Virus record (IMG/VR): IMGVR_UViG_3300032053_017225
Location: 1 to 45,053 of that record
DNA length: 45,053 nucleotides
Strand: one strand, 5' to 3'
Source: a virus
Every line of letters starts with the position of its first letter. The stretch's first letter is position 1. The notes below the pieces were generated by a model. That model made no database searches. It was not told where the DNA came from and saw nothing but the letters and a program-made list of their open reading frames with translations. Of this stretch, positions 1-45,053 are shown in pieces. A program made the position numbers and the translations under genes.

Positions 1-364
1 GGCGAACATTTTCACGAGTAAATGACGTGGTATCACGAGTTGGTGATGGTTTTGGCGCGTCCCAATAACCAGTAGTATCAACCTTTGCCCAAGGTGTTGT
101 AGTTGGCGCCGCTGCTGGAGCTGGTTTTGGAGCAGCTGGCTTTGGAGCTGCTTTTGCTGCGGCTGCTCTAGCTGCATCAGCTTTTGCCTTTGCTTCTGCC
201 GCAATCTCTGCCTGCGATCTAGTGTCAAGGGGCTTGCCCTCAAAATCAGCAAGCGGATCGCCCTTTGTGCCAGGTGCGAATTGAGCCAACTTATTAATCA
301 ATGCCTGTTGTTGTTTGATAATAGCGGCCATTTTAACGATCATTTTTTTATTTTTATCGGTCAT
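1..364 (-). CDS. Partial Ala/Pro/Lys-rich protein, unknown function
   Basis: The - strand frame opens at an ATG at 364 and runs off the left edge, so only about 121 residues are seen. The start has a clear Shine-Dalgarno (GAGGA) just upstream. The N-terminus (MTDKNKKMIVKMAAIIKQQQ) looks like a short amphipathic helix, followed by a long Ala-Lys and Ala-Pro linker at residues 50-95 and then a Trp/Thr/Pro-rich segment. Such linkers join domains in many phage virion proteins. No family is recognised. It lies 11 bases after the Dps-like gene on the same strand and is probably in the same operon. Confidence 0.75.
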   Translation of the reverse strand, partial: MTDKNKKMIVKMAAIIKQQQALINKLAQFAPGTKGDPLADFEGKPLDTRSQAEIAAEAKAKADAARAAAAKAAPKPAAPKPAPAAAPTTTPWAKVDTTGYWDAPKPSPTRDTTSFTRENVR

Positions 365-375
365 AGTTCCTCAAT

Positions 376-822
376 TTATTCAGAGTCTAGGGTTTGTTGG
401 AGTAAATAACAAGATTCTTCATTTTTACTAGCGATTGCCATAATCATATCATCTAATCCTAATGTCATGGAGCCTTCATCTTCAATAGTTTTATAAACGC
501 TTTCAGATAGTTGAAGAAAATCTTTAACAATAGTTAAAGACATTTTAGCCGGATTACCATCTAAACCTGCGTATTTAGATACTATTTTATTCATAAAACT
601 ATTTTGCAATTCAAAATCTAGGGCTTTTTCGCCAAAAAGACCAATCATCTTTTCTGCAGCCATATCAGCATCGCCTTTTGATGCGTCATATAATCTTTCA
701 AATAATAAATGATCTCCATAAAAAGTAGAGCCTTTTGTGGTCCAATGATTGTTCTGATGAATAAAATAAATGGCACGCAATGTTGCCACGTACAAATTAG
801 CTATTTTATAGACTTTTTCCAT
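376..822 (-). CDS. Dps-like ferritin-family protein
   Basis: 148 residues, the usual length of Dps subunits, which store iron, protect DNA from peroxide and form dodecamers. Residues 22-65 carry the family pattern: NHW followed by a glycine and a phenylalanine (KGSTF), then H, FERLY, an Asp (DAD) and AAEKM. These correspond to the H, H, D and E ferroxidase ligands at the subunit interface. The start has a good SD (AAAGGA). The C-terminal half is less like Dps, and no Lys-rich DNA-binding tail is seen. It is the second gene of a - strand operon. Assignment rests on the N-terminal ligand motif; DNA binding is unproven. Confidence 0.72.
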   Translation of the reverse strand: MEKVYKIANLYVATLRAIYFIHQNNHWTTKGSTFYGDHLLFERLYDASKGDADMAAEKMIGLFGEKALDFELQNSFMNKIVSKYAGLDGNPAKMSLTIVKDFLQLSESVYKTIEDEGSMTLGLDDMIMAIASKNEESCYLLQQTLDSE

Positions 823-869
823 GAAATCCTTTAGCGTATCAATTATGTAAATATGTTTTTATTAGTATT

Positions 870-1493
870 TCAAATGTATAAAGTTTCACCAAGACCACTT
901 GGTCCAAAAGTTTGAACGGCTAATTTGTCGGTTTCATAGCAATTAGTATCTAAACTTGCAGAATGATTAAAAGTTTTAACTTCTGAACTTACCGGATAAG
1001 TGTGGCTAGAAATTGCATAACCAAACCTTCCGTCATACTCTTCATGCCAATTTTTCCCGGTTTCTTTGTTTTGAGAAACGAAAGCAGATTCAGTATCAGT
1101 CTGAGCCTGATTCCAGGTGGAATGTCTTGGTAAAATTCCACCATGAATAAGCAAGACATTGCTGCCATTATTAAAAGAAAATCGAAGTGCTTTTCGTTGT
1201 GAGCTTAGCCAATCATATGTATCAACGTTGCTATTGCATATTTTTTTCATAAAAACCAAATCTTTATCACCTAATAAATATAGTGCTTTATTTTCTTCAA
1301 TAAATGATCTTAATTCATTTAATCGAGCGACGGCTTCAGGAATAGATTTATATGGATAACAAGCATCTCCTAAAAATATTACCAATTTATCTTGAACTAA
1401 TTTAGATAATAGGGGTAATTTTTCAACTTTATCGTAAATGGGACCGACAACCAACAGCTCGCGACTTCCTAATTCTAATGTTTTTTCAATCAT
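870..1493 (-). CDS. Degenerate PPP-type metallophosphatase-like protein
   Basis: About 207 residues with the outline of a calcineurin-like phosphoesterase, but most metal ligands are missing. Where the family has GDxHG this protein has GPIYDK; GDxxDRG is GDACYPYK; GNH(D/E) is GDKDL. Only the late HGG motif and the C-terminal segment ending GETLYI look normal. It may therefore be a binding or scaffold pseudo-enzyme rather than a phosphatase. The ATG at 1493 is preferred; a TTG two codons upstream (1499) is possible and lies closer to the AAGGA-like SD. It is the first gene of the leftward operon. Confidence 0.62.
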   Translation of the reverse strand: MIEKTLELGSRELLVVGPIYDKVEKLPLLSKLVQDKLVIFLGDACYPYKSIPEAVARLNELRSFIEENKALYLLGDKDLVFMKKICNSNVDTYDWLSSQRKALRFSFNNGSNVLLIHGGILPRHSTWNQAQTDTESAFVSQNKETGKNWHEEYDGRFGYAISSHTYPVSSEVKTFNHSASLDTNCYETDKLAVQTFGPSGLGETLYI

Positions 1494-1625
1494 TTTCAAA
1501 CTTTCCTTTCAGATAATAGATCCCTATCCACGTCTTTTGACTCATGGCAATTTATATCTTTACCTTGCAATTTCTAAAATATGATATTAGCTAACTGATC
1601 CAAACGACTTACATATAGGATTTTT

Positions 1626-1643
1626 GAGATCGAGGTCGATCTC
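1626..1643. promoter_or_regulatory. Operator-like inverted repeat GAGATCGA-GG-TCGATCTC
   Basis: A perfect 8-base inverted repeat with a 2-base centre sits between the divergent metallophosphatase-like and HU-like genes. A shorter overlapping palindrome (GTCGA TC TCGAC, 1635-1646) shares its right side. The symmetry and position fit a dimeric repressor site; a hairpin in a rightward leader is an alternative. The regulator is unknown. Confidence 0.45.
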
Positions 1644-1656
1644 GACAAACGACTAG

Positions 1657-1667
1657 GATATATAGGA
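1657..1667 (+). promoter_or_regulatory. GATATATAGGA, putative -10 element
   Basis: The same 11-mer occurs at 12835-12845 in front of another gene, and GATATATA variants precede 21133 and 34753. The sequence resembles a -10 element. Here it would drive the rightward operon that begins with the HU-like gene at 1746. No convincing -35 is seen. Confidence 0.35.
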
Positions 1668-1682
1668 TAGGAGAATATATGA

Positions 1683-1698
1683 TCTCCCGCGAGGGAGA
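1683..1698 (+). other. Hairpin TCTCCC-GCGA-GGGAGA in leader
   Basis: A perfect 6-base GC-rich stem closed by GCGA, a GNRA-type tetraloop, lies about 50 bases upstream of the start at 1746. No U-tract follows, so it is unlikely to be an intrinsic terminator. It would sit in the 5' leader of the first operon and could stabilise the message or bind a protein. Confidence 0.5.
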
Positions 1699-1745
1699 CG
1701 CCGACATTTGTATTTAATATATACCTAACGTATCAGGAATAATGT

Positions 1746-2087
1746 ATGAAAAAAGTTAAGACGATCAGAAAGTTCTATTTTGAAAATCTAAGTGAAGTTG
1801 ACATCATCAATCTTGTTAATAGAGAACAACCTATTAATATAAAGCATTTATCTTTCATTGTTGATAAAATTTATGCTAAATATCCGCTTATTGACAAGAG
1901 TGAGATTAGCGTTATTGTAAGGGCGGTCTTTGAATCAATTAGAGAATTTTTGATTTTAGGTTACATTATAAATTTCAACAAAACTTTTTTCGACATGAAA
2001 TTTCATGTTTTTCAGTTTGCTAAAAAATTCAGCGGGCTGAAAGTAAAACTTACAACTCCGCCACATATCAGGAAACTAGATGTATAA
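1746..2087 (+). CDS. HU/IHF-family DNA-binding protein (first of two)
   Basis: 113 residues. From about residue 33 the sequence follows the HU/IHF helix-helix-strand pattern (VDKIYAKYPLIDKSEISVIV, then a hydrophobic helix and GYIINFNKTFFDMKF in place of the family's G-V-x-GFGxF). The DNA-arm region is short and the C-terminus is KLTTPPHIRKLD. HU/IHF proteins bend DNA and organise genomes. Divergence is strong, so a specialised phage role is likely. It starts the rightward operon, and its end overlaps the next gene by 8 bases, indicating coupled translation. A second HU-like gene lies at 3372. Confidence 0.6.
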   Translation: MKKVKTIRKFYFENLSEVDIINLVNREQPINIKHLSFIVDKIYAKYPLIDKSEISVIVRAVFESIREFLILGYIINFNKTFFDMKFHVFQFAKKFSGLKVKLTTPPHIRKLDV

Positions 2088-2430
2088 AAAGCTATTAGAA
2101 ATGCAAAAAGAATTGTTAGAAGAAATTCCGGAAGAATCAGAAGATGATTCTGAAATCGAAATGAATGAAGATGAAATTAAAGATAATTTGCCAAGCTATT
2201 CTTCCGAGAAATTATCTGATTTCGTAATCTCACACAGATATTTGGGATTATATGAAAAATTATCAGTGCTTGCGATGGAAGAGTTATCAAGGCGTAGAAT
2301 TGCCGGAGATAGTTTCAAATACGAAGACTACATTGAGAAAAATTTAAAGGAGCTTCCCGTCCTAAATTTTGAGATGAAAAACATTAATAATATCATTGCT
2401 AGTTTCAAAGGATTGAAAAATGGAAAGTGA
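2080..2430 (+). CDS. Unknown acidic protein
   Basis: 116 residues, not recognised. Residues 14-37 are strongly acidic (Glu/Asp runs) and probably disordered. A helical domain follows at about 40-95, with YSSEKLSDFVISHRYLGLYE and a Leu/Arg-rich helix. It overlaps both neighbours (8 bases with the HU-like gene, 11 with the next), so it belongs to the same operon and is probably made with the HU-like proteins. Confidence 0.75.
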   Translation: MYKKLLEMQKELLEEIPEESEDDSEIEMNEDEIKDNLPSYSSEKLSDFVISHRYLGLYEKLSVLAMEELSRRRIAGDSFKYEDYIEKNLKELPVLNFEMKNINNIIASFKGLKNGK

Positions 2431-2917
2431 TTTAACCAACCAAATAGCTTTACATATATTTAATAACATCGGAGTCATTTCTCCAATGAAAGTTTCTGTT
2501 CAAAACAAGAAATTCCTTTTAAATCAAACTATTGATTTGGAAGATGATAAAATTCTTAAGTTGTGGGGAGCTGAAGTTGATTTGGGTGGCTCAAAATTAA
2601 GAATGTTATTAACTGAATTAACCGATTCAGATCCAGATAAAGAATTTGTTCTTATTGTTAAATTAGAAAATTGCCCATCTTACGGATGCTATATTTCATT
2701 AAATGAAAATGAGCCTCGTGACGGCAAAATATATTTTTCCGTTGAAGAAGATAATTGGGCAGAAACTAATACATTTTTGCAGGCTACATTTTTAGGTGGA
2801 ATGGAACAACTTAAAGATGTCCTATCTAATTGGAATAAGGTTTCTATTGAAGATGATTTAGTTGAAAGTATGAAGTCTTTGATAAAGGTTATTTTTGAAT
2901 TTGAGGATGAGGAATGA
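2420..2917 (+). CDS. Unknown protein
   Basis: 165 residues, mixed alpha/beta by pattern, acidic C-terminal tail (FEFEDEE). No catalytic motif or known fold is recognised. It overlaps the upstream gene by 11 bases and the downstream one by 4 (ATGA type), placing it firmly in the operon between the two HU-like genes. Confidence 0.72.
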   Translation: MESDLTNQIALHIFNNIGVISPMKVSVQNKKFLLNQTIDLEDDKILKLWGAEVDLGGSKLRMLLTELTDSDPDKEFVLIVKLENCPSYGCYISLNENEPRDGKIYFSVEEDNWAETNTFLQATFLGGMEQLKDVLSNWNKVSIEDDLVESMKSLIKVIFEFEDEE

Positions 2918-3375
2918 AAGGTAAAAAAGCGGATACTAATTTCATTGCAGATTTTGTGTCATCTTCGGCTAAACAAGGCATTATTACCCCTATAGATATT
3001 GTCAAAAGAGCTCAATCAGAGATTGAGGCGATCGATAATCAATTAAAGAAGATTAATGATTTGAAAAAGAAAAGATCTAAACTAATTGATGTAGTTATGT
3101 CTTTTAAATATGGCACGAAAGATAACGCAGAAGAAAAGGAACTACTTCAGTTTCATCAAATCACTAATTTGTCGCTTGCAGCTAGCCTTTGTAAATCGCT
3201 ACCAATTTTAGATAAGGTAGAGTTTTTTACTGAAGTTCTTGGAAAAGACGCTTTATTTATCGTTAAACAGTTATGTTCTTTGAAAATTCTTAAGATAGAA
3301 AATCTTACTAAATTAGTTCCAGCTGAACGTTACAATGATTTTACCTCTTTTCTTAAAGAGAGAAATTTTAAATGA
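2914..3375 (+). CDS. Unknown protein with N-terminal coiled coil
   Basis: 153 residues. Residues 25-60 form a charged heptad-like helix (EIEAIDNQLKKINDLKKKRS) typical of a short coiled coil. Residues 70-150 look like a compact helical, possibly winged-helix, domain with several hydrophobic helices. It starts in a 4-base overlap with the previous gene and ends in a 4-base overlap with the second HU-like gene. Function unknown. Confidence 0.72.
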   Translation: MKGKKADTNFIADFVSSSAKQGIITPIDIVKRAQSEIEAIDNQLKKINDLKKKRSKLIDVVMSFKYGTKDNAEEKELLQFHQITNLSLAASLCKSLPILDKVEFFTEVLGKDALFIVKQLCSLKILKIENLTKLVPAERYNDFTSFLKERNFK

Positions 3376-3719
3376 AAGAAGTACCTGGAAAAAGTATAGA
3401 TAGGCGATTTCTCTGGCAATATGTATTAAAGAAAATAAACAATTCAATTCACCACGCTCACGTAATGAGCGTCATTAATATTTTGCTGGACGAGATTGTG
3501 GCAGAGTTAATCTTAAACAAAAAAATCAAGATAATTAATTTTGGACAATTTGTTTTAAGAAAACTTAATCCACGAAAACATTACAATTTATATACTAAAA
3601 AATACGAGATGTCAAAAGGTAATAATATCCTGCGGTTTGAATTGAATAATAAATTGAGGCGTTTTATTATTAAAAACTTAGATGTTGCCAAAACATTCTT
3701 AGAGCCACACGATGAATAG
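3372..3719 (+). CDS. HU/IHF-family DNA-binding protein (second of two)
   Basis: 115 residues. The match to HU/IHF is clearer than in the gene at 1746: a long helix (VMSVINILLDEIVAELILNK), then KIKIINFGQFVLRKLNPRK in place of the family's GFGxFxxxxRxxRxGRNP, and a terminal helix after a strand (ILRFELNNKLRRFI). The basic arm and the Pro that intercalates at DNA kinks appear retained (LNPRKHYN). It probably bends or packages phage DNA and may pair with the 1746 product. Operon overlaps: 4 bases upstream, 8 downstream. Confidence 0.75.
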   Translation: MKEVPGKSIDRRFLWQYVLKKINNSIHHAHVMSVINILLDEIVAELILNKKIKIINFGQFVLRKLNPRKHYNLYTKKYEMSKGNNILRFELNNKLRRFIIKNLDVAKTFLEPHDE

Positions 3720-4086
3720 ATCTCGAAAGGTGGTTTTCGTATGCTGTGGAATTGTTGAAGAAAAAAGCGTCTCTAACACTATCGAAGCCTCCTCTTCAGA
3801 GGAGGCTCTTCAGAAGTTTGAAGAAACTAATAAAGTTAAAGCTGAAAGCTGTCACGGACCTTTCGTTACAAAAAAGGTAATTCAGAAAGAGAAATATACT
3901 AGCGTTGCATTTTCTGGAGAAAATAAGAATGCCATTTATGATGATTGGTATGTGAAGGCATTATTTACTAATGAGCCGCATAACTGCGCATATCTTCTGT
4001 TTGATAAGAGGGTTGATGGAAAACAAGCCCAAAAACCTCAAGGGACTTTTATTGTTAAAAGGGATTATTTAAAGGAAATAAAATGA
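3712..4086 (+). CDS. Unknown protein
   Basis: 124 residues, not recognised. The N-terminus (KVVFVCCGIVEEKSVSNTIE) looks like a beta-strand pair, followed by ASSSEEAL and a helix, as in small alpha/beta domains that sense or bind. Codons for ASSSEEAL form a 10-base perfect hairpin at 3786-3807. It overlaps its neighbours by 8 and 4 bases. Confidence 0.7.
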   Translation: MNRSRKVVFVCCGIVEEKSVSNTIEASSSEEALQKFEETNKVKAESCHGPFVTKKVIQKEKYTSVAFSGENKNAIYDDWYVKALFTNEPHNCAYLLFDKRVDGKQAQKPQGTFIVKRDYLKEIK

Positions 4087-4430
4087 TTAAGAAATCTGTA
4101 TTAGAGAAAATTAAGAAGAGTTTATTGGAAGAGAGATCTGCCATCATGGCAAAAACTTATTCTAGTGAAGTTGATATTGACGGTGATGAAACTGATGAAA
4201 TTCAAGGAAAAATTATTGCCGTTGTAAATCAGCAATTTATCAAGAGGGATGCGCAAAAGCTACTCAAAATTGAAAATGCTTTAAAAAGACTCGAAGATAA
4301 GAATTTTGGATTGTGTGAAGAGTGTGATGAACCCATCGCTTAAAAAAGACTTCAGCATAATCCGGAGTTTTCTAATTGTATTTCATGCGCAGAACAATTG
4401 GAATTCAATAATAAGCAGCATAAAAGATAA
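4083..4430 (+). pseudogene. DksA/TraR-like zinc-finger protein, interrupted by an in-frame TAA
   Basis: The frame encodes 86 residues up to TAA at 4341-4343, ending CEECDEPIA. Continuing past the stop in the same frame gives KRLQHNPEFSNCISCAEQLE and a second stop at 4428-4430. Together they restore the DksA/TraR finger exactly: C-x2-C-x17-C-x2-C, with the usual RL and NP residues between. The N-terminal helix also has a DETDEI segment like the DxxDxA tip that enters the RNA polymerase secondary channel. The stop replaces what is normally Glu, a single-base change from GAA. It is either a nonsense mutation, a sequence error or stop readthrough. An intact protein of 115 residues would modulate host transcription. 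Confidence 0.8.
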
Positions 4431-4462
4431 ATTGATTCATAGCAATATAAATCTATTATAAT

Positions 4463-5170
4463 ATGGAAAGGTTTGCAAAATCTACAGATCCTGTGCAACA
4501 GGCACTTAGAGATCATAAAAAGAATTGGGGTATAGCCTCCAAAGAGTTTATGTCTAAGATTAAGGCGCTTAGAGCGGCTTTAAGCGGTAAAGGCGATTCA
4601 AAATATGGATTGACTCCCAGCAATATTAAAGACCCTTTGCCTCAAGATATAGGCTCTTTCTTATCCGAATTATCTTCAAATTTCCAATTATTAGTGGGGG
4701 AGGCTCAAAAAATTCAGCAAGAACAAGCCAGTTACTCTCAAAATAGAACAAAATCTAAAAAAGAGCTTGGCGCCGCAATCGCTGCCATTGCGCCCAATTT
4801 AGTGAAAACCGCCTCAATTTCTAAAAAGAAAGCCACATTAAAAGTTTCTGAAAAAGAGTTTGAAACTTTAATTGCTATTTCCGAAGAAGAGCAAGCCGCA
4901 GGATTAATGTATGTTCCGCCGCCCGCGCCAGTTATGTCTTTTGTTTATGGAGAGCCGAAGATAAATATTTTTTGGATGAAGAACACTCCGGCGCCATTAG
5001 ATATCGTATTCGCTTTAAATGGTTCAATCATTGCAATTCATGAAGGAGAGCCGCTATCTACAAAAATGATCGGCGGATATACTCCATCAGATTTGGTTGT
5101 AGAATTTCCTAGAGGGAGTTGTGAGAAATTAGGTATTCAAATAGGTGATCCAATTTCGATTGTAAATTAA
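4463..5170 (+). CDS. Protein with C-terminal DUF192 domain
   Basis: 235 residues. From about 135 to the end it matches DUF192: EEQAAGLMYV, then the characteristic FWMKNTPAPLDIVFALNG, EGEPLSTK, a VVEFPRGSCEKLG segment and GDPISI. The role of DUF192 is not established; it occurs mostly as a small, often exported, protein. Here no signal peptide is seen and about 120 residues of helical, Gln/Ser/Lys-rich sequence precede the domain, an unusual architecture. The start lies directly after an AT-rich TATAAAT/TATAAT stretch and lacks an SD. Confidence 0.75.
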   Translation: MERFAKSTDPVQQALRDHKKNWGIASKEFMSKIKALRAALSGKGDSKYGLTPSNIKDPLPQDIGSFLSELSSNFQLLVGEAQKIQQEQASYSQNRTKSKKELGAAIAAIAPNLVKTASISKKKATLKVSEKEFETLIAISEEEQAAGLMYVPPPAPVMSFVYGEPKINIFWMKNTPAPLDIVFALNGSIIAIHEGEPLSTKMIGGYTPSDLVVEFPRGSCEKLGIQIGDPISIVN

Positions 5171-5217
5171 TTATCGATATTTTTTTGTTATTGCGCGCAG
5201 AATTTCAAGCCTTATTA

Positions 5218-5223
5218 TATAAT
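5218..5223 (+). promoter_or_regulatory. Consensus -10 box TATAAT upstream of the FtsK-like gene
   Basis: A perfect TATAAT ends 8 bases before the ATG at 5232. Transcription would start within about two bases of the start codon, giving a leaderless or near-leaderless message. No SD is present and no well-placed -35 is evident. Confidence 0.4.
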
Positions 5224-5231
5224 TAATAAGA

Positions 5232-6230
5232 ATGTGGCAAGTAGAAAATTTAAATAGCATTTTAGCTGCATTTAAAATTGCAGCTCTTTGTAATAACTTT
5301 TCAGAGTATAAAAATGCCTGCTTTTATGATATAGAGCTAAAGCCGGGTGCGAAGGTTAGGGATATTGAAAAATATTCTACCGAGTTATCTCTTGCTCTTA
5401 AAAAAGCGGGTAAGCCTCGTTTAATTATCTCGCCCGAAGAGGGTATCATTCAGTTAGAGTTTTTAAATTCTAAACGAGAGAAAACTTCGCTATTTGATAT
5501 AGCGTATCAAATTGAGCGTCCTGAGGGAAAATTAACTTGCCTTTTGGGCGAGACTCTCCAAAACGATCCTTTATGGATTGATATTGCTGCTAACCCACAT
5601 TTATTAATTGCCGGAACGACAGGATCAGGCAAGAGCACTTTATTACATACAATCATTGCGAATTTATTATTGTACCCAAAGGTCTCTATCCATTTAATGG
5701 ATCCTAAGAATATTGAATTTTATAAGTATTCAGAGGCTAACCTTCCTAAATTAAATGTAGCTCATGAATTTGCGGACTGTTTAATTATGATTGAGAGTTT
5801 GTGCCTTGAAATGGATTCAAGATATCAAAAAATTAAAGAGAGAAAATTGTTTGCGGATAATTTTCCATTCATAGTTCTAATTATAGATGAATACGCTGAT
5901 TTAATTATGCAAGATGAGAATAAGCTTTTTTATAAGAGTTTAATTCGTTTGGCTCAGAAAAGCCGAGCAGCCGGTATTCATTTAATCATGTCTACTCAAA
6001 GACCGTCTGTCGATGTGATTGATGGAATTATTAAGGCAAATTTTCCGGCAAGAATTTCTTGCAAAGTTTCCAGTCATATCGACTCTAGAATTATTTTAGA
6101 TGCCGTCGGAGCCGAACGTTTAATTGGTTCAGGCGACGCCCTCATCAGAGACTCTAAGTTCGATCTACAAAGATTTCAAGTGGCATATACTTCGCCAGAC
6201 GAAGTTTGTTGCCTTTTTGGTAAAAAATGA
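5232..6230 (+). CDS. FtsK/SpoIIIE-like DNA translocase motor
   Basis: 332 residues containing essentially a complete FtsK motor. Walker A GTTGSGKST is at 128-136, Walker B in VLIIDEYADL around 218, then the FtsK-specific STQRPSVDVIDGIIKANFP, the arginine-rich sensor region and GAERLIGSGDALI. The family pumps double-stranded DNA as a hexamer. Cellular FtsK has an N-terminal membrane domain and a C-terminal gamma DNA-reading domain; both are missing, leaving about 100 residues of alpha-domain-like sequence before the motor. It is therefore probably soluble. Its stop overlaps the next start (ATGA), so it is coupled to the zinc-ribbon protein. Possible roles are genome segregation, resolving concatemers or moving DNA; packaging is less likely without terminase features. 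Confidence 0.9.
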   Translation: MWQVENLNSILAAFKIAALCNNFSEYKNACFYDIELKPGAKVRDIEKYSTELSLALKKAGKPRLIISPEEGIIQLEFLNSKREKTSLFDIAYQIERPEGKLTCLLGETLQNDPLWIDIAANPHLLIAGTTGSGKSTLLHTIIANLLLYPKVSIHLMDPKNIEFYKYSEANLPKLNVAHEFADCLIMIESLCLEMDSRYQKIKERKLFADNFPFIVLIIDEYADLIMQDENKLFYKSLIRLAQKSRAAGIHLIMSTQRPSVDVIDGIIKANFPARISCKVSSHIDSRIILDAVGAERLIGSGDALIRDSKFDLQRFQVAYTSPDEVCCLFGKK

Positions 6231-7243
6231 ATCAAACTTGTTTTATGTGTCCAGGTTGTAGTTTTTTAGGCAAAAAAACTATTTTGCGTTTTAGCAAGAG
6301 GTTTATTTGCGACATATGCTCTTTAAAATTAAAAGGCACCCTAGATCTTAAAGAAAGAGTTTTGCGGAGCACTTTTTCTGAGCATTTAAAAAAAGGATAT
6401 AAGTGCCCAAATTGTAAAAGGTTTATTCCTCAGCCAATGATTGGTAATGATTTATCTTGTCCCTATTATGATTGCCACTTTGTTGGAAATAGATGTGGTC
6501 TGAAAGATATGAAGCATCCTTCGGAATATTTAAGCGTATCTCTAAACGCTTTGCTTGATAAATCAATTCTAAAAGAAGACAAGTCTTTATCGGTGCAATT
6601 ATTGCAAGACTCAATTAATGATGAGATGAACACCGTAGCTTTTAGTAGTAATAATTCGACGGTGATTCATAAAATTTCTATCGGGCAAGCTTTTTTAAAT
6701 CTAACTGACAGAATGCCTACGGAAATGACAGATTATTTGGTACATGGTAAAAAGAATAGTAGCTTACAGAGTAAAATATTTCAAGAATACATCTCTATAC
6801 TAGAATCTAAATTACCATTTATTTATAAGCGCGAAAAACTAAACGTTAGAGTCGATTCATTATTGTCAAGTGAATTATCTTTGTTTGATGGAATAAGTAC
6901 TTTTGAAGCAGTAATCTCTCCAAAAAGAGAGGTTAAAAATGGAACGAAAGAATTTTATGTCGGAGGAAGATCCGCCTTTCACTCTAAACCATTTTATATT
7001 GGTAAGTTGTTAAATGTTATTAATGTTGATAGCAAAGCCTCTTTAATGTCTGACATAAAAGAATACAGTTTTCTGAGAATGTTTTTTAAAACTAGCAAGC
7101 CTGGTACAAAAGTTTTAGTATCCCACTTGAGAGTTCCGCCCCATTATCAGATGGGCGGCATGTCCCATGTAAATAGAATGAGAAAAAGAATAGTAGCAAT
7201 AGTATCAGAAAGATCAAAAGTTATATCTTTATGTAATCCTTAA
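6227..7243 (+). CDS. Multi-zinc-ribbon protein of unknown function
   Basis: 338 residues. The first 90 carry at least two Cys pairs of zinc-ribbon type: CPGC near 8-11 with CDIC near 28-31, and CPNC near 60 with later Cys (CPYYDC, RCG). The rest shows no known motif; the segment HLRVPPHYQMGGMSHVNRM near 300 is distinctive. It overlaps the FtsK-like gene by 4 bases, so a partner or loading role for that motor is plausible but inferred. Its 3' end overlaps the opposite-strand gene by 15 bases. Confidence 0.75.
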   Translation: MNQTCFMCPGCSFLGKKTILRFSKRFICDICSLKLKGTLDLKERVLRSTFSEHLKKGYKCPNCKRFIPQPMIGNDLSCPYYDCHFVGNRCGLKDMKHPSEYLSVSLNALLDKSILKEDKSLSVQLLQDSINDEMNTVAFSSNNSTVIHKISIGQAFLNLTDRMPTEMTDYLVHGKKNSSLQSKIFQEYISILESKLPFIYKREKLNVRVDSLLSSELSLFDGISTFEAVISPKREVKNGTKEFYVGGRSAFHSKPFYIGKLLNVINVDSKASLMSDIKEYSFLRMFFKTSKPGTKVLVSHLRVPPHYQMGGMSHVNRMRKRIVAIVSERSKVISLCNP

Positions 7244-7675
7244 GGTCCCGCTTCTTTGAAGTATGCTTCTTGTTACTCTCTCTAAAGGAATAAAATTATC
7301 AGAAAGCTCTTCAAACAATTTCCATTGTTTGTTTATTATTTGATAACATGAATAGTAAGATAATCGTCCTATAGATTGATAATACTCTTTGCTAGCATTA
7401 TTGAGGTGCTCTGGCAAAAATGATTGAGAGAAAAATATCCAATCGCCTAGATTTTGAAATATCATAAAATCTCTTTTGTCTTTAGCTTGCGCGTAGGTCA
7501 AAGTGATGCTATCTTTAGATAAATCGAAATCTGCCGCCTTATATTTAGTAAATATACTAACGATATAGGCTTTAGTATCTGGTTGGCACTTTAATTCATC
7601 GAATACTTCGTAAAAGAAGTCATTTAGATTTTTTATCGTTTCCACATAAATATATGAAATTATTGCGAGACCCAT
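7229..7675 (-). CDS. Unknown protein on the opposite strand
   Basis: 148 residues, no recognised family. The middle (FQNLGDWIFFSQSFLPEHLN followed by YYQSIGRLSYYSCY) has conserved-looking aromatic helices, and the sequence is of normal composition, so it is likely real. It is a lone - strand gene. Its ATG is separated from the ATG of topoisomerase I by a single base, leaving no room for a promoter or SD, so a later start such as the GTG at 7645 (VETIKNLND) is quite possible. Confidence 0.6.
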   Translation of the reverse strand: MGLAIISYIYVETIKNLNDFFYEVFDELKCQPDTKAYIVSIFTKYKAADFDLSKDSITLTYAQAKDKRDFMIFQNLGDWIFFSQSFLPEHLNNASKEYYQSIGRLSYYSCYQIINKQWKLFEELSDNFIPLERVTRSILQRSGTLRIT

Positions 7676-7676
7676 T

Positions 7677-9479
7677 ATGAAAACTTTAATTATTGTTGAA
7701 AGTCCAAGTAAAGCTAAAAAAATTGAAACCTTTTTAAGTAAGGACTATAAAGTCCTATCTAGCGTAGGTCATATTACCGATCTAGCCAAAGGGGGATCTT
7801 TCAATTTAGGCATTGATTTGAACAATAAGTTCAAGCCAAGATATGTTCTTCAAGAGGATAAATTAGAGATCCTTGAAGGATTAATGACTGCCGCAGAAAT
7901 GTGTGATAATATTTTAATAGCCTCCGACCCCGACCGTGAGGGTGAGGCTATCGCCTGGCACCTTCATGATAGATTGGTTGATTGTGGGAAGCCTATTAAA
8001 AGAATAGAGTTTAGAGAGATTACAAAGAAAGCGGTTACGGAAGCGATTAAGAATCCTCGCGACATAAACATGCATCTTTTTAAATCTCAGGAAGCTCGAA
8101 GAATTTTAGATAGAATTGTGGGTTTCATGACCTCACCATTTTTGATGAATTTTTTTGGACCGAATCTTTCGGCGGGCAGAGTGCAGTCTGTTGTTACTCG
8201 GATGATTATCGATCGAGAACGAGAAATTGAGACTTTCAAGCCCGAAGAGTATTGGGTGCTTAAATCCAATCTCACCAAAGACGCCAAGATGGGGTTTTGG
8301 GTGAAATATGATCCTAAAGTTAGTTGCGAAGCTGACGCAAAGATCGTTTTATCTGGATTGAAAGGCAGCGATAAAAACGACGCAGTTTATGTCGTGTCAT
8401 CCGTGGAGTCTTCAGAGGAGAAGAAAAAGCCAGTTGCCCCGCTTGTTACCTCTGAGCTTCAAAGGATCATGTCTAAAAAGTTTGGTCTAAGTGCAGATAA
8501 GACTATGAAAGCTGCTCAAACCCTTTATGAGACCGGATATGTTACGTATATTCGTACTGACTCTGTTCGCGTTGAAGAGGATGCTTTAAAATCTGTTAGA
8601 AAATTTATTGTTGATGAAGGATATGTTCTTCCCAAAACCGCTAACGTTCATAAAAATAAAGATGCTGCACAGGATGCTCACGAATGTATTCGTCCAACAG
8701 ATTTATCTATTCGACCTAATACTCCTGAATTAGCCGATCCAAGCGAGAAAAAAGTTTATGAGATGATTTGGAAATATTTCGTGGCAAGTCAAATGATGCC
8801 TGCGATTTATGACACCATGAAAGTTTCAATTTATTTGAAATCTGATAAGAAAATGATTTTGAAGACTTCTGGAAAGGCTCTTAAAGATAAGGGATTTTTG
8901 GAAGTGCTCGGAGCGACTGACGATAGTAAAATTGACATTCCTTTATTAAATAAAGGCGATGAGCTTACTTTGCTGGGTAAAGATCCTGTTACTTGTGAGC
9001 AAAAATTCACTCAACCCACGGGAAGGTTTTCAGAAGATACTCTTATTAAAACTTTAGTTGCTAAAAGTATTGGACGCCCCGCCACTTTCGCAGACATATT
9101 GTCAAAAATATGTAATAGAAATTATGTCGAGAAACACGGTAATGTGTATCATGCTACTGATCTTGGTAAGACGATTACTGATTCTTTGGCTGAATTTTTC
9201 ACTTTTATGAATTATGATTATACATCTGAGATGGAAGATAAACTGGATTCTATTGAGCAGGGTAAAATAGAATCTACAGACATGCTTGGTGCGTTTTATA
9301 ATCCTTTCAAAAAAGAATTAGATAAGGCTTACATTAGCAAGGGCTCCGCCCCATGTGAAAAATGTGAAAGTCCGATGATTGTCCGCCAAACTAAAGTTGG
9401 AGGAAATAAATTTTTAGGATGTTCAAATTATCCTAATTGTAGAAATACTAAACAAATAGAAGTGAAAAACGTAGCTTAA
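7677..9479 (+). CDS. topA: DNA topoisomerase I (type IA)
   Basis: 600 residues. TOPRIM domain at 1-120 with VESPSKAKKIE and the acidic DPDRE motif in ASDPDREGEAIAWHL; AGRVQS near 170; active-site Tyr at residue 291 in GYVTYIRTDS; and one C-terminal Cys4 zinc ribbon (CEKCESPM...CSNYPNC). The enzyme relaxes negative supercoils by cutting one strand through a 5'-phosphotyrosine link. It is shorter than the E. coli enzyme (865 aa) because only one zinc element remains. All catalytic motifs are intact. It probably manages supercoiling during phage replication. The start has no clear SD and abuts the divergent gene. Confidence 0.96.
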   Translation: MKTLIIVESPSKAKKIETFLSKDYKVLSSVGHITDLAKGGSFNLGIDLNNKFKPRYVLQEDKLEILEGLMTAAEMCDNILIASDPDREGEAIAWHLHDRLVDCGKPIKRIEFREITKKAVTEAIKNPRDINMHLFKSQEARRILDRIVGFMTSPFLMNFFGPNLSAGRVQSVVTRMIIDREREIETFKPEEYWVLKSNLTKDAKMGFWVKYDPKVSCEADAKIVLSGLKGSDKNDAVYVVSSVESSEEKKKPVAPLVTSELQRIMSKKFGLSADKTMKAAQTLYETGYVTYIRTDSVRVEEDALKSVRKFIVDEGYVLPKTANVHKNKDAAQDAHECIRPTDLSIRPNTPELADPSEKKVYEMIWKYFVASQMMPAIYDTMKVSIYLKSDKKMILKTSGKALKDKGFLEVLGATDDSKIDIPLLNKGDELTLLGKDPVTCEQKFTQPTGRFSEDTLIKTLVAKSIGRPATFADILSKICNRNYVEKHGNVYHATDLGKTITDSLAEFFTFMNYDYTSEMEDKLDSIEQGKIESTDMLGAFYNPFKKELDKAYISKGSAPCEKCESPMIVRQTKVGGNKFLGCSNYPNCRNTKQIEVKNVA

Positions 9480-9488
9480 CTTAATTTT

Positions 9489-9519
9489 ATATATTTAGGC
9501 GCCTCGGCGCCGGATATAT
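9489..9519 (+). other. GC-rich hairpin after topA
   Basis: GGCGCC TC GGCGCC (9498-9511) is flanked by ATATAT on both sides (9489-9494 and 9514-9519), giving a two-part stem with a small asymmetric internal loop. It directly follows topA. There is no U-run, so it could be a processing site, a 3' stabiliser or part of the leader of the next gene rather than a classic terminator. Confidence 0.5.
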
Positions 9520-9568
9520 GTAATCGTCAGGCTTCACTATTGAAGCCCGACAAACGATACTATTACAT
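9518..9568 (+). other. Long nested stem-loop in the leader of the bS21-like gene
   Basis: ATGTAAT (9518-9524) pairs with ATTACAT (9562-9568). Inside, GTC-A-GGCTTCA (9526-9536) pairs with TGAAGCC-C-GAC (9541-9551) around a CTAT loop, with one A-C mismatch. The total is about 17 pairs, ending 21 bases before the start codon at 9590. A structured leader before a ribosomal protein gene recalls autoregulated ribosomal leaders; that function is inferred. Confidence 0.55.
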
Positions 9569-9589
9569 AGACGAGGTTAGTTGATAAAT

Positions 9590-9955
9590 ATGAAGTACAA
9601 CAAGTCCTTCAAAAGAAACCCTAGCAGAAATATGAAGGGAGGTGATTTCGAAAATATTTCAGAGTTTGCGCACATACAACCTGTGCAAGCTCAACATCTT
9701 GAAGTTAAAGTGCTTTACGGCAATTTTGACAAAGCGATGACGGCTTTCCGTACTTTAGTACAAAAGGAAAGAATCCTTTCTCTTTATAAGGAAAAACAAT
9801 CTTATGAAAAACCATCTGATAGAAAACGCCGCAAGCGCAACGAGATGAAAAGAAAAATTCTAGAATTAGAAATGAAAAGTAAGTATTCTGATGATACTTC
9901 TTCAAAAGAAGATTCTAAGTTTAAAAAGAAATCACGCATCCAAGAAACTAAATAA
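9590..9955 (+). CDS. rpsU: bS21-like ribosomal protein
   Basis: 121 residues from ATG 9590. Residues about 37-92 match bS21: LEVKVLYGNFDKAMTAFRTL in place of V-x-x-NE-x-FD-x-A-L-R-R-F, then a helix, YEKPSDRKRRKRNEMKRK like the family's YEKPTxxRKR motif. bS21 binds the 30S platform near the anti-SD end of 16S rRNA and acts in initiation. The phage form carries an N-terminal extension of about 36 residues and a Lys/Ser-rich tail of about 30. A TTG at 9581 is an alternative start. bS21 is a known phage-carried ribosomal protein; it may bias host ribosomes to phage messages. It sits behind a structured leader. Confidence 0.8.
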   Translation: MKYNKSFKRNPSRNMKGGDFENISEFAHIQPVQAQHLEVKVLYGNFDKAMTAFRTLVQKERILSLYKEKQSYEKPSDRKRRKRNEMKRKILELEMKSKYSDDTSSKEDSKFKKKSRIQETK

Positions 9956-9965
9956 GTTGGTATAA

Positions 9966-10658
9966 ATGTCTAATCGTCCTTTTTTCAAAAATCCTGCTCG
10001 TGGGCAAACTCCCAAGTTTAAGCCTTATGTCCCCCAATATAAAGTTAGGGGTCTTGAGCCCGAATACATCGCATCAGCAACCGTGCCTGATACGATGAAT
10101 CGCGTTCAAGCAATAAGGCAACCCACGCCAAGATCTAATGATAATCCGAGGCTTAGACCACCGCCATCTATTTCGAAAAACGTTCCGTACGCCGAGCTTC
10201 CTTCCGAGGTCATAAGTTTGGGCTCTATGCCAAATGTTGGAAACAACATTGAAAACACATGGGGTCCTAATGAGGAATACTTTGATTTAGATCAAAGTTT
10301 AAATGTTCCACACCATCAATTCATTGATAACAATGAATATGATAATAATAATTATGCCGATTTACCTGAAATGATGGAAGCTCCGCCTACCGAACGAGAT
10401 ATAACTGTTTATGATGACATCGATGATAACGACGATGTTGGTGAGGTTGCGTCTAGCAAATCATCAATAAACGGTGACTATATCTTAGTGATTAAAGATA
10501 GTATTATAGCCAGCGGCACACTTGAAGCCGTTGAAAAAGAAGTAAAGAAATTGGTATTTGGAGAGCATCCGCTCTGTAAATCAAGCGAAATTTCAGTTGA
10601 TGATATAGTAGTTTTAAAGAAAATGAAGATTAAGGTCGGAGTTTTCCTTACTGATTAA
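9966..10658 (+). CDS. Unknown protein, disordered N-terminus
   Basis: 230 residues. Residues 1-160 are rich in Pro, Asn and Asp with few hydrophobic blocks and are probably disordered, including an Asn/Asp run near 115-150. Residues 165-230 look folded (DYILVIKDSIIASGTLEAVE and a C-terminal KIKVGVFL strand). No family recognised. It follows the bS21-like gene by 10 bases. Confidence 0.72.
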   Translation: MSNRPFFKNPARGQTPKFKPYVPQYKVRGLEPEYIASATVPDTMNRVQAIRQPTPRSNDNPRLRPPPSISKNVPYAELPSEVISLGSMPNVGNNIENTWGPNEEYFDLDQSLNVPHHQFIDNNEYDNNNYADLPEMMEAPPTERDITVYDDIDDNDDVGEVASSKSSINGDYILVIKDSIIASGTLEAVEKEVKKLVFGEHPLCKSSEISVDDIVVLKKMKIKVGVFLTD

Positions 10659-10667
10659 GGAGTTATT

Positions 10668-11417
10668 TTGGAACCTAGAAAAGCCACAGATATTTTATTG
10701 ATGATTGAAGCGGGAGTGAATCAAATCCTTGCAGAAGTTAGATCTTTAAGTTTAAACAATAAAATTAACTCGAATAAATTGAGCGAAATAATCAAATATT
10801 TACAGTCTGATGACCCAAACCTTCATTTTACCATGAAGGAAGATGTGGGGTCGAAAAAGCCACATTTCTCTATTGAAGAGGCGGAGGCACCTGAGCCAGA
10901 TTTAAATATTAAGATGGAAGCTGACCCATTAGGCTTTAGGCGAACTTCTAGACCCGAGACCTATGCTACGCCAACTCAAATGGCGCAAGTTAGCAAACCT
11001 ACTGCGCCAGTACCTCCTGTTTCAGTTATCCAAACGAAGGTTCCGCCGCGAGCACCACTTCAAACATCTAATGATGATTGGAAAAATATTTCTATGCCCA
11101 ATCTTCCTAAGATTCAGGCTGAGGAAGCGACTTCAAACATCAATAAAGTCTCTGTAGAGCAGAGAGTCGTAGATAAGGGCGGTAAGGCTATTTTTTTAGC
11201 GTTCGTTGAAATTACAAATAAGCTAACCAACAAGATAGAGACTAAAACCAGAACAACTAGTTCTGGCAAATGGCAAGCTGTACTTCCTCCCGGAAATTAT
11301 GACATTAAAATTGTTAAGAGCGAATCTATGTCTAAAGAAAAGCTTGAGCTTAATCAAGAAATTCAGATTGATGGAAGAAATCCGACACAACAATTACCCA
11401 TGGTGATTGCGAAGTAA
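10668..11417 (+). CDS. Protein with C-terminal carboxypeptidase-regulatory-like beta domain
   Basis: 249 residues. It begins at TTG, chosen because AAGGAG lies 5 bases upstream. An N-terminal helix (1-45) is followed by a Pro/Thr-rich linker (60-160). Residues 165-249 resemble a carboxypeptidase regulatory-like (Ig-type) domain: VVDKGGKAIFLAFVEI, a TSSGKWQAVLPPGNYDIKI segment and further strands. Such domains mediate adhesion or decoration in phage virions. Probably structural; inferred from fold type only. Confidence 0.68.
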   Translation: MEPRKATDILLMIEAGVNQILAEVRSLSLNNKINSNKLSEIIKYLQSDDPNLHFTMKEDVGSKKPHFSIEEAEAPEPDLNIKMEADPLGFRRTSRPETYATPTQMAQVSKPTAPVPPVSVIQTKVPPRAPLQTSNDDWKNISMPNLPKIQAEEATSNINKVSVEQRVVDKGGKAIFLAFVEITNKLTNKIETKTRTTSSGKWQAVLPPGNYDIKIVKSESMSKEKLELNQEIQIDGRNPTQQLPMVIAK

Positions 11418-11464
11418 GACGGTTTATTTAACTCCTTTGTACTTGTCTAAGGCTAAAATTGTCT

Positions 11465-11486
11465 AAATGATCGATATAGATCATTT
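11465..11486. promoter_or_regulatory. Palindrome AAATGATC-N6-GATCATTT abutting the methyltransferase start
   Basis: A perfect 8-base inverted repeat with 6-base centre (GATATA) ends on the base before the ATG at 11487; a ninth pair includes the A of ATG. Both arms contain GATC. Upstream lies a direct repeat TTGTCTAA (11443-11450 and 11459-11466). The centre GATATA falls 14 bases before the ATG, like the -10 motif at 21119 and 34739. It may be an operator over the promoter, and in RNA it would hide the start codon. Confidence 0.55.
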
Positions 11487-12179
11487 ATGACAAAGAAGTT
11501 TCAGGTAATAGTGGCAGATTGTCCTTGGGTATTTGCGGATGAACTTAGTATGTCTGACGTTGCTCGCGGCGCTGCCGCAAATTATCCGCTTCTCGACATT
11601 GAAGAGCTTAAGAAGCTTAAGGTTCCTGAAATTGCCGATCCTAATGGATGCATTTTGGCTCTCTGGGTTCCAAGCTCTCTTCTCCAAGATGGCATGGATG
11701 TAATGAAGGCTTGGGGCTTCGATCAGAAGCAAACTTATATTTGGGTTAAAGTAAAAAAGAACCCGCTAGATCTTTTAGAAAGTTTTTTTAAATCATTTAA
11801 AACTGCGCCTACCAAAGATAATTATAAACATTGGAAAAGCGTAATGGCTAGAACTATTGTGGAATTTCCGATTCATAATATTCTCGCTTTTTTTATGGGA
11901 AGATTATTTAGACAGACTCATGAAATATGTCTCATTGGAACTAATAGCAACAAAATATATAAAAAGCTGAAGAATAAGTCTCAGCGCTCAGTTTCTTTTG
12001 GAGAAAACTTAAAACATTCTGCCAAGCCTGAACACCTTCAAGACTCTTTAGATATTATGTTTCCTGGAACCGAAAAATTAGAAATGTTTGCCCGCCGGAC
12101 GCGCCACGACTGGAATTGCATTGGCAATGAGGTGTGTAATGGGGAAGATATTCGCGATTCGTTAAAGAATTTATTATAA
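11487..12179 (+). CDS. MT-A70-family adenine-N6 methyltransferase
   Basis: 230 residues. The catalytic D-P-P-W motif appears as DCPW at 11-14 (VIVADCPWVF). Other family features follow: CILALWVPSSLL, TYIWVKVKK, then RQTHEICLIGT near 150, the HSAKPEHLQD segment and FARRTRHDWNCIGNE. The family transfers a methyl group from SAM to N6 of adenine, in DNA for most bacterial and phage members. DCPW in place of DPPW is unusual but keeps the Asp and Trp. It precedes an HNH nuclease gene and has a GATC-bearing palindrome at its start. Likely role: protecting phage DNA or regulation. Confidence 0.85.
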   Translation: MTKKFQVIVADCPWVFADELSMSDVARGAAANYPLLDIEELKKLKVPEIADPNGCILALWVPSSLLQDGMDVMKAWGFDQKQTYIWVKVKKNPLDLLESFFKSFKTAPTKDNYKHWKSVMARTIVEFPIHNILAFFMGRLFRQTHEICLIGTNSNKIYKKLKNKSQRSVSFGENLKHSAKPEHLQDSLDIMFPGTEKLEMFARRTRHDWNCIGNEVCNGEDIRDSLKNLL

Positions 12180-12190
12180 ATTTTCCGGCA

Positions 12191-12219
12191 TTGACTTCCT
12201 AATTTTTAATGATTAAGAT
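12191..12219 (+). promoter_or_regulatory. Sigma70-like promoter TTGACT-N17-TAAGAT
   Basis: A good -35 (TTGACT, 12191-12196), a 17-base spacer and TAAGAT (12214-12219). The -10 ends 7 bases before the ATG at 12226, so transcription would begin at the start codon, and no SD is present. This is the best canonical promoter seen in the window. Confidence 0.55.
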
Positions 12220-12225
12220 ACTCCT

Positions 12226-12738
12226 ATGGCAAAGAAAACGCTTTTACTCGACGCGAGCTATCAAGTTCAATCTTTTATTGACTTTAAAAGAGCCCTAAAG
12301 CTCTTAGTTAAAGATGATAAAGTTGAGGTTATCTCTTCGTGGGAAGAAACATTTAATTATGGTAATGGTAAAATGAGGCAACCCTCAATTTTACGATTAA
12401 AGAATCATATTAAAAGAACTTATTTCAATTCTAATTTTAGCCGAAAGGCTTTGGTTAAAAGAGATAAAAGTACTTGTCAGTATTGTTCAAGGCACCTTAG
12501 CGCCTCAAACGTTACTATTGACCACGTTCTACCAAGGGCACAGGGCGGCGGCACAAGCTATTCTAACTGCGTTGTTGCATGTCAAACTTGCAATAATAAA
12601 AAAGCTGCGCTTACTCCCGAGCAAGCAAATATGAAGCTGCTTAGAAGACCAACACATCCAACCTTCATTTCACTTAGAAACGCAATTGATCATCAAGAGC
12701 ACTGGCATAAGGATTGGGATGATTTTTTGAATATGTAA
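12226..12738 (+). CDS. HNH endonuclease
   Basis: 170 residues of the common bacterial HNH family. The N-terminus (LLLDASYQVQSFIDFKRALKLL) is typical of this group. The nuclease motif has a zinc pair CQYC near 83-86, the catalytic VTIDHVLPRAQGGG with Asp-His, SNCV with the central Asn, and CQTCNNKK as the second zinc pair and last motif. It nicks or cuts DNA with a single metal ion. It follows the MT-A70 gene but has its own promoter and a terminator after it. Alternatives are a homing-type nuclease or a host-DNA degrading enzyme. Confidence 0.88.
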   Translation: MAKKTLLLDASYQVQSFIDFKRALKLLVKDDKVEVISSWEETFNYGNGKMRQPSILRLKNHIKRTYFNSNFSRKALVKRDKSTCQYCSRHLSASNVTIDHVLPRAQGGGTSYSNCVVACQTCNNKKAALTPEQANMKLLRRPTHPTFISLRNAIDHQEHWHKDWDDFLNM

Positions 12739-12769
12739 AAATCATAATGATATCCTTAACTTAAAGGAT

Positions 12770-12804
12770 AAAATGCGGAATGATAAATATCATCCCGCAT
12801 TTTT
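12770..12804 (+). terminator. Intrinsic terminator after the HNH gene
   Basis: AAAATGCGG pairs with CCGCATTTT (9 bases), then one A-C mismatch and ATGAT/ATCAT around an AAAT loop, followed by a T-run. The arrangement is that of a rho-independent terminator ending the 11487-12738 transcription unit. Confidence 0.85.
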
Positions 12805-12834
12805 CATTCAATAATCTTGAATGATTACACCTTT

Positions 12835-12845
12835 GATATATAGGA
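12835..12845 (+). promoter_or_regulatory. GATATATAGGA upstream of the Cys4 protein gene
   Basis: Identical to the 11-mer at 1657-1667 and placed 18 bases before the ATG at 12853, after a terminator. GATATATA can serve as the -10 element of a new transcription unit; the AGGA at its right end may double as an SD (7 bases to ATG). Confidence 0.4.
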
Positions 12846-12852
12846 AATCACC

Positions 12853-13044
12853 ATGGCAACTAACTCAGATAATTGCTCAATATGCGCAGAAGAATTTGAA
12901 GATGACAAATTACAACTAATAGCTTTATCCGCTATTAATGTAACTAAGTTTAAAATTTGCAATAATTGTCTCAAGCAAGCTGATGCTGAAGGCGATTACG
13001 AAGATGTCCGCAATATGGTTAAAGGTTATTTAAAATCAGAATAA
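12853..13044 (+). CDS. Small Cys4 zinc-binding protein
   Basis: 63 residues with two Cys pairs, CSIC at 8-11 and CNNC near 36-39, about 24 residues apart, typical of a treble-clef or zinc-ribbon mini-protein. The tail (DYEDVRNMVKGYL) is helical. Such proteins often bind nucleic acid or act as adaptors; nothing more specific can be said. It starts a unit right after a terminator. Confidence 0.75.
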   Translation: MATNSDNCSICAEEFEDDKLQLIALSAINVTKFKICNNCLKQADAEGDYEDVRNMVKGYLKSE

Positions 13045-13185
13045 TTCTATAATTGTGATTTCATACTTATCTTCTTTTATCTTTTCCGGATTTTGAGGGC
13101 GCGGAGGCTCCAATTCAATATATAATGGGGCTGGCTCGCGTTCTCTCTTTTTCTTTTCATAGATAAACGGAAAATAATGATTCAT
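13036..13185 (-). CDS. Possible 49-residue opposite-strand protein
   Basis: An ATG frame on the - strand gives 49 residues starting MNHYFPFIYEKKKRERE, then a Pro/Glu-rich middle (LYIELEPPRPQNPEK) and a beta-like end (YEITIIELF). It fills the otherwise empty 13045-13176 gap and overlaps its neighbours by only 9 bases on each side. Composition resembles small disordered phage proteins. No strong SD, so it is a candidate rather than a firm gene. Confidence 0.42.
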   Translation of the reverse strand: MNHYFPFIYEKKKREREPAPLYIELEPPRPQNPEKIKEDKYEITIIELF

Positions 13186-13425
13186 GGTGTTCTCATGGGA
13201 TATATTGAAATATTCAGTATGCTCTGTGAGTCTTGCGGTAAATTATCTTTTTTACATATTAAAAAATCCTGTATGAAATGTCAAGGTGCGGTGTTAATAA
13301 ATATCGCATTGCTTTGTGAGCCTTGTGCCATTTCAGCAAAATCATGCTCTGCCTGTTTAAAAAAAATACACTCACAATTAACCTCCAAAAAAATCAGCCC
13401 CGGCTGCAAAAGTTGTGGACGATAG
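13177..13425 (+). CDS. Cysteine-rich zinc-ribbon-like protein
   Basis: 82 residues with five Cys pairs of CxxC type (CESC, CMKC, CEPC, CSAC, CKSC) spaced to form at least two zinc sites. It may start later: ATG at 13195 or the ATG before LCESC at 13219 would remove its overlap with the - strand candidate. No SD is convincing. Function unknown; nucleic-acid or protein binding is likely from the fold type. Confidence 0.6.
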   Translation: MIHGVLMGYIEIFSMLCESCGKLSFLHIKKSCMKCQGAVLINIALLCEPCAISAKSCSACLKKIHSQLTSKKISPGCKSCGR

Positions 13426-13438
13426 TTATAAGATAAAT

Positions 13439-13963
13439 ATGATTATTACAGACGAAGTTTTGTTACGCACGCCTTGCGAAGATGTTTTGCTTGAAGAGGT
13501 AGATGAACTGCGCGCCAAATTAGAAGCAGAGCTAAGAGAGTCTAATCGATTGGGAAAACCAGGTATTGGATTGGCAGCCCCTCAAATTGGTATTTTTAAA
13601 AAGATGGCAATCGTTAGATTGGGGCATGCCGATTTGGACGTAGATCTAATTAATTGTAAAATCAGCCAAGGCTTTGATGAAGCAATATTTGATAATGAGG
13701 GTTGCCTTTCATTTCCTGGAAGAATAGAAACTACTAGAAGATTTCAAGAGGTTCATGTAACCGAAAATTTAATTTATCCCCATAGCTTTGTAGCTACGGG
13801 GCTTCTTGCCGTTGTAGTTCAACACGAATTAGATCATTTGAATGGTATTCTTTTACCGGATAGGGCGCTCCCTTCCACAATAAAAAAAGTGGGACCTAAT
13901 GAGCCATGCCCGTGCGGCTCCAAAATAAAATTTAAAAAATGTTGCAGTAAGACTCGGCTGTGA
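13439..13963 (+). CDS. def: Peptide deformylase with C-terminal SEC-C zinc motif
   Basis: 174 residues from ATG 13439 (a GTG at 13415 would add 8). All three deformylase motifs are intact: GIGLAAPQIG, EGCLSFPG with the metal-binding Cys, and HELDHLNG with the HExxH ligands and Glu. The enzyme removes formyl from new N-terminal Met at the ribosome exit. After it comes a SEC-C motif, PCPCGSKIKFKKCC, the zinc motif of SecA's C-terminus that contacts SecB and ribosomes. That tail is unusual on a deformylase and could target it to ribosomes. The stop overlaps the next start (GTGA). Confidence 0.93.
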   Translation: MIITDEVLLRTPCEDVLLEEVDELRAKLEAELRESNRLGKPGIGLAAPQIGIFKKMAIVRLGHADLDVDLINCKISQGFDEAIFDNEGCLSFPGRIETTRRFQEVHVTENLIYPHSFVATGLLAVVVQHELDHLNGILLPDRALPSTIKKVGPNEPCPCGSKIKFKKCCSKTRL

Positions 13964-14277
13964 TTTATCTTACCGATGAAAGAGATTTAAAGAATTCTGA
14001 GGGAATTTGTGTAATTTATTTTTATGCGCAGTGGATGCACTGTCACGCAAAGATGAAAATTGCTTTTGAAAGCATAAATACAAATATTATGCTTTATGCC
14101 ATAGACATAGATAATTTTTCTGGGTTGCGTAAAAGATTCGGAATAATCAGCATTCCTGCGGTTATAGTTACTGGAGATGGCGGAGAAGAGCTTAAAAGAA
14201 TAAATGGGATGCCATTGACGGAAGTTTTAAAAAAAACCATCAATGATATATATGATACATATAATCATTCAAAATGA
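13960..14277 (+). CDS. Thioredoxin-fold protein with altered active site
   Basis: 105 residues, thioredoxin length. The strand-active-site region reads IYFYAQWMHCHAKMK where thioredoxin has F-x-A-x-WCGPC-K-M, so the dithiol is reduced to one Cys (28). The cis-Pro loop is present (GIISIPAVIV), followed by the G-D-G turn and the last helix. With a single Cys it may act as a monothiol, disulfide-reader or chaperone-like protein rather than a reductase. It begins with GTG overlapping the deformylase stop, so the two are coupled. Confidence 0.8.
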   Translation: MIYLTDERDLKNSEGICVIYFYAQWMHCHAKMKIAFESINTNIMLYAIDIDNFSGLRKRFGIISIPAVIVTGDGGEELKRINGMPLTEVLKKTINDIYDTYNHSK

Positions 14278-14289
14278 AAGAGAATTAAC

Positions 14290-14538
14290 ATGACAGTAGA
14301 TCTTACGGGAGAGTCGGCTAAAATTTGGGAAGAAATTAAACATGTAGAGTTGGATTTATTTGGTTTGCCAGATCAAACCATTGAGAAAAATTGCACTCCA
14401 TTAAATATCGCCCCTGATAAATTGTATGTAACCGTTCCGGCGAGCGCGATTTTCGCCGCATTAGACGTGGCACTTGCAAAGAATTTTGATGTAGAACAAG
14501 TTGGTAAGTGGTATACGATAAGCAGAAAGCTTAAATAA
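14290..14538 (+). CDS. Small unknown protein
   Basis: 82 residues, not recognised. N-terminal helix (GESAKIWEEIKHVELDLFGL) and a C-terminal half with strand-helix-strand pattern (LYVTVPASAIFAALDVALA, then WYTISRKLK). It lies 12 bases after the thioredoxin-like gene in the same unit. Confidence 0.75.
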   Translation: MTVDLTGESAKIWEEIKHVELDLFGLPDQTIEKNCTPLNIAPDKLYVTVPASAIFAALDVALAKNFDVEQVGKWYTISRKLK

Positions 14539-14546
14539 GGATTATT

Positions 14547-15047
14547 ATGTCTGAACCATTTGGTGGCGATGAAAGTGACGAACAAACCTCAGCTCGTCCT
14601 GGTTTAAAAAAAATTAAAGGCAAATCTATGTTTGATGGGAAGCCAAAACCTCCTTCAAAAGAAGCGTCTGAAAAAATAGCAAATGAAGCTAATGATAGAT
14701 TAAATTCTTATCGTTCTCGTGCTATGGATTTAGCCCTAAAATATAGAAAAATTTTAGACGATAAAACTTTGCCACAAAATAAAACCACCTTAACTACCGA
14801 TATAGAGGCTGAGATTCTGGGAGCCCTCGGACAATTAGCGGTTGATATGAATACGGATGAGGATGAAGTTGAGAGCATGGGATCAGTTGGTCTTAATTCT
14901 TTACTTTTAAGATGTTTGCTCCTTCAAAGAGATAGGGTCAATTCTATAGATTACGAAAATTCAGTTTTAGAAAAAAAAGTAAAATCTTTAGAATTTAAAT
15001 TGGAAAATATTTTACAAGTACTTGACGGCAAAAAAACAAGTGAATAG
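14547..15047 (+). CDS. Unknown protein with C-terminal coiled coil
   Basis: 166 residues. The first 45 are charged and Gly/Pro/Lys-rich, probably disordered; the rest is helical, ending in a heptad-like segment (YENSVLEKKVKSLEFKLENI). SD AAGGA before the start. No function recognised. Confidence 0.72.
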   Translation: MSEPFGGDESDEQTSARPGLKKIKGKSMFDGKPKPPSKEASEKIANEANDRLNSYRSRAMDLALKYRKILDDKTLPQNKTTLTTDIEAEILGALGQLAVDMNTDEDEVESMGSVGLNSLLLRCLLLQRDRVNSIDYENSVLEKKVKSLEFKLENILQVLDGKKTSE

Positions 15048-15053
15048 TATAAT

Positions 15054-15233
15054 ATGGTAACAAGAGATAATATTCTTTCGCTTATTTCTGACGAAAAGGA
15101 AAGATTTAGGAATTATTCGCAATTATGCAGCCAATACGCAATTCAACAGGATCCGATAGCTCTAGCGAAGAATCAGGCGATTTTGGCTTTACTGAACCAA
15201 ATACTACTTCTAAGCAGTTCTACCAAGATTTAA
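15054..15233 (+). CDS. Small helical protein overlapping the primase zinc-finger gene
   Basis: 59 residues: begins MVTRDNILSLISDEKERFRN and continues as well-formed helices (SQYAIQQDPIALAKNQAILA). It starts 6 bases after the previous stop, with normal operon spacing. Its last 109 bases are read in another frame as the start of the primase zinc-finger gene. The protein composition looks natural in this frame, while the overlapping primase N-terminus is a Ser-rich run, suggesting this frame is the older one. Confidence 0.62.
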   Translation: MVTRDNILSLISDEKERFRNYSQLCSQYAIQQDPIALAKNQAILALLNQILLLSSSTKI

Positions 15234-15751
15234 TAGCTAAAGCGAATTGCGTTTCTTTAAAAGCTTTATTTAAAATTTACGGTCTCCAATTAGACGAATA
15301 CAACAAGAGTTGTAATTGTCCCTTTCCGAATCATCAAGATAAATCGCCTTCATTTCATTATTATCCAGATACTGATACTTTTTATTGTCATGGTTGTGGT
15401 AAAGGGGTTAAACCAGTTAATTTTGTTGTTAATATGGAAAATCTAAGTCCTTCAAAGGCTGCCTCTAAAATTTTAGAGTTGTTTAAATCCAGCTCTAGTT
15501 TTACGGGCTCTCCGATTAAAGCCATAAATTATGGCGAGCGCCTCGAAATATTAATGAACTTCTCTACCGTTATTAGAGAGTTCATTCAGGCGCACCCATC
15601 AGATAAAGAAGCTTTAGCTTATGTTGAGAAATTAAGCTCAGTACTTGATAGAGTAAATAATAAACACGAAATTAATAATCAGATGTTAAAAAGATCAACG
15701 CTCGCTTTAATAAGAAAAATTAGTTTATACAAATTATGTCCGCAATTTTAA
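15125..15751 (+). CDS. DnaG-type primase zinc-binding domain protein
   Basis: 208 residues. Residues 60-100 form a CHC2 zinc finger as in DnaG: CPFPNHQDKSPSFHYY, then TFYCHGCGKG; the Cys-His-Cys-Cys ligands are intact. This domain lets primase read the template start site. There is no TOPRIM domain here; it lies in a separate gene at 36919, so the primase is split. The N-terminal 35 residues are Ser/Thr-rich and overlap another frame. The C-terminus is helical. Its 3' end overlaps the SbcD gene by 16 bases. Confidence 0.82.
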   Translation: MQPIRNSTGSDSSSEESGDFGFTEPNTTSKQFYQDLIAKANCVSLKALFKIYGLQLDEYNKSCNCPFPNHQDKSPSFHYYPDTDTFYCHGCGKGVKPVNFVVNMENLSPSKAASKILELFKSSSSFTGSPIKAINYGERLEILMNFSTVIREFIQAHPSDKEALAYVEKLSSVLDRVNNKHEINNQMLKRSTLALIRKISLYKLCPQF

Positions 15752-16944
15752 TTTTAGGCGATGTTCATATTGGCAAATCAATGTCAATAGGAAAATCAGG
15801 TATAGGCACAGCTCTAAACTCTAGAGTTGTCGATCAAGTTAATTTGCTTGATTGGACATTAGATCAAGCGTTAGAAAATAATTCAGAGCATATCGTTATT
15901 ACCGGAGATGTATTTGAAGACCCCAAGCCCCATCCAAATTTAATATGTTTATTTGTTGATTGGGTACAAAAATGTAGCACGCATCGAGTTCAAGTCCATG
16001 TGATTATGGGCAATCATGATTTTTTAAGAACTGGAATTTTTTACGTATCTCCTTTAGATATTCTGAGTCATTGCGAATTAGACAACTTCTCTTTATATAA
16101 AGATATCGATACGATAACGATTGATTCCACATGCATAACCATGATGCCATTTAGAGATCGCAAATCTTTTAGTTGTGATTCTAATGCCGCAGCAGTTGCC
16201 CTATTACAAGATTCTTTACATTATGAATTGGCATCTATTCCGACCACCTATAGTAAAGTCCTTATAGGGCATTTTGCATTAGAGGGATCTATTCCTGTCG
16301 GTGATGAAATTGATGATATTGCCAACGAATTATTTTGTCCTTTAACAATGTTTAAAGGATATGATTATGTTTGGATGGGACATGTTCATAAGCCTCAAGT
16401 GATGTCTAAATCACCCTATATTGCTCATATAGGCAGCATGGATGTTTCTAATTTTGGAGAAAGCGAACAATCAAAAATTATCGTTATTTTTGATACCGAA
16501 GACTTATCTTTTAAAGAGGTTAAACTTCCAACGCGACCACTAACTAAAATAGTAATCGCCGTGCCAAAAGATACGGCAGATACGACTCAATTTGTTCTAG
16601 ATCTTTTAGAAAAAGAAAAATATATTTTTGATAAAGCCATCGTTCGTCTTGAAATTTCTCTATTATCTCCAGATTTAAGCTCTGTCGATCGAAGCAAAAT
16701 AGAAAAGTTTATCTATAAAAAAGGAGTATTTAATATTTCCGGCTTTTCAGAATCTAAGAAGCTGGCACTTATTATAAAAGACGAGGCGGATATCAGCATT
16801 GATACGACTCTAGACGCTGGTTCTGCTATCAAAAAATGGGCGGACAAACGATATCCTGATGAATTAGACGGTCTCAAGAAGAATAAATTCATGGAAATTT
16901 CTTTAAGTCTTTTAGCTCAACTCAAAAATGAGAGTAAAGAATGA
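15736..16944 (+). CDS. SbcD/Mre11-like exonuclease subunit (T4 gp47 type)
   Basis: 402 residues. Metallophosphoesterase motifs in order: GDVHIG (Asp9, His11), ITGDVFED near 55, GNHDF near 92, GHFALEG near 175 and GHVHKP near 218. These bind two metal ions for nuclease action. The C-terminal 150 residues match the capping and partner-binding region in length. With the next gene it forms the SbcCD/Mre11-Rad50 complex that trims DNA ends and hairpins and starts recombination-dependent replication. It overlaps the partner gene by 4 bases. Confidence 0.93.
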   Translation: MSAILILGDVHIGKSMSIGKSGIGTALNSRVVDQVNLLDWTLDQALENNSEHIVITGDVFEDPKPHPNLICLFVDWVQKCSTHRVQVHVIMGNHDFLRTGIFYVSPLDILSHCELDNFSLYKDIDTITIDSTCITMMPFRDRKSFSCDSNAAAVALLQDSLHYELASIPTTYSKVLIGHFALEGSIPVGDEIDDIANELFCPLTMFKGYDYVWMGHVHKPQVMSKSPYIAHIGSMDVSNFGESEQSKIIVIFDTEDLSFKEVKLPTRPLTKIVIAVPKDTADTTQFVLDLLEKEKYIFDKAIVRLEISLLSPDLSSVDRSKIEKFIYKKGVFNISGFSESKKLALIIKDEADISIDTTLDAGSAIKKWADKRYPDELDGLKKNKFMEISLSLLAQLKNESKE

Positions 16945-19163
16945 AACCAGTTTATCTTCAAATGGAAAATTTTCTCTGTTATGAAAAAACAGATGTAAAT
17001 TTATCAGCCATTACTACCGCTTTGATAATTGGAAAGTTAGACGGCAATGATAATGTATCTAATTCCACAGGAAAATCAACAATATTTAGAGCTATCGAAT
17101 ACGTTCTCTTTAATGAAGCTCGGGATTTAAATCTCGAAGAGATTATTCGTGATGACACCAACGCCTGTAAAGTAATCTTTGATTTTGCTCTTGGCAACAA
17201 AATTTGGAGGATTTCTCGATCAAGAACGCGCAAGGGTACGGCTGACCTATCTCTTTATGAGAGGACAGACCACGAAGAGGCTGGGGTCGATCCGCATTGC
17301 ATGACCGAAGCCACAGATTCAAAGTTTAAATTATTTTGGCTTGAAAAATCAAGCCGCCGTGCCGCAGACACTGAAGCTGATTTAGAAAAATTAATCAAGA
17401 CTAACTATAAAGCATTTTCTAGCGCTTTTCTTTTCGCTCAGAACGACTTTAACTCTGGGCTAGCAAATATTACAGCTTCAAAACGAAGGGCTTTCTTTAA
17501 AGAGTCATTGCCGATAGGCGTGTATTCTAAGCTTGAAAAATTGGCTAAAGAAAAAAGCTCGCTAATAGTTAGAGAGCTGGATAAGAAAAAAGCGGTTAGA
17601 GATAATTATCCTGATTTAGATGCTGATAATGTTAAATTAAATGCACAAAAAAACCTAAATGTATCTTTAGTTTTAACAAAACAATTTAAGATTGAAGAGC
17701 AAGAGAAAGAAGTTCTCTTTTTAAGAGAAAATGCAAGCAAATTAAATAATCAATATACTACGTTGCGGGCACAAATTTCATCCGTCTTAGAGAAACGAAA
17801 ATCATCTGAAGATAGAGTTAAGCGTCTAGAGGCGACGCTATTAGGCGCCACATTTAAACGTAAAGATATAATTGCGCAAGCCAAAGATTTAAATGAACAA
17901 CTTAAAAAGTTAAAAGAAGATGAAGTGACAGCATCTGCTAATATTAAAGGTTTGGCTACACCAGAAGAAATTACCTCTAGATTGGAGGAGCGTCGCTCAT
18001 GGCTTGCTGAATCAAACGCTGAGATTAATAATCTACGTGCAAATATTGCTGAATTAGAAATACCACTATCTAGTGATGCTGTTTGTAAGCATTGTCGTCA
18101 ACCGAGCACAGACGCACATAGGCGCGCGTGCGAAATTGAAATTAAAAAAGAGATTCTTGAAAAGAAAAAATCTTTAGATAAAGCTTTTGAGGGCGTTAAA
18201 ACGCAAGTTGCTTTCCTTAAGGCGATGGAAGATACTCTAAAAGAAATTCAATCAAAGCATAAAAATCTAGAGATTATAAAAAATAGTCTCGTTTCAAAAG
18301 AAAGAGAAATTTTTGATAAAAAAGCTATTTTTGATGATCATTCAAAAATTATTGATCATCAAAAAGAAGAGCATCAGGTTGCTATCCAAGAGCTTGATGC
18401 GGCAAAAAAAGAAGCCGAACAAGCAAATGAGCAAAAATTAATCGAATTAAGAGATTCTTTAAATGTTTCAGTTTCTCTTTTAAAGTCTGCCGAAAAGATA
18501 TTGGGTTCTTTTAACCAAGAATTAAGTGATGTTAGAACTGAAATATCTATTATCGAAAATAATATTAAAAAGAATGAAGATACAAGAATTCAAAAAAACG
18601 ATTTACTTAAATCAATAATATCTTTAGAAGAAGATTATTCTATTTATCCCGACATTATCCAAGCATATGGATCTACCGGAATCCCAAATCTTATTATCCA
18701 AAGTCTATTAGACGATCTTCAAATTGAAGCTAATAAAATTTTAAGTAAAATCAAACCTAGTTTGCAACTTGAATTTTCTGTCACCAAAACAAATGCTGCC
18801 GGCGAAATAAATGATGATCTAGACATTAAATATTATCATAACAATAAGCTTCGTTCGTTCGGAGCTATCTCCGGCTCTCTTAAGCTATCAGTTATGTTTG
18901 CTTTAAAGTTAGGATACGCATTCTTATTATATAATACTTTGGGTACCGATATAAAGCTTCTAATGTTAGATGAGGTTGATATGCCTTTAGATAAAGAATC
19001 TATTGATGCTTTGGCTGATATTATTAAACATTTTCAAGATGATTTTACTATTATGATTATTAGCCATAATGATAGGTCTAAAGAAAAGCTTGAGAAGTTT
19101 TCTAAAGTCATTTGCGTTGAACAAAGCCAAAATATGACTTCAAAAATTAAAATTCTTTCATAA
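16941..19163 (+). CDS. SbcC/Rad50-like ATPase subunit (T4 gp46 type)
   Basis: 740 residues. Walker A is SNSTGKST (Lys45), an altered form of GxxGxGKS. Long coiled coils at about 210-370 and 400-550 flank a zinc hook, CKHC at 382-385. The ABC signature region is near 640 (FGAISGSLKLSVMFA) and Walker B is LLMLDEVDMPLD, followed by the ISHND switch. The ATPase drives the SbcD nuclease and tethers DNA through its hook. Length is closer to T4 gp46 than to E. coli SbcC (over 1,000 aa). Confidence 0.93.
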   Translation: MKPVYLQMENFLCYEKTDVNLSAITTALIIGKLDGNDNVSNSTGKSTIFRAIEYVLFNEARDLNLEEIIRDDTNACKVIFDFALGNKIWRISRSRTRKGTADLSLYERTDHEEAGVDPHCMTEATDSKFKLFWLEKSSRRAADTEADLEKLIKTNYKAFSSAFLFAQNDFNSGLANITASKRRAFFKESLPIGVYSKLEKLAKEKSSLIVRELDKKKAVRDNYPDLDADNVKLNAQKNLNVSLVLTKQFKIEEQEKEVLFLRENASKLNNQYTTLRAQISSVLEKRKSSEDRVKRLEATLLGATFKRKDIIAQAKDLNEQLKKLKEDEVTASANIKGLATPEEITSRLEERRSWLAESNAEINNLRANIAELEIPLSSDAVCKHCRQPSTDAHRRACEIEIKKEILEKKKSLDKAFEGVKTQVAFLKAMEDTLKEIQSKHKNLEIIKNSLVSKEREIFDKKAIFDDHSKIIDHQKEEHQVAIQELDAAKKEAEQANEQKLIELRDSLNVSVSLLKSAEKILGSFNQELSDVRTEISIIENNIKKNEDTRIQKNDLLKSIISLEEDYSIYPDIIQAYGSTGIPNLIIQSLLDDLQIEANKILSKIKPSLQLEFSVTKTNAAGEINDDLDIKYYHNNKLRSFGAISGSLKLSVMFALKLGYAFLLYNTLGTDIKLLMLDEVDMPLDKESIDALADIIKHFQDDFTIMIISHNDRSKEKLEKFSKVICVEQSQNMTSKIKILS

Positions 19164-19171
19164 GGAATAAT

Positions 19172-19768
19172 ATGTATAAAGTGGCGTTGGTGGGGAAAGC
19201 AGGAACGGGCAAAAATACTGCAGCCGAGATGATGATATTTTCATTGCCAGATATTTATTGGCATTGTTCTGCGGACATATTGGCTTTTGCCGATCCTATT
19301 AAAGAGATAGTTTATAAAATGTTTCCACACGTTAAGAGGGAACACCTTTTTGGTCCATCTCATTTTCGCAATGAAATTATTGCTGGAGCCAAGGATTCAG
19401 AAAATAACCCATTGACTATTAGAAGAGCCTTACTAGACATGGGCACTCGTATCGGTCGCGGTTACAATGATAATGTATGGCTTGATAATATGGGGTATAG
19501 AATTAAGGATGCTGAACAAGCAAAGCAAGATATGGTCCTTATTACAGATGTAAGATTTAGAAATGAATTTGATTGGCTAAAGTCTCAAGATTTTTTTATG
19601 ATTAAAGTGGTTAGAGACGACTTAACAAGTATAAATCATATAAGTGAAACTGGTCAAGATGAAATTAAAGATTCAGAGTATAATTACATTCTTAGTAATA
19701 ATGGCACCAAAGACGACCTAATTAAAACTATCAAAAAAGATATAATTCCAATATTATCATGTGTATAA
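19172..19768 (+). CDS. Deoxynucleoside monophosphate kinase-like protein (T4 gp1 type)
   Basis: 198 residues. P-loop GKAGTGKNTAA at 8-18, then AFADPIKEIV, LLDMGTRIGR near 90, LITDVRFRNE near 125 and IKVVRDD, all typical of phage dNMP kinases. The enzyme phosphorylates dNMPs to feed phage DNA synthesis. It follows SbcC by 8 bases and overlaps the next gene by 8. Confidence 0.85.
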   Translation: MYKVALVGKAGTGKNTAAEMMIFSLPDIYWHCSADILAFADPIKEIVYKMFPHVKREHLFGPSHFRNEIIAGAKDSENNPLTIRRALLDMGTRIGRGYNDNVWLDNMGYRIKDAEQAKQDMVLITDVRFRNEFDWLKSQDFFMIKVVRDDLTSINHISETGQDEIKDSEYNYILSNNGTKDDLIKTIKKDIIPILSCV

Positions 19769-20102
19769 TATTGCATTTATTCAAATGAATGCGGATGCAA
19801 TATTAAAAAATGACTATGTAAGTAGATATCAAGCTGCTGGAGAGCAGAGGTTTTATCATAATTTATTGTCGTATGCCGTTAATAAGTTGATAAAAATAAA
19901 GGATGAAGAATTTTTAGGCATCTCTCCTGAATTAGAGTTCTTAGAACATTCGGAGAGTTTTTTATTTTTATATCGTCGAGAGTCAGATCCTGTTTATTTG
20001 GAGCTTTCTAGAGTTTTTCGCCGTGCGGCTAATAAAATCTATCGAATGATGTTGAAAAAAGGGATGACTCAAAGAAACTCTAAATTCTTGAATGTAGTAT
20101 AA
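19761..20102 (+). CDS. Unknown protein
   Basis: 113 residues, helical by pattern, with Tyr/Arg-rich segments and a basic C-terminus (IYRMMLKKGMTQRNSKF). It starts with GTG inside the kinase gene's end; a later ATG at 19785 is an alternative. No family recognised. Confidence 0.65.
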   Translation: MYNIAFIQMNADAILKNDYVSRYQAAGEQRFYHNLLSYAVNKLIKIKDEEFLGISPELEFLEHSESFLFLYRRESDPVYLELSRVFRRAANKIYRMMLKKGMTQRNSKFLNVV

Positions 20103-20103
20103 A

Positions 20104-21099
20104 ATGGCAGTTATAAGTTTAACAATAACAGAATCATCAGAACAAGTCGTCGCTGGGATACCAAGATCAATCGCCATTACGGCCAATATGGCATCAACTA
20201 TATTTTACACTACGGATGGGTCTGATCCAGATTTATCCTCCACCATTTACACTGCGCCTTTTAAATTACCAACGAATCAATTAACTTTAGTATTAAAGAT
20301 ATTTGCATCTAACGGAGTAGATAGCTCTCCCATTATTAGCACTACTTATCAAACCGATTTATTGGGACAGAATGCTAGAAATCCACATTCTGGTACCGAC
20401 GCTCAAGCTCAGTCTGTTCCTAAGGCAGATCCTCGTCCATTTGGCAGCACCCCAATTCAACCCGACGCTCATTTCTTAGGTCCAGCCGAAGCAGGATCCA
20501 ATGTAAATGATCCTAATTTACCAAGCACATCAAATGCTTTTGATGCCGATGGAAATCCTAGCACATTTACCAACGCTACGTTTCAAGGCATTGCCTCAAA
20601 AGATCTTTTGGTAATTCTCTCTGAAACCAACGCCATTGGAGAAAGAGGCTATGGTATTGGTACTCTACCTGAAAAGTCAAAAGTTCAAGCGCCAGTCCCT
20701 CCGCCAGAATATTCAAGTACTACCGATAAACTTTATAATCCTAAAGCAATGGTAATTTTTCAAGACTATACTCTTCCTGGAAATGTAGATGATCCAGTTG
20801 ATGTTAATAGAATGTCTTTCACGCTAGAAAATGTCGAAGAGACCAGACAAGGAAATCAATTTTTCAATGTTGGTCCAGACACCCCTCCGCCTACCGGTAA
20901 TTTTGTTAGACAGCATTATAATCCAAGAGACAACACCATTACATATTATTATTTTGATTCAAGCGTGAATCGATGGATTATTTCTAAGACTGCCTATACG
21001 CCAGCGCCAACTGCTCATAATTATTCCGGAGTGGTTTTTGGCAAAGGTTCTCGGGCAGTTTTCGCGTGGCGTCAATTTGCGCAACGTTTTCTTTATTAA
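20104..21099 (+). CDS. Probable virion protein with chitobiase C-terminal-like domain
   Basis: 331 residues. Residues 1-85 match the chitobiase/beta-hexosaminidase C-terminal type fold seen in many surface and phage proteins: TIFYTTDGSDPDLSSTIYTA and LKIFASNGVDSS. The middle is Pro/Asn/Ser-rich. The C-terminus (about 255-331) is aromatic beta-rich (NTITYYYFDSSVNRWIISKT). No enzyme motif. Likely a tail- or capsid-surface protein; the location among DNA-repair genes is odd. Confidence 0.65.
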   Translation: MAVISLTITESSEQVVAGIPRSIAITANMASTIFYTTDGSDPDLSSTIYTAPFKLPTNQLTLVLKIFASNGVDSSPIISTTYQTDLLGQNARNPHSGTDAQAQSVPKADPRPFGSTPIQPDAHFLGPAEAGSNVNDPNLPSTSNAFDADGNPSTFTNATFQGIASKDLLVILSETNAIGERGYGIGTLPEKSKVQAPVPPPEYSSTTDKLYNPKAMVIFQDYTLPGNVDDPVDVNRMSFTLENVEETRQGNQFFNVGPDTPPPTGNFVRQHYNPRDNTITYYYFDSSVNRWIISKTAYTPAPTAHNYSGVVFGKGSRAVFAWRQFAQRFLY

Positions 21100-21118
21100 T
21101 TTTTTACAGCTAGTGGTC

Positions 21119-21128
21119 GATATATAGC
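21119..21128 (+). promoter_or_regulatory. GATATATAGC motif 14 bases before the RecB-like gene
   Basis: CGATATATAGCTATT leads directly into the ATG at 21133 with no SD. The same spacing (14 bases from G of GATATA to A of ATG) is found at 34739 and 11473. Probable -10 element giving a leaderless transcript. Confidence 0.45.
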
Positions 21129-21132
21129 TATT

Positions 21133-21915
21133 ATGCAAAAAGACCTAAGATTGTCCGTTAGTAAAACTAAAACTTTTATTGACTGTCCGAAAAAATTTAA
21201 ATTTTCTTACGTAGAGAAACTTCCTCGTAAAGAGTGGGATTACCACGTTCTTGGAAAATTTTGCCATAAAGTTCTTGAAGATTTTCACATTGCTTATCTT
21301 GCTAGTTGTACCGATCCGTACAATATTACGATGAACAAATGTTTTAAAGCTGCTCAAGCCGAATATACGACAATGACCGCAGAGATGACTAAAGAGGCTT
21401 TTGGAATGCTTCACGAGTATCTAAAGATAGTGTCGCAAGATAAAAAGAATAATCTCGTTGCCAACGTAATGTCAGTTGAAAAAAACTTTGAAGTTAAAGT
21501 TGGCGATCATTTAGTTCTCAATGGAATGATTGATAGAATTCAATTAGATCCTGATGGCGTGATTCATGTTTGCGATTATAAAACTTCAAAAAATAAGAAA
21601 TATCTCGCCAATGATTTTTTTCAATTACTTACATATGCATACGTAATTATTTCTGAAAATCCAGATCTTGACAAAGTGAGAGCGTCATATATAATGCTCA
21701 GACACAACTTTGAGTACATAACCAAAGATTTTTCAATAGCAGAAATTATGGCGGTCGAAAGCAAATATTTAAAATATGCCGAGACAATTAATACTGAAGA
21801 AATATACCAGGCAAATCCAACAGCCTTATGTTCCTACTGTGATTATTTAGATTTATGTCCGGAAGGCAAATCAAAGTCTTTTGGCAAGCCATTTTATGGA
21901 GAGGTAGCCTGGTAA
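21133..21915 (+). CDS. Cas4/RecB-type PD-(D/E)XK nuclease with probable Fe-S cluster
   Basis: 260 residues. Nuclease motifs in order: His45 (GKFCHKVLEDF), Asp in NGMIDRIQ, DYKTSK (D-x-K, near 148) and QLLTYAY. Cys18 near the N-terminus plus Cys233, 236 and 242 (C-x2-C-x5-C) match the four Cys that hold a 4Fe-4S cluster in Cas4, AddB and related enzymes. It probably cuts or resects ssDNA ends in phage recombination or host DNA breakdown. No Cas genes or repeats are near, so a CRISPR role is unlikely. Its stop overlaps the next ATG (TAATG). Confidence 0.9.
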   Translation: MQKDLRLSVSKTKTFIDCPKKFKFSYVEKLPRKEWDYHVLGKFCHKVLEDFHIAYLASCTDPYNITMNKCFKAAQAEYTTMTAEMTKEAFGMLHEYLKIVSQDKKNNLVANVMSVEKNFEVKVGDHLVLNGMIDRIQLDPDGVIHVCDYKTSKNKKYLANDFFQLLTYAYVIISENPDLDKVRASYIMLRHNFEYITKDFSIAEIMAVESKYLKYAETINTEEIYQANPTALCSYCDYLDLCPEGKSKSFGKPFYGEVAW

Positions 21916-22160
21916 TGCTTATTAAAGATATCAATAAACTAAAAAGAAAAATGCAAAAAGCCTGTGACGAAGCGATTGATGGTATAATTGATCAGATGAT
22001 CTTAAATGAAGATGTTTTGAAAATATCTTCACAAGATCCTAGTCGTGAATTCAAGGCAACCAAATTGAATATTAAGCTACTCGTAGATATTAAAGATCCG
22101 AGTGACCCAGATCCAAAGTCTTGGCAAATTTATTGTAACCCAATAACAGATTTAGAGTAA
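21915..22160 (+). CDS. Small unknown protein
   Basis: 81 residues from the ATG that overlaps the nuclease stop; a longer frame reaching into the nuclease gene is not favoured. N-terminal helix (MLIKDINKLKRKMQKACDEA), C-terminal beta-like half with many Asp/Pro. No family recognised; coupled to the nuclease. Confidence 0.68.
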   Translation: MLIKDINKLKRKMQKACDEAIDGIIDQMILNEDVLKISSQDPSREFKATKLNIKLLVDIKDPSDPDPKSWQIYCNPITDLE

Positions 22161-22169
22161 GAGGATAAG

Positions 22170-23414
22170 ATGGAAATTTCAGTAAAAGAAACAGAATATT
22201 GTAAATTGGATGTTCATTATGAGGCTGATGAAGAGCTGATTGATGAAAAGAAAGTTGAAGTGCTTTCTTTATTTAAAAAGGCACCAGTTAAAGGATTTAG
22301 AAAAGGTCGCGCCCCAATTGATGCAATCAAAATGCATTATAAAAATCAAATTAATGATGCGTTAAAGCGCGCCCTAACGGAACAAGCCTATCATAATACT
22401 TTGTTTGAAAAAAGCATTAAAGCTTATGGCACTCCTGATTTTAAATCTGCTCTTTTAGAAAAAGATAAATTTACTTGCGAATTCTCTTTGAGAAAAAAAC
22501 CAGATTTTACTTTAGGTCAATATAAAGATTTGGAAGTTCCAAAGCCAGCAGAAGAGAAGCCGGCATCTCATTTATATGAAGAGATCATGCAGGATATTAG
22601 AATTCGTTTTGCCGAAGCTGTTCCTTTTGCCGAAGACGAGTTCATTCAAATGGGCGATAATGTCATTTTGAATTATCGGGTATTTGATGGCGAAAAGCAT
22701 CTCTCTGAATTTGATTCAGAGGGTGAGATGGCAGCAATAGGTAAAAGCAGAATACCGGGATTTGACCAATCTGTTTTGGGGATGAAGGTCGGAGATACCA
22801 GAGAATTTTCATTACAAATTCCAACTGAAGGCGTCATTCCAGATCTTGCGGGAAAAATTCTTAAATTCGCCGTTACCCTAGTTTTAGGCTCTAGAGCAAT
22901 TCCAATGCCATTGAATGATGAGTTAGCTCAAAAAATTGGGAAAGGCTCTTTTGAAGAGATGCAGACGTATGTTATGGGTCTCGCGACTGCAAAGATTGCA
23001 GAGATGGAAAGAGCTAAGTTACTTAATCAAATTAGCGCTAAATTATTAGACATGAATGATATTACCGTTCCAGATTGGTTAAAAGTCTCTGAGGCGCAAT
23101 ACATCGCGGCTCAAGCCAATGTTGAGTGGGATAAGGTAGCCGATGACGTCAAAGAAAAATATATAGAGAACGCAGATAGAAATGTTAAATTGTCTCTTAT
23201 TTTAGATAGAGTTAGAGAGGATGAGCCTACCGCTCAACTTTCCGATCAAGAAGTAATAGAAATGATTAAACAGACTTTATCAAAGGGTTCTGAAAATATT
23301 GATGATTCATTAAAGCAAATGAACCAAAATGGATATTTGGCGGTATTAGTTGCTAGAGTTCGTGATGAGAATACGTTAGATTTTATATTAAAAAATTCTA
23401 AGATTTTAGAATAA
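22170..23414 (+). CDS. tig: Trigger factor-like ribosome-associated chaperone
   Basis: 414 residues, close to the usual 430. The ribosome-binding signature is present at 42-49 (GFRKGRAP, matching the family GFRKGxxP loop that docks on uL23). An FKBP-type PPIase region follows at about 150-245 (GDNVILNYRVFDG, IPGFDQSVLGMKVGDTREF), then the helical C-terminal arms. Trigger factor binds new chains at the exit tunnel. The SD is good (AGAGGA). A phage copy is unusual; it fits with the phage deformylase, bS21 and DnaJ. Aromatic catalytic residues of the PPIase region look partly changed. Confidence 0.9.
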   Translation: MEISVKETEYCKLDVHYEADEELIDEKKVEVLSLFKKAPVKGFRKGRAPIDAIKMHYKNQINDALKRALTEQAYHNTLFEKSIKAYGTPDFKSALLEKDKFTCEFSLRKKPDFTLGQYKDLEVPKPAEEKPASHLYEEIMQDIRIRFAEAVPFAEDEFIQMGDNVILNYRVFDGEKHLSEFDSEGEMAAIGKSRIPGFDQSVLGMKVGDTREFSLQIPTEGVIPDLAGKILKFAVTLVLGSRAIPMPLNDELAQKIGKGSFEEMQTYVMGLATAKIAEMERAKLLNQISAKLLDMNDITVPDWLKVSEAQYIAAQANVEWDKVADDVKEKYIENADRNVKLSLILDRVREDEPTAQLSDQEVIEMIKQTLSKGSENIDDSLKQMNQNGYLAVLVARVRDENTLDFILKNSKILE

Positions 23415-23427
23415 GGAGATTTTTATT

Positions 23428-23766
23428 ATGGTTAAAAAAGATGCAGTTGCTGTTGATGCAGCCGAAAATGTTTCAGTTGGGTTTCCAGAAAAATGGCTAA
23501 AGAAAATTAGTCATTGGGTTGATGGTGCCAATAGCATGACGGATGATGAATTAAAGAAAGCCATTGTAGAGGCTGAGGGTAACATTTATACCGTCGATAA
23601 GGACAAAGATGAAGATGTTAAGCTTCGCGCCGCAAAAGATATCGTGAAGGAGCACTCTGAGCCTTATCGCGACGCCAAAAACGTTCAAACTGCTAAGATT
23701 AAGTATGCTTGCTACCTTCTCGAAGGTCGTGGAGTCAATATAAGCAACGTTCCAGTTAAGGTTTAA
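23428..23766 (+). CDS. Unknown phage-type protein
   Basis: 112 residues, mostly helical and Lys/Asp-rich, with WVDGANSMTDDELKKAIVEA and SEPYRDAKNVQTAKIKYACY. It has a strong SD (AAGGAG). The pattern suggests a highly expressed small phage protein; no known function. Confidence 0.75.
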   Translation: MVKKDAVAVDAAENVSVGFPEKWLKKISHWVDGANSMTDDELKKAIVEAEGNIYTVDKDKDEDVKLRAAKDIVKEHSEPYRDAKNVQTAKIKYACYLLEGRGVNISNVPVKV

Positions 23767-23767
23767 T

Positions 23768-24070
23768 ATGAAAGTGGAGAGGTTTTTAGTAAAAGCTTGC
23801 TGTGGTTCAACCTCAGTTACCTTCAAAATAGGCTCTCCAGTATCTAAGGATTTTCTACCATTATTAGTAGGGAACGGTTTTATTGAATCTAAGCATTTCA
23901 CTGCCGCCGGTCTTTTATATGTTGAAAATGAAAGTCTAGTTGTAACGGGTTCTTTTGGGCAAAGTATATTACAAATTAAATGTAAAAAGACTTGCGAGGA
24001 ATCTATTAATAATTTCGAGCAGTTACTGATTAAATGGAGCGAAAATGCAAAGGATCCAAGCGAAAAGTAA
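23768..24070 (+). CDS. Unknown protein
   Basis: 100 residues, beta-rich (CGSTSVTFKIGSPVS, LVVTGSFGQSILQIK) with a helical end. It begins one base after the previous stop and overlaps the M41-like gene by 26 bases. Function not recognised. Confidence 0.7.
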   Translation: MKVERFLVKACCGSTSVTFKIGSPVSKDFLPLLVGNGFIESKHFTAAGLLYVENESLVVTGSFGQSILQIKCKKTCEESINNFEQLLIKWSENAKDPSEK

Positions 24071-24752
24071 GAAAAACACAACTTACGCTAAATCTGCATT
24101 TAAAACTACCAATAAAAGTAAGTTAGCTATTGAATTCTCAATAATTACAACATGTTTCCACGAATCAGGGCATGCGATGGCCGCTTTGTTAAACTTCGGA
24201 TATGTTCATTCTGTAGCCTGTCAAATAAATAAAAAGAAATCAACGACTTATTTGGGCGAAATGAAATACGACGGAGCGGCTGAGCTTGAAAATACTACCG
24301 ATCCTATATTATTTCATAGGCTATTAATGGGTGATATCGCCGTTTATCAGGCTGGGTTAGCTGCTGAAAAGATTTTTTATAAAGAAATATGCGGAATGGA
24401 TCAATTACCAGCCTGCATTAAAGAGGGCTATCAAATTGATTTTGGATACGTCTCCGATATTATAAAAGAATACAATTTAGCCCCGCCTGGTAAAAAAAGA
24501 TACGCCTTTAAAAAGAAAAGTTTTAGACAAGTACAAAAGCTATTGTATAATAATTGGGACGATGTTAAGCTAATAGCACATACTTTGTTTCAAAAGAAAA
24601 AGCTTTTTCATGATGATTTAAAACTTATTCTTACGAATAAATCTTTAAATAAAAAATTCTGGAAGGAGCAATTCAAGAGCATTGAAATTTTAAGTTCGCA
24701 AGCCGATTCAGATTTTCCTGAATCTCACATTAAAAAACTATTTAAGATCTAA
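24045..24752 (+). CDS. Stand-alone FtsH-type (M41-like) metalloprotease domain
   Basis: 235 residues. Zinc motif HESGH at 39-43 in the setting CFHESGHAMAALL, as in FtsH peptidase domains (HExxH); AGLAAEKIFY near 105 matches the conserved helix, and IDFGYVSDI near 145 is where the third, acidic ligand lies in FtsH. No AAA+ ATPase or membrane segment is present, so it could work alone on small or unfolded substrates or with another ATPase. About 80 extra C-terminal residues are Lys-rich and helical. Confidence 0.72.
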   Translation: MQRIQAKSKKNTTYAKSAFKTTNKSKLAIEFSIITTCFHESGHAMAALLNFGYVHSVACQINKKKSTTYLGEMKYDGAAELENTTDPILFHRLLMGDIAVYQAGLAAEKIFYKEICGMDQLPACIKEGYQIDFGYVSDIIKEYNLAPPGKKRYAFKKKSFRQVQKLLYNNWDDVKLIAHTLFQKKKLFHDDLKLILTNKSLNKKFWKEQFKSIEILSSQADSDFPESHIKKLFKI

Positions 24753-24805
24753 CAACCGTATTCCCTAATTTACCCATACGTGATAATACAAGTTATTGTT
24801 ATAGC

Positions 24806-24823
24806 GCTCAAGCGTAATTGAGC
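24806..24823. other. Inverted repeat GCTCAA-N6-TTGAGC upstream of dnaE
   Basis: A perfect 6-base inverted repeat with 6-base loop, 37 bases upstream of the dnaE start and just before a TATAAT (24841-24846). No T-run follows, so it is more likely an operator or weak hairpin than a terminator. Confidence 0.35.
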
Positions 24824-24860
24824 CAGATATGAACGTAAAGTATAATACTCAAAGGAACAT

Positions 24861-27800
24861 ATGACTGACTTCGTTTCATTACATAATCATACCGATTTTT
24901 CTATTCTTGATTCTCTAATTACCCCTAAAGAGCTTTTTAACAGAGCCAAAGAGTTGGGGCAGAAAGCTATCGCTATAACCGATCACGGCTCGCTAGCGAG
25001 CGCCTGGGACGCTTTAAAGGCATCTAAAGCATCTGGCGTGAAACTCATCATCGGCTGCGAGATGTATTTTCTAAATGATGCAAAGAAAACTGATGAGCGT
25101 TTTAGGCACATTATATTGTTAGCTAAAAACGCCGTTGGTTATAAGAATTTGCTTTTATTGAATAAGCGTGGTTTTGATAATAGCGCAATCTTCGCCAAAA
25201 GAATTTATCCCATTATTGATTGGTCGGCATTAAAAGAATATTCTGAAGGACTAATTTGTCTCACATCTTGCAGTAATGGCATTTTGGCTCAGCTGTTAAT
25301 GAATAAAAGATTTGATGAAGCCGAAGACCAGCTCAACAAATTAGTTAATATTTTTGGAGATGATTTGGGTTTAGAAGTTCAGGCGAATACGTTAAAGCGT
25401 GGCTCTAACGTACATAATGATGTTATTGAGCAAGTTTTCGTTAATGCTCAAATAATAAAATTAGCCAAAAAATACAATGTTAGATGTGTGGCTACAACCA
25501 ATTCACATTATGTAAATAAGGCGGACTCGGAAACTCATGATGTTCTTCTTGCTATTGGATCACATCAACCAATTCACTCTAATTTTAGGTTAAAATATGA
25601 CTGCCCAGAATTCTATTTAAAATCTGGAGATGAAGTAAAGTCTTTTTTCGAAAGAAATTATGGCGATTTTGCCGATGAATTATGTGCGAACACAGTTTAT
25701 TTCGCTGATAAATGCGAAGAGCCGGCTTGGATTGATCCAAAGTTCTCTAATCCTTCTGGTAAAGAGCTTCCGACTTTCCCCACTAAAGACGAATTAGATT
25801 ATTTTATTTTCGTTAAGTGGAAAGCAGATCAAACGGAAGATCTTCAAAAACAAGATGAGGACAAGCTCTACCTTAGGTTCAAATGCGAAGAGAGCCTTAA
25901 AAATAAGCTCAATAAAATTGATCCAGATAAAATAGCAGAATATAAAGCTCGAATTGAAGAAGAGCTAGAGGTTTTTGAATTCCACGGATTCTCTAGCTAT
26001 ATGCTCATTGTTGCCGACTATATTAATTGGGCAAGGAAGAATGAAATTAGAATAGGCGACGGTCGAGGATCTGTCGGAGGATCTTTAGTAGCTTATATTC
26101 TTGGAATTCACCAAGCCGATCCAATTAAATATGGCTTGATTTTTGCTCGTTTCCATAATAAAGAAAAGTCTTCTTTCCCAGATATTGATACCGATTTCGC
26201 GCCGTCTGGCAGGGAAAAGGTACAGGATTACTTGCGCGCAAAATACGGCGCCGACCACGTTGCACACGTATCTAACGTCAATACAATTACGCCTAAGGTA
26301 TATGTGCGCGACGTTTGCCGAGCTTGTGAGCTTGGTGGATCGAAAGATGCAGCCGTGAAACTCGGAACTGATATTGCAGATTGTATTCCCAAGGACATTC
26401 ATTCTATTGATGATGCTTTGGAGCGAGTCCCAATGTTCGCTGAATATGCAAAGAAATATCCAGAACTATCTAAATATAAAGCTATTTGTGGAAAATATCG
26501 CGCGTGGTCTACTCACGCTGGTGGTATTATTATTTCTGCGCGCCCTTTGCCCGGTCTAATTCCATTAAGAAAAGATAAGGAAGGTCAATGGGCGATCGAA
26601 TATGATAAAGAAAAAGCTGAAGAAAACGGATTGGTCAAAATGGATACTCTTGGATTATCTACGCTTGACTTAATTGATCAGACTTATCGGCTTATTAAAG
26701 AGGCTGGCAAAGAAGCGCCACCCGACCCACCCGATTATGATGAATATGATCAAACTACTTATGATCTTATTTCTAAGGGAGATACCTTTTGCGTATTCCA
26801 ATTAGGTACAAGTTCTGGCACCATAGATTTATGTAGAAGGATTAAGCCTAAATCCGTAAATGACATTAGCTATATTAATTCGTTAGCTCGCCCCTCTGCC
26901 AGAGAAATGCGTAGCGATTTCATTGCGACCAAAGATGGTAAAAAGCCGTTCGCCCTACTTCATCCTACTTTGGGCAGAGCATTCAATAATACCTTTGGGT
27001 TCGGATTATATGAAGAGTCTCTGATGTATCTTGCGCAAGACGTTGCAGGCTGGACGCTTCACGGTGCTGACAACTTAAGAAAACTTACTAAAGAAAAAGG
27101 AAAGAATCCTAAAAAGGTTCAGCAGTGGAGAAAAGAATTTATTGAGGGCGCAGTAAGTCGAAATGTTAATGAAGAAATAGCTAAACGAATTTGGGACGAA
27201 GTAGTCGATAAATTCCAAGGCTATGGATTTAATATGAGCCACTCGATCCTTTATTCTATGAGTAGCTATAGAACTGCTTATTTGAAAGCGCATTATCCAT
27301 TAGAATTTTTATTAGCTAATTTAATGGCTGAAGTTAAAAGCAATAGTCCAGATGCAAAAAACAATATTGCTAAAATTAAAAAAGAGATTAAGTCTCAAAA
27401 AGTTAAGATAGTACCTCCAGACATTAATAAATCTAGTTTAACTTACACTATTGATAAGGATAACAAATTAATTACCGGTCTTGACGCATTGAAGTTTGTA
27501 AGTGATGAGGCGATTAAAGATATCATTCTAAAGCGACCCTTTAGAAACTTTTTTGATTTCATGTCTCGGGTTGAAACGAAGAAAGTTCGTGCAAACACGA
27601 TTCAGGCGCTGGCGGCAAGCGGCTGCCTTGATTCTTTCAATATTCCACGAAAACATATTTTCTTATACGTTTCTGATTATCGCAAAAAATTGCAGGTATG
27701 GTTGAAACGACATGATCCGAGCAAAGAAGAATTTTCTTATCCTTGGCCAAATGATCCAGAATGGACATTGCCAGAGCTATACGCTTTAGAGAATAATTAT

Positions 27801-28382
27801 TTAGGAGATTCATTTGTTTGTGGTAAGCTGCAGGCATACGGTGATTTTTTCAAAACGTCACATATTACTTTGGATAAAATTAAACGCGCGCCAGATAAAT
27901 CATCAGCCAAATCTGTTCGAGTTGAAGTTAAAGATATGTTTGAATTTAAGATCAAAAAGAATGATAGTAAATATTATGGTCAATCAATGATTAAGGCTAC
28001 CGTTGAAGATGTAAATGGCGCTCAATGTGGTATGACAATTTTTCCAAAAGGATTGGCGCAAGCAAATAGTCGTATTAAAGATTTAACAAACGGGAAACAT
28101 ATTTTTGGTATTGGGTGTGCATTGCATTTTGCCGGAACCGTTAATGTTTATGAAGATGAGGTTGGAATTATTCTTGAAGATTTATTTAGTTTTCAACCTT
28201 GCCCTCAACCGCCCGCTGACTTAAAAGCCAAGAAAATAAATTTAAAACTTCTTAAAAAAGAGAAGGTTGAAGAAACCTCTGGCGAAATGGAAACTGAAGA
28301 TATATTGTTCGAAGAGATAGAAGATATGCTTATCAATGAAGGCTTGTTAGATATTGATGTAGATTACGACGGCGACATTTAA
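24861..28382 (+). CDS. dnaE: DNA polymerase III alpha subunit
   Basis: 1,173 residues, full DnaE length. PHP domain at 1-280 (HNHTDFS near 8, ITDHGS near 40); polymerase core with GRGSVGGSLVAY and the catalytic PDIDTDF at 440-446 (Asp441, Asp443); finger region with SHAGG-like THAGG; helix-hairpin-helix region near 870-920; OB domain near 1020-1110. In the late PHP ligand motif it reads TNSH (214-216) where active PHP proofreaders usually have D-x-H, so built-in proofreading may be weakened. No clamp or clamp loader is in the window, so it may use the host's. SD AAAGGA. Confidence 0.96.
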   Translation: MTDFVSLHNHTDFSILDSLITPKELFNRAKELGQKAIAITDHGSLASAWDALKASKASGVKLIIGCEMYFLNDAKKTDERFRHIILLAKNAVGYKNLLLLNKRGFDNSAIFAKRIYPIIDWSALKEYSEGLICLTSCSNGILAQLLMNKRFDEAEDQLNKLVNIFGDDLGLEVQANTLKRGSNVHNDVIEQVFVNAQIIKLAKKYNVRCVATTNSHYVNKADSETHDVLLAIGSHQPIHSNFRLKYDCPEFYLKSGDEVKSFFERNYGDFADELCANTVYFADKCEEPAWIDPKFSNPSGKELPTFPTKDELDYFIFVKWKADQTEDLQKQDEDKLYLRFKCEESLKNKLNKIDPDKIAEYKARIEEELEVFEFHGFSSYMLIVADYINWARKNEIRIGDGRGSVGGSLVAYILGIHQADPIKYGLIFARFHNKEKSSFPDIDTDFAPSGREKVQDYLRAKYGADHVAHVSNVNTITPKVYVRDVCRACELGGSKDAAVKLGTDIADCIPKDIHSIDDALERVPMFAEYAKKYPELSKYKAICGKYRAWSTHAGGIIISARPLPGLIPLRKDKEGQWAIEYDKEKAEENGLVKMDTLGLSTLDLIDQTYRLIKEAGKEAPPDPPDYDEYDQTTYDLISKGDTFCVFQLGTSSGTIDLCRRIKPKSVNDISYINSLARPSAREMRSDFIATKDGKKPFALLHPTLGRAFNNTFGFGLYEESLMYLAQDVAGWTLHGADNLRKLTKEKGKNPKKVQQWRKEFIEGAVSRNVNEEIAKRIWDEVVDKFQGYGFNMSHSILYSMSSYRTAYLKAHYPLEFLLANLMAEVKSNSPDAKNNIAKIKKEIKSQKVKIVPPDINKSSLTYTIDKDNKLITGLDALKFVSDEAIKDIILKRPFRNFFDFMSRVETKKVRANTIQALAASGCLDSFNIPRKHIFLYVSDYRKKLQVWLKRHDPSKEEFSYPWPNDPEWTLPELYALENNYLGDSFVCGKLQAYGDFFKTSHITLDKIKRAPDKSSAKSVRVEVKDMFEFKIKKNDSKYYGQSMIKATVEDVNGAQCGMTIFPKGLAQANSRIKDLTNGKHIFGIGCALHFAGTVNVYEDEVGIILEDLFSFQPCPQPPADLKAKKINLKLLKKEKVEETSGEMETEDILFEEIEDMLINEGLLDIDVDYDGDI

Positions 28383-28460
28383 ATTGATATTGATAATAAT
28401 AAAAGAAATAAAAAATGATATATTTGATAAGATTTTATATCAATAACGGAGTATAAGATT

Positions 28461-29534
28461 ATGAAGTTGTCAGATTGGGCAGATAAACAAGGCATTAAGT
28501 ACTTAACAGCATACCGCTGGTTTAAAGCTGGTAAAATGCCAGTTCCGTGTTATCAAACTGAATCCGGCACCATCATCGTCGATGTTCCGGAGAAAAATAT
28601 GCAAGATGATCAATTAAGTAGTCAAGCCGTATCTCAATTTTTAAAGAAAACCGTGGAATTTAGTAATGCTAAAACTTCAATAGAAGATTTTGCAGCCTAT
28701 GTTTTATCTAATTATAAATTAGAAAATTCAGGCGCTGAGGAGTCTGAGGTTCAAAAATCAGCTAAAGGCACAAAAGATATGATTAGTCCTCATTCTAGTC
28801 AGCATTTTAATAAATTTTTAAAGAAAAACGATAAAAAGCCAGAGCTTAATATGTTTCTAATAAATGAACAATCTTTAGAAACTATTACGCTGGCTTCGGC
28901 TGATGCATCTTCTTCTGAAGAAGCTTTAGCAAAAGAACTGTCTAGTGTTTTTGACCCAGAGGGTTCCGTAAAAGTTGGAACCGTCCTTCCAGTCAATTCA
29001 AATTATAGATCTTTTGCTAAAAATAATCCTAATATCAAATTAATGGCAAATGATTTAGGTGCTGCAATTACGCAGGGCAAGACCTCTTCAACAGTAAAAA
29101 CACTCCAAAGTTTAGAAAGTGGAGCTATAATTGCAAGATCAATTTCTTCGGCGCCCATCGACGTCTCCAATGTAAGTCAATCAGCATCTGGCTGCGTTTT
29201 TAACGATTCGATTTCTTTTGGCGCTCCCGCAAGTTCTTTTGCCTCCGTCTCATCTGGTTCATATACTCCCATGAATTATTTGTCTCTAGAGGAAGAAGTT
29301 TCGGAAGAAGACTCAGTTTATTCCTCATTTACTAAGACTGCCTCAGAAAATATCATTGAAAATGAAAAAGTCACTTATGACGAAGCTAGATTGCTGGTTG
29401 ATCTTATGATCAAATTAAACCAGGTATCCAATGACCCAATTCAAATCGATAGAAAAGCAAAAGAGATTTGTAATTGGACTAAAGATACCTGGAAATCTAT
29501 TTTTGCTATTAGCGTCCTCGCGGCAAAAAAATAA
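28461..29534 (+). CDS. IS607-type resolvase HTH fused to an unknown body
   Basis: 357 residues. The first 45 closely match the MerR-like DNA-binding domain of IS607-family serine resolvases: MKLSDWADKQGIKYLTAYRW, FKAGKMPVP and YQTESGTIIVDV. No resolvase catalytic domain follows; residues 60-300 are Ser/Ala-rich and largely disordered, ending in a helical domain (305-357, Trp/Lys-rich). It may be a DNA-binding structural or regulatory protein that borrowed the HTH. SD GGAG. Not an active recombinase as encoded. Confidence 0.75.
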   Translation: MKLSDWADKQGIKYLTAYRWFKAGKMPVPCYQTESGTIIVDVPEKNMQDDQLSSQAVSQFLKKTVEFSNAKTSIEDFAAYVLSNYKLENSGAEESEVQKSAKGTKDMISPHSSQHFNKFLKKNDKKPELNMFLINEQSLETITLASADASSSEEALAKELSSVFDPEGSVKVGTVLPVNSNYRSFAKNNPNIKLMANDLGAAITQGKTSSTVKTLQSLESGAIIARSISSAPIDVSNVSQSASGCVFNDSISFGAPASSFASVSSGSYTPMNYLSLEEEVSEEDSVYSSFTKTASENIIENEKVTYDEARLLVDLMIKLNQVSNDPIQIDRKAKEICNWTKDTWKSIFAISVLAAKK

Positions 29535-29543
29535 GGAAAGAAC

Positions 29544-30227
29544 ATGTTCAAAAATTTATCTCGCAGAGTTTATCTTCAATTAAGAAGTTTCATTATCAGT
29601 CTATTGGCTTGGTGTTGGTTGAAACCGGTTTTACTCAATATTAAGTTGGTTAATTTTTTTACCAAATTTTTAGCTGGCGCTAAAATTAAAGTATTAAAAG
29701 ATATTAATCTTTTTGAACTTGCCACTAATACTAAATTATTTTTAACTACAGATAGTAAGCGCGCGCCCTATGGTCCGCAAATTACTAAAAGAGCCGATGA
29801 AGAAGAAGATTGGAGAGAGAATGTATATGTTAAAAGCTCAATCGAGCGTTTAAAACAAAGAATAGCTTTAATGCAACATGAAGGTGAAGTTGGTTTAATT
29901 AAAAGATCGTATGTTCCTAAATCTCCAGATGAGGTACCGCCACCATTAAAACCACTTGACGGCTATACCACCGTGGAAATGTCAGAAGACACTAAAGCGA
30001 AATCCTCTCCAGAGGATTTAGCCAATGCATTAAAAAATATGGCTGAGCGTCTTCGAGCAAGGGGACTAGTCAAAGAGATTAAAAATGAAGTTGGCAAAGA
30101 AACAGAGGCTGAAGTTGTTCTTAAGAGGAAGCCTGCTGCAAAGAAAAAGACGCCTGCCGTTAAAAAGAAAACAAATAAAAAAGCAGCCATTAAAGTGGTA
30201 TCTAAAAAGAAGAAAATTAGAAGATGA
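29544..30227 (+). CDS. Unknown protein with membrane-like helix and histone-H1-like tail
   Basis: 227 residues. A hydrophobic stretch near 14-45 (FIISLLAWCWLKPVLLNIKL) could be a membrane or buried helix. The middle is charged. The last 35 residues are Lys/Ala/Pro-rich repeats (KRKPAAKKKTPAVKKKTNKK), like histone H1 tails that bind DNA without sequence preference. No family recognised; a DNA-anchoring protein is possible. Confidence 0.68.
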   Translation: MFKNLSRRVYLQLRSFIISLLAWCWLKPVLLNIKLVNFFTKFLAGAKIKVLKDINLFELATNTKLFLTTDSKRAPYGPQITKRADEEEDWRENVYVKSSIERLKQRIALMQHEGEVGLIKRSYVPKSPDEVPPPLKPLDGYTTVEMSEDTKAKSSPEDLANALKNMAERLRARGLVKEIKNEVGKETEAEVVLKRKPAAKKKTPAVKKKTNKKAAIKVVSKKKKIRR

Positions 30228-30250
30228 TATATTAAGGGTAAGAAGGTAAT

Positions 30251-31084
30251 ATGAAGTGTAAATCTTGTACAAATGAAGTTCCGCCAAAATTTTCCCACGC
30301 CATAAAGACTAATATTTGCCCTTTTTGTGGCGAAGAGATTATGGATTCTGAATTGCAATTGGCTCTAACTGGCTTACAAGAGGCTATGTTGGCTGTAGAG
30401 GAATATCCAGATGAAATGCATGATTGGCTTAAGTGTAATTATCAATTAGTTGCTGAGTCTGGAACGGTACCCTTATCTCAATATGAAGCTGACTTAGTTG
30501 AAATTGCGGACTTGCGTAGTTCTGTTGAAGAGTTAAAAGAAAAATTGGCTAATGCCAAGCCAACTCCAAAGAGCGGCTTAACGGGACCAACAAAATTACC
30601 CTCAGAAATAGCCAAGGATAAGAATGGAAATGCTCTTGAGGGTGAAGCGTTGGCTGACCCCGAGACTAATAGCAAATTCTTTAAGAATGCTTTGGTGAAG
30701 CAACCGGTTGATGCTGCTCAGCATTACAAAAACATGGTCAAGAAAATTAAAGAAACAGGGACTATGGGCTCTAGTGAGGGTGGCAGCGGCGGCGGAGCCA
30801 TAACTCCAGAAATGATGGCGGCATACACCTCGGGTGAAGAGTCTGACCCCTCAGAATATAATGAATTGTTCGGCGGCGGTCCAATAAATTCTGCCATAGA
30901 TTCTGATTATGATGATGAAAATGAAATTCCCGCTGCCGCGTTGCAAATGATGCACTCGGCTAAGAGCCAAAGTGGCGACTATAACGCAAGGGATGTTGCT
31001 AAGCTACAAGAATTGCAAAAGAAGGCGCAACGCGCCGGAAACGCAATGAACCGTACTGGTGGCGTTGGATTGATTAGAAGATGA
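30251..31084 (+). CDS. Unknown protein with N-terminal zinc ribbon
   Basis: 277 residues. CKSC at 3-6 and CPFC at 23-26 form one zinc ribbon. A coiled-coil-like helix follows near 75-98 (IADLRSSVEELKEKLANAKP), then a Gly/Ser/Asp-rich linker (170-220) and a helical end. It overlaps the next gene by 4 bases. Function unknown. Confidence 0.7.
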   Translation: MKCKSCTNEVPPKFSHAIKTNICPFCGEEIMDSELQLALTGLQEAMLAVEEYPDEMHDWLKCNYQLVAESGTVPLSQYEADLVEIADLRSSVEELKEKLANAKPTPKSGLTGPTKLPSEIAKDKNGNALEGEALADPETNSKFFKNALVKQPVDAAQHYKNMVKKIKETGTMGSSEGGSGGGAITPEMMAAYTSGEESDPSEYNELFGGGPINSAIDSDYDDENEIPAAALQMMHSAKSQSGDYNARDVAKLQELQKKAQRAGNAMNRTGGVGLIRR

Positions 31085-31404
31085 GTTTAGGAATAATTGA
31101 TAATAAGAAAATAGATTTAACCTCCGATGAGTGGAGTATGTATAATCAAATTGTAGTTAGTTATACTAAAGAGCCATATCAAAAGGGTGATGATTTTTTT
31201 ATTGATTTATTTGAGACAGACGAAGATGGCATTATTATTTTTCTTAAGCCACCTTCTCAGAGGCAAATTAGTTTAGAAATTTATCTATTTATGATGAGCG
31301 TTATGCAGCATCAACATATTCGCAAAATGTATAATCAAATAGAAGTTTTATCTAAACAATTATCTTTAAAGATTGAGAATGAGTTAAAAGAAAAAGCAAA
31401 ATAA
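31081..31404 (+). CDS. Unknown protein
   Basis: 107 residues; a mixed N-terminal half (DDFFIDLFETDEDGIIIFLK) and a helical C-terminus (MMSVMQHQHIRKMYNQIEVL). No recognised family. Coupled to the zinc-ribbon gene upstream. Confidence 0.7.
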   Translation: MSLGIIDNKKIDLTSDEWSMYNQIVVSYTKEPYQKGDDFFIDLFETDEDGIIIFLKPPSQRQISLEIYLFMMSVMQHQHIRKMYNQIEVLSKQLSLKIENELKEKAK

Positions 31405-31435
31405 CTACACATTTTTATTAATATTAAGGACTATT

Positions 31436-31939
31436 ATGACAGAGAAAGTTACATTGGGTCACCTAATTGGTGATGCATTAGAGGATGATTTTTTAAGCTT
31501 TGATTTGACCGAGATTCAGGAAGTTTTATTATCTTTACAAGAAATTGAAACCATTGATCTTGCCCACGCAGAGCAGTTACAACAACAGGCGTTAAGAGGT
31601 GCAGATTTATTGTCAGAGTATTTAGGCAAAATAGTAAAAACAACAAGTTATTTAGAATCAAAAACAAGCAGCATTAAAAACAAAGTATCTTTGGAGTATA
31701 AATCTCCGGACGGATCAAAACCAACTGCTGATATGAGAAAATGGGCGGGCGAAAGCTCAACCGAAGTTGAAAATTGGAATATAAAATTAGCCAAAGCCAA
31801 GGGTAGCAAAATAGTTCTAGAAAAGAAGTACGATATTTTAATCAAGTCGCATCATCATTATAAAGATATTGCGAGCGGGATGAAGAGATCAATACTTGGA
31901 TATAATACGAACACAGAGAAGACACCCGCAGGCTGGTAA
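31436..31939 (+). CDS. Unknown helical protein, candidate recombination mediator
   Basis: 167 residues, largely helical, ending SHHHYKDIASGMKRSILGYN. It lies 9 bases before recA. In T4-like phages the mediator UvsY, a small helical protein, loads UvsX on SSB-coated DNA. Position, size and helicity suggest an analogous role, but no UvsY motif can be confirmed by eye. Confidence 0.5.
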   Translation: MTEKVTLGHLIGDALEDDFLSFDLTEIQEVLLSLQEIETIDLAHAEQLQQQALRGADLLSEYLGKIVKTTSYLESKTSSIKNKVSLEYKSPDGSKPTADMRKWAGESSTEVENWNIKLAKAKGSKIVLEKKYDILIKSHHHYKDIASGMKRSILGYNTNTEKTPAGW

Positions 31940-31948
31940 GGAGAGAAG

Positions 31949-33223
31949 ATGAGTGATGATAAAAAAAAGAAAGACGATAAATTTACGGCATTTTTCAAGA
32001 GTTATTCAGACAGCGAAGATTTGTTAGACTTCAAATTTGCGAGCCAAACGATTGGCAAAAAAGTACCAGTTATATCCTCTGGATCATTAGGATTAGATAA
32101 TGCGCTTTCGTCTGGAGGGCTTCCAAAAGGAAGGCTGATTCAGTTTTACGGCGCCCCAGGTAGCGGCAAAACGCTGATGGCGATGATTGCGATGTTGGAA
32201 GCTCAGAAAGCCGACCCAACCGCCTATCAGGTGTTTATCGACGCGGAAGGTACCTTCGATCCTAAGTGGGCAAAGATACTTGGATTGAATGTAAAGAAGA
32301 TTATTGTTATTGATGGCGATATGGCTGTCAATGGTCGTAAATGTTTTGAAATGCTTTTGGGAGAACCAAAAGAAGATAAAAAGACGCACAAGCTTGTGGG
32401 TAAATCTAAAGAAGGTTTGCTTGATCAAATTAAGAAAGGTGATATGAACATCAATATCATCGTTCTAGATTCATTAGGATCAATCATGCCTCCAGGAGAA
32501 GATATCTCGGCTGTCGGCAAAATGAACATGTCATTGCTTGCTAGATTCTTAACAACTACATTTAGAAAGCTTTCGTTAGAATTAAGTAAGGTGAAAATTC
32601 CATTCATCATTATCAATCACGTCAAAGCAACGATGGAGTCTTATGGATTAGATCACACCTTCTCTGGCGGTAATACTTATTCACACTTTTTAAGCGCTAA
32701 CATCTTTTTCACTATTGTTAATAGGGCGGATGCTAAAGTTTTAGACGACAAAGAGAATAAGATTGGACATACGCTTAGAGCAAGTATTGAAAAGAGTAAA
32801 TTTGGTCCATGGCCACGCGCGTGTGAGTTTAAAGTTAATTTTGGAATTGGCGTCATTGATAAGCATGAAGAGATTGCTCAATTAGCCATCGATTATAATG
32901 TAGTTGAAAAGCCGACGGCAGTTACTCATGTTTATGGAGATCGTAAGTGGGTCGGCAAAGAAAAATTCTGTGATGCCATTGCTAGTGATGAAGCTCTAGC
33001 CGCCGAATTAACCGCAAAAATTCATGAGGCGCGCGAGCACCAGCATGATAAAGATAGGGTCGAAGAAGAGGTTGAGGTTGATGTTGATGCCCTTGGCTTC
33101 CCAGATAGAGAAGTCAGCGATGAAGAATTGAATGAGATTTTGTCAAGACCTCTTATAGACGAAGGCAATTCAGATTCTGGCGATGCTGATAAACCAAAAC
33201 GCGGAAAGAAAAAGGCAGAATAA
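31949..33223 (+). CDS. recA: RecA/UvsX-like recombinase
   Basis: 424 residues. Walker A GAPGSGKT at 68-75, the DAEGTFDPKWA segment near 100 with the catalytic Glu, Walker B in INIIVLDSLGSIMPP near 170, the DNA-binding loop region (MNMSLLARFLTTTFRKL) and IPFIIINHVKATM. It forms filaments on ssDNA for strand exchange. The C-terminal 60 residues are very acidic then Lys-rich, longer than in typical RecA. SD AAGGAG; the stop overlaps the next ATG. Confidence 0.95.
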   Translation: MSDDKKKKDDKFTAFFKSYSDSEDLLDFKFASQTIGKKVPVISSGSLGLDNALSSGGLPKGRLIQFYGAPGSGKTLMAMIAMLEAQKADPTAYQVFIDAEGTFDPKWAKILGLNVKKIIVIDGDMAVNGRKCFEMLLGEPKEDKKTHKLVGKSKEGLLDQIKKGDMNINIIVLDSLGSIMPPGEDISAVGKMNMSLLARFLTTTFRKLSLELSKVKIPFIIINHVKATMESYGLDHTFSGGNTYSHFLSANIFFTIVNRADAKVLDDKENKIGHTLRASIEKSKFGPWPRACEFKVNFGIGVIDKHEEIAQLAIDYNVVEKPTAVTHVYGDRKWVGKEKFCDAIASDEALAAELTAKIHEAREHQHDKDRVEEEVEVDVDALGFPDREVSDEELNEILSRPLIDEGNSDSGDADKPKRGKKKAE

Positions 33224-33549
33224 TGACTGACGGTAAAGACATTCACATCTCATCAACTTTAAATATTCCATCTGCAATGACGCCAAGCAAACCATCTTAT
33301 TTGGTAAAATTGCTTCCAGAATTAAAAGGAAAACCGAGATTATTTGTGGCTATAGAATTGCCAAAATTTGACACATCGTACATCCAAGTAAAAGGTTTTT
33401 TTTACGAGGGCGAGGAGTCCGATATAGTAACGAACTACGCGGTGCGTATTGCTGAAGCCGACAAAAGTAATTTTGTAGAAATGTGGTTCCCTTGGCACGG
33501 CATAATTAATGTAAAAAGCCTTATTTTTAAGGGAAATAAAGCGAAATAA
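33223..33549 (+). CDS. Unknown small protein after recA
   Basis: 108 residues, beta-rich from about 25 on (SYLVKLLPELKGKPRLFVAI, FVEMWFPWHGIINVKSLIF). It shares the TAATG overlap with recA, suggesting co-expression in recombination. No family recognised. Confidence 0.7.
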   Translation: MTDGKDIHISSTLNIPSAMTPSKPSYLVKLLPELKGKPRLFVAIELPKFDTSYIQVKGFFYEGEESDIVTNYAVRIAEADKSNFVEMWFPWHGIINVKSLIFKGNKAK

Positions 33550-33583
33550 ATTACGTAAAAAAGTAAGAAAGTAGAGTAATAAA

Positions 33584-33880
33584 ATGGTATCTAATAAGAC
33601 AAATCGAATAGTAAGAACTGATGTGTCTGATGTGCTTTTTACTTCAGTAAAAAGAATAGTAAGTAGAAGATCAACTCCTTGGGTTGGCACAATGACAGAG
33701 TTAAATTCCGCGGTCCTTAGGGTCCAAGGTAATGGCGCTCAAAAAGTTGCAAGCTCACCTAGTGCGTTGAGAGTGTCTTTAAATAAAGTAGTAAATAGAT
33801 TAAGAAACGCAGGCGTTAGCGTACGTTTCTTACGTTCAACAAACAAAGCTAGAACTAGATTAGTCAAATTTTCAGTATAA
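33584..33880 (+). CDS. Winged-helix domain protein of primase C-terminal type
   Basis: 98 residues. Residues 30-98 resemble the winged helix found at the end of many viral and prophage primase-helicases: WVGTMTELNSAVLRV, SPSALRVSLNKVVNRLRNAG, VSVRFLRSTNKARTRLV, following the pattern W-x-G-T-x-x-E-L ... SPSxL ... LRxxGxxVxFxR. Here it stands alone between recA and ssb. It may bind DNA at replication origins or regulate. Confidence 0.62.
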   Translation: MVSNKTNRIVRTDVSDVLFTSVKRIVSRRSTPWVGTMTELNSAVLRVQGNGAQKVASSPSALRVSLNKVVNRLRNAGVSVRFLRSTNKARTRLVKFSV

Positions 33881-33932
33881 TCTGAATCCGACATTAACAA
33901 ACTAGCACAATAGAACAATTGGAGATAAGTAT

Positions 33933-34670
33933 ATGACAACTTTTGGTGAAATTTCTTGGAGTGATGACGTAACGTTTGCAGATGGTGGCGAGAAAAAGTC
34001 AGCCGGCAAAGATGCCTGGTTAAGACTTGAGGAAGGATCGAACGTAGTTCGATTGCTAACTCAACCTCACCAATATCTTGTTCATAAGGGTATTAAGAAA
34101 GACGGCGAGAAGGGTTACGGAACTAAAGTATATTGTTCTGCAATTCATGGTAGCTGCCCACTTTGTAGCTTAGGCTTGAAAGCCTCTGCAAGATGGTTAT
34201 TGGGAGTCATTGATCGTAAGACTAATTCTTATAAGATTCTTGATGTCTCATATCAGGTTTTCTCTTCAATGAGAAAGTACGCGAGAAAAGTAGATGTTTG
34301 GGGCGATCCAACCAAATACGATCTTGATATCATTGTTGATAGAGCTGGCGGTCCATCTGGATATTACACGGTTCAACCAATTCCTCACAAAGCTCTTACT
34401 GCGGAAGATCAAATGACCAGAGATAAGGCTGATCTTGATGATCTTAAGCGCAAAGTCTCTCCTCCACAGGCTGATTTTGTCCAAAAGAGATTAGATAAGA
34501 TTCTTGGTCCTGGAGGCGTTTTGGCGATGCCAGAACCAACCGCTCCTAAAGCTGGCGGAAAATCAGCTTCAGCGCCAAAGGGCAAGGCGGCTCCAGTAGT
34601 TGAAATGTCAAATGAAGACGAAAATGTTAATAACATGTTCCCCGATTATGACACCAACGCCGCAACCTAA
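33933..34670 (+). CDS. ssb: Single-stranded DNA-binding protein (T4 gp32-like)
   Basis: 245 residues. An LRLEEGSNVVRLL strand opens the OB fold, followed by a zinc site C-x3-H-x2-C-x2-C near 65-78 (CSAIHGSCPLC), then aromatic strands (SARWLLGVIDRKTNSYKIL, YQVFSSMRKYA). The tail ends in an acidic segment (NEDENVNNMFPDYD) like the partner-binding C-termini of SSBs. It coats ssDNA in replication and recombination. SD GGAGA; terminator follows. Confidence 0.85.
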   Translation: MTTFGEISWSDDVTFADGGEKKSAGKDAWLRLEEGSNVVRLLTQPHQYLVHKGIKKDGEKGYGTKVYCSAIHGSCPLCSLGLKASARWLLGVIDRKTNSYKILDVSYQVFSSMRKYARKVDVWGDPTKYDLDIIVDRAGGPSGYYTVQPIPHKALTAEDQMTRDKADLDDLKRKVSPPQADFVQKRLDKILGPGGVLAMPEPTAPKAGGKSASAPKGKAAPVVEMSNEDENVNNMFPDYDTNAAT

Positions 34671-34689
34671 TATTGACTGAGTAATTTTT

Positions 34690-34724
34690 AAAGGGAGCCT
34701 GAGTTAATCGGGCTCCCTTTTTCT
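34690..34724 (+). terminator. Intrinsic terminator after ssb
   Basis: AAAGGGAGCC (34690-34699) pairs perfectly with GGCTCCCTTT (34711-34720) around an 11-base loop, followed by TTCTTTT. A strong rho-independent terminator closing the recombination operon. Confidence 0.92.
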
Positions 34725-34738
34725 TTTCAGCATATTAC

Positions 34739-34749
34739 GATATATATGC
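34739..34749 (+). promoter_or_regulatory. GATATATATGC motif 14 bases before ruvC
   Basis: ACGATATATATGCATT runs directly into the ATG at 34753, right after a terminator and with no SD. Sequence and spacing equal those at 21119. Probable -10 of a new unit with a leaderless message. Confidence 0.5.
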
Positions 34750-34752
34750 ATT

Positions 34753-35340
34753 ATGGCAACTAAAAGAATTCTTGGGTTTGACGTGAGTAGTTCGACGATC
34801 GGATACTGCGTTTTAACGGTAGATGATAATAACAATATAAAGTTCGTTTCTTGCGCTTATTTGAAACCAATTAAAAAAGGAACTATCTTAGAAAGAGTTG
34901 CGGATACTAGAGATAAGATTAAAAAGTTAATTGAGACAATTAAGCCCGATCAAATTGCTATCGAAGATATAATAATGTTTATTAGAGGAAAAAGTACCGC
35001 TAATACTATAATTACTCTTGCCACTTTTAATCGAATGATTGGTCTTATTTCTTTAGATTATTTAAAGAAGTGCCCAGAGATGCATGGGGTGCTTGCCATT
35101 CGACACGGGCTAAAATTAACTCCAGATTTTCCGGCTAAAGAAGAGATGCCGGAAATCGTGGCGACTCATTTAAAAATTACTTTTCCGTGGGAATATAATA
35201 AAAAAGGTAAAGTCAAAGTAGAGAGTTATGATAAAGCTGACGGAATTGCGGTCGCATTGTTTCACGCATATTGTTTGACCGGGAAATGCTCCATAAAAGC
35301 CAAGCTACCTAAAAAGAAAAAAGTTAAGAAAAATAAATGA
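34753..35340 (+). CDS. ruvC: RuvC-like Holliday-junction resolvase
   Basis: 195 residues. RNase H-fold acidic residues: Asp10 in ILGFDVSSSTIGYCV, Glu in QIAIEDIIMF near 68-72, and the late YDKADGIAVALFHA near 160. The enzyme cuts four-way junctions, in phages often to clear branches before packaging. A Lys-rich tail of about 20 residues ends the protein. Its stop overlaps the DnaJ start (ATGA), and the pair is probably one unit. Confidence 0.87.
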   Translation: MATKRILGFDVSSSTIGYCVLTVDDNNNIKFVSCAYLKPIKKGTILERVADTRDKIKKLIETIKPDQIAIEDIIMFIRGKSTANTIITLATFNRMIGLISLDYLKKCPEMHGVLAIRHGLKLTPDFPAKEEMPEIVATHLKITFPWEYNKKGKVKVESYDKADGIAVALFHAYCLTGKCSIKAKLPKKKKVKKNK

Positions 35341-36308
35341 AGAAACAAGAAGCTTATCAAGCATTAGGTTTAGAATCAACCGCAACCCAAGAGGAAGTTA
35401 AGAAAACTTTTAAAAAGCTTGCAGCCAAATATCACCCTGATGTAAATAAAGATGCTGACGCCATAGATAATTTTAAAAAGATAAATTCTGCCTATCAAGC
35501 CATTGACTCTAACAAATTTGACGATCAATTTCAGGGTGGTGGGTTTCAAGGCGGATTCCAAGGATCTGTAAATTTTGCAGACTTCTTTAATGGATTTGCA
35601 AACCAACACGCTAATGGTGGGACTAGAACTGTTATAGTTGAAGATATTTATTTAGACGCAACTCTTTCTTTTAAAGAATCAATTATTGGAACGGAAAGAA
35701 ATCTTACTTTTAAAAGAAAAGTAAGGTGCAATTCTTGTCAAGGCAATGGAAAAATAAATAAATCTAACGGATGTGCAACCTGCAGCGGTTCTGGTAGAGT
35801 GTTTAATCGTACTAATAACGGGATGATTGGCACAGTCTGCCATGTATGCCGTGGAGCCAGAAATACAGAAGATTGCACCACCTGTAAAACTGAAGGTTCC
35901 GTAGATTCAGAGAGCACGGTCTCCGTCAAGATACCAGCGGGCGTTTTTGACTCCGCAGTCCTTCATTTGCAGGGCATGGGCAACTATGCTGGAGGATTCT
36001 TGGGGTACTCTAATGCATTCTTAAAAATTAACGTGACCCCCGCACCGGGGCTTTCTTTGGCAGAGCAGGACGTGCTCTCCTCCGTTGATATTTCTTTATT
36101 GGAAGCATTTCAAGGCGCCAAGAGAACCATCAATACAATCGATGGAAACAAAGAAATAGATATCCCTAAATTAATTAAAAATAAAGAAGAAATAATTTTA
36201 CCGAAACTTGGCGTAAATAGAAGTGGAAAGCAGCGTGTTATAGTCAATGTAAATTATCCTTCCGATATAGAGAAGCTAATTGGAGTTTTGACCGAGGAAC
36301 AAAAATGA
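35337..36308 (+). CDS. dnaJ: DnaJ (Hsp40) co-chaperone
   Basis: 323 residues versus about 375 in bacteria. J domain at 1-60 with HPD at 33-35; Gly/Phe-rich linker at 65-85; zinc domain with four CxxC pairs near 130-180 (CNSCQGNG, CATCSGSG, CHVC, CTTC), of which the last two lost the GxG; then the substrate-binding C-terminal domains (SVKIPAGVFDSAVLHLQGMG). HPD activates DnaK. A dedicated phage DnaJ could redirect host DnaK to phage proteins or replication complexes. Overlaps its neighbours by 4 bases. Confidence 0.95.
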   Translation: MKKQEAYQALGLESTATQEEVKKTFKKLAAKYHPDVNKDADAIDNFKKINSAYQAIDSNKFDDQFQGGGFQGGFQGSVNFADFFNGFANQHANGGTRTVIVEDIYLDATLSFKESIIGTERNLTFKRKVRCNSCQGNGKINKSNGCATCSGSGRVFNRTNNGMIGTVCHVCRGARNTEDCTTCKTEGSVDSESTVSVKIPAGVFDSAVLHLQGMGNYAGGFLGYSNAFLKINVTPAPGLSLAEQDVLSSVDISLLEAFQGAKRTINTIDGNKEIDIPKLIKNKEEIILPKLGVNRSGKQRVIVNVNYPSDIEKLIGVLTEEQK

Positions 36309-36631
36309 TACAAATGCCATGTCCGAAATGTAATAAATACCAAGCTCCATTTTTGGATCCTAAAAAAGATAAAGTTTATTGCTCAGCGTGCAACGAGGAA
36401 ATAACAGTTAATCATTTTATGAAAGTTCAATTGGTTGCCGTTAAACAGTATAGAGAGAACAACAAATCATCTTTTGCTGTCAAATGCAATAAGTGTAATA
36501 AGGAAGATCGTCCGCTACTTATTAATGATAAAATTACTTGCGGAGCGTGTAAAAAAGAAATTGATAATTTAACAGACTTCTTTAAAGATATGTTAAAGTC
36601 AAAATTAGCTAAAGCTGATAAGGAAGTATAA
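36305..36631 (+). CDS. Tandem zinc-ribbon protein
   Basis: 108 residues with two similar zinc ribbons, CPKC/CSAC (near 6-30) and CNKC/CGAC (near 60-85), each followed by EI and an aromatic helix, indicating internal duplication. It is coupled to DnaJ by a 4-base overlap. Likely an adaptor or nucleic-acid binder; function unknown. Confidence 0.72.
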   Translation: MIQMPCPKCNKYQAPFLDPKKDKVYCSACNEEITVNHFMKVQLVAVKQYRENNKSSFAVKCNKCNKEDRPLLINDKITCGACKKEIDNLTDFFKDMLKSKLAKADKEV

Positions 36632-36919
36632 GTGAAACCCACTATTAAGATAACTCACCCACAAACATCACTCGTTGAAATAGAATTTGTCCCAGCATTA
36701 CCATCTTGGAATTTTGTTGGCAATAATAGAGACCAATTCATTCATATTATTAATGCCGTTATTGGCAAACTATATTTATTTGAGCTTTTAACTCCAATGG
36801 TTATGGATATGATTGAAAAAGAAGTTGAAATTATAGTGTCATCATGGGTTGATAATGGATCGATTATAATTCCAGAGTCACAAAACATTACTTCTTTGAC
36901 TCAAAACTATATTTTCTAA
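36632..36919 (+). CDS. Unknown small protein
   Basis: 95 residues starting at GTG, preferred because AAGGA lies just upstream and the previous gene ends one base before. Beta-strand start (IKITHPQTSLVEIEFV) and a central hydrophobic helix. It shares one base with the primase gene start. No family recognised. Confidence 0.68.
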   Translation: MKPTIKITHPQTSLVEIEFVPALPSWNFVGNNRDQFIHIINAVIGKLYLFELLTPMVMDMIEKEVEIIVSSWVDNGSIIIPESQNITSLTQNYIF

Positions 36920-37692
36920 TGAATCACCTACAAAAAGTAGTAGAGGCTTGCCAATATCTATTAGCTAATTCTCCGGAAGGCGAAGTAGTAAGGTCTTATC
37001 TTGACGCTAGGATTAGCAGAGAGTCGCAAGAGAAGTATTGCTTTGGATATTTTCCATCCGTAGAATATTTTGGATTGCTAACCTCTCTTGTTGGAGAGAA
37101 CGCCTTACGAGAAATGGGTTTATTATGGAGCGAAGATATAGAAGATTCCGTTTCATCAAGAACAATCTATCATCCATGGTTTGAGAATCAGCCATTAATT
37201 ATGCCATACAGAAATGTATATGGCAATATTGTCGGTATTGTTGGCAGATCTTTATTGGATGAATCTAAAAGACCTAAAAGGGTAGAGAAATATAAAAATA
37301 CTGATTTTAAAAAAGGACAACATTTATTTGGACTTTATGAATGTAAAGCTGGAATTATAGAGAAAGACTTTGTTTATGTTGTTGAGGGTCAGTTTGACGT
37401 TATTAAGGCAACTGAAAAGGGAATTAATAATATTGTAGCTTTGGGCAGCGCAGGCATGACAGATTATCAAGTGTCCATTTTAGCTAGATATACAAAAAAC
37501 ATAATTCTTTTATTAGATAATGATGCTGCGGGAGAAAGAGGAAGGTCCTCGGCAGAAAATAAATTTGGCAATGTTGTAAATATCAATAACATGTATCTTC
37601 CCGAGGGATATAAAGATATGGATGATTATTTGAAAGACAACGACGGAGATACTCTGACGTTTGCTGCTAAAAATTCCAAAATTCATTATTAA
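36919..37692 (+). CDS. DnaG-type primase catalytic (TOPRIM) core
   Basis: 257 residues. The N-terminal part resembles the DnaG RNA-polymerase domain (YLDARISRESQEKYCFGYFP, IMPYRNVYGNIVGIVGRS); TOPRIM motifs are VVEGQFDVI with the catalytic Glu near 154, GSAGMT and LLLDNDAAGERG with Asp-x-Asp near 196. It makes RNA primers. There is no zinc finger or helicase-binding domain; the zinc part is a separate protein at 15125. It ends before a broken homing-endonuclease gene. Confidence 0.88.
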   Translation: MNHLQKVVEACQYLLANSPEGEVVRSYLDARISRESQEKYCFGYFPSVEYFGLLTSLVGENALREMGLLWSEDIEDSVSSRTIYHPWFENQPLIMPYRNVYGNIVGIVGRSLLDESKRPKRVEKYKNTDFKKGQHLFGLYECKAGIIEKDFVYVVEGQFDVIKATEKGINNIVALGSAGMTDYQVSILARYTKNIILLLDNDAAGERGRSSAENKFGNVVNINNMYLPEGYKDMDDYLKDNDGDTLTFAAKNSKIHY

Positions 37693-37726
37693 TATATGAT
37701 TATTTGATTATATCTATTCCTTCATC

Positions 37727-37922
37727 ATGTACTTTATCTATAGAATTACCAATAAAATTAATGCTAAAGTGTATCTTGGGCAGACCAATAATCCTGCTTT
37801 GCGTTGGTCTCAGCATAAACATAATGAGTCAAAAGAAATTAGGTATTAAATATAGTGTTTCTCAAGATAGTATATTTAATATAGTGAAATGTAAAACGTA
37901 TATAGTTAAGGATAAAGTGTAA
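37727..37922 (+). pseudogene. Broken GIY-YIG homing endonuclease
   Basis: The ATG at 37727 opens 40 residues that match a GIY-YIG N-terminus (MYFIYRITNKINAKVYLGQT, then RWSQHKHN) and stops at 37847. In another frame the sequence goes on with KKLGIKYSVSQDSIFNIVKC and KTYIVKDKV, like the small DNA-binding HTH that ends such nucleases, to the stop at 37920-37922. The rest of the catalytic domain is missing. This fits a frameshift near the A-rich AAAAGAAA run plus an internal deletion. It lies between primase and sigma-like genes. Confidence 0.7.
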
Positions 37923-37923
37923 T

Positions 37924-38364
37924 ATGGAAAAGAAAAAGAATAGATCAGATTCCTACCAATGGTACCTTTTAGAGAAACTTTACTCTAATGATATGATGGA
38001 GTCATTCAGTAATGATGACTCCATCTCTCATCGTTTGAATCCTTATGAATATAATGAAGATTTATTGGAGCTGGATGATCAGTTGAAGGTAGAGTTTTGG
38101 CGAATTGTTAATGATCTTCTTACGGATAGACAAAAACAAGTCATTAAGTTGTATGCTGACGGATATACGCAAATGGAAATCGCAAAGATGCTCAATGTTA
38201 ATCAAAGTTCCATTACTAAAAGTTTAAATGGCAACGTCGATTACAAAAATGGCAAAAAAATCTACGGCGGGGCTCGTAAGAAAATTAGAAAGATTATAGA
38301 GAACGATACTGCTATTAAAGAAATCCTTGCCAGGATGTCAGAAATTCGCGCAGAAAAATGGTAA
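37924..38364 (+). CDS. Sigma region-4-like HTH protein
   Basis: 146 residues. Residues 70-105 form a sigma-4/LuxR-type HTH: LLTDRQKQVIKLYADGYTQM, EIAKMLNVNQSSITKSLNG. No sigma region 2 is seen. It may be a phage transcription factor, for example directing host RNA polymerase to late genes: the structural block begins just after it. Upstream SD AAGGA. Alternative: a small regulator of sigma origin. Confidence 0.7.
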   Translation: MEKKKNRSDSYQWYLLEKLYSNDMMESFSNDDSISHRLNPYEYNEDLLELDDQLKVEFWRIVNDLLTDRQKQVIKLYADGYTQMEIAKMLNVNQSSITKSLNGNVDYKNGKKIYGGARKKIRKIIENDTAIKEILARMSEIRAEKW

Positions 38365-38365
38365 A

Positions 38366-38383
38366 ATTCAAATTAATTTGAAT
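38366..38383. repeat. 18-base perfect palindrome ATTCAAATT-AATTTGAAT
   Basis: A perfect uninterrupted palindrome begins two bases after the stop of the sigma-like gene and precedes the structural block. It could be a dimer-binding operator. As RNA it has no loop-friendly centre and no T-tract, so a terminator is unlikely. Confidence 0.45.
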
Positions 38384-38461
38384 AAAACCACTTAACAATG
38401 TCCTCTTTATACCAATAATTATTTATCTAATAAGAGCATATTGTGTTTAATGGGAGACGTA

Positions 38462-38929
38462 ATGCGAAAATTTTCAGTAGATTACACAAAGTTAGAAACT
38501 AAACTTTCCAAGAAAGCCTACAGGCTTTCGGACGTTAAACATCGTTTAGAGACGGTCGCTTTTGATATTGTTAGATTCAAAGATGGCGACGAAGGTGCGG
38601 CATTATGGCAAATTCAAAGTGCCGATGATGGCGATTATATTGTCACTTTATACGATCAAAAAGAAGAGGAGACTGTAAAAGCAGCCTCACTTCCTTGGGA
38701 AGTAATTCTTTCTAAGACCGCAAAAGTATTAAATATTTTTTATAAAGGAGACCCGATTACGAAGGTCGCAACTTCTAAATTAGGTTTGCCGGATACAGAG
38801 CTGGACACGGTAGAAAAATATTTACCACGCAAATTGGCAGAGAACAAAAAGCTAGTCAAAGCTTTGTTAGCCGATTTAGATGAACCAACTAAGAACTCGG
38901 TATTAGTTAAATACCCAGAGTTAGCGTAA
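38462..38929 (+). CDS. Unknown, probable virion-module protein
   Basis: 155 residues from the ATG at 38462, chosen because GGAG sits 5 bases upstream; frames starting at 38441 or 38450 are longer. Beta-rich core (AALWQIQSADDGDYIVTLYD), then helices (KLVKALLADLDEPTKNSVLV). It starts a block of large unrecognised genes. Function not known. Confidence 0.7.
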   Translation: MRKFSVDYTKLETKLSKKAYRLSDVKHRLETVAFDIVRFKDGDEGAALWQIQSADDGDYIVTLYDQKEEETVKAASLPWEVILSKTAKVLNIFYKGDPITKVATSKLGLPDTELDTVEKYLPRKLAENKKLVKALLADLDEPTKNSVLVKYPELA

Positions 38930-38939
38930 TAAGGTAATC

Positions 38940-40547
38940 ATGAGCCTCGATAAAATGCAACAATTAGTTAGTTCCATAGCAAAAATGGTCGATAATAACG
39001 AAAAAATCGCCGTCCCTGTGCTTTCAGCTAAATTACAAAAACTTGCGGAAACTCACCCACACGATCAAACTATCGTGATGGCAGCTGATGTCGTTTCTAA
39101 GCTTTCTGGTAGAGCAATGTTCATGACCAGAGCAGAACTTAAAACATTATATAATAAACTACATACTAGAGGAACTAAGTTCGCTCAATATTTTGAGACT
39201 GAAATGGGTGTTGGCACTGAGCTTGCGACCCCACAATTAGCGCCTAAACATCAGGGTCCTATGGCTGACATGTATGAATCAGCAGATCCAATTCTTGCGA
39301 ATGCCTTGGCTAGCGTATTTGATAATACTGTTCCACTAAAGCTTTATTCAAAAGAAGTTGCCCAAAAGGCTAAGTTTGCAGTCAGTTCCAATCTTGACGC
39401 CTGGAATCTTAAAGCTTCTAGACTTGAAGTAGAGTCAGGTAATGAGCATTTTATCATAGTAAAAGCTGATTATGATACCCCAAAAGGAATTACCAGCATT
39501 CTTGTTCCAGTTGAAGTTTCTAAGGGTAAAACCCTTGAGCCTTCAGTCTTTATGGCAAATGCTGGTCCCCAGGATTTAAATCACGTAAATATTAAAAAAT
39601 ATATCACTTCTTTCGCCGGCAAAACTCTTAAAGTCCGCGCCGAAGATGTCGTAAATGTTCTTACTTCTGCCATTTCAAATCCTAATGAAATTAGCGATGC
39701 AGAGATGGCGATGACAAGACTTACTGCATCAAAATCTGGTTTAGATAATTTTAGCGCTGGGCAAATTGTTGGATTACATACTCCAAATGAACCAAAAAAC
39801 GCCGTCGTCTCCCTTCCGCAAAGCGCAGAAGTTGGCAGTTTTGCTGCTAAATTCGAATCACCTTCTGGTATGGCGAATTTTAAGTTCGGCGCAACAAAGG
39901 TTGATTTAGGCAGAGAGATTGTTGCCAGAGCTATTACTTCATTTGGATTTAGTGATCCACAAGTAACTGTTATGGGCAGCGATGATACCTCAATATTTTA
40001 TGCCGTTAGCTTATATGATGGAAGAACTGCTTTTAGAGTTCCAGTCAAATTTGCAAATAACAAAGCGATAAATCCAGACATCATGGTTTGTAATGGAACC
40101 GTTTCATCTTTCACAAGAGAAAACGTAAGCTCATTATTTATTAATGATGAAACTGATAGCAAAGTCGCCGCAGTCGCTTCTCCACAATATAGCTTGAAGC
40201 CAAGCGAATTAGTTGAAAATGTTCGTACTGCTATGGCAGACGGAAATCTTTCCAAGGCGGAAGATGCCCTTAATGTTCTTAAACAACAAGGCGATTCTAA
40301 GGCTTATCACTCAGCATTTGCGTTATATGTAAATTCATTGGGCGTAGAAAAAGTTGCAGCCGAAGAGTGTAAATGTTCTCTAGTTGTTAAAACTGCTACA
40401 AGCCAACATCCAGTATGTGGTCATACCGGATTACCAGTTCATAAGGTTTATCAAGATGAACATGGAAATTGTCGTCCACTTTATAGAAGAGGTATGGCTG
40501 AGACATATGAAGGAAATTTCTTCCTTCATTCAAAAATATTTGGATAA
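38940..40547 (+). CDS. Large unknown protein, probable virion component
   Basis: 535 residues, no enzyme motif. Helical N-terminus (MSLDKMQQLVSSIAKMVDNN), then two alike alpha/beta stretches near 140-250 and 290-400 (both with strands ending in VPV and a segment of type PDIMVCNG or PSVFMANAG), suggesting an internal duplication. The C-terminus has four Cys/His residues (CKCS, PVCGH, NCRPL) that could bind zinc. Likely structural from size and context. Confidence 0.68.
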   Translation: MSLDKMQQLVSSIAKMVDNNEKIAVPVLSAKLQKLAETHPHDQTIVMAADVVSKLSGRAMFMTRAELKTLYNKLHTRGTKFAQYFETEMGVGTELATPQLAPKHQGPMADMYESADPILANALASVFDNTVPLKLYSKEVAQKAKFAVSSNLDAWNLKASRLEVESGNEHFIIVKADYDTPKGITSILVPVEVSKGKTLEPSVFMANAGPQDLNHVNIKKYITSFAGKTLKVRAEDVVNVLTSAISNPNEISDAEMAMTRLTASKSGLDNFSAGQIVGLHTPNEPKNAVVSLPQSAEVGSFAAKFESPSGMANFKFGATKVDLGREIVARAITSFGFSDPQVTVMGSDDTSIFYAVSLYDGRTAFRVPVKFANNKAINPDIMVCNGTVSSFTRENVSSLFINDETDSKVAAVASPQYSLKPSELVENVRTAMADGNLSKAEDALNVLKQQGDSKAYHSAFALYVNSLGVEKVAAEECKCSLVVKTATSQHPVCGHTGLPVHKVYQDEHGNCRPLYRRGMAETYEGNFFLHSKIFG

Positions 40548-40550
40548 TCC

Positions 40551-41291
40551 ATGGGAATCAGAGGACTTGCAGAATACTTTGTAGCCAAGTATGCCTTTGA
40601 ATCTGACGATTCACTTGGAGCCGTTATTAATGGTGATAAAGTTAGAGTCCTTAAAGATAAATTGATTTTATCTTATGAGAAACTTCAAGAGGGTATTACC
40701 CGACTTCCATTATTTCAAGAGTTAAATACTAAATTTGTCGATAATGAAATTTGGAATGAATTTCATCGATTGATGATTAATTTCGTCAATTATATTGAGG
40801 GCAACAATTTAAAAAATTGCTTCAATTATAACATTAAGTTAATTGAGAAGCTTAATGAATTACGCTGGCTGATTACTAAAGATCAAACTTTAGAGAAGCA
40901 AGACGTTTTTGATCTTTCAGAGGCTGTAAAGGGCTTGCAGATGACAATCTGGGAAGAATCTAAGAGAATCATGAATTTACATGATTTACGAGGATTATTA
41001 ATCAGAATGCCTGAGGCTGAAAAAATCCTCGGAGAAAATAGAATTATACCTACCTGGGATTATGGTCCTGGTAAAAATCCAACACAAAAATCTGTTGTAA
41101 AAATGCGCGGCACGCCGCTCACCGATCTCAAAAAACGATTAATGCTTGAGTCTCTTTATGATGACGCAAAGGCAAAATTAGGTCCATATGCAACTCAAGA
41201 AGAGTTAGATGCGATCGTTAAAAAAGTAATTAAAGATAAAAAGAACGCAGCGGCGCTTAAAAGTTATCACAAAAGTAAAGGTAAAGGTTAA
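40551..41291 (+). CDS. Unknown protein, structural module
   Basis: 246 residues, mainly helical with a Lys-rich C-terminal tail (KKNAAALKSYHKSKGKG). Begins 3 bases after the previous stop. No family recognised. Confidence 0.7.
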   Translation: MGIRGLAEYFVAKYAFESDDSLGAVINGDKVRVLKDKLILSYEKLQEGITRLPLFQELNTKFVDNEIWNEFHRLMINFVNYIEGNNLKNCFNYNIKLIEKLNELRWLITKDQTLEKQDVFDLSEAVKGLQMTIWEESKRIMNLHDLRGLLIRMPEAEKILGENRIIPTWDYGPGKNPTQKSVVKMRGTPLTDLKKRLMLESLYDDAKAKLGPYATQEELDAIVKKVIKDKKNAAALKSYHKSKGKG

Positions 41292-41292
41292 T

Positions 41293-42012
41293 ATGAGAGT
41301 AGCAGAATTACTTAATGCGATTGCTTCTTGGCTAGAAAGTCCTGACAATGAGGCTATGTTATTGGCTGAGCACGATGACGAAAGCCTTACGGCTACGGCA
41401 ACGGTATGTTTTGAGGCGGCGCAAGCTCTTCGAAAAGGTGCAGCTGACGTGGATGCTATTGAGCCTTCAGAATACTCAGAGTTATCGCCAAATTCTATCG
41501 ATCACATTGTGGAATTAGCGATGGCATTTGATGCTTCCGATGATGAAGATTTGAAAAAATCAGCATCAGTTCTTGATGAGCTTCTTTTAACTATTGCCGC
41601 TCCACCAGGAAGCCTTGACCAATTTAAAAGCGCCAAAGATGAACACTTAGATTCTTTAAAGAGACAATACCAAGATTCAAAGGGAACGCCAACCCAAAAG
41701 AAAAAATTGGGAGATGCGGAAAAAGCTATTAAATCTAGCCCGTACTATAAAGAATATGCTCCAATGGAAGCTGCATTAAGCTGTAGAACTTGCCCCGATC
41801 ATGCGGGCGCACAAATGGCTCGCGTTGGCGAAGCCATGTTTCAATGCTCATTAGATAAAAAAGTCTATAATTATCAAACCGGATATACTAATGAAAAAGG
41901 CGAAAAAGTTCCAGGCGGAGACGTAGCTCTTCAAACTGAAAAAATGGACATGGGCGAGCCCCACTCTATGTTCGATACTCGCGAATCACGCCTTAATGGA
42001 TATCAGAGGTAA
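41293..42012 (+). CDS. Unknown protein with Cys-rich region, structural module
   Basis: 239 residues. An acidic helical N-terminal half (1-110) and a second half containing SCRTCPDHAG near 165 and a later Cys (FQCSL), perhaps one zinc site. GYTNEKGEKVPGGDVALQTE is a distinctive segment. No known family; probably part of the virion block. Confidence 0.68.
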   Translation: MRVAELLNAIASWLESPDNEAMLLAEHDDESLTATATVCFEAAQALRKGAADVDAIEPSEYSELSPNSIDHIVELAMAFDASDDEDLKKSASVLDELLLTIAAPPGSLDQFKSAKDEHLDSLKRQYQDSKGTPTQKKKLGDAEKAIKSSPYYKEYAPMEAALSCRTCPDHAGAQMARVGEAMFQCSLDKKVYNYQTGYTNEKGEKVPGGDVALQTEKMDMGEPHSMFDTRESRLNGYQR

Positions 42013-42014
42013 TT

Positions 42015-42317
42015 ATGTCATTTGAAAAAATTTGTAAATTAGTTGATGAATTTGAAAAAATGGCAGGAACCAACAATATGGAGCAATCCAACCTTTCATT
42101 TGATGAACTTTTAAAAATAATTGTAGATGCCAAGGAGCTTGTAACTTTATTATCTGATGAGGCGAGAGGATCTACTGAACAAGAAGTTACTCGCAAAAGT
42201 CTTGGATTAATTGCAGAGCGGGCAAAAGTTAAACTTCATGAAGCTCTAATGGAGATGAGTACTTTAAAGAGTTTTTTAAAGCACGATGAGCCCGTAAAAT
42301 ACCAACATGAACAATAA
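42015..42317 (+). CDS. Small helical protein
   Basis: 100 residues, almost fully helical and charged (MSFEKICKLVDEFEKMAGTN, LTLLSDEARG-type acidic helix, ERAKVKLHEALMEMSTLKSF). It begins 2 bases after the previous gene and overlaps the next by 11. The N-terminal pattern resembles the starts of neighbouring genes (38940, 42307). Confidence 0.68.
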   Translation: MSFEKICKLVDEFEKMAGTNNMEQSNLSFDELLKIIVDAKELVTLLSDEARGSTEQEVTRKSLGLIAERAKVKLHEALMEMSTLKSFLKHDEPVKYQHEQ

Positions 42318-42753
42318 AAGCATTCTTATTAAATTAGCTAAAATTGCATCTAATCAGCATAAAATTTTAACAAAATTGGTTTTAGCAATTAATTCTTCTG
42401 ACGAGGAATTATTAGAAGATTTATCAGGACCAGATACCGAAAGAGAGCCCTGGTTAGAAAATCAAATGATTAGTATTGAGCATGGTAATAATTTATTAAA
42501 TAAAGGGGTAGAATCAGATTTACCTCCAGATTTTGAAAAACATTTTTCTTTTCACAAAGAAAGAGGCGATAGGTTTTCAGAAGATTATTATGATGGTGAA
42601 TTTCCATTTGGACATGTAGTGCGTCAGCTTAAACTTTTATCAGAAGGAGATCCTTATATGTGGGGTCAGGTAGGATCGGCATACAAAGGTTGGACCCCCG
42701 CTCATGTGGCTAAATTACTTAAAAGACTCAACGAGCATAACCGTTACGAATAA
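42307..42753 (+). CDS. Unknown protein, structural module
   Basis: 148 residues. N-terminal helix (SILIKLAKIASNQHKILTKL), an acidic middle, and an aromatic region (DYYDGEFPFGHVVRQLKLL, MWGQVGSAYKGWTPAH). No recognised family. Confidence 0.68.
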   Translation: MNNKSILIKLAKIASNQHKILTKLVLAINSSDEELLEDLSGPDTEREPWLENQMISIEHGNNLLNKGVESDLPPDFEKHFSFHKERGDRFSEDYYDGEFPFGHVVRQLKLLSEGDPYMWGQVGSAYKGWTPAHVAKLLKRLNEHNRYE

Positions 42754-42759
42754 AATAAT

Positions 42760-43545
42760 ATGGTAGAAAAGAAATCAACTCCAGTTAAAAAGATATTAGA
42801 GCACCCCGATAAAGATGAAATAATATCCAAATTATTAATTGGAATTCCAACTAAAGATATTCACGAATGGCTTGCTGCAAAATATACCAATATCAGCGAA
42901 GCCAAATTTGTTATTGCCGATAAATCTTTAAAAGCATTTCAAGATAATTTTCTTGACGTTTATTCCATGATTAAAGCTGATGTCGCTAAAACTCAATTAG
43001 CCATTATAACTGGTGGAGAGAGCGAATTACAATTAGCTGTTCAAGATAATATTACTTATAAAAACGTTATGTTAGCCCAAGCGACTAACGAATTAGATAT
43101 TAAAAAGATATTGGGCACAGCTATTGCAACTATCGAAATTAGATGTATGCAAATATTTGATCAAATTCAAAATGATCCAAATATAATTAATACTCGCGAA
43201 GAAAGATTGCATTTAGAGTATTTTGATCGTCTCGGCGGCATGCTAGAGAAATACTCTAAATATGTCCTCGGCTCGCCTGACCAAATTGTTCAACATCAGG
43301 TGACGGTACAACACATTGATCAGCACGTTTCTCTGCTCCAAGAGGCAATTAGAGAAACTTTAGCTGAAATGGATTTAGAAAGCTCTCTTAGATTTATGGA
43401 AATTTTTGGTGAAAAAATGGCTAAATTTAAGCTTCCTACTGAAAAAGAAATTCAGACGGATCAAAAATTAACTGAGGTTAAAGTTTTAAATGAAAAGATT
43501 AATCTTATGCTAAAAGATGAGGATAAAGATAAAGACAAAAAGTAA
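42760..43545 (+). CDS. Helical protein with N-terminal HTH-like region, possible small terminase
   Basis: 261 residues. Residues 12-60 (HPDKDEIISKLLIGIPTKDI, HEWLAAKY, AKFVIADKSLKAFQDNFLDV) look like the recruitment HTH of phage small-terminase or related packaging proteins, followed by long helices and a Lys/Asp tail. The small terminase recognises phage DNA for packaging. No large terminase is visible, so this is a tentative reading from pattern and context. Confidence 0.55.
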   Translation: MVEKKSTPVKKILEHPDKDEIISKLLIGIPTKDIHEWLAAKYTNISEAKFVIADKSLKAFQDNFLDVYSMIKADVAKTQLAIITGGESELQLAVQDNITYKNVMLAQATNELDIKKILGTAIATIEIRCMQIFDQIQNDPNIINTREERLHLEYFDRLGGMLEKYSKYVLGSPDQIVQHQVTVQHIDQHVSLLQEAIRETLAEMDLESSLRFMEIFGEKMAKFKLPTEKEIQTDQKLTEVKVLNEKINLMLKDEDKDKDKK

Positions 43546-43574
43546 GGAATTGGCACATCCGAGGCATTAAAGGG

Positions 43575-43582
43575 TATAAATA
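43575..43582 (+). promoter_or_regulatory. TATAAATA, T4-late-promoter-like element
   Basis: The exact octamer TATAAATA, the core of T4 late promoters, lies 5 bases before the ATG at 43588 in the 42-base gap after the previous gene. The short distance to the ATG would give a leaderless or internally starting message, so the match may be by chance. Confidence 0.3.
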
Positions 43583-43587
43583 ATAGC

Positions 43588-45053
43588 ATGACAGGTAAAA
43601 TCTCAAAAGCATACCCTAATTATGATCAATATATTCCTTTTCCGGAACCACATAATACTTCAAAGTGGCTGGAATCAGTGAAAAGTATGTATTATCTTGT
43701 TCATAAGGGCGCAGATAAAACTGCCGCTTTTGATAAGACTACTTCAGGATGGTCCAATATGGAGAAAAAAGATTTCACTCAATGGTTAAAATACTATGAG
43801 GAAAACGCTCATAAAAAATATTCGAGCGAGGAAGATACTGCTTTGCCAAATAAATTAGCTCAGGTTTCTTATTGGCAAGATGTTAATCGTGCCGGGTATT
43901 TTGTTCCTATTGCTCAAGATCCTGGACAGCAAATTGAGTCCGCCAAAGACCCTTCTCAGAATGCTCATGTTCTTGCAGAAGAAAAACGTGAGCTTATCGA
44001 AAGACAACGCGCTAAAGTTTTAAGTAGATTAGACTCTGCCGAAAGACTCGTTCGATCTACTGATGGGCAAGTTTTTGCTGGTAGTGAAATGGAAGCGTTG
44101 CTGCACATTATTTATGAGTTAAAGAAGAAAATTCAAACAGTAAATAAGGTCAGCGTTGCTTCGAAAATTTATGAAGATATAATTGTTCGCGAAGCTAACA
44201 TTCTTACTAGACGTGGTTTTAATAAAGCCTCTAGCTTTTTAGTTAAGTTCGCTCAAGATGGAACCGAGCCCGCCCTCGCTAATCCTACTCAACCCGCCGC
44301 ACCAACAGCCGGAGCAGGCTTGCCAGGTCCAGCTATACCCGTCGCAACGCCCGGAATACCATCTGGCAATAATAATCCAAACTTAGCCGCAGAGCCAGCT
44401 GAAGAGCCTATTGCTGAGGGAATGAGATTATTTCTTAAGAAGTTGGATCCTGCCGATAATCTAGAAGTCAATGATACTGAAGATAAAAATTTGGTCGTAG
44501 AGGCTCAAGATGCAACGCCGCCAGCAGCACCCACTGATGAAGCCCCTAAAGCAGATATTGAAGTCCAAGAAGAAGTTTCTTCTGGTAAAGACTTTGATAA
44601 TTTAGTCGATCGCGCTTTTACAAACTTAACCATCTCCGATGTTGTAAATAAATTAGAAGAACTGGCGAAAATCTTTAAGGTTAGAGAAGTTCCACGTCAA
44701 TTAGCAATGATTGACATGATGCTAGATCGTCTAGGTTTAGCTTCATTATTTCCTACTTTAGCAGAAGCGATGAATAAATCACTTGACTCAAATCAGTATA
44801 TTGCAAGTCGTATTGACGATATTCTTTCTCGTCTTCGTGGCACTTTACACACTAAACATATTGATTTGACTACCGAAACTGTAAGCGATTCTCCTGAAGC
44901 TCAACAAGCAAAAAAGAAGCTTGAAAATGATGACGCAAAAGAAAAAGAAAGAAAGAAAATGCGCAAAGAGCAAGAGCAAGCCGACTTTGATCAAGGAACT
45001 AGCCCAGAAGCGGAGGTCAAGCCAGAAATTGAAGTAGAAGAAGATTTGAGCGC
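43588..45053 (+). CDS. Large unknown protein, partial, probable virion component
   Basis: Begins at ATG 43588 and stays open to the window edge, 488 codons. Residues 1-210 are mixed and folded-looking (SYWQDVNRAGYFVPIAQDPG); 225-340 is a Pro/Ala/Glu-rich linker; 335-430 is helical (NLTISDVVNKLEELAKIFKV); the visible end is a Lys/Glu coiled coil. No enzyme motif. Size and position suggest a structural or assembly protein. Confidence 0.75.
   Translation, partial: MTGKISKAYPNYDQYIPFPEPHNTSKWLESVKSMYYLVHKGADKTAAFDKTTSGWSNMEKKDFTQWLKYYEENAHKKYSSEEDTALPNKLAQVSYWQDVNRAGYFVPIAQDPGQQIESAKDPSQNAHVLAEEKRELIERQRAKVLSRLDSAERLVRSTDGQVFAGSEMEALLHIIYELKKKIQTVNKVSVASKIYEDIIVREANILTRRGFNKASSFLVKFAQDGTEPALANPTQPAAPTAGAGLPGPAIPVATPGIPSGNNNPNLAAEPAEEPIAEGMRLFLKKLDPADNLEVNDTEDKNLVVEAQDATPPAAPTDEAPKADIEVQEEVSSGKDFDNLVDRAFTNLTISDVVNKLEELAKIFKVREVPRQLAMIDMMLDRLGLASLFPTLAEAMNKSLDSNQYIASRIDDILSRLRGTLHTKHIDLTTETVSDSPEAQQAKKKLENDDAKEKERKKMRKEQEQADFDQGTSPEAEVKPEIEVEEDLS

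Follow-up and report, generated by a model that had tools for sequence, protein, structure and literature searches.

TraR and lambda Orf73 (phrog_54) bind the secondary channel of RNA polymerase (PMC9239242). DksA2-type proteins function without a C4 zinc finger, DksA2 itself retaining the entire globular fold (PMC9239242). Here we analysed an interrupted gene resembling these proteins on a virus record of 45,053 bases (this whole stretch is hereafter called the window), a fragment of a huge-phage lineage. With TraR and lambda Orf73 the gene shares a C4 finger and an origin from a mobile element; TraR, however, comprises 73 aa, whereas proteins of the window's lineage carry a complete N-terminal region of the DksA type. 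Features in common with DksA and DksA2 (PDB 1tjl and 4ijj) are the length class, a coiled coil with an acidic motif, a C-terminal helix and, when the window gene is read through, the finger C-x2-C-x17-C-x2-C, with profile E-values of 2.8e-12 to 4ijj and 2.2e-11 to 1tjl and query-normalised Foldseek TM scores of 0.62–0.79. In contrast to both, the window gene is phage-encoded, ~115 aa long, interrupted by a TAA codon and below the NCBIfam equivalog cut-offs (TIGR02420 and NF033459; 52.8 vs. 115.5 and 56.4 vs. 105 bits, respectively). Judged by these sequence scores, it is a DksA-like relative, not DksA proper.

An interrupted DksA-like reading frame

Translation of positions 4083–4430 (+ strand) yielded 86 codons, a TAA at 4341–4343, 28 further codons and a closing TAA. 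The truncated ORF (4083–4343, +) encodes 86 aa comprising the N-terminal helices, the acidic motif DGDETDEIQ and the cysteine pair C78/C81, and the remainder of the gene (4344–4430, +) continues in the same frame with the KRL and NP residues, the pair C99/C102, the C-terminal helix and the terminal TAA. Hence, the 86-aa product holds only the first cysteine pair, and all four cysteines (C78-x2-C81-x17-C99-x2-C102) are reached only in a read-through protein of 115 aa. An initial sequence-only reading had placed the TAA inside a DksA/TraR zinc finger, separating its two cysteine pairs, which translation and a PF01258 match of the read-through product (1.9e-7; 31.4 bits vs. a curated cut-off of 24.9) bore out; its further claims, that reading through restores the C-x2-C-x17-C-x2-C spacing along with the RL and NP residues and that the downstream half has kept frame and cysteines, agree with the translation as well.

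The read-through product also matched phrog_54 (3.3e-10). The 86-aa part alone gave no match in a Pfam search and still a weak match to DksA models, and a separate search with the 28 codons past the stop found the dksA C-terminus of two relatives (E-values of 9e-6 and 5e-4). The DksA-like ORF is thus not a product of chance, since the codons after the stop match the relatives' dksA and the surrounding gene order is conserved. When the read-through protein was modelled with AlphaFold2 (pLDDT 88.9), the prediction was a coiled-coil fold with a globular zinc domain, matching Pseudomonas aeruginosa DksA2 and Escherichia coli DksA in the PDB. In this model, the stop at residue 87 occupies the first residue of a short helix (87–92) between the cysteine pairs, and both this helix and the C-terminal one (100–114) are missing from the 86-aa product. 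The sequence GDETDEIQ (DxxDxI/V) is conserved where DksA carries the DxxDxA motif of its coiled-coil tip, a correspondence by region only.

On its 5′ side, the gene shares 4 nt with an upstream partner of 124 aa without assigned function (3712–4086, +), which precedes dksA in all relatives examined. A 32-nt junction (4431–4462) separates it from a downstream gene of 235 aa with a DUF192 domain at the C-terminus (4463–5170, +). This downstream gene corresponds to two separate genes both in relative L002 (6514–6828 and 6825–7172) and in relative L086 (7991–9139 and 9140–9550), i.e. it is a fusion in the window.

Intact relatives and the age of the stop

For nearly all window genes, homologues occur in matching order in G002 (239 kb) and G003 (112 kb), two huge-phage records. 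The gene content includes topoisomerase I, FtsK, a RecA/UvsX-like protein, an SbcCD-like nuclease, trigger factor and a DNA polymerase III alpha subunit. Using a conserved marker gene (37924–38364), we identified 36 longer records, including G001–G003, the largest measuring 481 kb. The DksA finger scored above cut-off in 27 of these, all with an intact gene reading EKRL, and a DNA pattern search added two records (L220 and L223) that were likewise intact with the same codon state. At the position of the window's TAA, all 29 relatives (23 distinct proteins) therefore carry a glutamate codon, GAA or GAG. Relatives with an intact dksA-clpP-clpP locus (e.g. L002, L086 and L223) share 43–65% DksA identity with the window as well as the order upstream partner, dksA, DUF gene and FtsK; what sets the window apart is its stop and the absence of the clpP-like pair.

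The stop was seen in one contig only. An exact search of viral_contigs for the stop site, with the first base of the stop left free, returned no match and no second copy was found; protein searches with the window's upstream- or downstream-gene sequence alone retrieved no relatives. Among INPHARED phage records there was neither a DNA match nor a close DksA relative, and a single scan of genome_contigs recovered only one distant DksA, from Roizmanbacteria.

With glutamate in all 29 relatives, a single G-to-T change at GAA explains the TAA, as the sequence-only reading had proposed. Between the window and L002, non-synonymous divergence per site amounted to 0.21 upstream of the stop, where the finger part taken alone gave 0.24; the 20 codons that follow the stop gave 0.25, a value that rises to 0.34 once the variable tail is included. 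For the intact pair L002 and L086, the corresponding values were 0.25 (finger part) and 0.27 (20 codons). Moreover, the window kept 11 of the 12 columns that are conserved among the relatives past the stop. As the sequence past the stop has diverged no further than the 5′ finger half or its counterpart in intact pairs, the stop is young relative to the split from L002, an estimate that, given the small numbers (20–28 codons), is a rough bound. The same reading had left a recent event, a sequence error and readthrough side by side and had suggested inspecting close relatives: all proved intact, none combining the same stop with random sequence behind it, and recency gained from the 3′ divergence while readthrough found no support.

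Explanations for the in-frame stop

We consider it probable that the TAA is a recent loss-of-function nonsense mutation, confined to the window phage, in a DksA/TraR-family gene that is core to this huge-phage lineage. A glutamate GAA codon of the phage gene would have turned into TAA, and the resulting 86-aa product, devoid of the second cysteine pair and the C-terminal helix, could not close the zinc-binding globular domain; owing to these missing parts, it is probably non-functional. By analogy with the family, the intact protein would bind the secondary channel of the host RNA polymerase and reprogramme transcription. The window's lineage has also shed the neighboring protease genes, and the stop may form part of a decay of the dksA-clpP-clpP locus.

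In the contig sequence, a real mutation and an error of sequencing or assembly (or a consensus that took up the base of a minor variant, the phage gene being intact) cannot be told apart. An error, which we regard as unlikely, would fit a metagenome contig in which a single base is affected, the 3′ half is fully conserved, all relatives are intact and no other window gene compared is broken; because the 3′ half is conserved, the gene holds no independent sign of decay. On the other hand, only ~5% of single substitutions in the dksA-like coding sequence yield a stop, so that few errors would take this form, and the adjoining loss of the clpP-like genes, unique to the window, is an independent sign of change at the locus. 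Very unlikely, in our assessment, is that the 86-aa protein itself functions with its coiled coil and acidic motif and no closed zinc finger. Both elements are conserved, the truncated part weakly matches DksA models and proteins of the DksA2 type can dispense with a C4 finger; yet DksA2 keeps its whole globular fold (PMC9239242), whereas the window product loses the two helices at 87–92 and 100–114, and, with its 3′ DNA undecayed, the truncation has probably not existed long enough for selection to establish it as a new form.

That the stop is read through, by a suppressor tRNA, as a leaky stop or by recoding, and some full-length protein made, would account for the intact frame and cysteines beyond it, but we hold it to be extremely unlikely. 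TAA ends 45 of the 61 window genes, and in 64 of 73 homologue pairs involving TAA-terminated genes the two ends lie no more than 15 aa apart, on which grounds an alternative code with TAA as a sense codon was rejected. Length exceptions besides dksA resemble lineage extensions, without homology of the same protein past the window's stop, and other strong matches downstream of stops belonged to the genes that follow, which happen to share the frame; among window genes compared with homologues, dksA is thus the only one whose own protein runs on in frame past its stop. Programmed readthrough was not supported either, the relatives having a glutamate codon instead of a conserved stop. A search of the 45-kb window found no tRNA gene, and the RNA downstream of the stop was no more folded than its shuffles (z = -0.74). 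UAA-AAA is not among the known leaky stop contexts. Restart past the stop was rejected for want of an in-frame ATG, GTG or TTG before C99, as was bypass by frameshifting, since the cysteines on both sides lie in one frame and no single shift restores them.

A conserved locus and its losses in the window

By itself, a broken dksA-like gene is ordinary in kind, but its breakage reveals a conserved huge-phage locus that consists of the dksA-like gene, two clpP-like genes and, ~6–9 kb away, a gene for an AAA+ ATPase. The clpP-like genes directly follow dksA in all 29 relatives (e.g. L002, 5339–6501; L086, 6702–7929). Inspection of their sequences indicated that the first protein lacks the usual catalytic serine and histidine and that the second retains them, an inactive and an active copy that presumably resemble ClpR/ClpP pairs. 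In the window, no clpP match was obtained along the entire 45 kb, and the 32-base junction showed no remnant.

About 52 genes of this stretch are common to G002 and G003, and the window lacks four of them at three places: the two clpP-like genes, the AAA+ ATPase (446 aa) and a 140-aa gene. The ATPase gene, located after topA (L094, 3007–4347, –), is present in all 27 records with dksA and clpP and absent from the window (site 9480–9580), where only a weak P-loop match within the FtsK gene was found; among solved structures, AAA+ ATPases such as YjoB and VCP-like proteins came closest to it. The 140-aa gene, of no assigned family (L095, 1670–2092, –) and missing at window positions 31405–31435, was rejected as a part of any common module, since it occurs only here and there across the lineage (7 of 36 records).

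The losses of the clpP-like pair and the AAA+ ATPase suggest a decay of the dksA-clpP-clpP locus in the window's lineage, and we hypothesize that they are functionally linked. Because ~6 of the ~52 genes flank a loss, chance alone would place the stop beside a loss in roughly one case in nine, so that this adjacency is weak evidence of a connection. A bolder, rather doubtful proposal is that dksA, the clpP-like pair and the AAA+ ATPase form one module in which transcription takeover is coupled to phage-directed proteolysis, with the window recording its concerted loss and the dksA stop coming last. A literature search retrieved no description of a dksA-clpP-clpP/AAA+ locus. As a natural member of the lineage minus most of this locus, the window offers a natural comparison for the use of these genes to the phage.

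Two other window genes deserve mention. Positions 6227–7243 encode a protein of 338 aa with ~125 extra N-terminal residues relative to its 212-aa homologue in L002, and a phage-encoded trigger factor (22170–23414; PF05697 and PF05698) is kept in both relatives compared.
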